Source: Pelecanus crispus
Lineage: Eukaryota > Chordata > Aves > Pelecaniformes > Pelecanidae
Direction: 5' to 3'
NCBI RefSeq assembly: GCF_030463565.1
Contig: NC_134655.1
Location: forward strand, 7,576,372-7,640,371
DNA: 64,000 nucleotides
Shown piece by piece: positions 1 to 64,000 of this stretch (the first letter of the stretch is position 1; the number at the start of each line of letters is the position of its first letter). The position numbers and the translations under genes are program-made. The notes under the pieces were generated by a model. It was not told the origin of the DNA and ran no database searches. It was given only the letters and a program-made list of their open reading frames with translations.

Positions 1-1
1 C

Positions 2-112
<111 letters not shown>

Positions 113-3100
113 ACATATGTTGGCCTTTGTTTTACTGCACACTTGGTGTCATACACAGTTGCCAGTGGATAAACTAGCCTGTTGATCCCGTTAATTGACT
201 TTTTATACTACCGATGATTGAATGAAAGCAGTGTAATGGAAAAGTATAGTAGAGTGGACTTCTTTCAGTGGTTAACATGCCCATTTAAAGAGTACTATTT
301 ACATTTTAAGAAGAATGCTGTTGAACTCTTTGCATGTTATTTAGTAAGATGTGCAGGAAGCTGAAAGAAAGTACCTGGTCTTTGTGATTCCATTTGTCTC
401 TGGGTCTGAAGAGGAGTCCCTTGATATATTGACAGATGTCTTTCACACCTTTAAATGGAAACAGAAGGTTAATTAATATAAGAAAATAGCCTTTAAAATG
501 CTTAAACTGCATGCAAACTTTTAATTTACTGTACAGGATGCATTTCAGTTAGTAACATACCATTGGTTTGGTTGATGCCCACACTTGGATTTTTCCCTTG
601 AGGGAGGGAAAATGGGGAATAAGCCAAGCTATGCTTATTGCTGATGTAATGGAAAATATTCTTGGTCGCAATTAAGACAAAATGGTACCAATATAAAACG
701 ATGTATAAAGTTTGCAGTGTGGGCCTATATAGTGTATATACAAACACCATTCTTAAATAACTGCTACAACAAAACAAGTTCAGATTAGATTTATATGGCT
801 TGCCTATAAGACTTAGTGCTCACCTTTGGGAATAATAAGCATAAAACAGCCATAATGGAAAAAGTTACAGTTTTTACTAGTCATGGGTAGGAGGCCTTCA
901 CCTCTTGGCAGCAATACTCTAGAAAAGAGAATCTATTTACAGGTATCTGTGGAAAACCACACTGTTCGTGTGGTAAAGCTGTAGGAACAAAAATTACAAA
1001 TGGATTTTAATACTTGTTTTGCTTTGCAACGTTCTAAACTTGAACTAACCTCAAAGTTTAGACAGGGCAGCTCTTCTAAGACTGTCCTGCTTTGGATTGC
1101 TTTAACTTAAAGCTTTAAGAACTCAGCCCTAGATGTGGCAGGCCTCCGAGAACCCAGAAGCCTACCTCTCATATAGAAAGTTAAGTATTGCTACAAGGCA
1201 TCTAAAATATATTTTCTTAGATGACCAGAGAGCATTCTTTGCATCTTTATAAGACATGGGAGAATAAGTCACTTGAATGTAGAGCTTTGTTTCAACAAAA
1301 TGCATTTTTTTATTGCTATAGCAGCATGTGCCAGGAATATATGGGAAAAAAAAGTGTCAGCAGAAAAGGTAACTCCTCCACATAACAGTTCTTCCTTACC
1401 CAGCCAGGCTTTAGACTTACGATCAGCTGTGTTGCAGAGCACAATGAAAAACCTCATCCTCTTTCAGGCACTGATAGTCCTGGGGAATACCAGATGTTTC
1501 TTGAAAGTAAGGTGTTACTTTTGTTCAATGGCAGTGTAACTTAGCTCTCTACGATCTATAACTTTTATCACTGTGATCCCACATTCAGGGGTGTGCATGT
1601 GTGAAAGAGGGAGAGTGTGCGTGTGTGTGTGTGTGTGTGTGTGCGTATTTTGTATCTGACACATCCCATCCTTACTGCTTTTTTGATCTACTGTTTAATT
1701 CTGTAATTTCTCCAGCTGTGTTTTCTCTCAAGCTCTTTTATATGCAGTCCTCAGCTGACAGATGAAGCAGATGGTTTTTTTTCTCCTAGTGAATTACTTG
1801 CTGTCACCTTCTACTAACTGTCATACAGCTCTTTGTGATCTGCAGAAAATCTACCTTATCCTTTGACACTATTGCAGCATAACCACTGGTAGACAACCAG
1901 GACCACCCTTGCCTCTGTAAGAAAAATACTAACAGTAGAGTTATCTGGTAGGAAACTTGAAGACTGCTCCTGCAAATCTTCAAGTATTAGTTCAAATAGA
2001 GATCCATTGGGGAGGAAAGAATGCCCCCCCAAAAAAAACTTTCTGTATTTTGCATTCAGTGTTCCTTTTTCTTGTATGTGTTTTGTATCTTTAGCCAATA
2101 AAAGATTCCTTTTAAAAAGGTGTTTTGGAGAAGGAGCATAAAACTTAACTTTTTGGGAGACAGGAGAATATCAGTATTGAACTGGTTCCATTCAGTCTGT
2201 TGTAGCATATAAATCTAACACCACTACACATGTAAAATACCTATTCTGGTAAAATCCTCCCTCATTAGACAAGTGTGTTGCATTCAGTCAAACTAACCGG
2301 CAAAGTTTATTTAATTTTTATCCCATCCATTTCAGTAACTTAAATGCAGAAAATATTATCTAGAAAATGTCCTCAAATATCATCAGACTTCCACGATCTG
2401 AGGCAGACCCTAAGCGGCAATCTAGTTAAAGCAACCCAAAGAATGGACTTTGAGGACCCTGGCTAGGCCGAGAGAGGGGAGGGAAGAAGGCTTCTCGTAT
2501 CTTCATGGGTTTTCCCCAAGAACTTGTTCATCTCTTCTGCTAAGGTCTCGCTCATTCCTGGTTAATGACAAAGCTGCAGCCAAGATTTATTGTCCAGCCG
2601 TACAACTCTGCAACTTCTTGCTGGGATCATGTGCCTGCCTATTGAGCCATATATATCTCTGTAAGAAAAAAATTAAAGTGGGCTTGGACCACAACTCATC
2701 TGGCTATAACACAGCTTGTCTGTTTGGCCACACATTTTTAATCTTGACTCTTGCATGCAGTTTATAGCACCTTGTTCATAAGAAATTGCAGTTTATTCTT
2801 AGAAATATATATTTTAGGTTTTTTAATCTTTATACCCATAAATGGACTATTTTTTTGTCTTGGCTGGTTTAAAAAGTGACCATTTTGTTTAAATGCTGTA
2901 ATTGCAAATGTGTTGTAAACGTTGTTTTGTTCTATAGTTTACACAAAGGTGCCAAAGTAAATAGTTAATAAAAAAAACAAACCCTAGCAAATTGTTAAGT
3001 TGCTTTAGCTGTTCTTCATATTTTGGTCTCCTTTTTTTTTTTTTGTCAGTCTTTCTCATTTTTTCCTAGACATATCATTTGCCCTAACGCTTTCTTTAAA

Positions 3101-5162
3101 AAAAAACAAAAAAAGTGCATCTAAAGAAATGTTCAAATACCACTTTTTTTTAGTGATTTCATATAGTAGGAAGAATATTTTCTTTGAAACGTTACACTAA
3201 AATTGTAAGAGTACAGCAGCATTCAAAAATGTAATATACTTTTTGTATAACAGTTCTTCAGAGTATGTCTGGAGTGGGGGAGGAAAATAACCCTGTTACT
3301 TTTCAGAAGCCTCTTCACTCGGCTACCAGAATATAAAATTGTGCTTTTTCACTGCATCAAAAAGTTACAGTTTATGCAGATTTGCAAACAGGGCATGTAT
3401 CACCGTTGCATCCTTCGATGCAAAAAGCAGCAAAACCTTTTTTATGTTTCATAAGTCTGATATGGGTACAGAGAGTCTTTCTTAAGTTGGTAAATAATGT
3501 AAATACATGTCCTTTCAGAGAGTGAGTCTGTTATCTAGGTATTTTGTGTCATTTAATAAATATTAAACAGTTTTGTGTTGATAAACTCTTGTGTGTAAAA
3601 TGCCTTCTTACTCAAAGTTCTGTATGTTGGGCTTACTAATGTTTGTGGCTTCCTTAAATTCTTTAGCTTGTGCTTTGATAGCAAAATACGTGTTTGCTAC
3701 GTAAATATAATAAGTAGTTCCTTCGTCATTCAGTCATTAAAATACCTTGAGTTTTGTAAGTGGTTTCCATTCCTGAATTTTTTTTTTTTTTTACTAAGTC
3801 TTCTACAAGATTATTAGAGGGGAAGGAAATAAGCATCCTTGCAAACTCTGAATCGGGATTAGAATGTGTAGAAGTGTCAGAAACGGCATAAAAATACCAA
3901 AGGTGGTGGCTCGTTGCTAGTAGAGGAGGCTACTCTCCTGCTGTACGATTTATTCCTTGTCTCCCAGTACAGTTAGTAATTTTTTTAATGGCTCTGGTAC
4001 AATTATTGAAGTACAAAGGGCAGGGCTGGACAGGGAACTTGCTTCTGTTATTGATGATGGCCAACTGGGCCATTTCCTAGTTTTTCTTCAGCCATTTGGA
4101 ACCACTGGACTAAATCTGAGCAGAATTTGTTAGGAATATCTTCAGCCTGGCCTTTCCTGGTGCAGGTGCTCTGAGGACTTGGAGAGGGGAGGTGGAGTGT
4201 TTTAATTTTTGGTTTCTGAGCTCTGGAGGGGTGGTTTGGAAACACGGATAGCTGTAGCAAAGCAAGTGCTGATCCTCCAAACTGGTGTCTGTTGGAGGCT
4301 TGCATGTACTGCAGGGAGGCTGCCCTTCCACAGCACCGCTGTAATCGCAAAATGTTCCTAGTGCATGGTGGTTTTAAACAGGTATGGTAAATGTCTTCCA
4401 CTAACACTGCTCAGGTGCTTGCTTTCTCTCTTACAGCTTGGAGGCATCTAAATGTGTGGCATCGTTTTTCCACTAACAATTTCTCCTTCAAATGTTTCCT
4501 ACTTCCTACGTTCTCCACAAGCCTACAGAATTTTGTTGGTTAAAAAAAAAAAAAAGAAAAATCCTACACAAGCAGATGGATATTTGGAGATTGATAGATC
4601 TTCTACCTACTCTGAGAAAAATACCAGAGAGCATTTTCATTTCTGTTACTGTATGAAGTTCAATATACCTTACCCTACTTTCTCCTGATTTTGAGAGAGA
4701 CTTGGTGCCAAATCAAATTTAAGACTGTAGCTTTGGATTTATCCCCTCCCTCCCCCCCCAAAAAAAAAAAAAGGCAAGGGCTTGTGGACATACTGTGCTA
4801 TTTAGAAAATGAACACCTCAAAACTTACTTGAGATGTTGAGAGACACTGGACTTTGTGCAGAGGGAATCTTGTAAAATATGGAGTTAACTGGCAAGAGGA
4901 GCAGTGGATGTTGATCAGCCTACAATGGAGCAGGTTTTTCTTCTGGCTAAGTAACTGATACCTGATACAAGGTCATCTTTAAAATTACTCTTGGAACTTG
5001 TCTTGCCGCTGCTTATGGGAAATAAGCATTAGGATATAAACAAAAGAAAAATAGCTTTGAAAGTTAATTTTCTAAAATCAGTAAAATGTTGCAGCACCAT
5101 AGATAAACCCCTTTTCTTAAGCTTAGGAAAAGTAGTTTGCATCCAGCAAACATTAATTTTTA
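113..5162 (+). other. CUL4B 3' UTR and AT-rich downstream DNA
   Basis: AT-rich DNA without a convincing coding exon. AATAAA signals on the + strand at 2097-2102, 2967-2972 and 3555-3560 are possible CUL4B polyadenylation sites; the real cleavage site cannot be told from sequence alone. Small open frames here (for example 1273-1539 and 2450-2767) show no domain or splice context. T- and A-rich runs are common around 3030-3160, 3780 and 4540-4780. Confidence 0.6.
1616..1646. repeat. (GT)n microsatellite
   Basis: Uninterrupted GT dinucleotide run of about 12 units, flanked by imperfect GTGC and GTGT units, within the probable CUL4B 3' UTR. Confidence 0.9.
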
Positions 5163-5167
5163 TTGAT

Positions 5168-5770
5168 TGTTAGGGATTTACGCAAGCCAGCCACCATAAC
5201 AGGGTCCGACCCTAGGATCCCGCTGAGTGCGCCGAGTCCGAGTGAAGGTTTCCGATCAGTCTTTTATTCTTTCTTCGGTTACAGCTCGAGCTGGGTGCCT
5301 CCGGAGAGGGACCCCTACCCCAAGTCTCGCCTCTCAGTTACATCCGTACCACCCATCACCCCACCCCCGAGTCCCATCACTGAATTCTGGTCGGTGTCTC
5401 CTGATTTCTTAGCGGTTTTCACGGTCACTGGGCTGGCCGCCTTCTGAAGTTACTTCATTCTCTTGGAATTGTCTCCTTGGTCCTTACCTTCTTCATTCTG
5501 CTCGTATCCACCAAATTCAGCGAGTTCTTTGTTAGCAGCACTAGTTTTACCAAAAGTTTACGCTCGCTCAGCTCCTCCTTGGTCCTTACCTTCTTCATTC
5601 CGCTCGTATCCACCGAATTCAGCGAGTTCTTTGTTAGCAGCACTAGTTTTACCAAAAGTTTACGCTCGCTCAGCTCTTGCAGCCTACTTCAGCTGCTAAC
5701 GCTAGGCCACGAATGCTAAACGAGACTACTCAGAGAGAAGAATACAGTTAATCAAATTTCTTCTGTAACA
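5168..5770 (-). mobile_element. Solo LTR of an endogenous retrovirus
   Basis: A 603-bp element with LTR termini: TGTTAG at the left and GTAACA at the right, giving a 5-bp terminal inverted repeat. It is flanked by a perfect 5-bp target-site duplication, TTGAT at 5163-5167 and 5771-5775. Its only AATAAA signal is on the minus strand (TTTATT at 5263-5268), about 95 bp from the LTR end, so transcription would run right to left, against CUL4B and LAMP2. No gag, pol or env sequence adjoins it, so it is a recombined solo LTR. It is more CpG-rich than the DNA around it and contains a 102-bp tandem duplication. Family not identified. Confidence 0.85.
5473..5676. repeat. Two-copy 102-bp direct repeat inside the LTR
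   Basis: Units 5473-5574 and 5575-5676 are adjacent and differ at only about two or three bases. In the minus-strand orientation they lie upstream of the AATAAA, in the U3 part, where retroviral enhancers are often duplicated in tandem. The unit length is a multiple of three, which keeps short overlapping open frames; I take that as coincidence. Confidence 0.9.
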
Positions 5771-5775
5771 TTGAT

Positions 5776-8700
5776 GAGAGTTCTTTAGCTTACTCCTTAA
5801 AACAGTCAGTTGTTTGTCAGCTTGAAACACCTGTATTTTAGAGATGGAGGAAAATAGGGATGTCACTAGGTACTTCTGTGTTAAAATGCCTAAGTAATCT
5901 TAACTTGCTTTTGCCATGAAATTTGGTCTTTTCAGAAAAGTCTTAAGTCTAGAGGTTCTGCTCCATCTAATGATATTTTCAATAATAAGGGCGTTGCAGT
6001 AACTGCTTTTCCAGTAGACGCAACATTTAGACGCTTTATGCGATTAAGGCACGCAGAGGGTCAGGCATCGGACTCTGGTAATGCCCAAGCCGCGGCAGGG
6101 CTCGCGCTGCAAGGCTTCTCTGCAAAGCTTCGTCACTGTGACTTTGCAAGTAGGAGAGGGGCTGGTATGCAAGCAAATGGCATCTGAGATTATACAGAAG
6201 GGATTTCTTTTTACCATTTGGAGCGGTAAGTAGTTCTAATACACCACAAAATATCAACGCTGGATTATTAGCAAGATGTTCACTTAATATGTAGCTTTTT
6301 TTCCCTTGCAGACCAAACCTCATTTGAAGTTATCACAATGCATGTTTCTGTTTTACCCTTCTGTAGTCTCTGAAGCTTGAAGTATATCTGAGAACCATTT
6401 GTTACCATGGTCAAAAACATACCTTTTTCAAAAGCAGTCCCTTAACTATAGCGAGAAAATCTTTCAGTCGGTGCTGGTTTGACACTCATAGCAAGGCTGC
6501 TCTGTTTTCACTAAAGGCAGGGCAAGACACTGTGCAGACCAAGTTCTGCTAGGTGTGTGGTGGGGAGGAGGTACAGCTTCCAGGCATGAGATGGGAACAA
6601 AGATTACAAAACACAGCCTCTGCAGAGGTGAGCTGGAACCTTGTCACCGTGCAGGTAAAGCTTGCTTGTAGGCTGCGGCCAGGGAGTAGGTCAGGCTCGC
6701 TCCTCCGGAGAACTGGTTCTGCAACCAAGGGGCTGCAATTCTGCTGCTTGCAGAAGTGGCACTTTCTGCGTATCCCTTCAGTTTCTTCCTTTTTATTCCT
6801 ACAGCAGCAGCTGCTGCTTCAAATCCCAGCTCCAAAAGCACGAAGCAGACATGCAACCTCGAACTGGAGAGACATCATTCCCCGGAAGAGATTTGTTGCT
6901 CAGGACAATGCAGCGAACAGGCATTTGCTCAGGGTTTGCCAGACCTGGTTTCCTACCTCTATCAGAACTGGAAACTGTAGACTAATTACATATGTTATTA
7001 TTCATATATCATCTGCCCTGATGTGCTCTCTGTAAAAGGAATGTAATGTTATTCTAGGTCACAAGGGATCCTGTAGCACTGAAGTCCTGCAGTTAAAAGA
7101 TCCAGATATGAAAATGATTGTATAATACATAATCTCCGTTCCAACCCTGTATTTTAGATATAATTTCATTTCCTGCTGAAATTTCTCAGAAAAGTTACAG
7201 TCAACGCATCTTTCGTAAGAGCTGGAAGTGGGAGGTGCCTCGGGTGCAGAGCCAGTCATTTCCACAAAACCATTCCTGCTCTGAAGCTGACAGATGTATC
7301 TCCAGCAAGTTAGCAATGTATGTCGATTAAAACCACAACATTTAGAGTATTGACATTTTTCTACTTTGCTGTTACAAGTGCAAAGAATATGTTCAGTTGT
7401 CAGTCAAACAAGTTTTTTTCACATTAAACAGATCTACATCTAGAAGTAGTTCAGCGTGACTCACAAAATGCATAAATCTCATCTGCTGCTGCATGTTAAC
7501 CCAGCTGCTGAGTGCTCTAGTACACATCACATCCAGCAGCAGCTGGAAATGCTTCTGAGCACAACAGGGTACCCCAACACCAGTGGCACCACCTCATCCT
7601 GCATCCCGCAGCATCGAGGATGCCTGCAGCGGGACAGCGACGGAGCGCCTGCTGCACCAGCACCGTGCCAAAGCCCGGCTCCTGCCTTGCTTTCACCTCC
7701 CCAGGCAGCCGGTGTACAATTAAAACCAAGTTGCACGTACACGAGTTATCTTTGTGTAACAGGCTGGTGACGAAACACTGCCGCCTGTGCCTTTGCATCT
7801 TCCTGCCAAGCTGGGACTGTTTTTCCAGCTGTGTCACAACACAAGATTTCACAGTGCTTTTGCAGGAAGTTTTGCAGCTGTCTGCTGCAACCTGCTCTCT
7901 GATCTCTTCACCTCCCCACCAAGGTTTCTTTTTTTGGCATTACACTTGATTTCCCCAGTCTTGACTCAGCAGTTTGCTGCAGCAGCATTTAATGGTTTGG
8001 TTTCCTACCACCACCTCCTCCAGAAACCCGACAGCTCAGAAACACTGCCACCTGCTCGGAGCAATTGCGAACCACAGCTTTCGCACGTTTTAGACACTAA
8101 GGGATTTTTTCAGAGCTAGCACAGCAGAGCTATGAGGAGTCACCCCTTTTCTACAACTGAGCAGACCAGCGTATGCAGCTGAGGCACTGCAGATGTCACA
8201 CCGTGCTGGACGAAGTATGGTCTTCATTATGGTGTCCGGATCACAGCAAATCCTTATTCCCCAGGCTACAAACTGGAGTTGCGTGAGAAGGAAAACTTTG
8301 GTGAATAGCTGTAACTCTCACAGTCATTGGCACAGTCCCATGAAGGTTCCTGTGGTTCATCCCCCTCTGCCAAGTGAGTCTGTGACCTCTCAGGCCAGCA
8401 TTAATCTCTTCTTCTTTCCATCCCTCCCATGTGAAATAGTACCAAATCCTTCCTCTGCTTCCTGGAAAGGAATAATTGGTTCTGCTGTAATCTTGTCCCT
8501 GGAAAAGATACAGAAAATGCCCTGTTGTTTAAAGAGACATCTAACGGAATGAATAAAAATACACTAGAATGAAGTAGTAATTACTGCATGTCCTAGGTGT
8601 TATCTCTTTCTTCTTTTTATCACAAGCTGTACTGTTCTGCACCAGAGATCAGAAACATTAAGTTACTCAGTGCTTCATTAAACACTGGACGCTTTACTTC

Positions 8701-11700
8701 TGACCATACACAGCCATCAATTTTTGCAAGTCCCAGTGTTAAGAAAAGTTTGATTACAGCTATAACACCTAACCAGCTGAAACTGCTAAAGGATGCGCAA
8801 AGGATTAAGCGTATGCTGGACATCAAGAATACCACGTGAATCAAAGTCACAGAACAGCCTACACATTTGAAATGAGGCATGAATTTGTATTCTTTGATGA
8901 ACCAAAGCTTTAAAAAGAAGTCATAAGGTTTGGCATATTTGTTCTCAGCCCATGTCAATACCTTCTTAAAACTACTGACATCATATTAAGTATAACATGC
9001 AGTAAAAATGTAATGCCGTACAGAAACATTACAGTCCTCATTTTCATATCCAGCAATAAACATAAGGAATGTCTTAGAAAACCAGGATCAGCTTGCCATC
9101 CATCAGCAGCTCCCAAAATCATGCCAAATGCAAAACTGTTTCTCTCTAGTAAGCAAAAGGGTAAGGAATTTTCTCTACATCATGGTAACGATTGTTCACA
9201 TTTCTAGCATTAAAGGAAAACAGCTGATCATATGAGTTTGACCTTACATTACTGAAGTCCGACTATCACATTTTACCGTTCTTTAAGAGTGCCACAATCA
9301 ACAAAGAAATTACTCGTGATAAATAAGATGCAGTGGATATTTGTTAGAAGTTGAATCCTACAAGTACTGAATGTAATAGCTTTCCATGGAATTTAAGAGG
9401 AATCGGACAACATCTGACCCCAACCACTACACTTTTTTTTCTAAGGGAAGCTGGAGGATTTGTTAAATGAAAGAGGAACAGAGTTTCATTTTGTTCCCTC
9501 CAGAGCTACAAACAGGAGATAGGCTTTGGGAACTGCCCAAAAATTCTCTATTTAGGGAGAACAGTGCCAAAACCAAGCTTCCGTCAGTTGGCTGGGCAAG
9601 GGGAGACTATCACCGTGCTAACACAAGAGCACATTGTTTTTAACAACCTTTTAACACATTCAGATGGCTGGAGCATGTGGCCTTTGCTGGGCAAACTTCA
9701 TCCCACACGTGAACACGAGGTGCCCGTGCCAACTCCTTGCAGGTGGAATTTGATGCTTCGGTCTCCCCAGGGACTCCACGCAAGGGCAGAAACCCTTTGG
9801 GCAGCCTTTGTGGCTGCCTCATCACTTCCCGCGTTGTCGCTAGGGTCAGCCTTGACGTACGCGCACCACAGGCACGTCAGTCTCTCCTGTGATGTTCTGT
9901 GGCAAAGGAAATAAACCACCAGTTCACAGGCTCTGAATTCATGCAACTTCATCTTTCTATTCAGCTGCTCCTACAGCCAGTTTGGCACTGACTTAACTGA
10001 AAGCAGGATTAGACCATACTTTGTTTTTCCATAGCATCCTCGCATTTGTCTTGACTGATACAGCGAGCAAGAAGTAAGACTCCGAATAAAACGTGCACCT
10101 GCTAAGATCACAGTAAAACCGATGTAATACCACAAAGTGCCTGCGGAAGGCAGTTATATGGCAGGGCTGGAGGTACAGGGAGGGCAAAGCAACCAGGTGC
10201 AAACAAAGAAAGAGAATCATCGGTGTTCTGGTATTAATGATGCTATTTCTGGTGCAAAACAATGTATTTTTCATTATGCTAAATTATATAAACTATACTG
10301 TTCTTTTAATCCCACACCAGTTGCTACTTTTATTCCGTGTTATTAAACAGAACCCGATTTGCTTGTTATAATAGCTACCATTTGATTTCATTTCAAGCTT
10401 CACTAAATTAGCATAAAGGAAACAAGGTAATCAGTCTTCGTTTTATGTCTGCAGAACATCCAGTCATTTCACAGTCTATTTCCTATGTGCAAGCAAGAGA
10501 TCAAAATATTCACGATTCTTCACTCAGAACAAGGGGGTGTTTGAACACACCGATGTTTATTCATAAAGCTACATGTCCTGAAGTAAACATTCCAGCTGAT
10601 ACAAAAGGTGACATTCCACCACACAAGCTGCGTGGAACATACCAATCATTTTCTCCTCCTCCAATTAATTAAACCCTAATTCAAAGTCTCTCTCCTAATA
10701 GCCAAATCCTTAATGTAATTGCTCCTAACTCCCTGAGAGATCACTTTTTAAAAACAGGACTTTGCACTAAAACAGTGAAGCCTGAGGAAATGTAAAAGCC
10801 CCAGCAGCCGGACCCTCCCTAGCCTCTGAAATGCCCCATTCTTTGCAGTGGAGCTGGGAAAGACGGAAGACTTGCTGCTTTCAGAATTCATGGTTTCATC
10901 TGTGCTGCTATTACTGGACACTCCCCCACAGCCTACAGCAAGCTCTGGCTCAGTTATTAAATATAAAGTTTATTTCTTCAGATAAGTTTTCAGTAAATTA
11001 AGCCCAAAGGCTAAATAAAAAAATATTCTTTCTACGTATTTTGAAATGACATGAATTTTGATATTCACATGCAACGATGCCTAGACAGATTCATGTGCAG
11101 GTATGAATACGCATGATAAATTGGTTCTAAGTGCAGTTATTAAGCACAAAAAGAAATCCAAAGCAGCAGTGAACGTGTCTGATCACACAGGCATTTGTGC
11201 ATGGAACCCCCATTTGTACGATGCACTGGTTTCAGTGGCGGTCCTGACCTGGAAGGTTTGGGCTTGCGATACTCTTTGGAAAAGTAAGGTATTGCAAGTA
11301 TACAACTGCGAGTATTTAACTGACATTTAATCACAAATCTCATTATTTCAACTTCCTCAAGGCTTCATGACTGCTTTCCTATCAACACCATCAACACTCC
11401 CACTGTCTCACTATATCAGGTCAATGTGTTTTATTGTCTTCTTCAACAGCTTTCATTTTCTTTCCCCATGACTGGGCATGTCTCGGTGCCCGATTATTCA
11501 AAATACTCTCTGCAGTTCTCCCACAGCATCAGAAACAGGAATGTGTTATTCCAGGAGGGCCCTTCCCGGCTGAGTCTAGAGCTGCTGTCTCCTCAGGCAG
11601 CTGAGCATCTGCCTGCCGTTTCCTTTGCTGTCTCCCAGCCTCAATCTCTTCTTTCCCATCTTCCCTTACTTTGCCAAGCCAGCCTTTCTTTTTTTTCCTC

Positions 11701-12380
11701 CCCGTAATCAATACTCTCCAGGCTGCAATCCAACATCCATCGCGTTTTATACCTCCTTCCAGTCTCAAATCCACCAGGTTTTTTGTCCGCTCCGGTCTTC
11801 TCCCCCCCCCTCCGCCCCGCTGGCTCTTTTCTCTCGCATTTGCACCAGGCAGCTGCTTTCTCCCAACTTCTTTCTGCCCCACGTTTTGCATTTTGGCGTC
11901 AGCGAAAAGCATCCCAGTTCTCGGTGCTGGTGCCAACCTCCTCCCTGCTTGACAGAGGCCATTACTGGAACGGCTTCTGCCCGGTCACGCTGGAGGCAGC
12001 GGCCCCAGCGAGCTCGGCACCATCTCCGGTGGGGCCTGGGCGACGCGGGAGGGTGGCCAAGAGCCGTGCAGCCGGGACGGGCACCGGCACGGCACCCAAG
12101 GCCGCCCCGGCCCTGACGCAGAGCCATTGCCCCAGCGAGGCCTGCTCAGCCCCCGCGCAGCGCTCCACGGCTCCTGCACCACCGACTTAAACATTTAGGT
12201 CAGTTTAGCCCATTTCTCCCCCTTTTTATTTATTGTTAAGGTGGAAAATATCTTAACCCCTTATTTTTTGCAGTGAAAGCCTCTATATCAAACTTCTTGG
12301 AACGCCGTCTCTTCTCAGCTTTGTCTTCTCGACCTACAGCAGCCCCAGTGGAGACAGCAAAGGCTGCCGAGGGCCAGAGC
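5776..12380. other. Intergenic DNA between CUL4B and LAMP2
   Basis: No exon with both splice signals and recognisable protein sequence was found on either strand. Open frames such as 6553-7035, 7456-7770, 8193-8552 and 11529-11936 are short, lack family features and overlap each other in several frames. A small CpG-containing patch lies near 6020-6140. GC content rises from about 11.5 kb towards the LAMP2 promoter. Confidence 0.6.
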
Positions 12381-12614
12381 AAGGTGCCGGTAACCGAGTA
12401 ACCTGCTTCTGCGGAGGTGGGCAGGGGCAGGGGCAGGGGCAGGGCACGGGGCCGCCCCCCGCCAGGCCCCGCCGCGCCTCCGGAGCCGGCGGGGGCGGGC
12501 CCGCACCCCCGCGCCGCCCGCCCGAGCGGCCGCAGGGCGAGCGTCCTGTCCGCGAGCCATCGAATCGAGACCCGGCGCGGCGATTGGCGGCGCGCGGGCG
12601 GCACCGCCCCTCCC

Positions 12615-12624
12615 CTCACATGAC
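12615..12624 (+). promoter_or_regulatory. CLEAR-like E-box upstream of LAMP2
   Basis: CTCACATGAC lies about 70 bp upstream of the LAMP2 start codon and differs from the CLEAR consensus GTCACGTGAC at two positions. CLEAR sites bind TFEB, TFE3 and MITF, which control lysosomal genes. Function is inferred from the motif and the gene. Confidence 0.4.
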
Positions 12625-12695
12625 CGATGGCGAGCTTCTTATCGCGCCCGCTCGCCTCGCTCGCTCGCCTCTCGCTGCCTCCCGGCGCCCGCGGC

Positions 12696-12756
12696 ATGGA
12701 GCCGCGCCGCTCCTCCCCGCCGCTCCTCCTGCTGCTGCTGCTCCTCGGCGCCTCCG
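12696..12756 (+). CDS. LAMP2: LAMP2 exon 1 (signal peptide)
   Basis: Starts MEPRRSSPP followed by eight leucines and GAS, a classic signal peptide. The GTGAGC donor follows position 12756 and the intron is phase 1. Intron 1 (12757-13772) starts in the CpG island and holds no other recognised feature besides the E-box. Confidence 0.93.
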
Positions 12757-15700
12757 GTGAGCGGGGCGGCGGCCGTACCTGGGCCCGCGGGTGGGCGCCG
12801 GGCCTGCGGGCGGGGCTGCGGCGGCGGGGGGGAAGGGGGGGGAGGCAGGTGACCCCGCGGGCGCGTGCCGCCCCGCCGCGCACGTGACGCGGGCGTCGGG
12901 CAACGGTTGGGCGCGCGCGGGGGCGCCGCGGGCCTCGCGGCTCTGGGGTTCGGCTCAGCCCGGCGGCGGCGGCGGCGGCTTCCCCGGGGCGGCCCCGGCC
13001 CTCCCCCGCCGCGCTGGCCCGGCGGGGCCTTCCCGGTGCCGCCGCCGGGCTGGTGCGGGGAGCGCGGGGCCGGCCCGGGGCGCCAGCCGGGCGGCGGAGG
13101 CGGGTTTCACCCGCGGGGCTGTCGGCCCGGGCAGGCTGCCCCGGCGGGGCGGCGCTTCCAGGCCCTTGGGTACCTGCGCCTGCGGGCCTTGAGGGCCCGC
13201 CCGCCTCGGCGCGGCCCGCCCGGAGCTGGGGGGGGGCAGCGGGCGCAGCAACGCGAGTCCAGGCTGCGGGGGAGGGCCTCTGTGGGGCCCCGGCGTTACA
13301 GACCCAGCCGCTATTAAAGGTTCTCTAAAAACGGAAAGGGGGTTTAACATTCGTGTCTTGAGGCAGAAATTGTGGAAACAGAACGAAGGCACCCGATCGC
13401 ACCTCTCGGAGGTCAGCTTGAGTCATTCCGCTGATGAAACATAAGAGGAAGACCCTAGCCTACGAGCAGGACGTGCAGTGCTGTGTCCATGTGCTGCAGT
13501 CCACTCGGTTTCTCACCAGAAAGCTAATGCTCATTTTTGCCAGGTCAATAGACTAGAAAACATTCTGTCATTCTTATCTAGCTTTGATAACTTCACGGTG
13601 TGCTTCCTAGTTTTAATACTTCTTAGAAACCTAGCTACTCTTTCAGTGTCTGCCAAATGGAATCCAGTCCTGAAATAATTTACTACTTTGTCATGAGCTG
13701 TTCTCTTAAGTGATTCTGCAAAAATGAAGTAAAAGCCATGTCTTAACAGGTAATAATCTTCCTATCTTACAGGTTTTTTCCAGTCCTATGCAGTGGAAGT
13801 AGATGTAAAGGATGCCTCTAATGCTACATGCCTGTATGCAAAATGGATGATGAGATTCTTGATAAAATATGAAACAAACAGTAGTGATTATGTAAGTATT
13901 TGGAGGTAACTTTTGCTGAGAGCTGTATTTTGTCCTGGGTAAATGTTTAAGCACATTCTTTTACCCAGGGTGTTTGGTGCTTTACTTTTTTTTTTTTTCC
14001 CCCTCCACTAAGTCAGTTGTTGAGACTATTCCTAAATATTCATTTTAAAACAAAGCATAAGTTCTCAATTAATAATACAAATAACTGAAAGTGCACTGTT
14101 ACACTTACTTAAATGGCATACTGGTCAAACTTGGTGGCTTCTGTGTATCAGTGTAGTAATGTTCTTAGCCCAAATAGTAAATGCAGATTGCAGCTCAGCA
14201 TGATCAACATTTACAGCCAAGTTAGATTTGTACTTTTGTACTTGAAGCTGATATGGCTCCTTTCTAAGTCAGATGTCAGGGAGCCTTTTTCATATTTTTG
14301 TAGAATAACCTAAAATAATCTTGCTAACCTTGCGCAAGGTTCTGTCTCACTCCGGCAGTTTATAATATTTTCATGGGGAAGAACTGCTATCTGTGAAAAC
14401 ATTTAAAATTACCCTTTTCTTCTAGAAAAATGCAACCTTGAATTTGTCATCTGGGGTGACACACAATGGAAGTGTCTGTGGCAATGACACCCAAGCTGCG
14501 CTTCTGGCAGTACAGTTTGGAGAAGGTCACTCTTGGAGCATCAACTTTACAAAAACCAATGAAACTTACCAGGGGGAATTCATCACATTTACCTACAACA
14601 CCAATGATACTGCTGTATTTCCTGATGCTAAAAGAAAAGGTAATGTTCAGTGCAGAATCCTACTTACAAAACAGTCTCGGCCACAAGTATCAGGTCTCAT
14701 GTACCTGACCTTGGTTGGCTTTTTCAAAGTTAGAAGGACTAATAATGTATCTAATGACTTCTGTGCCATATACTGCCTAGCTGTTGTTCATCATACTTGC
14801 CTACTGGATAAGAATACAGACTAGTTCGCTTCACTGAATGTATAATTCCTTTAAGTGGTGCAGAAGGGGAAGGGTGGCTGTTTGAACAGCCTTGATCAGA
14901 GAGGTGCTGCTACTATAGCATATGGAAGATTCACTTTAGTGTGTGCTACTTGACCTTCCACCTAGCAAAGCAATATAGTGTTAGGCTTTCTGTGTACTAA
15001 TACCTACTAATAATAGGATTTATTTGTTCTTGAATAAAAACGTAAGTAAAAGGGTTCACCTTTCTAATGGCTTGTCTAATTCTCTGGAAGCTTGGTCACT
15101 TCTCTGCATTACTTAGCACTTCAGGTCAGAACTCATAGGTGAAACATTCAAGAGAGCTTAGGATTGTTAATTAACTCTTACTCTTTGTCTTATGGAATGA
15201 TATAAAACATAACACTACCTATAAATGTTCTTGTAGTTCATAAAGCATTAAAATATTTGTGCTTATTTGTAGGACCGATTACTATTTTTGTAAAGGATAC
15301 TATGCATCCAGTTCAACTGAATAATGTCTTCGTGTGTCATAATACTGACTTTCTTGAAGCAGAAAACGTAACACAGATTTTCTGGAATGTTACTGTGCAG
15401 CCTTTTGTTCAGAATGGCACAATCAGTAAAAAAGGTGAGCATTTCAATTTGCAAGCGAGCTTTTTTGTATTGCACCTTAGTGCAGGGAGCAAAGTCCAAT
15501 AATAAAAAAATACATCAGTTCTAAGATGTGTTGAATAATATTCTTGTAAATATCCCTTAGTATGTCTTTCCTTGTTCCTGGAAAAATGGGTTAGCAGAAC
15601 AGATTTAGTAGTATATAGTAATGTAGATTGTTCCCATGCCAAGGTGGTAGTCAATAAAGTGTGTATTCCAGTAATTGGGGTATTAAAAATAAGCACTTCA

Positions 15701-18700
15701 GAACTACTGTTGTTGACTAGATCATTTGAGCTTCAAGTTTTTTAACTGACTGCCTTCCATGTTCAGTGGTAGCCTCTGCTTTTTCATGTAAATAGTCCAG
15801 AGCTTGTTGTCTCATCTCATAGCTCAGCTACTCAAGAGATGAGCACATCATCCTGCTACGTATGCCTTAATAGGGTAGCACTCTGTCTACAGCAAATACA
15901 TCACACTTTTATAACCACTTAGCTGACTTTGTCTGTGTGTTTTGCTTCTGTGTGTTGGGGGTAAGTAGTCCTGCATATGCTATGTGGATTTAAAACTGTG
16001 GGTGTTACAGAATTTCTGAGAATAAATGGTAGCTGTAAATTGTTTGGAATACTGTGGTGTTGTACTGAGTTTGAGACTTCTGACTTGGTGATTAGCAGAT
16101 TCCCAATGAGCCTAGATTTCAACAGAGAAATTGGTATCTGTATTGAACTGACCTCTGAGTCTTAAGACTTTAATAAAATTTTAGCACTGAAATGGTGGTT
16201 AAAATTTCTTTTCAGAGTCTAGATGTCGTGCTGATATGCCTACTTCTGCACCTACTGTTCCGCCTACTATTGCCAATGTAACTACTGCACCTACCACCAC
16301 TTTATCGCCTGCTCCAACCACTGCTCCCAAACCTGTGGAGAACCCAGACACAGGAAACTATTCTCTTAAAAGTGGAAATACAACTTGTCTTCTGGCTACT
16401 GTGGGGCTGCAGCTGAATGTTTCCCAAGACAAGGTGCTTCTCTTCTATTTTGGAAGAGTAGAAAGGTTGCCGTAGTTATTTGGTATGAAATGCGAGTGCA
16501 GGGTATTTGCTTTGTACACTGCTGGCTGTCCAGAACTGCTTCTGAGTATTGTATATAGCACCTCTCTGACATCAGAATAGTTTTGTGGCATAATGTCTAG
16601 CTTCAAAACCTTATGGGGATTCAAGGTAACTTGTTACTGGGAGTACTTCTAACATCATTAAAAGCCTGGAACTTTCTTAAGCTTTTAGGGCTGTTGGTCC
16701 CTGCAGATGCCATCTTTCCCCACAGAGGGAGCCAAAGCTAACCTGTTGCATTAGGTCCACAAAATAAGACTTCACTGGCCAATTTGTTTGCTTCAGTATT
16801 ACCAGCGTGTGAACTGATCTTGGGGTAGCCTTGCTTTGATAGTAGCCAGACTCAATCTTCTTGCTGTCATCTTCATGACAAGCTCTTCTAGCCTAAGACT
16901 GCTACCGACTGAAATGGTGTATTCCTAATGGCAGCTGAATGTCTTTGACATGGTATGTCTGTATTTCAGCCTCATCTGATCAATGTCAACCCAAAGACAA
17001 CTACTGCAGATGGCGCGTGTGGTAACACAACAGCTACTCTGAAATTGAATGATGGAAATAGCACATTGATTGGTTTCACATTTGTTGTTGTAAGTAACTT
17101 CTTTTATTTTAAACTAAGTTTCTGCTTTAACAGCATTGCATGATGATTGCTCATAGTAAAATCCCGTCGCTTGCTGGTGGTAGGCTGTTCCCATATAGGA
17201 AATGGAACTGGCTAGCGGACTGCCTCAAGGCAAATGGAGAATTGGGCTAAGGTTGTAGAAAATGTAAGAGTGTGGTAAATGTGTTAGCCTTTGCAAAGCA
17301 TGTGTTGTTAAAAATGCAGAACTGCACACTGACAGTTGGTTCTTGTTTCTCAAACAGAAAAATACAAGTGCAAGCGTACAGAAATTTTATCTGAAAGAGG
17401 TGAATGTTACACTGCTCAACCATCTGAATGGTTCTGGTAAGAAATAGTATCTGCCTTAAAGCAAGTGTAAGCTTTTATTCAGTGTTTGTATTTATCAAAT
17501 ACTTCTGACTTTTTTTTTTTTCCAAGTGCTGTGCATGCTTACTGTTACTTGCTACTTAAAGATTTAAGTTGGTAGGAACAAAAGTAATAAGCAGAAATGG
17601 TTATAGCAGTTCCTTTAAACAGCACTGTGGGATCATTCTCTTTTCCTGAAATTTCTGCTAATGGGATCTCTTACTTTGTGATAGACATACATAAATATAT
17701 ATATAGACATACAGTGCAGCAGGATGGCTATGACATAGTCGCCATCACGGAAACGTGGTGGGACGACTCTCATGACTGGAGTGCTGCACTGGAGGGCTAT
17801 AAGCTCTTCAGAAGGGATAGGCAGGGAAGGGAAGGCGGTGGGGTGGCTCTGTATGTTAGGGAGTGTTTCGACTGCATAGAGCTTGACAGTGGTGATGACA
17901 AGGTGGCATGCTTATGGGTAAGGATGAGGGGGAAGGCCGGAAAGGCGGATGTCCTGTTGGGAGTCTGCTATAGACCACCCAACCAGGATGTAGAGGTAGA
18001 TGAGGCATTCTATAAACGGCTGGCAGAAGTCCCACAATCGCTAGCCCTTGTTCTTGTGGGAGACTTCAACTTGCCGGACATCTGCTGGAAATACCACACA
18101 GCAGAGAGGCAGCAGTCTTGGAAGTTCCTAGAGTATGTGGCGGACAACTTTCTAATGCAGCTGGTAAGCGAGCCTACCAGGGGAGGTGCCCCGCTTGACC
18201 TGCTGTTTACCAACAGAGAAGGGCTTGTGGGAAATGTCGAGGTCGGAGGCCGTCTTGGGCTTAGCGACCACGACATGATAAAGTTCTCAATTTTGAGTGA
18301 TGCTAAGCGGAGGGGCAGCAAAACTATTACCATGGACTTCCGGAGGGCAGACTTTGGCTTCTTCAGGACCCTGGTTGGGAAAGTCCCTTGGGAGGAGGTC
18401 CTGAAGGGCAAAGGGGTCCAGGAAGGCTGGGCCCTCTTCAAGAAGGAAGTCTTAAGGGCGCAGGAGCGGGCTGTCCCCGTGTGTCGTAAGACCAACCGGC
18501 GGGGAAATCGACCGGCCTGGCTGAATAGGGAGCTTTTGCGGGGACTCAGGGAAAAAAGGAGAGTCTACCACCTTTGGCAGAAGGGGCGGGCAACTCAGGA
18601 GGAGTACAGGGATCTTGTTAGGTCCTGCAGGGAGGAAATTAGAAAAGCAAAAGCCCAGCTAGAACTCAATCCTGGCCAGTGCTGTAAAAGACAATAAAAA

Positions 18701-21700
18701 ATGCTTTTATAAGTACATCAGCAATAAAAGGAGAGCCAAGGAGGATCTCCATTCTTTGCTGGATGTGGGGGGGAACATTGTCACCGAGGACAAGGAAAAG
18801 GCTGAGGTACTTAACGCCTTCTTTGCCTCTGTGTTCAACAGCCAGACCGGTCATCCCCAGTGTACTCAGGCCCCTGAGTTAGAGGATAGGGATGGGGACC
18901 AGAATGGAGCCCACATAGTCCAGGAGGAAGCAGTTAATGACCTGCTACGCCACCTGGATGCTCACAAGTCTATGGGGCCGGATGGGATCCACCCGAGAGT
19001 ACTGAGGGAGCTGGCGGAGGAGCTCGCCAAGCCACTCTCTATCATCTATCAGCAGTCCTGGTTAACAGGGGAGGTCCCTGATGACTGGAGGCTTGCCAAT
19101 GTGACGCCCATCTACAAGAAGGGCCGGAAGGAGGACCCGGGGAACTACAGGCCTGTCAGCCTGACCTCGGTGCCAGGGAAGATTATGGAGAGGTTCATAT
19201 TGAGCGAACTCCACAGGCAAGTACAGGTCAACCAGGGGATCAGACCCAGCCAGCATGGGTTCACGAAAGGCAGGTCCTGCTTGACCAACCTGATCTCCTT
19301 CTGTGACCTGGTGACCCGCCTGGTAGATGATGGAAAGGCTGTGGATGTCATCTACCTGGACTTTAGCAAAGCTTTTGACACCGTCTCGCATAATATCCTC
19401 CTCGGGAAGCGGGCAGCTCACGGCTTGGACAGGCATACTCTTCGCTGGGTAAAGAACTGGTTGGGTGGCCGAGCCCAGAGAGTTGTGGTAAATGGTGTTA
19501 AGTCCAGTTGGCAGCCGGTCACGAGCGGTGTTCCCCAGGGCTCTGTTTTGGGGCCAGTCTTGTTCAATATCTTTATCAATGATCTGGATGAGGGGATCGA
19601 GTGTGCCCTCAGTAAGTTTGCAGATGACACCAAATTGGGTGGGAGTGTCGATCTGCTCGAGGGTGGGATGGCCCCGCAGAGGGACCTGGACAGGCTGGAT
19701 CGATGGGCCGTGGCCAACTGTATGAGGTTCAACAAGGCCAAGTGCCGGGTCCTGCACTTGGGTCACAACAACCCCATGCAACGCTACAGGCTTGGGGAGG
19801 AGTGGCTGGAAAGCTGCCTGGCCGAAAAGGATCTGGGGGTGTTGGTAGATAGCCGGCTGAACATGAGCCAGCAGTGTGCCCCGGTGGCCAAGAAGGCCAA
19901 CAGCATCCTGGCTTGTATCAGGAATGGTGTGGCCAGCAGGAGCAGGGAGGTGATTGTCCCCCTGTACTCGGCGCTGGTGAGGCCGCACCTCGAATACTGT
20001 GTCCAGTTTTGGGCCCCTCACTACAAGAAGGACATTGAGGTGCTGGAGCGTGTTCAGAGACGGGCAACAAGGCTGGTGAAGGGTCTGGAGAACAAGTCTT
20101 ATGAGGAGCGGCTGAGGGAACTGGGGTTGTTTAGCCTGGAGAAGAGGAGGCTGAGGGGAGACCTTATCGCTCTCTACAACTACCTGAAAGGAGGGTGCAG
20201 TGAGGTGGGTGCTGGTCTCTTCTCCCAAGTAGCTAGCGATAGGACGAGAGGAAATGGGCTCAAGCTGCGCCAGGGGAGGTTTAGGTTGGAAATTAGGAAA
20301 AATTTCTTTACGGAAAGGGTGGTCAAGCATTGGAACAGGCTGCCCAGAGAGGTGGTGGAGTCACCATCCCTGGAAGTGTTCAAAAAACGGGTAGATGTGG
20401 CACTTTGGGACATGGTTTAGTCCAGTCTACCCTTGATTGGTTTAGGTGGGCTTGGTAGTGTAGATTAATGGTTGGACTGGATCTTAAAGGTCTTTTCCAA
20501 CCTAGACGATTCTATGATTCTATGAAATCAAGAGGGCTTCCTTGCAGCTGTATTCAGTAACATAAATTTTTTGAGGTGTGAAATACTGTTGTACCAACTC
20601 TGAAGCTTTTTGTTTTTCCTAAACCAGCTGTTGTTGTCTTTGATTGAAGATGCTGCTGTATCTTCCAACCACTTCTACTTTAAATCCCACTGGAAAAAGA
20701 GACCAGTCCTTTAAAAACTAAAGCGTACTTTTTTCCAAATCAAAAGTTATGGGGTTTTGTGGTTTTGGGTTTGTTTTTTTTTTTTTTAAAGCTGCTTGTC
20801 ACAGCTACTGCAGTTAAAAGGGCACTAAAGCTAAAATGCTTGCAACTCTGCAGTCTTGGGATAAGCAGAGGTACAAGGAAAGCCTAATCTTATGTCTGTC
20901 TACTGTTAAGTACTGTAATAATTTCAGTGCCTAACTTCTGGTTAAGCAGATCAATTGCACTTCAGACTACCTTGTTTTTCAGAGTAGTCAGTGTTGAAAA
21001 GCTGGCCCCTTTAGATTCAACTCCTTAGTCTTATGATTGTATTAGTAACTCTCTTGCATTTAAAGTGAGTATGCAAATTTCCTTTTTTTTACCCCCCTTT
21101 GTTTAGTAATTTCAAATGCAGATAACAGCAATTTCAGCGAGTGGGATGCTTTCCTTGGTAGTTCTTACATGTGCCGAAAAGAGCAAACTCTTAAGATTAA
21201 TGAAGATCTTCAAGTACATACCTTTAATCTATGGATTCAGCCATTCCTTGTGAAGGCAAATAAGTTCTCTACAGGTAAGAGTTCTTTTCTTTGTTAATTC
21301 TTACTTCTTAAAAAGCCACAGCGTTGTGCACAGGTGCTTTATTTTTGAAGCTCTTGTTCCATTGGGTTTGGTTTTTTGGGTTTTTTTTGGTTGGGTTTTT
21401 TTTTTTTGAATGAAGGGAAGTTCTGAGACTGACACTCAAGTTCAAGGAAAGTTTGTTCTCACTTAAAGTGTCTGCTAGGTATGTTGGTTCTCCTTCATAA
21501 AACTTGAAGGAGCTAGAGACACTGAAGAGGATTGCCTTGCAATTAAGCATTGCCTTGCAGAGTAGGTTAAAAGTTACCTGACATCATCTTGCCATACAGT
21601 TTTTTGTAGCTCGAATATATAAGAAAATGGGACAAAACTTTAGCAGAAGTGGACTTTGGTAATGCTGTTAGGTGGTTTGTTTCTTTTTACCTGACAGTCT

Positions 21701-24700
21701 AATTCCTTAGGAGTGTTGGGAGAAAAAACGAACTGACTGAGCTTCTTTCAGAAGCCGCCTTGAATATCCAGAAATATAGAAAGATTCTAAAAATGTTTGT
21801 TTGCTGCATTATCCTGGTTTTGTATGGGGAAAACTGGAATGGCTTATATGACCTCTTTCTTAATCTTTAGTGTAACCTGGTCCTTGTACTTAAGACTGTG
21901 CTGCAAGTATTATAATTATTAGACTAGACTAATCTGTAAACAAATAGACTGGGTGCAGATTTTTGAACTTTTTTTAGGCAGAGGTAAGTCAGCTCTTATG
22001 TGGGGTAAACAGTATTTGTCATAATATGTTCTAAAGAGTTAGGGTCCCTTTTGACTTTGTAGTTCAAGTTGCAGCTAGTTTCCTCCTTCTCCTAATTACA
22101 GTTATTTCATCTCTATGTAACATGTTCATTTTGGATAGGTTCTTGATACCAAGTCTAGGTCACTTTATTCTTAATGAGTAAAGGCACCAGACTTGCCTTA
22201 AGTATGAAATAGATAAGCCTTGTTCTGTCTTAAAAGTAGAAGAATGGCTGCTCCCTTGTCTAGTACAGATCTTGTACACATGAAAACCCCTACCCCAGGG
22301 GCACTTCTGTTACCTTACTATAGTTTATCAAAGGTTCCAAGTGATTATAATGCTTAATATATGCTAGATGTACCCATGAGACCTCTGCAGTTCTTTTTCT
22401 CTTAGTTTAAAGATGTAATAATACTTGATTTTTTTTAAGACCTTCATATTAAGGAAAACAGATTTTTATACCACACTTGGCAAGTGTTCTGTCTGTATTT
22501 ATTCCTTGTTGCAACCTTTTTCTCATCTACAGCCCAGGAGTGTTCGCTGGATGATGACAGCATTCTAATCCCAATTGTAGTTGGTGCTGCACTTGCTGGC
22601 TTGATTGCCATTATAGTGGTTGCTTACATAATTGGCAGAAGAAAAAGCTATGCTGGATATCAAACTTTGTGAATCTAAATGTGATTCCTGTTCTGATTTC
22701 ACTCAAAGCAAGTGCAAGTTCTGAAGTCCAAAAATGACCCAAAACTTAGGAGTAATTACTAGCCACAGCTAATTGGAGTTGAGAAACAGAGAGAATGTTT
22801 ATCTCAGATGAAGCAGAACTACGTTTTTTAGTTTTCCTGCTCTAAGAAGACATCATGGGTTTCATAGCTGTTTTGAAGATGTCAAATATTGGATGAATTA
22901 CTAGGCTAAGGATTTTATCTTTCAAAAACCCTGAAGTGTTTAGGATTTATTTATGCTTTTTTTATGAACTGTAGCCTGAAACAAGAACACATTCTAAACT
23001 GATGTGCATTGGGCAACTCCCAGAATAGCATAGAATTTGTACTTGCTTCTCTCCTCTGCGTTCCTTAGTTGTTGTCATAATTGTGGGTTAAGCTGGCAGC
23101 ATTAAGTCACTCTGACTCATACAGTATTTAACATGGATTGTACGATGCCCAGTAACAACTTTGTTTTTCATAGAATTGAACTTGGTGGCGATTAAGTGAT
23201 CTTTTGAAGTGGCAGCAGTAACTTACTTAGCTTTGACAGAATTTGAGTGGTTTACTCCTGCCTTGGTGTAGTTTCAGGAATCATTCCTATACCCTGGCTA
23301 TACAAACAAAATGGGTAACCTATACTTGCCAAATGGTGGACATATAGGAAGACTTCAGTGCTGTTTCCAAATACTTTCAAAAAAAAAAAAGAAATTACTG
23401 TTAGGCACTGAATTTTTCATCACTTATTATACCTTGGCAATCATCTAAAATACTCAGCTGAGGCAGAGTTCTACTAAATTAATGCAAGCTTTTTGCTGGC
23501 ATCAGTTCAAAGGGAATAACCTTTCTAAATATTCCAGAACTTTAAAGTGCACTTAACTTTATATCATCCTCTGCACAGAACTGGTCTGTCTTGTTGCTTT
23601 GAATGACCATTGTTTAAAGATGCTTTCATTTAATGAGCCAGTATCTGTTGTTGCAGCTTGAGCTGTCTTTAAATCTTCATCTTGAATGGTTCTCTGCCAA
23701 TCAAAATTCACACTATAACTGCCCGCCATTGGCATTCTGAATGTTTAATGTACTTTGTGTTTGATTGTTTACTGTGTAGCATTTATTACTGTTAAGAATG
23801 CAAAAGCCAAACAGGTCTGAGATGGACCCACAACACCTGTTTTTCCTTGCTGTATGGAAAGGATAACTAGCTTAAAAAATGCAATGCAACTGGACTGTTC
23901 TTAAACTGCAGCTCTGTAGAGACTAACCCTTGCTGTACAACTTTCCTCTGGCCTCCTTGTGCTGTAATACATAGTTTTTACCGCATGGAAAAAAAAAGTC
24001 TTTTAGACTTTTAGATAAGTGTGGCTTTTTTGCATATGTCATAACATGAGCTGCCTAAACTAGTTATTTAATGAACATAATGTTGTCTCCCCCTTTAGAA
24101 TGAGTTTAGCCTGCATCAAAGTTGGTTTAGTGTTTTATTAGTGTTTTCTAGGGTTGTAGAGATGTCTGTGGCATGTTTGTACACAAATCATAAAACACAC
24201 TTCTTTCGGTAATTTCTTTTTTTGTAAAAGCAGTTTACTCCTGACACTAGCCAAGGAGGCAAGTATGGGTGGATAATGCTTACTATAGCTTGTAGTCTAC
24301 AGCTTGAATTTTGTATCAGTTACTGAAATTCATTTTAATGAAAGTGGGGGAACTACTATAAGTTTAATCCTGAAACAGGCTTCAAGACTTGCCATTTTAA
24401 TTAAAAAAAAAAAGTGGATCTAATGACTTTCATATTAATATATCCTCAAATGCAGAAGTTCATATAGATTTTTTTAACAATTCTGTGACTGATGTTCAGT
24501 GGTACCAGTTATACATGCATTTCTGTTACGGAGTAGTTACCACACTGTATTCATCTGACCATGCAAATTTTCGAACTGTGCACAGTTTCCAAGTGACAAT
24601 ATAGAAGATCAGTGCAAAGTGCTCCCAAAATTCAACAATACTAGAAGGATCTTTGCAAAAACCTGCAGCTTAATCTTCATTTGCAAGTATATTGGCTCAG

Positions 24701-27700
24701 ATTAAAGTACTCCTAGACTGATGTGCAGATAACTGGTTCAAAACACATCTTAAGTTTCACCTGACTGCCTGTTATAAAACCACTAGTTTTCCTGTATGTA
24801 TTGCTCCATAGGGAACTGTCAACCTGTTCAACATGTGCTCTAAATAATAAAGATGTTCTATTTCCTAAGGAAACTTGTTCACATTTTTTAACTGATTTGA
24901 AAACAGACATCTTGTACTGTCCTGTTTTTTTTTTTTAAGAAAATAAACTAAATAAGGTCAACTTCAATCAGTCTATACCCAAGATTCTGTTACATAGCTG
25001 GTGAAGGTGCTCCTTGAAGAGTCATCTGTATCAATTGTAGCTCCATCCAGACAAGATGTTTTTATGATTGATTTTGCTAGCCATCTCAAATTGGTGTACG
25101 GGTGCAAACAGTTCAGTTTCTTCTTGCAGTCATCCTGGAAAATGAAATCAATCTCTGCATTCAGCAAAAGTGTGAAAGCATTAGGGAGCCTTCTGGGAGT
25201 TGGTTAGAAGGTAGAAGCCGTGTTGATCCTGTCTGTGCTGCCAGTTCTTCTGGTAACAGTACTGCTATATACTTTTTTCCTGCATCAACAGAGAAACTAG
25301 TCTTCCCTTTACCATACCTCTTTCTGGCCTATCTTGTGAACTCTATGGTCATATGACAAGAGGAAAAAGTGCGGTCCAATCCTATATCCTTTCTTCATGA
25401 TTCTAGCCTGCACTGCTTATATAATCATTATGTTAAAGCTGCCGCCTTACCAGCTATGCAAAGTCAAAATAATGTGAGCTCCTTTCTGAAGTGTAAGCTG
25501 AAGTCAGCCGAAGCTTTTTTAATGTGAAGAAAAACACAAATACTTTAATAGGCTCTTGTTAAAGAGCTTAACAGTGGGGTTCCTAAGGATGTAAATCAGT
25601 CAAAGTGAATTTAAACTGCAATGGGACTGCAGGCATCAAAGTTCTGTCAAATTATCAGTACAAGTCAGTCTGCAAGAGTCTATGACAAAACTTGGAACAA
25701 GCAGGAGTTACTGCTGTCCTATAGTAAGTGTAAAGACTTTTTTTTTTTTTTTGGTCAAAGCATTACTATTATTACTGTAACTCTATCTCCAGTATTGTTG
25801 TCTCTCCTGGACACTTGCAGTGAGCATTTAGACACTGGAAGACTGGACTTTGTGATGTACAGTAATGATAAATCTACAGTAATACGCAGATAGATGCTTT
25901 TCAAGAATGTATATAATGGAATTATGAGTCTGTTACGATGTTTGGGAAGGGGAACTATTGCTATTGTATTTTGGGGAGGGAAAGAAGGTCAGGGTTTTGT
26001 GGATGACTGTCTGATGTCCTTTTGGGGAAAGGCGTAAGAGTTTTAAAGAATTAGAGGGAGATTATAGTGTTAAATACTTCTATTTAAATGCATTTCTTTT
26101 TCAGACTTTCCCTTTTTCTGTTTAGCTGAAGACTGTAGCCTAGAGGTAGGCAGCTCCATTGTACCCATAGCAGTAGGAGCAGCTTTGGGAGGATTAGTTG
26201 TCCTAGTACTTCCTGGCTTACTCTGTTGGTTACAAGAAACGCTGTAATGCTGGATATGAGTAGTTTTAAAATAGGAAAGTTTAACTTTATTTAAAAAAAG
26301 AAAAATCTGAACTCAAAAGACTGCTTGCTTGCCGAGTCAAGCAAATGGTTTGTTAAAAACAAACCTGGGTAAGAAATGATGCAGAATGCATTGTCCTGCT
26401 TTGTTTGAACCTAACAACTTGGAGTATGTTCTGGTTCATAATCAAGTGAATGAATTGATTTCATGTCTTCCAAAATACTACACTTTTAATTTCAGAGTAT
26501 TAAAGCCATGCAGTGGCATTATGTGAATAAAAATAGTTTTGTTCTGGGCTGTGGAAACAGCATTTAACTTGTGTGCGCTTGTGGATGTTGAATATTAATG
26601 TGTATAATTATCATAGACTGTGGTATGTTTTGATTACTATTGGCTGTGCCTTATATAGTTTACTAAATATTAAAATTGTGCTCTAAGATAGAAGATTTCT
26701 GATCTTTGTTAGCTTAAAGATGCCATGCTAGTAGTCCTCAAAAGAAGCTTTTCCAGCCAATGAAGGCTTTTTTGTTTTAACTTTTAAATTTACCACAGTG
26801 TTCTCTATTGTATAGCATATACTAATAAAACCACAAAATTTTGGGCTATGGGTTGCATCTCATGATTAGAATTAAAAGGGAAGACAGCTTTTATATGGGG
26901 GCTAAAAATGTTGGGGGCCAAAGTTCCTGATTATTTTGAATGGAGACGCATTCAACCAAGTATGTCGAAAAAGCTATTCCTCCTGGCCTGAATGTGGAGT
27001 CTGCTTGTCATGGTGTGCAGTTGCCAGGTTCTGCATTTGAAGACACTTCTCTGAAGCTTCTGACCATTGTACAGTAATGATACAAGGATAGATGAGTGCC
27101 AACAGCAGTGGCAAACTGGAGAGAGGTAAAGGATGGAATGCTCCTGGTATGACACCTCAAACCCTTTTTATCCTGGGAATTCCTTGTAGTAGTGCTGTGG
27201 TGTGATACATATTGCAGTGATCTCCTTCCTTTAACAAAGAGAGAAGGGGAATTTCTGTCGCTGCCTGCTGGGCACCTTTCATCCTCAGCACGTTCATTCA
27301 CGTTTAGTATTAATGACCCATTATCTAGTGTGTAGTAGTTAAATTGTGCACGCTGACCTTCAGTAAACAAAGATGCCTAAACATCAAATGTGGTTCTCTT
27401 TTTAAGATGCTTAGATATTTTCTCAGTAGTCAGAAGATTTTGAAATAACTCACTGTATAAGGTACATATTTCCTTTCCTTTTTTTTTTTCCCCTTCCAAG
27501 TGTTGCTCTACTTGGCAGTCGGTGCTTTCAGATTGTCCAAGTTCAGTATTTTCAGGTGCTGAACCTCTGTGTGGTGTTTTCTTTCCTCTTAGCCAAAGGC
27601 TTTGTATAACCTGTTGTGAAGGGGACGTGGCAAATGTGTACTGGACTGTAGTGAGCTAAATCAAGACAGGAAATTTCCCATAACTAAGGCTGATTCAGTT

Positions 27701-28904
27701 AGAGGCTCAAATGGTTTAAATATTCACTTAAAACAATTAGCTAACTTTTGATAAAGTCTTGAATGTGTGCATGATACTCTGTTCTAATATAAACACAAGC
27801 AAAAAAGTTTTACAAGGAGCTCTGCTTTATTAAAAGCATGTAAGGCAAGCACCCTTGGAGCGCTGAAGCGGTACACGGGCACTGTGTCGTACCTTACTAA
27901 ACATCTCATCTTGGCTCCGCACCGGTGCGGCTCTGCTCTCTTGACAAACGGGAAGAATGCCAAGCCCTGCCTCCAGGTCTAAAGTGTATCACTGACTTTG
28001 AAATCAGTTAATCCTTGTATGAGTGTTTGTATCAACAAGGAATTCATCCCATATTTTACAACCTGTACATTAAAAACCACTGTAGCATTACAGCTGTCTT
28101 CTGGTTTTTTCTCTTATGTTGGGTAAGGTCTGCATATGTTTCAGCTGAAACTGATAACCCTTTTCTTGTATTTGGATTGAAAATAAATAAAGTTGCCCAC
28201 CCAAAGAGAGAGTCTTCCAGTGTTTTCCATTCAGTGCTTTCAGCATATGTATCTTGGCGGTCTCTTGTAGCTTCCAGGAAACTTCTACGTTGTTACTTGG
28301 TTTGCTGTCATTTCTCTTCATGTCTAGAACCTAGAGAAGTGCTGATGACTTGGTTTGGGAAGTCACTTGGACAAGGCACTAATATACCAGTCTGTCTTTT
28401 TTTGCTGCTGTATTGCTTGTTAACTCTGAGGTGTGATCAGCTAATGCATGCTCAGACTGCTGTTTTGTCCTCACATTTCTAATCTGAGTGGACTGCTCGC
28501 TAGAGGAAGGTGAAGTTAACTTCAATCGGAAGTAGTATATTACCAATACAAATGATGTGTGTAGTATATATGTTTAAAGAAATTGGTCTTTCTGTCAATT
28601 CTTTACTCAATACTGATTTTGCTTTAGATGTATTATTGCATCTAACACAGTGTAAGTTCTCAAAAATGTCTGTTTGCTCCTTGCTTTATTTGCTTTCTAC
28701 TGCTTGATTTCCTTTACTAATTTATTCTCCCTTGCTTTTTTGTTTTTTCTTCTTTCTGCAGCCGAAGAATGCTTTGCTGATTCTGACCTGAACTTTCTTA
28801 TTCCCATCGCAGTGGGCATGGCACTTGGCTTCCTTATCATTCTTGTCTTTATATCTTATGTCATTGGAAGAAGAAAAAGTCGTACTGGCTATCAGTCTGT
28901 ATAA
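12696..28904 (+). CDS. LAMP2: LAMP2, lysosome-associated membrane protein 2 (whole gene)
   Basis: Type I lysosomal membrane glycoprotein used in autophagosome-lysosome fusion and lysosomal stability. Eight shared exons encode a signal peptide (leucine run, residues about 10-17), two LAMP luminal domains with all eight disulfide cysteines (two each side of the hinge are visible per domain pair), and a Pro/Thr-rich hinge in exon 5. I count about 22 N-glycosylation sequons. The last exon is chosen from three: B (tail [12 protein letters not shown]), an A-like exon that is broken, and C (tail [12 protein letters not shown]). These tails identify LAMP2 rather than LAMP1. CDS: 12696-12756, 13773-13891, 14426-14639, 15273-15434, 16216-16433, 16970-17089, 17358-17436, 21107-21274, then 22533-22672 (B, about 426 aa) or 28762-28904 (C, about 427 aa). 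All joins keep phase. The start at 12696 has G at -3 and +4; an in-frame ATG at 12627 would add 23 residues before the signal peptide and is less likely. Confidence 0.95.
12881..12888 (+). promoter_or_regulatory. CACGTGAC E-box in LAMP2 intron 1 start
   Basis: CACGTGAC lies about 125 bp after exon 1, still inside the CpG island. It matches eight bases of the ten-base CLEAR consensus bound by TFEB-type factors, and is the better of the two candidate sites here. Confidence 0.45.
13773..13891 (+). CDS. LAMP2: LAMP2 exon 2
   Basis: Acceptor AG at 13771-13772, donor GTAAGT after 13891; phase 1 in, phase 0 out. Encodes the start of the mature luminal domain ([19 protein letters not shown]), with the first conserved cysteine and two glycosylation sequons. 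Confidence 0.95.
14426..14639 (+). CDS. LAMP2: LAMP2 exon 3
   Basis: Acceptor AG at 14424-14425, donor GTAATG after 14639; phase 0 in, phase 1 out. Encodes 71 residues of luminal domain 1 with the second conserved cysteine (SVCG) and seven N-glycosylation sequons, the densest cluster in the protein. Confidence 0.95.
15273..15434 (+). CDS. LAMP2: LAMP2 exon 4
   Basis: Acceptor AG at 15271-15272, donor GTGAGC after 15434; phase 1 at both ends. Contains the third cysteine (FVCHNTD) and the motif [11 protein letters not shown] typical of a LAMP domain end. The 580-bp intron before it and the 780-bp intron after it show nothing else recognisable. Confidence 0.95.
16216..16433 (+). CDS. LAMP2: LAMP2 exon 5 (Pro/Thr hinge)
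   Basis: Acceptor AG at 16214-16215, donor GTGCTT after 16433; phase 1 in, phase 0 out. Encodes the fourth cysteine (SRC), a Pro/Thr-rich hinge of about 35 residues that is likely O-glycosylated, then the start of luminal domain 2 ([15 protein letters not shown]). Confidence 0.95.
16970..17089 (+). CDS. LAMP2: LAMP2 exon 6
   Basis: Acceptor AG at 16968-16969, donor GTAAGT after 17089; 40 codons, phase 0 at both ends. Luminal domain 2, with cysteine in DGACGNTT. Confidence 0.95.
17358..17436 (+). CDS. LAMP2: LAMP2 exon 7
   Basis: Acceptor AG at 17356-17357, donor GTAAGA after 17436; phase 0 in, phase 1 out. Encodes [20 protein letters not shown] and six further residues, with three sequons. 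The following intron is enlarged to about 3.7 kb by the CR1 insertion. Confidence 0.94.
17711..18697 (+). pseudogene. CR1 ORF2, endonuclease part (truncated, frameshifted)
   Basis: Open frame encoding the apurinic-type endonuclease of CR1, beginning near [11 protein letters not shown]. Active-site-type motifs are present: [14 protein letters not shown] and LGLSDHDMI, the last holding the terminal SDH motif. The frame extends upstream into unrelated LAMP2 intron sequence, so the ATG at 17597 is not native. It ends at TAG/TAA-type stop 18695-18697 shortly after the reading frame is lost near 18670, where an extra base in a C pair is the likely cause. Not expected to be mobile because of the missing 5' end and the shift. 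Confidence 0.88.
18669..20420 (+). pseudogene. CR1 ORF2, reverse transcriptase part
   Basis: Long frame encoding the CR1 reverse transcriptase, shifted relative to the endonuclease frame. It shows the ordered RT motifs: [43 protein letters not shown] with a catalytic aspartate, [20 protein letters not shown], and the FADDTKLGG catalytic box. It closes at a natural stop (20418-20420) ending VALWDMV. The first ATG is at 18756, but the frame is open from the shift point. The catalytic motifs look undamaged, suggesting a fairly young copy. Confidence 0.9.
21107..21274 (+). CDS. LAMP2: LAMP2 exon 8
   Basis: Acceptor AG at 21105-21106, donor GTAAGA after 21274; phase 1 at both ends. Encodes the end of luminal domain 2 with [10 protein letters not shown] and [16 protein letters not shown], and is the last exon shared by all isoforms. 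Confidence 0.95.
22533..22672 (+). CDS. LAMP2: LAMP2 alternative last exon B
   Basis: Acceptor AG at 22531-22532, phase 1 in, stop TGA at 22670-22672. Encodes [14 protein letters not shown], with the last luminal cysteine, a transmembrane helix ([19 protein letters not shown]) and the tail [17 protein letters not shown] is the GYxx-hydrophobic lysosomal sorting signal. The tail equals that of mammalian LAMP2B, the muscle-enriched isoform. Intact. Confidence 0.95.
22673..26125 (+). other. LAMP2B 3' UTR and intron to the A-like exon
   Basis: AT-rich, no further exon seen. AATAAA at 24846-24851 and 24942-24947 are the likely polyadenylation signals for the B isoform, implying a 3' UTR of about 2.2 kb. 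Open frames in this stretch (for example 25001-25207 and 25621-25893) have no supporting features. Confidence 0.6.
26126..26269 (+). pseudogene. LAMP2: LAMP2 alternative last exon A, apparently decayed
   Basis: Located between the B and C exons, with a good acceptor (polypyrimidine tract, AG at 26124-26125) and the right phase. It begins [20 protein letters not shown], clearly homologous to the LAMP2A exon, and continues as a transmembrane helix to LVVLVL. There the frame is lost: the run CTTCCTGG at about 26209-26216 has one base too many, and the open frame ends at TAA 26245-26247 after [11 protein letters not shown]. In the other frame the expected tail is still readable ([16 protein letters not shown]), but its glutamine codon is TAG (26261-26263), followed by TTT TAA, the codons expected for F and stop of a GYEQF tail. 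So there are two independent lesions. Sequencing or assembly error could explain the first, less easily both. AATAAA signals follow at 26526-26531 and 26824-26829. Confidence 0.85.
27917..27930. repeat. 14-bp perfect palindrome in a CpG-dense islet
   Basis: CCGCACCGGTGCGG is identical to its reverse complement and sits in a roughly 120-bp CpG-containing patch (27845-27960) inside the otherwise AT-rich LAMP2 A-to-C intron. Origin unknown. Confidence 0.6.
28762..28904 (+). CDS. LAMP2: LAMP2 alternative last exon C
   Basis: Acceptor AG at 28760-28761 after a strong pyrimidine tract, phase 1 in, stop TAA at 28902-28904. Encodes [19 protein letters not shown], a transmembrane helix and the tail [12 protein letters not shown], matching LAMP2C, the isoform linked to RNA and DNA uptake by lysosomes. 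GYQSV is an intact sorting signal. AATAAA at 29469-29474 is a candidate polyadenylation signal. Confidence 0.95.
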
Positions 28905-31900
28905 TCTCTTAATTCTGTCTCTGTTGCCACCTTCCCTGCTCTTCTTTCCCAGACTCCCTGATCTGCCCCTTTAAAAAGAAGAAAAACAAATGAATTTGTA
29001 GTTTCTTTGTTTAAAAAAAACACGACAGAATAATGTGCCATGAATCTGAAGATGAGTTGCAGAATTACTTGAAGCTGCTGTATGATTTTGGAGAAAGTAA
29101 GTGTTCTGAGGACCGTAGAATTGAGTGGGGTTGATGTGTATCCACATGAGAAACGTGATTATTTTGAGTACAGAAGACTTCTAAGAAACTCTATTTCTGT
29201 TGTTTAATCTTTTTATACAAGAAAATTTCTAGTTGCATACAGCTTATCTCGGATAATGCTAAAGCTTAAACCATAATTAAAGGTGTGAATGCTGTGTCGA
29301 AAGGGACTGTAGGTGCTGTGGGAAAATGAATACCAAGCTCTTAACAGACTTCTGTTGGGAACTTGGCATATGGCTGGTGGTTTGTTTTGTTTCATTAGCA
29401 GCTTGATCTTGTGAATCAGTCTGAATTTCCTATTCCTTCTGAATGTAAAGGTAATACCTGATCACACTAATAAACTAACATAATAAGAGAAGAACATCTG
29501 ATTCTTCTAGTAAATTAATTTGTTTAGCAGTCAACTTCTCCATACTGAAGTTAATGTATGTTAAATAGCTTTGCACTAGCATGATGTCTTTATTCACCAA
29601 GATAAGGCTCAGTCCTGGAGAACTTTCATTACTCAGAAAAGCCAACAGTCCACTAAAGGAAATGGGTCCTGTGCTATTTTGTTTGACTGTTTTCCCTTTT
29701 GTTCTGAGCTCAATTGTGAAATGAGGGTGGGAGGGTAGAATTTCACGGGCTGCAGTTTGTCTCAGCTTTGATTCTGTGCACATAAAAGAAACTACACAGC
29801 GTTTTCAGCACTGGTCCATGTGAGGCTCAAGAGTATTTTGAGAGCTGTCAAAGACTGAGTAAGAACACAGATTGTTCAGAGATTCCTGCAGTTCCTTTGG
29901 ACACCTTTCATGGGTTAACAGGATCACTGAAAAGCTGTGGTCTAGGAATGCGAGTGAAGATATGAAAACTGTCTGTTTTGATAAGATTAATCTGCTTTTA
30001 ACCACATAATTATTGCACTCAAACAAAAATGTTGAATAGTGTAAGAGCACAAAACTTCTGGTATGAGGAATGCTGATTGTAAAGCAGAAACTAATATGTA
30101 TGTGTGTGTATATATATAGTGAAGAAAGTGACTTCCAAAGGAATAGGAGCATCTGACTTGTTTGAAGATGCTTTCTTTGTTATTAATGCCGTACTTTTTG
30201 CCATTCTGTGTCCCATACCTAAACTGTACCAAAATAGAAGCCAGTCATTTGTGGTTGTGTTCTGCTTCACTCCTACCAGGTTCATGTTGATAGGATGAAA
30301 GAAGCCTCTTGCTCTTTCAGTCTCTTTGGTCCATCTTGGTAAAAGCCTTTTGCAGCTAGTGAGCCCCAATTTCCAACTGTGCGACAGCTCAAGAGCTGCC
30401 AGGTCTGCAAAGAGCTGCAGACGGCACTCAAAAGTTCCTGTCCTCTGCAGCAAGTGTTTACTAAAACTACTTTTAATATTTAATCTCTTTGTGTATTGAG
30501 CCTGTACCTACGTTGTAGGGAAAGCACCTTTGGTAATTCACGTGCACAAAGGAGACTGTCAACACTGATGTTTAAGTAACTCACAATATATATATTCAGG
30601 TAAGGGAGATTTCTAAAGAGTTAGTTCTGATGTTTGAGAAACACCTGTATGTTCAATTATTATTGTCCTCACTGTGACCAAAGATAAGCTTTACCTGAAT
30701 CTGACAAAACTCATTTTTATACTGCAAATGGGCTCTTGAATCAAGTTGTCTTTTTTTTAGGAGTGTAATTTAATGCTGCTGAGTTGGACTTGTGTGCTTT
30801 GGGTTTGGTTGTCTTGGTCTTTTGTGTTGTACCTTTGCTCTCGCAATACTTGATTTCCCTGCCAGACCAGTAAATGGTGAACTATTTTGAGACTGGCAAT
30901 TTCTGAGTAACAGAGTGTGTTGCTTCTCTGCTGCCAGCAGATGGATTCCGGCTATGGTTCCATGCTCAGATTGCAGATCAAAGTATTTTGCATCACTTTT
31001 GCTAGGTTATTTTAGTAAAATGTGGCAATTTCCTAGATGCACATATATATATATATTATATATACATATGAAGTATTGTTTGGGGCTTCAATAGAAGTCA
31101 AAAATTGAGCCAGCACTTTAAGGTTGTTGTAGCACAAAGAGTGGTGTATACTATTCTCTAAGTCTTGAAATGGCTGTACAAATATGCTGAAAGCAGAATA
31201 TGTGTATGGAAAATAAAGTTAACTATGGTGTTTATAGAGTTTTGTTTTAGTGTAAGTAGACACACATGCCATTTCTGAGAGCTTTCCCAACCGGATTGTC
31301 TGTGTGCCTGGATCTGGATGTTGGTGGGGAAACAGAAACTTTTGCTTCTAAGCTGTTCACGCATTTATGTCCCAATTAGTTGGTCTGTCTTTGATTGGAT
31401 CAAAGTATGGGTCCACTGTCTGCTAAAGGACCAGCTGCTTCATGAATCCTTCCAACAGGCAGGTAAGGGAATAGATATAAATAAAATTTTGTCCTGTTGC
31501 TAGCTGGAGAGCTGTTAATTTCATGGCCTGGAGTATGAAGGGTTTGGTTTCCTTTCAGGATCCTACGGAAACACACATGTTTTAGAAGAGCTAAAGCGAT
31601 TGGCAGGCGGGGAACCATTTGTGGGTTTAACATTTCTGATGTCAAAGGAAGAGCTGCTACCACGGCAGCATCTTCCTTGGCAGAAGCAGGTTTCGGTTGA
31701 TCAGAAGATGCCCTTTCAGGTAAGTTGTGCAGGCAGAATGGTTGTGTTGCCCTAGCTCTGTCAGTGTTGTGTGAATAACCACATCTGAGCAAAATTAGTT
31801 CCTAAACTACCTCTGGTTCAGGTTCTTAACAGTTCTTAATTAATAGGTTTTGCCCGATGGTTGGTTGTGATACTTAGCGTACTGTGAGTCTTACTGTACT

Positions 31901-33388
31901 GGGCTTCTGAACTCTTTGGCCCTAGAAAGTAAATAAAGTGCTCAAAATTCAAGGATCACATTACATACTGCTTTGAAATTCTGTCCCTAACTGGCCAGCA
32001 CAGGGAGCTAAAGTCACAAACTGCATCTCTTTTACCATTCTTAAAACACTGGTGCCATAGGGTTAATTTTGCTGTAGTCGCTTTATTTTTAATACAAAAA
32101 AATTACTTCTTAGAGACTTATATAGATCAGGAAATGATGGTAGATTAAGTACTTGGACTAGGATGTAGGACAAACATACCATAATGCTCTTGTTCAGTCA
32201 GTAATTTTAGTAAGTGTGCTTTCCAACTAGTACATGATCCTGAGGTGTCCTGTCCTGCTGTGTTCTCGTAGCTCGTAACCCGCAGAGCGCGGTTCATCTC
32301 TCGAACGCGAAGGCCGTGTGCTCACGGGCCCCCGAGGGGCAGGCTGCCCGTGCCCGTGCCGCAGAGGCTGCTCAGGTTAGCAGTGCTCTGCTCTGACCAG
32401 GGCGAGCGTGCTTCACGGGTCTTTGAGGACGATAAATTGATGACTTCACCAATACCAGCGTTGACCCCTTAACCATGAAACTACTCAGCATTTCTCTGTG
32501 GTTCTGCAGCGTTACAGCTGTGACCTCTCTGGAAAAGGGAAGAACAGGCTTGAAATATTTGGTGGGTCTAACACATTTCAGTGGCACTTCTGTGCCTGAA
32601 CAGGGGAAGGAGGCACCGTCAGCCTGTGAACCGCGACAAGGAGAGAAAGAGCTCCTTTCACTTGTCCCTGCCTAATAGACTTGAGGATTCCTGGGGCAGA
32701 GAGAAGTACTGGAGTGAGGAGGAGGAGGGAGAAACACATTAATCTTCCCACTTCAGAAAGGAACAGTTGGAAAGGCTCAAGGGCAAATGGTTTGCTATGT
32801 GGCCTTTGCTCCAACACCTTGGGTGTGCTGAATGAGCGGTGTAAAATGCTGCAGTCAAGGTGCTCCTGGCGCTGAAGATCCTAGGAGGCATTTTGAGATC
32901 TGCCATTTTCACTTTGACTCTGTGATTGTGGGCATAATCCAGAATTTTTGCTGTTTATTACTTTAACAAGAATAGTGCTAATAAACTACCCTCTTGTTAG
33001 CTTTGGCCTGAGAAATGCACATAAAACTATGGTAAAGATTAAAATTTAAAGCCAGGAAAAATGCATTCCACAGGGATCACTCATAAAAGACCTTATGAAA
33101 ATAGCGTTCAGATACCAGAGGGGTTTTTTAATCAAAATTGAAATGCTTTTGCAGGTTCTCTGCCCAGAAGATAACTTTTAATTTTTACTAATAATGATTT
33201 ACATCAGATGATGAAAAATGTGGTTCCATGCTCCATTGCATCACATTTGTTTCCTAACTATGAACAAAAATAAATTAACAAAAATCTCCATGTGCCTGTT
33301 TTTCCTAGCAGAAAAAATGCTGGCTTTATGCTTTAAAAAGGAAAAAGCCTCTGATTGACTTAACCTAAGTGCCCAGTGTTTGGGGTGG
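28905..33388. other. LAMP2C 3' UTR and LAMP2-ATP1B4 intergenic DNA
   Basis: Convergent gene ends. + strand AATAAA occurs at 29469-29474 and 31212-31217. For ATP1B4 on the minus strand the nearest AATAAA is TTTATT at 32954-32959, about 430 bp past its stop. Short AT repeats lie at 30105-30118 and 31043-31070, and a small CpG-dense patch at about 32270-32400. No coding exon recognised. Confidence 0.6.
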
Positions 33389-33550
33389 CTACTTTCCAAT
33401 GCTGAGCGTGAAGATGATTCGGCCCAGGAAGCGGTCGCTGTTAACGTCATTGATAATACCTTTCCCATTCAGACTGCACTGAATAGGGACCAAATCATTC
33501 TTCTTCACATCTGTGAAGTGCATAGCCACCAGTGGGGATGTATAGTTGAC
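33389..33550 (-). CDS. ATP1B4: ATP1B4 exon 8 (C-terminus)
   Basis: Encodes 53 residues starting [20 protein letters not shown] and ending [14 protein letters not shown], with the stop at 33391-33389. Acceptor AG is at 33552-33551 on the minus strand. Holds the last ectodomain cysteine (IQC) and the immunoglobulin-like C-terminal fold conserved in beta subunits. Confidence 0.95.
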   Translation of the reverse strand, partial: VNYTSPLVAMHFTDVKKNDLVPIQCSLNGKGIINDVNSDRFLGRIIFTLSIGK

Positions 33551-36500
33551 CTGAAAAGAAGGGAGATTTAAGTGTAATTTTTGAGGGAGCAGAGAAGCGG
33601 GCAGTGCTTTCCTGTTCAGTAAAAATCATTAGTAATGGGTTCACTGTTCCCAGGCGTCTGAGTGCATTTGCCTGATCTCCGTTGTGGTCTCTCGGGATGC
33701 TGAAGCTGAGCCTTCCTGTGCCTCAGAGGGACAGGATCACGTCAGCGTTCTGCACTGCACTGTGCCTCTTGGGTTGATTAGCCAGGACAAGTAACACCGG
33801 ATAATGGGACTCTCGCATACTTTCTGCTATTCTAAAAACCAGCCTATGGCTTGTAATAAGAAATCGGTGATATTCCTCAGATCTGTGTGCTCAAAGGACG
33901 TGCAGACCTGGCGTCTGGGGCTGCTACTCTTGCTCGGCCAGCAGCAGTGTGATAATAGGAGTCGTGCCTGCCTCGCCTTCCATTTCAGCTTTTGTTGTGA
34001 AAGTGCGTTACCTCCTAACGCTGTACCGCCCGGCTGTCCTGGTTTCGGCTGGCATGGTGCTGTGCTTTGGATTTAGTATGAGAAGAATGTTGATAACACA
34101 CTGATGTTTTAGTTGTTGCTAAGTACTGCTTATGCTAGTCAAGGACTTTGCAGCTTCCCATGCTCTGCCAGGTGCACAAGAGGCCGGGAGGGGGCACAGC
34201 CAGAATAGTTGATCCAAATTGGCCCAAGGGCTATTCCATACCATATGGCGTCATGCTCAGTATAGAAACTGGGGGGGGTTGGCCGGGGAGCAGCGATCGC
34301 TGCTCGGGAACTGTCTGGGTGTCGGTCAGTGGGTGGTGAGCAGTTGCATTGTGCATCACTTGCTTTGTATATTATTATTACTATTATTATGTTATTATTA
34401 CTACTACTATTTTACTTTATTTCAATTATTAAATTGTTCTTATCTCAACCCAGGAGTTTTTACTCACTCTTACTCCTCTGATTCTCTCCCCCATCCCATC
34501 GGGGCAGGGGGAGTGAGCGAGCGGCTGCGTGGTGCTTAGTTGCTGGCTGGGGTTAAACCATGACACCGGTGCAAGACCAAAGCAGTGCTGGCCAACATGT
34601 TCAGAAATAGCCACTGATGTTGGACTGCTCTGTTTTGAGCCACCCAGCCTGAAGTGGGTTTTGTCATAGCTTTGACAGAAGCCCCATCCTTTTCCTCTTG
34701 TGCCACCAAACCCCTGACTTCCCTAATGCCCTGGGAAAATGCTGGTGTTGAGACCTTCTCTGGGCATTAGCAAAGCCAGTCTGAGTCTCCAGATGATAAA
34801 TGTAATCATTCCTATTGCTGGCAAGGGGGAACCGGAGTCCCCAGGGATTTCCTGCAGTTTGTCAGAGACGGAAATAGAGCGCTGTAATCCCAGTGCCCAT
34901 GGCCTCCCTCCTGCCTGCATCTGCCCAAAATAGCCAGAAAGCACATCTGTACTCTGTGTGGCAGCTCCTGCCCTCTCCTTCCCAAGGAGACATAACAAAG
35001 ATGCTGGAGTCCTTACTTACGTGAGTGATCTTGCCGTAGTAGGGATAATACATGAGATCAAATGTCCCGTTTCCAGGGTAGAAGTCCACCGATCTGAGAT
35101 TGCTCTCATTGCCTTTCTGTGATTGGAAAAAAAAATAAAGGTACACACATAGCACGTGGGATGCAAAATACAGCTCCCTTCAGAGTAAGGTGAAGGAGCT
35201 TTAATACAGACACCTCTTGCAAATCCACGTCAGGGCTCGGCTGTGCCCGCCTGCCTGCACGCAGCGTGTTTGCTGGGAGAGCCAGCTGCCGCTGCCGCCA
35301 GCCAGAGCATAACGGTGCTATGAAGGCACAGGCGAGGGTTACAGAATTTGCTGCTATCGATCCCTCCCTGCGCTTGCCTGCTGCTTTATTGCTCTCTAAG
35401 GATACGATCCAGCTGCTGCCCGGGCAGTGGGAGCCCTTCCTTCACCCTGTTGCTGTTGGCTCGCAGGGTGCTCCCCAGGACTGAGGGTCCTGCGGAGTGG
35501 GTGGGGATGGATGTGAGCAGCTCCTGCCTCTTCCCTGCCAGCTCCAGGCTCCGGCTGGCACCCCAGCACCCAGCCCTGCGGGCCTGCCCTCAGGGGCTGA
35601 GCAGGGCACTGCTGGTGAGGCTGGCAGGAGCCGGCAGCGCTCGGAGGGTGAGGGCCAGGGTGGGAAGCAGGAGACTGGTGGCCCCTGCCGTTCTCAGCAG
35701 ATCGGCCCCCGCTTGCGCCCAGAGGCATCGGCAGCGCTGGGTCCTGGGAGTGCTTGGAACTAAGATGAGGACAGATATTGGTGGGGTCCATCAGAGGGAG
35801 ACATTTGGCCTTCTACACACCATGCTGCCAAGCACGAATGAAAGCAGTACCTGCACTTTGCAATCCACGCTGACGGGGACCCCAGCACCAGGGCGGTAGC
35901 CTATGATCTGCAAAAACAAAAGACATCCATGCTGGTATGAAATGCAGTGCCAAGCATGTGCCGCCTCCCTTCTCCAGGGCTTAAGCTCTTCTACGTGCCA
36001 GTCGCGTTGCTCAGGCCAGGAGTTTTGTGCCCCCAGAAGCAGGGTCTGCCACCCCGTGCAGTGCCGCTCACCCGTGCCCGAGAGTGGAGGCAGAGCAGAG
36101 CATCGGGAGAGCCCAGACTCCCTGGGGCAATACAGCCACTTCCCCACACAGCTCACACCCCCCCCAACATTTATTTTCCCAGCAGCGTGCACTGAGCCAC
36201 CATGCTATTAGAAGACTTCAAATAAACTCGATTCTATGAAAATTCCCATTATAAAGAGACTGGGGTCTGAGGTGTAGCCCTAAAGCTCAGCTCCTCCCAC
36301 ACAGGGGCCTGGCACAAGACTCTCCAAGCACTCAGGCCTCACCAAATCAAAACAAGCAAGTTTTGTGGTGTTTCTTTTTTATGTTTTCTAGCGGGTATGA
36401 GCCAGAAGGTTTTGGGATTCCAGTTCCCTTTTTCCCTGGAGGAATGGAGGAGTTTCAGTCCCTGCATGGTCTTTACTCTATCGCACTGGGATGCACTGAA

Positions 36501-39500
36501 GGAAGCAATTAAGACAACCGGCTTCCTCTGTACCCGGTTCATCTTCAGCAGGATGCAGGGCTGGCCTTTAGAGTAGCCAAACGTTGGGTCCTCAATGCCA
36601 GAGCAGTTCTGCAGCAGTGAGCGCTTGAACTGGCAGGCCTTCTTCTCCTCGCTTTCATTGCCCCCTTGGATGAAGTACTGTCCTGAGACACACTCGATGT
36701 TCTTCTCCTCTTGAACTTTGTCATCATAAGCTGGTGGGGACCAAGAGATTTGTTAACATTTCTTGAGACCTGCATAGACCCACGCTCTCAGAGTACATCC
36801 ACATATCAAGGGAGAAAGTCCCACCTGGAAAGGCAAGGCTCCCTCCCACAGACGCTCCTGTGACCACCTTAGGAGCCTCCCTTTCTAGACAGGGGTCGTG
36901 AGATGCCAGGAGGAGACCCCTGCACTGTGTGCGTGTGTGCGTGGATGCGAACAACTTGCCAGCCTGACTCCTGGGGTGCCTAAAAGCTTACCTGCTAGAA
37001 AGTGGCGCATGCTGTCCACGTAGGGTTGCCACGTGCTGGGCTGAGAGACATTGAAGGCAATAGTGAACCCATTCAAGTATGGTCTGATCATTACTCCTGG
37101 AGGAGGAAGCAGACCCTGTTAGAGCAGACATGGGTGGACTGGCCACAGGCTTGGGGTGCATGTTGCAGGGGCTGGTTGCACTGCGGCTGGGCTTGGGGCT
37201 GGGCACAAGAGCAGCAGCACCAGCTCACAACTAAACTCTCTCCTCAACCTGGTGATCCCTCACCTCCATTTCACACCCAGAGAACGCCGTGCACATCGAA
37301 ATATCCCAGGCAACATGGGAGACCGGGAGGGTCTCAGCAGCGCTGCAGGGAAGAGATGGGCTTGGGGCTGCACACAGAGGCTGAGGGGGCCCCCGTGCTC
37401 CCAGCCGCACAGCCAGCTCCAGGCAGGGAGCCGGGCGAGGGGCCTTGTGTTCCCCACCAACACGAAAACACAGGGAAAATGCTGCTTCTGTCATAGGGAA
37501 AGGAGTTTTTGAACATTATCTCGCCAGGACTCCCCCAAATAATAATGCATAAAAGCTACTCTTGATTTACATTTTATGTTGAAGATATGAGGTATAAAGG
37601 AGCAGCAACTGAAATGAATGGGCATCACCTATGAAACGCCTAAACTTGCTCATTTACCTTGAGACTAATCAGCATATAATTAGCATAATTAGATTAGCAA
37701 TTATTATAATTAGAATGACTGCTTCACATGGGGCTATTTAAGATGCCTGATCCTTTGCAGAGAAGCTGCAGCACTGTCAGTGCCCTGAGGTAAGCGATAA
37801 CACCCAGTGTTATGGAGGGCTGCCTGACCGTAGGAGTGTACAGCCCCAGCAGGGCTTTACCCGCAGTCCCTGCCATGCCATTTTGGTAGCACTTTGCTGG
37901 GCGAGTGCCAGCAGAGGTGCCCGAGGCTGGGCCAGCGGGGGTACCTACCTGGCGGAGACACGCGGTCCCGGTACGTGGGCGTGTAGGGGCTCAGCGTGAG
38001 CAGCATCACGTACATGCAAAAGGCAAACATTCCCGCCAGGCACGTGTAGAAGATGAAGTAAAACAGTAAGATCAAGCCTGCAAAAGAGAGAGGGCATGTT
38101 GCTGTTAACGCAACCAGAGCACGTCCCCTGGGCTGTGTCCCACGGGGATGCACAGCCACGCTCAGCATGGCGTCCTCTGCAGCTGAGTCCATCATGGTGG
38201 TGGGAGCTCGCAGCCCCCCTCCGCACACAGACCCTGGCATTTTTGGGTGCAGGACTCAGCCAGACACACTCCCTTGCCCGGGGCTAGGGCAGCTGCCTTT
38301 TGGCTCTGTACCCCTTTCTGCTGCATGGCCCTTCCCAGAGCTGGGTCAGGACCGGGTCCATGTGTCTGCCTGCCCCGGCTCTCTCCAACAGACAGACCCA
38401 ACCTTGGCTCTTGCCCTTCCCACCCGCTCCTGGCATGGTCACACACAAGGGTAACCAGTGGCTTCAGCATGTCCAAATTCCCGATGAGGGCTGTGGGGCG
38501 ATGCTCCTGCCCCGACTCCTGTCACCTGTGCGGCAGGGACCCCAGCGCTGGGACTGGAGTGAGCGGCATCACTTGGGGGCTGCGGCACCGCTGCCCGTTT
38601 CACAGCCCTGCCATCCAAGGAATGGGTTTGTTTTTCCTCTGGACCAGGCTGACGGCTGAGGATGTCTCAAGAGGCCACGGCCTATGAATAAAACCCAGCA
38701 GCTCAGAAAGCAAAGTGAAGCCCTAACCCAAACATTTCCCAGGAGAAACGTGCAGGCAGCTCGGAGGGAGCCCTGGGAACACAGATGTGCGCTCCTGACG
38801 TGCTTCTGCCGGGACCACGGTGCTGGGAACAACTGCAGGGCCGTGTCCTGCTGTGGGCCGAGCCGGGGTGGATGGGACCGTCACCGCTGCTGGTGGCACA
38901 GCAGGGACAATGTCCAGCCCTCCACAGTGATGCTGGGACGGTGCCTCTGCACCAGCCTGGCGGGGCTGGAGCTGCCGCTGGGGTGTCGAGCCGATGTTTG
39001 TTGGGACGCGGTGCTGCTATCGTTCCTGTTCTTATGTTTCCTACAATGCAGCAGGAAGCATTGTCACCGGCAGAGCCGGAGGTGCAGCCTTTCCCAGGGG
39101 CTGGGGCCCCCAGTGGTGGCCCTGTGGCCAGCCAGCTCCCTGCATTTTGGCAGCACAAGTCCCCTGAGCCCCGCCATCCCTGGGGAACACCTTCAGGGCC
39201 AGCACAGGCTGGGCAAACTCCTTCCTCCTCACCCATAAGATGAGAGCAGGAAAGTTCAGCTGCATTCACCTCCAAATACTCTCATTTTAAAAGAAAATTT
39301 GATTTTCACAGTAGCTTCAATGCTTCTTTCCTGCCCCCGTGTACAGGCACGAGAGCACACACGTGTGCAGCCAGGGGTATGTGTGTCCATAGGGCAGCGG
39401 GGCCGTATAGCTCACCATGATGCTCCCAGGGCGCAGGAGGACACTGCACCCTCCTCGAGGCTGTAGATAAATAACTTCCAGCAGCAGCCAGCCCGGGCCA

Positions 39501-42500
39501 CGTGCACACCAGCCTGAGCAAGCCCTCTCACGGGGCTTTTCTCAGCACCTGGAAGAGCCTCCAGAGACGCAAACCCACATCTCTAAGGACTGTCACCCCC
39601 GTACCATTCCCACACTCCAGTCTGCGCCTTCCCATCCAGCCCATGGCCGGAAAAGGGCACGGGGGAGAAAATGTGGATTTCAAGGCCTGCCCTAGACTCA
39701 TGCTTGCGGGTTTTCCACCCCCTCCAGCACTCGTGGGCAGTTGCCTTTGTTTCTCCTGGCTGTCCCTGCAGGCTTTGCAGGAGACCCAGAGCGCTTGGCG
39801 GGGGCAACGGCAGGCTGCGGGGCTTGCGAGCGCTTTGCCAGTGCCAGCTGGCCAAGGGCTGCAAATGCTGAGCAGCAGCCCCTGATAATTTGCAGCCTTA
39901 TGCTGGTGCTGATGTGCACATGATGCTGGGCTAAGGTTGGGGATTTTCACTCTGCTGCGGGGGCTATGCCCTGTCAGGAGAACAGAGCTGCAAAGGTAGA
40001 CAGCATCGCATGCTGTGGCACCTTGGTCTCGGACTGAGCTTGCAGCAGTGCTCGCCCCGCAGCTGTGGGCTGCTTTTAACCACCCGGGGCACCTCCAGGC
40101 TCAGCGATAATTTTTGGAGGCCACATGGATACAGATAAAATAGGCAGGGCGCTCAGAACCCTCACTGGCACATCCCAGCCCACCAGCCCCGACAGCACAT
40201 GCGGGCTCTGCTGTGGGCACCACGTCACATTCCGGGAAGCTGCGGGGCGACGGCGATGACCAGCCCTTCCCACCCCAGAGACAGGGTGCACACAGGCAAG
40301 GAGGGCTGCTCGGCCCTGCGGTGTGCACCCTCCCCGAAATGCCTGCCGCGTGACTCGGGCGCTCTTCTCCACCACCACCGATGACCCCAAAGCCACCTCC
40401 CCATGGGCTCCTGACCAATACAGGCAGGAGCCAGGTCGCTGGCAGCAGCAGGGGTGTGTGGCTGTGGCAGACTGACCTGCAGCCCCTGCGCTTGCTGGGG
40501 CTCTTAATTTCTTCCCAGTACAGAGTCTGGGCAGCCCAAAATCTTTGCTTTCATATTCTCAGTAAACATTAATATCCAGACCAAGGGCAACTTTCCCAAG
40601 GTTTCCTGCTTGTCCTCCTCGCTAGTTCTTTATTGCACTATTTAGAAACATCTACCCTGAAAACGTGGGATGGGGGTGGTCAGTCCAAGCTATCAAGGAC
40701 CTTCACAGGCAAGTGCATCCATCGTGAAGCAGAAAAGGCAACGGTCACCGAAAGCAGGGCTTGAGCAAGGACCTACCCCAGCTCTTGGCCGTTCTCCCCA
40801 GGCACGTTCTCTCCTCTGGGTTCCACAGGAACATCTTCATCTCCCCAGCCAGGTCTGCCCAGGTTTTGTTCCCCATCTCTGCCTTGGTCTTGTCCTCCGC
40901 TCTGTCAGGATCCTGGACCTTCTCCGCGTGCTTATTTTCCTGGAAGAGTTACAGAACACAACCCCCACATGCAAGCTGAACATCTCATTGGCCAAAAATA
41001 AATGCAAAAGCACTTAATAGCTGGAAATGTTTCAAATTTCCATTTTCCCATCATCACTCTTGAGTTAGAGAGAGGCAGTTTTGGCTGTTCTGACTTAAGA
41101 TCGCTTAGATCCCAGCATCCATTTTTCCATGACACGTACATCATTGCCGTCACACAGGGTACTGTCTCCTTGTCCTGGCATTTACAGAAACTCATCTTTT
41201 TCCACCTGCGTGAACATGACCAAAGAAAACCTATGATCTGGGGGAGGGCCAGGGCTGTTCCCACGCTTCTACAACGTCTCCGAGCTCAAGTGCATGTTTT
41301 CTGTGCTACCACAGATGACAGCAGGCAGCATTATTTAAGAGGCCATCCCGTTTGTTTTTCTTGGCATGTGAGCAAGTGTTTAGTCTTTGGAGAAATCCCT
41401 GTGTTGTTATTTTTTTAATTACATGAAGTTCCAGGGAAAAGCATCTCCCCAGGCGGCGAGAGTTTGCTTTGTGCCTCAGTGGTGAAAACCCATTTGTCTG
41501 GAGCGCGGGAACACAGATCTCTCTGTAGCTGCACCTGGCCAAGAGTCGCTTGAGACAAGACACGGCAGCCATCCCTAACGCCCCTTGAACCTGGGCAGGC
41601 TCTACTGTCCTGGTTTCGGCTGGGATAGAGTTAATTTTCTTCCTAGTAGCAGGCATAGTGCTCTGTTTTGGATTTAGTAGGAGAAGAATGTTGATAACAC
41701 GCTGATGTTTTTAGTTGTTGCTGAGTACTGCTTATGCTAGTCAAGGACTTTGCAGCTTCCCATGCTCTGCCAGGTGCACAAGAAGCTGGGAGGGGGCACA
41801 GCCAGAATAGTTGATCCAAACTGCCCAAAGGGCTATTCCATACCATATGGCGTCATGCTCAGTATAGAAACTGGGGGGGGTTGGCCAGGGAGCAGCGATC
41901 GCTGCTCGGGAACTGTCTGGGTATCGGTTGGCGGGTGGTGAGCAATTGCATTGTGCATCACTTGCTTTGTATATTATTATTACTATTATTATTATTATGT
42001 TATTATTATTATTTTACTTTATTTTATTTCAATTATTAAACTGTTCTTCTCTCAACCCAGGAGTGTTTCTCACTCTTACTCCTCTGATTCTCTCCCCCAT
42101 CCCATCGGGGTAGGGGGAGTGAGCGAGCGGCTGCATGGTGCTGAGTTGCTGGCTGGGGCTAAACCACGACATCTACGTCTCCAAAAGCAGGCAGCAAGGT
42201 GGGAGAGGGTGCAGACCTCGCTTTGGGCTCGGGGCAGGACTGGGCCAGCTACTGCCAGGGAGAAGGGCTGACGCTGAGATCTGGATGGGTTCATCACCTC
42301 CCAGCACTTTAATGCAAATGCTGCTGCAGGGCTCAGCCGCTGCTGGCTGGGTCAGGGCCACGCTCGCCCACCCTGGCCACATCTCCCCGAGGCTGCTGTG
42401 CCTGCCGCGAGCGTGGCCCTGCAGCAGCTGCACCGGTGTGATTGCCCTGTGTCTGTGCCGAGGGCCATGGAAACCCACTGGCCGCGGGCACCTCTTGGAG

Positions 42501-44305
42501 CCAGGGCGGACCAGCGAGATATTCACACCCTGCGGGTCACCCTGGGGCAGCCGGGATGTGGCCGACAGCTTGGCAGAAAGTCTGGCTTGGAAACATCTTC
42601 GAATCGGGCTGGGGGTTAAAGTGTGCTCAGACACACAAATACTGCAAAACAGTGAGAATGGGGGGAGAGTACCGGCTCCAAAGCCCAAATTCATGCCTTG
42701 GAGAGCCTGGGCCAGACCCAGGGGGCTGTAAACCATCACCATCGCACTGATTGCCCCGATTGGACCCGGTTAAAGCCCCGGTGGGGCTCTTCTGGAGGCA
42801 TGCCTGCGTCAGAGTGCTGCTGCCGGCAAAATGCCCACGGCCGCCCGTACAGTGAAGGCAATGCTTGGCCCAGGTCCCACACCCCGGGCTGGAGCCCTTC
42901 CTGAGCCAGCTCCTGCACGGCCACAGCCCTGTGCGATGCAGGGCTGATGAAACCAGGGGATTTCGGAGCAGGGAAGCAGCAGCCCCAGCACAAGTCACCA
43001 GCAGGGATATGGGAGAGGAGGTGTGGGGGCTGCCGGCTGCCAGGACACCCATGGAGGAGCAAGTGATGGGAGAAGAGGAGGAGGAGGAGTTCTCCCTCCT
43101 CCTGCTCTCCTCCCCGTCAAGTAAAAGAGCTACCAGCAGCTGTTCTGGAAACATTTTCTCAGACTGCCAGAGTAGTGGGGACTGCTCGGAGGGACTCTGC
43201 ACTGATGCTTGGTGCTGCTTTGGGCAAAGCCCTTTGAATTTCACACCAGCTGCAGCTCGGAGGCAGTGACGGGCAGCAGTGAGGGCAGCACATGGGCAAT
43301 AGGCAGAGCCCTCACCCAGAAGCTGCTACTGATGCTTATTGCTGCGGGGGGAGACAGGGACACCCCCCCATGGGCTCCCACCTGGGCAACCCCACGGCTC
43401 TGCCCTGCAGAAGGCTTTTGCAAGGAAGGAAAGGTTTCCAGCTCTCCTGGCTCTATGCTGCATATTCAGCACTTGGTGAAGGGTCCCATCCTGCCCACTG
43501 GGAGAGGCCACGGGGGCTCCGTGGAGGTGCAGGAAGGCTGAGGGGGGGCCGGGCTCTCCCCACAGGCAGGGAGGTCCGTGTGGGGCAGCCGCTGGAGGCT
43601 GGTGGAAGTCCCTGAGCTAGGGAGCTGGGTTAGCTCTGGATTGCAACACCTCCCAGGTGTTTTATCTTTGCAGCCGAGGAACAGAGATGGTCTCGGGGCA
43701 GTCCCTTGCACCTGCACAAGGGGTAAAAGAAATGGCAGGAGCTGGGGTAGGAGTGTGCCAGCACAGGGAGGGGGCACAGCCACGGTGGGACCTGTTGGGA
43801 CACTGGACAGCCCCCGGCTGCTGCCTGCCATGGCAGCTGGGGTGACTCTGGGCGGCAAAGCAAAGCCGGGGTTCATCCCTGGGGCGATCACGCTGTGCTG
43901 ATGGTCGTGGGTGCCCTGAGGGAGGCCGGGGTCTTTCCCCCATCCTCACCCTGGACCAGGTCAGCTCTCAACGGCGGGTTCCTCCTGCTGAAAGCCAAGT
44001 GTGCAGAGGGTGGCCCATGCCCAGGCCCATCCCTCCTAGCCCCCCTCCACTACCCAGGACCACCAGCCAGACCCTCTGCTGCCTTTTTCCCCCCTCAGTG
44101 CAAAGTGCTTACACTTTGCCTAAGGGACAAAGCAGCATTTCTGAAAGCAAGGTAGCTATATTTATCAGCCATGAAGCAGGTCCTGAGCAGCAGCCCCCAC
44201 CTCGCCACTCAGAGAGTGGCCAGCAGCCCCCAAAAGACTCACCGCCTTCCGGCTGGGGCTCCTGTGCTGGCCCTCCATGCTCCCGGCGCTGGCATTCCCA
44301 TCCAT
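33389..44305 (-). CDS. ATP1B4: ATP1B4, Na,K-ATPase beta-4 type subunit (whole gene)
   Basis: Beta-subunit family member read right to left. CDS order: 44305-44243, 40939-40777, 38077-37949, 37096-36992, 36730-36534, 35907-35851, 35116-35021, 33550-33389; all joins keep phase, giving about 323 residues. Type II membrane protein: short cytoplasmic N-terminus, the juxtamembrane motif [18 protein letters not shown], one transmembrane helix ([20 protein letters not shown]), then an ectodomain with six cysteines for the three conserved disulfides and six N-glycosylation sequons. In birds and other non-eutherians this protein is thought to act as a true pump beta subunit; in placental mammals it became a nuclear-membrane protein with a long acidic N-terminus. 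That acidic stretch is absent here. Lies tail to tail with LAMP2 and head to head with TMEM255A. Two antisense solo LTRs sit in introns 1 and 7. Confidence 0.94.
34035..34565 (+). mobile_element. Solo LTR in ATP1B4 intron 7
   Basis: A 531-bp LTR beginning TGTCCTGGTTTCGGCTGG and ending TTAAACCATGACA, homologous along its length to the LTR at 41606-42171. Flanks CCGGC (34030-34034) and CCGGT (34566-34570) look like a 5-bp target duplication with one change. Compared with the other copy it lacks about 33 bp near its 5' end. It contains an 18-bp perfect palindrome (34288-34305) around GCGATCGC, an ATT-rich microsatellite (34370-34410) and ATTAAA before the 3' end. Resembles LTRs common in neoavian genomes (TguLTR5-like, from memory). 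Antisense to ATP1B4. Confidence 0.88.
35021..35116 (-). CDS. ATP1B4: ATP1B4 exon 7
   Basis: 32 codons, phase 0 at both ends, from [20 protein letters not shown] to [12 protein letters not shown]. The YYPYYGK motif is a beta-subunit hallmark. Acceptor AG at 35118-35117; donor GTAAGT follows 35021. Confidence 0.95.
35851..35907 (-). CDS. ATP1B4: ATP1B4 exon 6
   Basis: 19 codons, phase 0 at both ends: [19 protein letters not shown], with a conserved disulfide cysteine. Acceptor AG at 35909-35908; donor GTACTG follows 35851 and is weaker than its neighbours. Confidence 0.94.
36534..36730 (-). CDS. ATP1B4: ATP1B4 exon 5
   Basis: 197 bp, phase 1 in and phase 0 out. Encodes [20 protein letters not shown] through [20 protein letters not shown] to [11 protein letters not shown]. 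Four of the six disulfide cysteines lie here, along with the family motif CQFKRS and the sequon NCS. Donor GTACAG. Confidence 0.95.
36992..37096 (-). CDS. ATP1B4: ATP1B4 exon 4
   Basis: 105 bp, phase 1 in and out. Encodes [20 protein letters not shown] and [14 protein letters not shown]. The PGVMIRP join to exon 3 matches the family. Acceptor AG at 37098-37097, donor GTAAGC. Confidence 0.95.
37949..38077 (-). CDS. ATP1B4: ATP1B4 exon 3 (transmembrane helix)
   Basis: 129 bp, phase 1 in and out. Encodes the single transmembrane segment, which contacts the alpha-subunit M7 helix in pump complexes, followed by [19 protein letters not shown] and SPP. Acceptor AG at 38079-38078, donor GTAGGT. Confidence 0.95.
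38078..40776 (-). other. ATP1B4 intron 2
   Basis: A 2.7-kb GC-rich intron. Many overlapping open frames occur on both strands (for example 38684-39238 and 38703-39275) because stop codons are rare in GC-rich DNA; none has family features or splice context. No repeat recognised. Confidence 0.6.
40777..40939 (-). CDS. ATP1B4: ATP1B4 exon 2
   Basis: 163 bp, phase 0 in and phase 1 out; acceptor AG at 40941-40940, donor GTAGGT. Encodes a charged cytoplasmic stretch ([20 protein letters not shown]) and the juxtamembrane motif [20 protein letters not shown] before W. The motif aligns with the FLxRTGxSW region of beta subunits, which identifies the exon. Confidence 0.9.
40940..44242 (-). other. ATP1B4 intron 1
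   Basis: About 3.3 kb. Apart from the solo LTR at 41606-42171 I see only GC-rich unique-looking sequence, including a short GAG/GGA run near 43077-43092. Open frames such as 42135-42731 and 42627-43244 lie on opposite strands over each other and have no supporting features. Confidence 0.55.
41606..42171 (+). mobile_element. Solo LTR in ATP1B4 intron 1
   Basis: A 566-bp LTR beginning TGTCCTGGTTTCGGCTGG and ending AAACCACGACA, flanked by a perfect 5-bp target-site duplication TCTAC at 41601-41605 and 42172-42176. Same family and orientation as 34035-34565, and more complete at the 5' end. Contains the same 18-bp palindrome (41890-41907), an ATT microsatellite (41972-42013) and ATTAAA near 42035. 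No internal viral genes. Antisense to ATP1B4. Confidence 0.92.
44243..44305 (-). CDS. ATP1B4: ATP1B4 exon 1 (N-terminus)
   Basis: 21 codons starting MDGNASAGS and ending [10 protein letters not shown], then donor GTGAGT in phase 0, which fits exon 2 exactly. G at -3 and +4 supports this start; an internal in-frame Met (MEGQ) is possible. A CCCACCCAG just before the ATG could be a splice acceptor of a coding exon with an upstream noncoding exon. The assignment rests on phase, position and splice site, since this part is poorly conserved in the family. Confidence 0.7.
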
Positions 44306-46400
44306 CCCTGGGTGGGAAACGCAGAGAAACATGAGCGTTAGCACTACAGGAGCCCAGGGCTGAGCCCAGCGGCACTGGCCCCATGGTGGGTGCCACATCG
44401 CCCCGGCTCTCAGGGACCCGCAGGCACAGTCCCCTCCCCGGCACAGCTCCCCAGCCCCATGGCACCCCCCAAAAAGGCTGAGTGAGCACGGCTGCGCCAA
44501 GACCTTTGCCTGTCTGCAGGGAACCACGCTGCTTTCCCTCCCTAGCCTGCAGTACTTCAGTGTTCAGGAGTGGATCAAAAAATAACTTGCTTTCCTAAGA
44601 GGAGTGAGCTCAACGCAACAGGATCCCGTCCTGAGCCCCCTGGCATCTGGTGCCCTTTGCAGCACCCTCGCAGCATCCTGCCCCACGCCCAAGTCCCCAT
44701 CCATGCCAGCCAGCGCCCTACATGGGGAAGCTGGGCTCTCCGCCCCAGGGAGATCATGTAGCTGTTAATAAACATCAGCAAATCACTAGGGCTTTCGATG
44801 GCCACATATGCCCATCAATATGTGCTTGTCAGTCATGGCAGAGCCATGTTTAATGCTTGCAAAATCTCTTTTGCCGTGAAGGGGTAGTGCGAGGGGCCGG
44901 TCTATATTTATCACTTCGAGTTGAGGCAGCAGCTAGGAGCACACAGCGTCGGCTTCCCCAACCCGGCTGTAAAAGCCAGCCATAGCCACAGAGACAAAAT
45001 CCAGAGGGACAGCTTGCTGTGACTCCCTGCAGACCAGGAGCCAGGGAGTATCACATTTTCCCTCATCAGTGAATTACGGGCACGAGATGGTGCATCGGGG
45101 GCACGGTGGTGTGCATGCTGGAGTCCCGCTGCTGCAAGGGGCGGGCGTGGTGGCAGTGCCGGGGGATGGGGCGCTGGTGTCGGGCCAGCCTCGCCAAACG
45201 TGCAGCAGCGGCTGGAACGGCTCCAGCAGTGCGATGGCAGCGCGTGAGGGCTGCCCGTCCCTGGCTGTGCCCCATGCAGCTCTCGAGGAACAGCGGGGCT
45301 TGTTTTACACCGTCTGTCCCGGCAGGAGCTCAGCACCATCCAACCAGCTTATTCCCTTGACACATTTCCAATGGGAATGGCAAACCCTTCCCTTCACAGG
45401 AGAGCCAGGCCCCGTTCAACAGTGGGGGAAAAGCTCCCTTGCCCCAGGCTGGGGCTTCACCCAGAGGCACAGGGACGTCCATCCCGGGGTCCCGCAGGGC
45501 TGCATCGTGCCGTTCAAGCATGCAAAGCACCATTTCTCCCTTTCCTCTCCTGAGCGTGGCTGAAAGCCACTCACCGGCTGTGCTAATAAATGGGCACAGC
45601 GGGGAGAGAAAGAGGTCTGGCAGCTGCCCCGGTCTGCACTGAGTTGGCCGGGGCTGCCGCACGCCCGCTGCCAGGTACGCAGGCAGGGCTGGCTCGGCAC
45701 CGGTGCCTGCCCGCAGCCAGGCAGGAGGTACAGCCACGCTCACAGCTGGCTCCCCTGGGCCGGGCTGGGACCTCGGGGCCGGAGATTTGCCTGCCTGAAG
45801 CTTGGGAGCTGGGGTGGGGCGCAGGAATTTAATTTGGCCTGGGCAATTGTGGAACACCAGCAGCTCCCTGGGGGCACACGCACCCCGTCACAGCGGTTGT
45901 GCGGCCGGCCGGCCCGGCTCTGGAACAGAGCCGAGGGGGGAGCCGAGACCCGTCCCCTCCATCGCTGGCACAGAGTGGGGGCGACGGAGCAGGAGGGGGC
46001 TGTGCTGGCCCCGCTGCCCGGTGGGGCACAGGCAGGGAGCACAGGGCTTCTCTAGTTCATCCCAGGTAAATAACTGCTGTTTTCTCTAGAGGTGATGCGT
46101 TCTTTGCCATTAATTGATCTGGGCATTTGTAACTTGCCTCTTGCACCGCTGTCACTGTACGCTTTCTCTTTTCTCCCCAGAGAAGCTGGTAATTAGGCTT
46201 TTATCCAATAAAAGTGCGGGGTTTTTTGAAGCAGAGATAGGATTAGTTTCTTTTAACTTGATGAAATATGCTTTGGCTTGAAATAATTACATGATTTGCA
46301 CTTAGCACCTCTCAGCCCAGGGCATTAAAGTGATTTACAAGCAATTATGAAGCCTGCTGGGAAGATGCTTTTATCCCCATTTTACAGATACGATATGGAA
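44306..46400. other. Intergenic DNA between divergent ATP1B4 and TMEM255A
   Basis: GC-rich, with no coding exon recognised. It should hold the ATP1B4 promoter; a TATA-like TATATTTAT lies near 44902-44912 and another at 44156-44164, but neither is clearly positioned. Open frames here are short or antisense to each other. Confidence 0.5.
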
Positions 46401-46916
46401 AACAGAGGTTGAGGGCCTGCCCCGGCTCCTTGGCTGGAGATGCGGGGAGCTTGCAGGGTCTCCTGGGCCTGCTGCTTCCAGGGTTCGGGGCACCGGCAGC
46501 AGCAGGCACGGCTCCCGGAGCAGAGCCCTCAGAGCATTGAGAAGTGAAATATTGGGCCGGTGGCCGTGGCAGGGCGGCTGCCCGGGGGTGCCGCCGGCAC
46601 CGCTCCGGGGCTCAGCGCTGCGGGGAGGGGGGAGGCGGGCAGGATGGGGGGGACAGAGGGGTGGCGGGGAGGTGTCTGGCGAAGGACAGACCGGGCTGGA
46701 GCTGCGGGGCGGGAGCTGCTGGGGTGCAAAGGGGCTGGGGAAAAGGTGGGGAGAGGGCGTGGGAGACCCAGCAGCGGGGAGGCGCCGAGCCCCTCTGGCC
46801 GGGCTGCTGCGGACCTGCGCACGCCGCGGGGGTGGGGGTCGGCAGTAATTTTGGAGGGAACGGCACAGACCCAGGCTCCTGCCCGGTAGGGCCCGCCCCC
46901 GGCCCCGGCGGCGGGC

Positions 46917-46952
46917 GGCGCGGTGCGGTGCGGTGCGGTGCGGCGCGGCGCG
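46917..46952. repeat. GCGGT/GCGGC pentamer array
   Basis: Four to five tandem GCGGT units followed by GCGGC units, about 180-210 bp upstream of the TMEM255A start codon in the CpG island. Confidence 0.8.
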
Positions 46953-47085
46953 CCCCGGCCCCGCAGCCCTCGCCGCTCCCGCCCCAGCGCGCAGGCGCGG
47001 CGGAGCCGCTGCCGGGGCTCTCTCCGCCGCCGCCGTGGCCCGGCGGGGCTGCGGCGGGGGCGCGGGGCCGGCGGCGGCTGCAGGA

Positions 47086-47129
47086 GCAGCAGGAGCGGCG
47101 GCAGCAGCAGCAGCAGGAGCAGCAGCAGC
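47086..47129 (+). repeat. CAG-type repeat in the TMEM255A 5' leader
   Basis: Imperfect AGC/GCA triplet run (GCAGCAGGAGCGGCGGCAGC and onward) that ends directly at the TMEM255A start codon. Likely 5' UTR, though the same frame is open upstream. Confidence 0.75.
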
Positions 47130-47187
47130 ATGCGGCAGTCCCTGACTCAGCAGCGCCCGGGCGGCGTGGCCCTGCCCGACTCCGTGG
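47130..47187 (+). CDS. TMEM255A: TMEM255A exon 1
   Basis: Encodes [19 protein letters not shown], ending in phase 1 at a GTGAGT donor. A at -3 supports the start. The frame is open further upstream to an ATG at 46923, but only this start matches the family N-terminus. Confidence 0.9.
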
Positions 47188-50100
47188 GTGAGTGCCGCGG
47201 GGAGGGGAGGCCCCGCCGGCCCGCGAGGGATGCGGGGCGGTGCGCGGGGGCCGGGGGCGCGCCGCCATTTTGGGCAGTGGGTCCCCGGACCGGGCCGCAG
47301 CCAGGGGCTGCCGAGGGGCCCGCCGGCTCCCCCGCCCGCCCCGCCGCCGTTCCGGCGCGCTTGCAGCCGCAGGGGACGCTCCGTGCCCCCCCCCCACCAT
47401 GGGCTGCGGCAGGGACCCCCGCGGGGCGGCGGGCAGCACCCTGCGCCCCGGGGACGGGCTGCGCGCCCGCCGCCCTGGCAGCGCTCCTCCGCCTCCCGAA
47501 TTAGGTCAGAGAACCCCTCATGCCGCTCCGCACCGGCTGCTGACTGCCCTTTCCCCCACCCGAGCGGGAGCGGACCCCCCCCGTGGGCCTGCAGACCGCC
47601 CCCCCCCCCCCCCCCCGTGGGCCTGTAGACCACCCCCCCCGTGGGCCTGCGGACCCCCCCCCCCCCCCCCCCGCCCCCCCGTGGGTCTCCGGACCCCCCC
47701 CCCCCCCCGCCCCCCGTGGGCCTCCGGACCCCCCCCCCCCCCCCGCCCCCCGTGGGCCTCCGGACCCCCCCCCCCCCCCCCGCCCCCCGTGGGCCTCCGG
47801 ACCCCCCCCCCCCCCCGCCCCCCGTGGGCCTGCGGACCCCCCCCCCCTCCCAGTGGGCCTGTAGACCACCCCCCCGTGGGCCTGCGGACCCCCCCCCCCC
47901 CCCCCCCGTGGGCCTGCGGACCCCCCCCCCGCCCCCCGTGTGCCTGCAGCAGGGCCCACGATGGGAGCGCGGCTTGGGGCGCAGCGCGCACGCAGAGGCT
48001 TTTTTGGCAAAGCGGAACGAGAGCAGAAGGGCAGAAAGGCTCCGCGCCGTTTGCCCCCGCTTCTCCTAGGGCGAAAGTTAAAGCTGGCTTCCCTGGGCTA
48101 TTTTGCACTTATTCTTCGCTTGTGGCTTTTTCCCCCAAAGAACAAGATGGAGAAATCGGTGCTGTTTCTGGGCCATCTTGTCTATTTTCTTCTCATAATC
48201 AGGAAAAAAACTTAATCGGGGGCAGCGCAAAGATAGGTATTATTGCAACCTTTTAAAGTAATCTGGAAAAACCCGCTACAACCTTGCGTTTAGAGTGGGC
48301 TCGTCTGTGGCAACTATAATACGAGGACGTTTCTGAGGCTTAGAATAAAAATGATCTTTCTGAAGCCTGTCCGCGTTCCGAGTGCCATTTTAGCAAAAGA
48401 AATAGCCAGACTATAGATAGCGTTAATTTCTTTACATCTTCCTCACAGAGTTAAGCATGGTGTTTCAAACCACGCTGTGGTAAGCACTGCAAGTTTTGAG
48501 GTATCTGGTTTGGACAAATCACAGAGAAAAGGCTATTGCTGTCTCTTAAAAGCAGAGATAGCAAAGCTGTCGTAGCTCTACTTCTGTGTGTAAAGCTGTA
48601 CCAAACTCAGTAGCAAAGAGGGAAATGATCTAATGGGGAATACTTTCAGCAAGAATTAATGTTGAGAGAGAGGATTTTGCCAGGGCAGCCCTTCAGCAGC
48701 TATCAATACGAGTCCATGTATGCTGAAGCAGCTGCAGGCATCCTTACGGAAGTACAAAACCTCTTCTCAATGTACATGTAACAAAACGTGTTTTCAGATA
48801 AAGAAAAAATGGAATTAGTGTCCTGGTACAGAGCTGAAGCAGAGGTAATCACATTATCTCTTCAGTTTTGCATCTCTCTCCAATATCAAGTCAAAGGATT
48901 ATGGTTGGTTTTGTCAGGACTTGGAATAAAAGCATTTTGTGGTTTTGGTTTTGGCTGGGTATTTGGTTGGTTTGTTTGTTTTTTAATCCTATGAGGAATA
49001 TTGAAAACCTTTCAGAAATTTTCCATTTCGAAACCTTTTTTTTTTTTTCACTTCTGTATTGCTTGTTGCTGTGTGCCAGTTGTGAGCTGGGAAACAATAT
49101 AGAAATGTAAGAGTTGAAAACATGGTGAAACAAGTTCAGAATCCAGAAACAGTGTTTCAAGCTGCTTCTTTTAGAGTGTTTTCCTGCAGAAGTGCTATTA
49201 TAAAGTACTCTGGTTTTGAGGAAAATGGCACTTTTGCAGGTTTTTTCATTGTAACTTTTTGAAGCATCTCGGATGGAAATGCAGGAATACCAGTTTGTGT
49301 GTGTAAACACCGTGCTTGTGTACCCGCGACGCTCGCTCAGACGTGCCCTGCAGGGTGGTTTTGCATGGCACACAAACATCTGCACACCCACACAGCCTAA
49401 CCATAAAGAGTTTAAGCTGTGTAAGGAACATATGGCTGGTTTTACTTATCTGCTGCTCATCTGCCAGCCAAACTGTAGCAGTAATCAGAAGTTTGGTAAT
49501 TACCGTGTGTGTAAGCGAGACAGGTTCCTTCTTTCTCTCCTTTCAGAACTAATCTATGTAAGAAGTAGCAATTTTTTCTCCAGTTTCTGAAGTTTTGTTC
49601 AGCTAAACCTTTGGTCCCAGTAGTTTGGAATTAAGATGTTTGTGTGACACTTGCATTTAACTAATTACATTGGAACTGGAGTGTGGCACACGCTATGTAT
49701 TTGGGAGGCAATACATACAGAATGGCCTAATATCTTGATGAATTTTGAACACTTTAGAAGTCTAGATATTATATTATTAACTTATTTGGCAGATTGAGGA
49801 GGACAAAAAGATTAACCCCAAATGCAACGTGCAGAAAACAGTTGGGTACCTTTATCTCCATCCTGTAAAAAAAGTCATGAAAAACTAAGCATCACTGGTA
49901 AAAGATCCAGCCTTGATCTTAGGGTTCGCTACCAGTTACTTAATTTTATTTTGTTTAAAGTTAGTAACTGTCTAGCTATTCATTCCCGCTAAGGACTAAC
50001 TAGTTGTCAGGCTCCTTGCCCTTAGACCCAGTGATGTCCCAGTGGTGCAGTCACAGCCGTGCTCCAGGACATGAGCAGAAGGTTTGTGCATGGAGAGCTT

Positions 50101-53100
50101 TCCTTCCAGAGACACTGGCCAGTCAAAAAGGACGTTGCTTTTCTTTATAAACCTCTCTTGCCTTTCATGTCCTTGCATTGGGCTTTTAAGCCCCAAGTTT
50201 AGGACTTGTCTGTGGTTTCAGGCTCATCTGGTTGGTTTGTGTGAAATGATCCAGCCCTGTGCCCATGGCAGCCGTGCCAGCCCAGAGCATGGACCGGCAT
50301 GGAGAGGGAGCGCTCCTGCCAGCAGCACGGCTAGGGGGTCAGGTTGGAGTGGGTGTGGAGGAGCAGCAGGGAGCTGCTGCACTTTTCCCTGGGGAGAGCT
50401 GTCCCTGCAGAGGAAGGGAGATAATTTGTACCAGAGTGTGTCCATATGGCTGTGTTGGTGTAGCTGTTAGGGTGAAAAGATCTCTCTAGCTGCGCCGCAA
50501 ATATGCGCAGACCCTAAAGAAGGGCCTGTGGGCACATGGGGCGCACATCTTCAAGACAGAAAGCTGCCCGGCAAGGCCTGGTGTGCTTCTTTCTCTGGAG
50601 AATTTGGACAAGGAGGTTGTGCTTGGCTTGGCTGAGTCTTTCCTCCTGGCCTTTCTGCAGGGGTTTTATCTCCCCATGTATGGGCTGTCAGGGAGCCCCT
50701 GGACACCGCAGGTGGGGGTTCCCAACATGGTTTGCTTTGGGGAATACACTCAGCGATGGTGGAAGCAGCTCCTTGCTCTTGGGGCATGTCCCTGCCCTTC
50801 TCCGAAACACTCTGAGAAGTGCTGGTAGCATGCACATCACTTGGGAGCCTCTGGGGTGGGAAATACCTTTGCCTGCTCCCAGGTTGCGGGGATGGGATTC
50901 AGGGTGGCCTCAGCAGCCCAGAGGGAGCGCGGAGGGGACCATTACAGTCCGTTGTCCTACCGACCGCTCTCGCAGGTGCTGGGTTATGTCTACATAATGT
51001 ATGAAATATAATCAAAAGGATTGTTCCGCAAAGTGACGTAAAGATGGCAGACCACACGCTGAACAAACATGCCTAAAGATGTTGCTGAGCGTAATGTCAC
51101 AACCAGCTTTCCTCTTGGCTGATGGAATCACTATTTTATATTTATGCTCATTTGGGAGATCTATAAATATATAAAAGAAAAAAAAACATAATCAGGCAGC
51201 TGTAGATGAGTTTTACTAATCCACAAATTCATTATTCAAGCATCTAAAAATACCTGGTCCTTGCTGAAAGTAGAGGATGCCACTACAGGAGGAAGAGAAG
51301 TGGCTGTTACTGGTGATGTCTTGTTTACATGGAAAATGGTGGATGCCTTGTGATACGATTACAGCCAAGATCTCCCCCCTCAAGATGAGTGGCATACAGT
51401 GTGGTTATTTAGCTTGATGTAAGTAGACAGATCAGAAAATATATAAATGCCTAATGGTAATATTTCTCATTAGCTCAATTGCCCCAAGCCACAGGGGCTA
51501 GGAGGCTCCGATGTATCCAAATGAGCTTTGCAAAGTTACAGTTCTTAAGGCTCTCTTCATCTACGTCAGAGCAATGATAAGCAAATGTGAATTCAGATGC
51601 CCTGGTAATGCTTGATAAAGCACGTTATTGAAGGTGAAAAGTGACAGCCAAACCCAAAAATATTCTCAAGTTAGAAGAAAGAAAATTCACCACAATGTGG
51701 TTGGTGGTGGGAGGAGAAATTTGCGGTACCGTGATTGTCCTCAGGTGGAATCAGCAAATTCTGTTGTGTATGTGTGTTTTTAGGGTCGTTCAATAGAAGA
51801 AAAAGAAATTCCCTCTACGTAACTGTGACTCTCCTCATTGTGTCAGTATTAATTCTAACGGTGGGCCTAGCTGCTACAACAAGAACCCAAAATGTGACTG
51901 TTGGAGGTTATTACCCAGGGGTTATTGTAAGTATAGAACTCCTAGGTAGGTCTAGAAAACTTATTGCCTACAAAGTCCCTTGTAATGCTGCAAATGTTGT
52001 AAAGGGTGATCTTGTCCTGAATATTATGCTCAGCTACTTCATTGCCATTTGATTTATTTGTTTTATTATTATTTTGCACCTGCTGCTCATTCCCATGCAA
52101 AAATCCCATCCGAGTGGCAGCTTCCTCTGAGCTTAGGTAATAACATGCTTTTGAGCTAACGGTGAGACAGATAAATAGGTCTTATGTCAGTCAAAGCAAC
52201 CTTAGAACCTTTTTGTTTGCATACATCACATTAACCCCGGGCAGAAGTAAGGCAAAGAAGGACCATAGGTGCCAAGAACAGTTGAGAGACCAGGTCTTGA
52301 AATACTCATCACGTGAACTCGTGGTCATAAATTTCACTTGCAGAAGTGTTTAATTATTCAGAGTCCCTGAATGAGGCGGAGCACGGTAGCAATAGCTGTG
52401 GCAGCTTGCCAGGGGAGCATCCACATCAAAGCAGCTAGCACATCCATTTCTTCTTTTTTGTTATCAACAGATGAAAATGGGAAAGGACAATCTTGTAGCT
52501 TCAAATGGCTTAATTTAGAGAAGACCACTGGTGCCCAGCCTTCTTGCCAGTAGATGTATAACCTCCTGCAGAAGTGTAAGGGGCAAGTACATCATGTCCC
52601 TCCTGGCATGAGCAGAGGTCTAACACAAGCTGGAAAGCAAGCCCTGGTCTGTTCCTGTGCATGAGAGAGACGTGCTCAAAAAGAAGCACAAAAAGGACTG
52701 AGATGCAGCTAAATCAGGTGTCTTAGCAGGTTGAGTGTAACTGCAGCCTCCCAGCTAGAGGCTCGTGGTGTAACAGCTGTGAAGTGCTGTGCATTTAGGT
52801 TTGGAGCCTCGAAGTTGGAGGCTTAAAGCCAGTCCAGATAACTAGGTGGAGACGTGTTCTTGCCTTATTGCGGTTTGATTTATTTGCCACACGTTGCTGA
52901 TCTCAGGGAGGTTTATAATTCTCTGTGGACAAGCTCTTCTGTGACTGAAGAAAGCTCCTTTACAGCCATTAGCATGGAACACTGTTACAGACTGTGTTGG
53001 GCCTCTTGGGTTTAGGATTCGTTTTCTGGCTTGTCTCGGTAACTCCTGCATTTAGGCCTGATCTTTTTTGAAGAGAAGTATAGAAGGAGGGTGTTGAGAA

Positions 53101-56100
53101 AGGTGACAGGCTGGCTTCAAACTCTCCGCATTTAGCCTGTGCTCCATCAGCCTGAGTTGAACCTCGTGCTTCAGAGCAGGTCCTGCAGACTGATGCGGAT
53201 GGGTAGAGCCTGTTGTTCACATCCCCTTGACATCTCCTGTGCTATTTATGCTCTGGGAACGTCAGCATCGCTTACACTTTTGTAAGACTTTTGTCTACTC
53301 AAGGAATTAATGAATTCCTGGACTTGGGAAGGGTGTTGACTTACTTTATTCAGAGGCACCCTGACAGTTTGTGTTTGTCACCAGATTTCCCCTCTCAGTT
53401 AGTTCATTAATCCGCTGTGTGGAAATGTGTGATGACCTTACCTGTCTTCCTGCACAGGAAAACATTTCAGTGCGCTGCTGGATGCTTCAGCAGGTGCCTT
53501 AAATAGCTGATGTTTCATAACAAGCTGGGATTTCTCCCTTTGCTATGGAAAAAGGGCTTGCTGTGGTGCATGAGTACTTGGCGAGTTGTCCCCAAGCAGG
53601 TGGCTTCCACAGCCATGAAGAAGCAGCTCCTTGCAGGTCTTGTCATCCAGAGCTTCACGTGAATGTTAGGCCCGCGTGCATCTCCATCGGGTTTCTGCGC
53701 ACTGTTAGTGGTGCACCACCATTAGTCATACCCCGAGCAGCCTGCATTGGTAAGGAAAAGATAGAGCCAGAAGTCTCTTCGTGTGCTGGATGACTTCTCT
53801 GTGCATGGACCAGATCCATGCATGGGATCATCTCATGGGACATCAGATGTCTCATCGCTGCCATGCACCGTTCTTTCCTCCTTTAACCTGTGTGTCTTGG
53901 GCAAACACCTCTTGTGCAAGGAGGAAACATCCAAAGAAGCGGCTGTCTGATGCGGGTGATTATCTTGCCAGGCCTCTGCTCCACAGGAAGGACAGAACCA
54001 GGCACTGGAGACTTTCCCCACATCAGTGGGATTTTGCTTGGTGGGGTTTTTTGGTTCCTCCCCCCCCCCCAAACAGCACAGTTCTTCATTGACACAACTG
54101 GAGGAGCTGAAGCAGAGGGTGAAATGACGTGTCCTGTAGCCAGGCTGTCTTCACCCTCCTCCACGGCCACCGACACCTTCACAACTCCATCTGTGAACAC
54201 CCGAGCTGTGCCTCTGTGGGAAATATCCTTGCCTGTGGCTGGATGACTGACCTGGGCCTGGGCAGTCCAGAGTGTAATGGTGATGCTCAGCAGACAAGAG
54301 CAACAATCAGGTGCAGAGGGCAAGCACCCTTATGGAAGTGAGGCTGTGTGAGATACGAGTATTGTCTCCAAGTTACACCAGCTTCCAGCACCTGTGTAAA
54401 TGGCTGACCTTTCCTAGGCTTTGACTGGCAAATCTCTTCTGTAATGGTTCCTTGTCAAGCATGTTGGCCTGGGGCTTTACTCTGGAAAAGCACGTTCATT
54501 TTGTGTCCTGTCCTCCTTTCAGACAGACATCCCAGGAGATCATATCCACCAGCAAATAAGTGATGCAATTGAGGCAGATTACGAAGATGTCTTTGTCCCA
54601 TCTGTAGAAGAACGAGTGGTTTTCCTATTAATGCAATGAGAATTCCCTTTAATTAATGAGAATCCACTGATTTATTGGGTCTTCACCTGTTGGATGTACA
54701 GACTTGCTCTAATTTCTTGCTTTTGAATTATCTTAAATGATCTTAAGTATTTCACCTTTAGGTTCAAGGCTGCTCTGAAACACCATGTGGACATTTCTCT
54801 TAAACATGTTGGATCAAGCTCAAAGGGAACAAAACATTTTTCTTGAGCATTTGCCTTAGCTGTGTGTTGCCGCACAACTTCCTTGCCACTAAACATCACC
54901 AGACTGAAAATAATGCCTGGATCTCCCAGGTTTTGGGCTTGGAATTGAGCTGTAAAACTCATGTTGCTTGGGGAAGGTGGGGATTGTTGCTTGCCTGAGC
55001 TGAGCAAAATAAGCCCAGAAGCACTGGCGGATCAGTTTGGGGCAGTTCAGCAGTGCCCCTGGCTTTCTGGCCTGCTGTCCCAGTGTTAAGCAGCACCTGG
55101 CTTCGTTGCTGTCCTTCCCACCATGGTAGTTTGTCCCTGATGTGGGGACAATGGTTTCTGAGAACTCAGAGTGCAAGGCAGGCGGCTGGGAAGCAGCAGC
55201 CCCATCAGCTTTAATCCCTGCTGTTTGAGCCAGCAGCCCTTGCTGCCCGCGGCACTGCACCAAATGTTACTGGACTTAAGCAGAGCGGGGCAAGATTTAA
55301 GCCCAACTTTTCGTCACGTTTGTGTCTGCTGATCTCTGCACATGCCTCTGCTTGTTAGTATTGGATTTATTAAACCTTTGTTTTCTATTCCTGGATCTTA
55401 AAATACTGATTCCAGGTTAGTTGACTCATTCTTGAGTCACTGCAGTTTGTCTTGTACCTTATTCTGCTTCCTGAGGAGTTGGCCAGTTATTTGGCATTCT
55501 CACCCGGATCTTCACGCCCGCCCCCCAGTCTACCGACTGGATTTGTACCTGTTTAATATGACCAGTCCAGCTGTAGGACTTCTCCAGCATTTCTCAGTTT
55601 GCCAACCTGTAGAAGTGGAGTGGGATATGCTCTGCACTGATCAAAGACCTTTCTCTGTGTGACAGAAATACTTCTGCATCTCCCCGTGCCCTAGACCGTG
55701 GTTCCTGGTTGAAGTCCCTGCTTCTGGCCTGGCTGAGGTGTGCTCTGTCCTAGAAACTTCTGTTTAGTGTAGCTAAATAGCTTAAGGCTATGGAGAAAGG
55801 AGGTGAGAAATCACACTCCTGGCTGACTTCACTGAGCTGAAATAAGAACAGTGTTGTCAGTTATGGCAGCAAAAAAAGATGCTTTTGCTGAGTAGCTTAT
55901 TCTGTTGGCTGGGCTGGCATGAGGTCTTCTGGTGGAAGACCCTGATTGATGCATCCTCACCCCTGGAAATGAGGGAGGAGTAGGAGGCAGCAGAAAACTG
56001 CTAAATCTTCCCGACTATAATTCTCCCTTGTTTCATACTTGACATCAAGAAACTCTCTGAGTTGAAAACTTAGGTGATTACTCATACCCTCGGTGAGGTT

Positions 56101-56715
56101 ACAAAAGCCTGGTCCTGCAGATGCTAGTGATGTGGTCCTGCTAGGTTTGCATCTGGAGGCTCCTGAGTGTTCGTAGGGTTGTTCCAGGACAGCAATGCAT
56201 ATCCTCATCCACCAGCCATTTCTCAGCATCACTGGGGAGGGGATGGAATTCAGAACTCATCCTTTTGGCTTCTACACATGCTTTTAGTGTCATATAAGGG
56301 ATACACTTGATAGTTCCTGCTAGTAAGAGACTCCACTGATTCCTTGCTGAAGGAAGAGTGCTCACATATCTGCAGTATGTTCTTTTGCTGCTTCTGGATT
56401 TGATTGTGTTCTGTCTGTCTGTAAAACATGTTGGATATCATCCTGATCTAAATGCTAACAATATGTTGTTTTTCAGCTTGGTTTTGGGTCGTTTCTTGGA
56501 ATAATTGGATCAAACTTGATAGAAAACAAAAGGCAAATGGTAAGTTCATTATAAAAACTTTAAAAAAAAAAAAAAAAAGACAGCAACTCAGATTTTGTAT
56601 GTAAAGAGTATTATTGGTTTTCCTAACTCTTCCAGGGTAGTGATGCATACCTCTTGAGAACTAGAGATGGTTTCTGGCAGCCCAGGAGAGCAAGGCTGTT
56701 AACCCTGATATTTTT

Positions 56716-56746
<31 letters not shown>

Positions 56747-59700
56747 GCTCAAGGAAGCACAAAGTGACTATGCACAGTCTCATTGAACTCAGTGGGATTT
56801 TTTTAAAGGGCTTGAAATTCAGTGTTTGGAGTTTTCGGGATAGTCAATGCTTCACAGACTCATGCCCAGTGCTTTTTTCTGTTGAGCTGTCACAGTATGT
56901 GATACATAATATGGTAAAAACCATAAACAGAATACATTTGTTTTAAATCTTTTAAAATAAATTCTTAGAGGCTTGGGGCTCTGCAAAATTTGCTTTTTGC
57001 CACTTTCTATTCTAAGCGAAGGGTGGAGAAGAAGATCAAGCAGGTGGTGTAACAGCCAACCCAGAGACTGGAGGTGAAAGCCCTTAGAGGGCCCAGCAGA
57101 AAGTCCTTCCTGAGGAGAGGAATGCTTAGAGCTCTCTGCTCTAGATACATCTAGAGTATAAGTCACTCGAGATATTGACATGACAAAAAGCATGAAGACT
57201 GGTGTAATTGAAAAGCAACCAACTTCTCCAGTGTTGCTGATTAATATGTGTGTTTCTGGTCCTTGTTTCCAAACACCTCTTCAAGTAGGAAGGAAAAGCA
57301 AGAAACTTTGCATGCTCTAAAGCAGCAGTTGGGGACCTGAGAAGCACAGAAGACACTGGCTGGACCAGATGTGCAGACCACAGCACTCTCCGCTTCCCTC
57401 CTCGCTGCTGCAAGGAGGATTTTGTCTGCTGGGGTTGGGCAGGCACTGTCTGGGCAGGTCTGTGGCGTCCCATCCCATGGGAGCAATGTTCAGGAGAGAG
57501 CAGGTGGGCAGTGAACATGCAGACAGCACAGACCAGATGAGACCAGTGCTGCTGATACAATACGATCACAGCTCAGCTTGTGCTGGGGTGGGAGGGGGTC
57601 TCTCTGTGCAGTGGGGACAGAGCTGGCCCAGATTACCCCCTTTGTCAAGCACAGGAGACTTGTGGGGACTTGGCTGGGTCTCAGATGGCCCCCAAACATG
57701 CCTTGCAGATGCTGTTTCACAAAACCCTCATCTTCCTGCCTGTGCCTGAAGGTAGGGGCTGTAGTGCTTGGAGGTGTCAGTAACAGGGCTTAGGGTAGGG
57801 GGAAGTCTTTTGGGAGAATTTAGCAAAAGTGTGGGGAGAGAGAGATCGAAAGAAGTTGGTACCTGATGCAGTCCTGGCAGGCTGTCAAGCTCAATCATTC
57901 CTAGCCTGTTTCCTCCACTTGCCACATCTGGCTCACTAAAGGTAGCGTGTGGGGAGATACAGTCCAGCTCCTGGAGCGCCCTGTGGGCATTCCTGCCTCT
58001 GCTTGGCTCTCCCCAGGGGAGCGGCTGCAATCCCCCTCCCCTGTGGTTGCCCCATGCTCTGGCAGCAAGATCCCTCCAGCCTTCCTCGAATGAGGTTGCC
58101 CAGGCCCAAGGGGGATCGCGCTGTCCCTGCAGCCTGTCCGCTGGCCCAGCGCTGCTGCCGGCTTTGCAGGGATGGAGCTGCCTCTGCGAGGGTGCTCAGG
58201 GATCACATTGGCAGGGTGTGCTGCTGACCAAGGCTAAGGCACGCTTACCAAGCTGCCGAGGGAGTTGGGAGAAAGTCCTGCTTGTCCTAATCCAGAGGCT
58301 GGGCTGGGCTGCCTTGCCCTTTGCTTTGCAAGTAGCGTGCTCCTTGCAGAGCAGGAGGGAGAGGGTGAGGCAGGCCCTGTAGGAGAGGAAACCTGCCTTT
58401 CCCAGAGTCAGACGGCGTGCAGGGGGAAGTGGGTTTCCCAGTGGATTTTTTTTGTTGTTGTTTTCACCCTGGCTCTGCAAGAGCAACATGTCCCGTTCTT
58501 TCTGTCCTAGCAGGGTTTCCAAGCCTCTTGCTCACCATATATTAGCAGCATGTCAGGGTCTGGTTGAGCAATGATCATCTTATGCCAGTCCTGCGTTCTT
58601 CACAGGAGTGCTCATGAGTGACAGCATGGCTCTGACATGACTTGTTTATTCTGAAGAGCCCTGGTAGCCCGTGTTTATTCTTTTCATCTCTCTATCATTT
58701 TGTGTCCTAAAAAGCATGCGTGACCCAGCTTTGCAGGGATTGCATCACTGCTGCCTAGCGTGGCGCTGATCTGACTGCAGAGAGGACATGCAGGAACTGT
58801 CACTTACTGTCCCTGTGCTTTAGTCACATCTCCTCCTTGCCCAGGAGCACTTTACAGTGGCAGCTTTGCCCATTACATATTTCCATAATACCATTGGCGG
58901 TGCAGGGTGGTTGTTTTGGTTTTTTTTTAATCTTCTGTGAACTTCCTCAGTGTCCTAGTTTGCTAAAAGGCAGTCTTGGTGTTGCTTGTTACACAATTGC
59001 TCCTCAGTGATGGCAGGAAGAGCTCAAAGTAACTTCTGCTGCTGTGTTCCTGTGCGTGTTTCTGCCATAAGCTGGTTGGAGAGTGTGAGGAGTCAAGCAA
59101 GCCAGCGTGGCTGACGAGGACAGCTAACCTGAGGCAGCACTCCTCACTTCTCTCCAGCCTGCCGACAGGAATAGACCTCTCTCATTTTTCCCACCCAAGC
59201 GTCTTGGCTTTCATGCTGCGCGTCTGCACTTCCCATTTGTCACAGTGAGGGAGAGCTTTCGTACCCCCAGGGAGGGCCAGCTGCCCAGCGGCGCTGCCCG
59301 CCTGCCTGCCAGCACGGCAGGCAGCTCTGATGTACACCCGAGCTGCCCGCTCAGCAGTTTGCAAGTGAGGAGTCAGCGTTTTATGTGGCTTTGTGACAGT
59401 CATCCGTGCCACGGAAAAGTAATAAACAACAGCTTCACAGCCCATGTGTTGCTGGACTGTGGCCTAAAGGGAACCTCAGCCCAGAGCACTCCTACTTCGT
59501 GGTTCCTGCACTACCTGAACCCAGTTTGTCTTTTCTTGCCCAAATGCTGCTCGGTGTGGCTGACTTCGGCAGGAGTTAGATGAGCGAAGACCAATCACTA
59601 ATATCACCTGGTTCTTGAGAGGGACTTCTGCTTGGTACAGTAACAGTATTGTCAACCCCAAATCAAAAATCTTGTTGGCAACTCATGAGATTAGTTGAAA

Positions 59701-62272
59701 ACCGTGGGACTGTTAAAATGAATTCGTATGTTTTTATTTGCTGTTTGATTTTCTTTATCATAAATTCTCAGTGTTTGGTTTTCAGGCTTTTCTTTCTCCA
59801 GCTGAGAGAGAGGAAACTGCATGTAAATAAAGTGAGCAAACCCATTTCTAACACCAGATCCTTATATCCTAGTAGGGCTGTTATGCAAGTATCATTATTA
59901 ACCTTGGATTATTTTAAATAACCATATTAACAGCTCCTATGTGTGAGCAAGGGTGACTGACAAATACCCTAATTGCATGTATTTACTGTTTGGCTCACTT
60001 CCCATCTGCGAGGGTCATGCTGTTTAGGGAGAATATCCTCTTTCAGTATGTATGAAACAAAGGATAGTACAGAGAAAACTGAAACTTGCTACAAAATAAC
60101 CTAAGCCATAAAACCCATTTCTTGCACTGAGACTGTAAGAAGCTGTGCTTTCTCCCCTTGTGTGGTGTTACTGGTTGTGGTAGTGAAACAGCGTGACTGC
60201 TGTAATGCATAATGCAAGTTGTGATCCGGGTGTGGAGATGGTGTGGGTCTGAGTGGGGAGGAGATGCTGGTGTTTACAGCTGACAGAAACAGGGTCCAAG
60301 TGTAGGACCTGATCCTGGAAAACTTGCCACCTGCTGCCATCTGCAAGTACTTTGTGGCACAGCATCTGATATTCCAGTAACAGCTTGTTACCAGTGACTG
60401 TGACTCATTTGTGTGGTCACTGGGTTAATTTCACAGGCTGCTCTATCTACTGCTGCAGTTTTTATTTGCAGTGGGAGAATGTACGTCTTGAATACTTGCC
60501 TCATCTAGAAAACCATTGTATTTTCTCTCATTTTGAAGCTAACTGAAGTAAGCGATTGTACAGGGACCATTTCCACTGTCCCAGGTGAGCCCTCCTGCAC
60601 CTCTGCTCATTGCTCAAGCTGACCTCGTCTGCACGTGGGTGCTGCTGGAGGAAGGTCTGTTTTCACTGAGGGAGGTTTAGGTAAAAAAAAAGTGTAATTA
60701 ACCTAAAAATCCTGAGATACTTCAAAAAATACATGTAGGATCCTTCTGGCTTGTGTTTGTCAAGGGGTTTGCCTTGCCTTTCTGAGAACTGGATCCTTGT
60801 GCAGTGGCAGGAACCAAGGGTTTCGAGCAAACTTAGCACCTGGAGCTTTAAAACAAACATCCCCGTGCCAGGAGACCCAAGATCTCTGTCAGTGCTGGCC
60901 AAGCTGTTATTTTTGTATTTGTGCTATTAGTGATTTTTACTACTGCTCAAAGCTCCCGATGACCAGTGTCACCTTTGTACTTGTGGAGAAGCAGTTTTTA
61001 ACAGCTGCCAGCAACAGACACGTGAAGGCTGTGATCACTGGAGTGGAAAACCACCAGGGAAAAACCCACTAAAGCTTTCAATTCTTTAAATGGAAATACT
61101 CCTGTTCCCCAAGCTACATCTTTGTGAACCTGTCTGTTTGAATGCTGCCCTTGCCCTCCCTCCACGGCCCTGTCTATATTCCCCGTTGTGCTTTGGCGAG
61201 GGGAATTGGGATGGGTACTGGGAGCTCTGTTTGTGATGAGCTGGTCTGGAGCCTGCAGGCAGCAGCTGAGCTGCTGCTTGGGAGCGAGGAGGGGTCGTGT
61301 CAGCACTCGTGCGTGGTTCCCCCAGCTGAGCACGGGCACTTTGGCAGAGGTGGTGTTTAAAGTGGCGCAGTGGGAGTAGAGACTTTGTTTCTCATACCTG
61401 GGTTGGGGTTTGAGTATTGCTGGTTTATCTTCTGAATGCTTTCACCCTCTTTTTAAGAATGGGCAGGATGGGGCCAGCGGAAGAGGGTCAGACCTGTCTG
61501 ACTTCTCTCCTTGAGCTGAAGTGGAGATCTCTCTCCTTGCAGCTCCCCCAAGCCAGGGGGAGGCCCCGTGGGCTGTGCTTGCCGCAACCCAGCACCAAGG
61601 AGCCCAGCCAGGCTGCTGTGAGAGTGTACAACACCGATGGCATAGGCTGGTCACCTGTCTTCTGGTCTCGTGGATTTGTGCTTTGCCTGCACAAAGGCGT
61701 TGTTTCCTGAAGGTACGGTCCCACCAGAGAGTTTCAAATACAGCAGCCTCCTGTGTCCTTACAGCCTGGGAAGAGTTCACAGGAGCAGCTCCCCACAGCG
61801 CTTCAGGATGGGAAGAGAAGAAATCCCCTCCTTTCTCTCCAAGGAACTGTTAAGGACAGAAGCAGCCAGAAGAGGAGGTTTATCGTCAGCCTAAGTTTAG
61901 CACTTTGGAGTCATGGAAAAACTTGCATTACAATATCACATCCCCAGAGAGCCAGTCTGGCACAACACTACTACTCCTGCCGCCTCGCAGGAGCAGATGC
62001 TCTCCTTTGAGATGCGCATCCCATTGCCTTCAATGAGACCAGTCTGTGCAGCCTGGGCAAACATTTGGGTCATTAATTGCTTGAGGGCTTATTGACTGTG
62101 GTTTACGTATCCTTGCGGAGAGGGCACGAAACGCCTTGTTGTGGAGAGGCAGATGATACTTTGCTTTGTTTTCCTTTCTCAGCTGGTTGCATCGATCGTC
62201 TTCATCAGCTTTGGTGTCATTGCTGCGTTCTGCTGTGCCATAGTAGACGGTGTCTTTGCTGCCAGACACATA
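47130..62272 (+). CDS. TMEM255A: TMEM255A, transmembrane protein 255A (5' part of gene)
   Basis: First four coding exons of a conserved four-pass membrane protein of unknown biochemical function: 47130-47187, 51784-51926, 56477-56539, 62183-62272. They join in frame to about 118 residues that closely follow the mammalian protein: MRQSLTQQ leader, a basic patch FNRRKRNS, transmembrane helix 1 ([20 protein letters not shown]), the conserved [11 protein letters not shown] loop, a glycine-rich second helix ([12 protein letters not shown]), and a third ([20 protein letters not shown]) followed by [10 protein letters not shown]. The following exon, expected to begin near DLKPLY, was not found before 64000, so the gene runs off the window. 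Introns are large (3.4-5.6 kb here). Confidence 0.93.
47577..47950. repeat. C-rich minisatellite in TMEM255A intron 1
   Basis: About eleven tandem units of 25-45 bp, each made of GTGGGCCTG(C/T)(G/A)GACC or GTGGGCCTCCGGACC followed by a run of 7 to 19 cytosines. Unit length varies mostly through the C run. Units 2-3 and 9-10 repeat the same TAGACC then CGGACC pair, suggesting a higher-order duplication. Long proline frames (47192-48256 and others) are by-products. Confidence 0.93.
47951..51783 (+). other. TMEM255A intron 1, distal part
   Basis: Mostly AT-rich after about 48.1 kb, with no exon recognised until 51784. Small open frames (for example 48788-48994 and 50084-50470) have no splice or family support. 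Confidence 0.55.
51784..51926 (+). CDS. TMEM255A: TMEM255A exon 2
   Basis: Acceptor AG at 51782-51783, donor GTAAGT after 51926; phase 1 in, phase 0 out. Encodes [20 protein letters not shown] and onward through the first transmembrane helix to GGYYPGVI. Almost identical to the mammalian exon. Confidence 0.96.
51927..56476 (+). other. TMEM255A intron 2
   Basis: 4.5 kb with no recognised exon or repeat family. Contains a poly-C run at 54060-54070 and scattered short open frames without support. Confidence 0.55.
56477..56539 (+). CDS. TMEM255A: TMEM255A exon 3
   Basis: 21 codons, phase 0 at both ends: [20 protein letters not shown] then M. Acceptor AG at 56475-56476, donor GTAAGT. Matches the mammalian protein residue for residue as far as I recall it. 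Confidence 0.96.
56540..62182 (+). other. TMEM255A intron 3
   Basis: 5.6 kb without a recognised exon. It has poly-A runs at 56561-56579 and 56722-56745, either of which could mark an old retroposon end, but no adjoining element was recognised. Confidence 0.55.
62183..62272 (+). CDS. TMEM255A: TMEM255A exon 4
   Basis: 30 codons, phase 0 at both ends: transmembrane helix [20 protein letters not shown] then [10 protein letters not shown]. Acceptor AG at 62181-62182, donor GTAAGT. Last TMEM255A exon inside the window. Confidence 0.96.
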
Positions 62273-64000
62273 GTAAGTGCTTCCAGGAAAACGCAGGTCC
62301 TGCAATGCTTTTACTCTAGGAAAACAAGCGATGGTGTCCATAATCCCGTATCAAGCCGCATCAAACCCTGTAAATATATGTCATGTGCTGAATGCTGTTT
62401 TAAATCATAAACTTTAGAAAAATGTATCAGTTTTGCAAAAATATTTTGAAATGAGCAGCAAGCATTAAGATCTTAAAAATATGCTTTAGTTTTTTTGGAT
62501 ATGCTTTATGTGTTTACTGAGTCTCAAAACTATAAGGTGTAATGTGAATTACAGATATTGCTGAGGGACAATATATGAGCAGTAACATCTATCATATTTT
62601 AAATATTAGCAGAGGTAGTTCTTAATGCCGGTCGAACCGCTGGATGTTGTAGTAGAATGAAGCAATTTGATACGAAGCTCATTAAAGCATTACAGTATAA
62701 ACAGGAAGCACTTGCAGTAGGTTCTCAGTTTCTATTCAATGGCTTAAAATATGAGCTACTGCTGTCATGACCAATCTCTAGTACAGTGGGATGTACAAAA
62801 GTTTAAGTTATTAGTGTAGAAATTAGAAAACACAATTCCATTTCAACTTTTTAATTGAAATTTATAACTGCAAACAGATTTTTGTCCTGCAAGTCGGCAG
62901 TTTGATGACTTTTTGAAATTTTTGGCAAGATGGGATTAAAAGGACAGATTTTGGATTTATTTGTGATCAGAATGGAAAGGAATTTCAGAAGGTCAGAATT
63001 ACCCATGAAGTGGAAACTCCCCATGTCAGCTGGCTTATTATTCTCCTTGTAAAGCCGGCTCCCTTTCCTGCCCCTCGGCGTTCCAATGGGAGAAAGACAG
63101 CTGGACAGCAGGATTTGCTGACAGGGCAAAGGGCGGCTCCGCTCAGCTGCGTGATAGGTCTCCGTCTGTCTGGATGCAACCGGCAAGTCTCGGCCATCCC
63201 TGACCTGCCTTGCGAGGGCATGTGAAGCATTAGCTTTGATAAAAAGGTGAAGCCTCTTCAACTCCCGATCCTGGCCGTGTGCGTCTGAGCCCTGCAGAAC
63301 GTACTCTGTGATTTTTAGGTGCTGACCTCACAGGCTGGGTGATGGCATGAGCTGGCACCTCTTCCCGGCCGGCGGCAGGGATGTCTGCGTGTCTGAGGCA
63401 GCCAGAGCTGAGCAGTTGGGATGACGAGGGCTCTGGTTTCTGCCTCTTGATGAACGGACGTGCTTTTGGCCTCGCTTCACCCCCTAACAGTCAAAGAATG
63501 TCATCTTGCTGGGGACGTGCTTCTGCCACGCTAGCACATAGCGTTCCCCCGATTGCCTGCTCCTGCTGCTGCCCTGCCACCCCGAGCTTTGGCTCAGGTG
63601 CCCGGAGAGCAAGTCCAGCTGCTCCTGGGAAGGGCTCGCTGAAGCACATACGCATCCAGCGTTGCTTTCCCTGAAGTTTTTTTCCCTGGGGACAAGGCTG
63701 CCCCAAAGCGAGATGTTAATGTAGTTTGTTTGCAGGCTGAGCCATTGTAATCCTCCAGAGCTTTCCCGCAAGTCACTCAAAAGCCCAGAAAGACAAGTTT
63801 GACAACAATTTATAAGAAATTATTATGATTCAGCATGAAGAGCCCTCAGAAACATGTCAGGCAGCCCTGGGATGTGTCTGAGGGGATGAGGAATGAATCA
63901 TTCAGTTCAGGGTGGCTGCCCTCACCCAAACGAGCCCAGCTAAGAGCCTGCTCCACCCGTGCTACCTGCAACAAACACGTGCCTCCAAGGACCAGGGTTA
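62273..64000 (+). other. TMEM255A intron 4, partial
   Basis: No further TMEM255A exon and no other gene seen up to the right edge. Confidence 0.6.

Follow-up and report, generated by a model that had tools for sequence, protein, structure and literature searches.

LAMP2A is the lysosomal receptor thought to be essential for chaperone-mediated autophagy (CMA), and the LAMP2 locus of the pelican Pelecanus crispus raises the question of whether its tail exon A can still encode that receptor. According to the sections available of PMC9221867, LAMP2A acts in CMA and LAMP2B and LAMP2C have not been demonstrated to do so; a YxxF signal and basic juxtamembrane residues serve sorting and the binding of HSC70 and substrate, the GAALAG or GAALGG dimer motif of the membrane segment is important, and the tail exons are ordered B-A-C (figure 5 legend of the same paper).

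The window, by which we mean the whole 64-kb stretch of contig C13 that was analysed (7576372–7640371), contains one complete LAMP2 gene on the plus strand. A tblastn search with human LAMP2A located its luminal exons together with the three alternatives for the last exon, all of which are listed by window position in Table 1. The splice sites are canonical, the exon phases are mutually consistent, exons 1–8 are open and the phase at the end of exon 8 fits each of the three tail exons. Tail exons B and C are both open, as the initial annotation of this stretch had reported. The spliced B isoform is 99.8% identical to the annotated P. crispus LAMP2 (P0001) over 426 residues with zero substitutions, the sole difference being one additional residue at the exon 6/7 boundary. 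The intron between exons 7 and 8 holds a long reverse-transcriptase-like element (17597–20420) with two large open frames of 366 and 554 residues, which we take to be probably a CR1 LINE. A further open frame at 51735–52052 resembles a membrane-protein exon, presumably of TMEM255A, a usual neighbour of LAMP2.

Table 1. LAMP2 exons of P. crispus and the lesions of tail exon A, in window positions.
Feature	Positions	Strand	Basis or remark
Exon 1, coding part, signal peptide	12696..12756	+	ATG, GT donor; protein start as in P. crispus LAMP2
Exon 2	13773..13891	+	tblastn, splice sites
Exon 3	14426..14639	+	tblastn, splice sites
Exon 4	15273..15434	+	tblastn, splice sites
Exon 5, hinge	16216..16433	+	tblastn, splice sites
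Exon 6	16970..17089	+	annotated P. crispus protein implies that the donor may lie 3 bases earlier
Exon 7	17358..17436	+	tblastn, splice sites
Exon 8	21107..21274	+	start set from the P. crispus protein
Tail exon B, intact	22533..22672	+	open; GYQTL then stop
Tail exon A, probably decayed	26126..26269	+	acceptor, phase, homology; two lesions
Exon A lesion 1, frame shift	26212..26215	+	four bases against one codon in intact relatives
Exon A, first true-frame stop	26245..26247	+	TAA
Exon A lesion 2	26261..26263	+	old tail frame; TAG at the Gln position of GYEQF
Tail exon C, intact	28762..28904	+	open; GYQSV then stop

Exon A lies between exons B and C and continues the frame of exon 8 as an alternative last exon. 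Its acceptor, CTTTCCCTTTTTCTGTTTAG directly followed by CTGAAG, sets the exon start and carries pyrimidines at 16 of its first 17 bases, the highest count among ten acceptors compared; the place, phase and good acceptor described by the initial annotation were all recovered at the same coordinates. The alligator A tail is matched by tblastn with residues 1–29 at 26125–26211 (83% identical) and residues 30–47 at 26213–26266 (72% identical), and the E value of this match (9e-13) indicates that the homology to the LAMP2A tail is not due to chance. Codon 29 is CTT (26209–26211) and is followed by CCT GGC TTA; the four bases CCTG stand at the position of one residue in intact relatives and account for the extra base that had been proposed near 26209–26216. 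After this frame shift the true frame continues for 11 more residues before its TAA, giving an open length of 40 residues. The old tail frame is legible over 26213–26269 and is broken by the TAG already noted in the initial annotation, which stands where intact relatives carry Gln and is followed by F and a stop. The comparison with relatives that had been suggested covers distant ones: their intact A-tail proteins show the Gln and no extra residue, which fits an ancestrally intact exon. The pelican resembles the intact LAMP2A of galliforms, alligator and turtles in the B-A-C order, the AEDCS start, the GAALGGLV stretch and, in the old frame, NAGYE, but its frame is shifted before the end of the membrane segment, a stop stands at the Gln of GYEQF and the true frame has neither basic tail nor sorting motif. 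With an intact counterpart in relatives and disabling lesions of its own, exon A looks as expected of a unitary pseudo-exon.

Routes around the lesions were considered and rejected. Use of another splice acceptor fails on two counts, as in the old tail frame the upstream part of the exon is interrupted all along by stops, down to one just before YFLAYSV, and the TAG would still cut the motif; with read-through alone the frame shift persists. Either lesion would suffice to remove a normal tail, and one of the two may represent later decay.

The true-frame product keeps the GAALGG membrane motif and lacks both the three or four basic juxtamembrane residues and the C-terminal YxxF or GYxx-hydrophobic sorting signal. 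In the old frame GYE runs directly into the TAG, so that the sorting motif is cut. The Pfam model of the LAMP2 transmembrane segment scores 55.2 bits on tail B and 71.6 bits on tail C; on true-frame A it reaches 25.3 bits, which is below the 27-bit cut-off, and covers positions 1–17 of 32. Against the human LAMP2 structure 2mof, the same product aligns with residues 6–29 of 42 and the cytosolic tail is missing. The membrane half, the acceptor and the downstream poly(A) signals (AATAAA at 26526) are retained, as in young decay or in a retained shorter product. A product of the latter kind, still in use as a LAMP2 isoform with a membrane anchor and hardly any cytosolic tail, perhaps with a surface or regulatory function, would be in keeping with the pyrimidine-rich acceptor, the 40-residue open frame, the AATAAA and a hydrophobicity that is still high (best 19-residue mean of 2.47). 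We consider it quite improbable, as no such protein is among the matches listed from a clustered database, even with the exact tail as one query, and the relatives' tail that can be read in the other frame suggests decay and not design.

The extra base is a single base, and an error of assembly or a private variant of one bird, in a species that has a working LAMP2A, might be suspected from this. Such an origin is most improbable in view of two separate lesions accompanied by several substitutions at conserved sites, a longest base run at the site of two, a contiguous assembly (310 contigs) and the lack of any neoavian A tail among the matches listed. The conserved sites were taken from eight reference A tails (quail, guineafowl, alligator and five turtles; two geckos, Varanus and a chimeric Aix model were left out). 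Pelican exon A has the changes D9G, F11S, F33S and H36Y, each at a site that is identical in all eight, which makes a lone sequencing error unlikely. Squamates vary at F11 (Tyr in Varanus) and at H36 (Arg in Gekko and Varanus, Leu in Sphaerodactylus); D9, F33 and the lost Gln (Q46) are fixed in all 11 A tails when the three squamates are included.

Tail A was compared with tails B and C of the same gene. Differences from the nearest reference tail number ten for A (both lesions counted), three for B and one for C. The sites that are invariant in all references and broken in the pelican amount to 5/35 in A, 3/42 in B and 0/39 in C, and in a matched five-taxon set to 6/36, 3/43 and 0/44, respectively, at the protein level. 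For the matched set, A against B and C together (6/36 versus 3/87) gives a Fisher p of 0.018, with P6L among the six broken A sites being shared with alligator, which also has Leu, and one other being the stop itself. The control took in 18 of the 20 neoavian B tails and 25 of the 26 neoavian C tails, leaving out P. crispus and second copies from Athene: the B tails, which are presumed to work, have 3 to 6 of 43 sites broken and the C tails 0 to 2 of 44; the B tail of the window breaks 3 of 43. Because presumably working B tails break that many sites, the broken-site count appears to support decay weakly. The raw rate alone likewise says little, since pelican and alligator A tails differ at 10 of 47 positions (lesions counted) and quail and alligator at eight (counted by eye). 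The case for decay rests on the frame shift and the stop, together with the radical nature of the changes and where they fall.

A search of the rest of the genome for an intact A exon, whose presence the initial annotation had named as evidence against its reading, found none. In the assembly of 1,314,409,820 bases, exon A DNA has a single match, the exon itself, and an exact 34-mer likewise occurs once. Alligator LAMP2A protein matches 17 places, ten of which are on C13 at LAMP2; five are on C1, where the clearest similar tail outside LAMP2 reads GRKRSHAGYQTI, as in LAMP1, and the remaining two are weak matches, one each on C4 and C9 (E values of 0.46 and 0.68). These whole-genome DNA and protein searches, which used a loose first screen on an assembly that may have gaps, gave no second A exon, and nor did tblastn of the window with eight A tails, which returned B, A and C and a few weak matches (E values of 0.12–0.83). 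A search for bird DNA among viral contigs gave no match, and none of ten pattern matches in bacterial and archaeal genomes was a relative. From the lesions and the lack of another A exon in these searches, it follows that the assembly encodes no LAMP2A as known. The suggestion of the initial annotation that this bird may lack LAMP2A is therefore well supported for this assembly, and exon A of the only LAMP2 gene found in the pelican genome is very probably a decayed exon.

The loss of LAMP2A may predate pelicans. The best 120 of 359 matches in a protein search were inspected and 95 were classed from their C-terminal ends, the remaining 25 being partial or truncated models that stop short of a tail exon. 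Among the matches listed, Neoaves have 20 B, 26 C and no A tails and two proteins without a tail (48 proteins from 42 species), Palaeognathae have five B and two C tails and no A (0/7), the 17 Galloanserae have two A, four B and ten C tails plus the A exon of Aix in a chimeric model, and the 23 from other tetrapods, including one caecilian, have nine A, nine B and five C tails. The Aix galericulata model (P0062) runs from the A exon straight into the C exon and then off frame; it is probably a faulty gene model of a gene in which the A-exon sequence is present. Type A thus accounts for 0/46 of the listed neoavian proteins with a tail, against 3/17 in Galloanserae (one chimeric) and 9/23 in other tetrapods. 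Fisher tests on 0/48 Neoaves give p values of 0.016 against 3/17 and 3e-5 against 12/40, for species that are not independent. The absence of type A from the list is weak evidence, since it is also absent from the seven palaeognath records. With a database clustered at 90% and an identity of 94–95% between isoforms within a species, A isoforms could be hidden in clusters, although B and C from the same species are often listed separately.

With the quail A tail as query, a search brought up 13 proteins (quail, guineafowl, Aix, alligator, five named mammals and four unnamed sequences), with no neoavian A tail among them. Its silence is of limited weight because it missed five turtle and three squamate A tails known from the first list, as well as those of chicken and human. 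The missed turtle tails have 8–12 five-letter words in common with the quail region; for a pelican-like A tail this number would be 15, equal to that of the alligator tail, which was found. With the pelican tail as query, in both of its frames, the matches listed were quail, guineafowl, Aix and alligator, and no neoavian A tail was among them.

The B tail of Neoaves shows a change of its own. Three sites that are identical in five palaeognath and four Galloanserae sequences are altered in 20/20, 19/20 and 20/20 neoavian sequences (two of the 20 from Athene): T10 to Ser, Asp, Asn or Gly, V26 to Ala and I30 to Val, Leu or Ala. All three are in or adjoin the membrane segment, and two of them vary among seven of the nine other-tetrapod B tails (Tiliqua and Lerista were left out). 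From the tails compared, the pattern fits a change on the neoavian stem. Taken with decay of exon A, it might mean that LAMP2A is gone and that CMA persists through LAMP2B, an addition to the decayed-exon reading and not a competitor to it. The sauropsid form of LAMP2B has a GAALAG motif, three basic residues (RRK) and GYQTL, and its membrane segment is the one altered in Neoaves; we nevertheless regard such a substitution as unlikely, as the B-tail changes may be neutral and a role of LAMP2B in CMA is described as not demonstrated (PMC9221867).

Decay of exon A has partial parallels. In European eel and Asian bonytongue the second LAMP2 paralogue has, like the pelican gene, kept B and C and lost A, but both fishes keep another LAMP2 with exon A, whereas the only LAMP2 found in the pelican has lost it (PMC9221867). 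KEAP1 and other genes are reported as lost in Neoaves (PMC7234996, PMC10722388), which is likewise a loss in modern birds, although there the whole gene is gone and in the pelican one alternative exon is lost and leaves a readable relic. The KEAP1 loss is not universal, as full-length KEAP1 occurs in kakapo and New Caledonian crow (PMC10722388). One paper reports that Keap1 is degraded as a substrate of CMA and that Nrf2 regulates or drives LAMP2A (PMC9197408); a link between the LAMP2A and KEAP1 losses is speculation, and the word LAMP2 is absent from the main texts of PMC7234996 and PMC10722388. We tentatively put forward, as possible, that Neoaves lost LAMP2A on or close to their stem, together with remodelling of the LAMP2B membrane segment and perhaps the loss of KEAP1; most living birds would then be without the textbook CMA receptor and the pelican exon would be its readable relic. 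No report of LAMP2A loss in a bird was found among the titles and starts of abstracts listed from the open-licence literature.

Since the acceptor looks sound, splicing from exon 8 to exon A as a last exon may still take place. The product would then end after the hydrophobic stretch, without basic residues or a GYxx-hydrophobic signal, and would be unable to bind HSC70–substrate complexes or to be sorted to lysosomes by the known route; judged by sequence, the function of LAMP2A is lost. The pelican keeps LAMP2B and LAMP2C, and KFERQ proteins would have to go by endosomal microautophagy, by macroautophagy or by a stand-in such as LAMP2B. We infer from the lesions that the pelican would have no LAMP2A protein and no LAMP2A-dependent CMA; on the strength of the receptor literature, classical CMA, or all CMA-like uptake, may be absent as well. 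A bird that lacks LAMP2A would serve as a natural knockout of this receptor, in which it could be asked whether LAMP2A is dispensable for lysosomal uptake of the KFERQ type and what replaces it.
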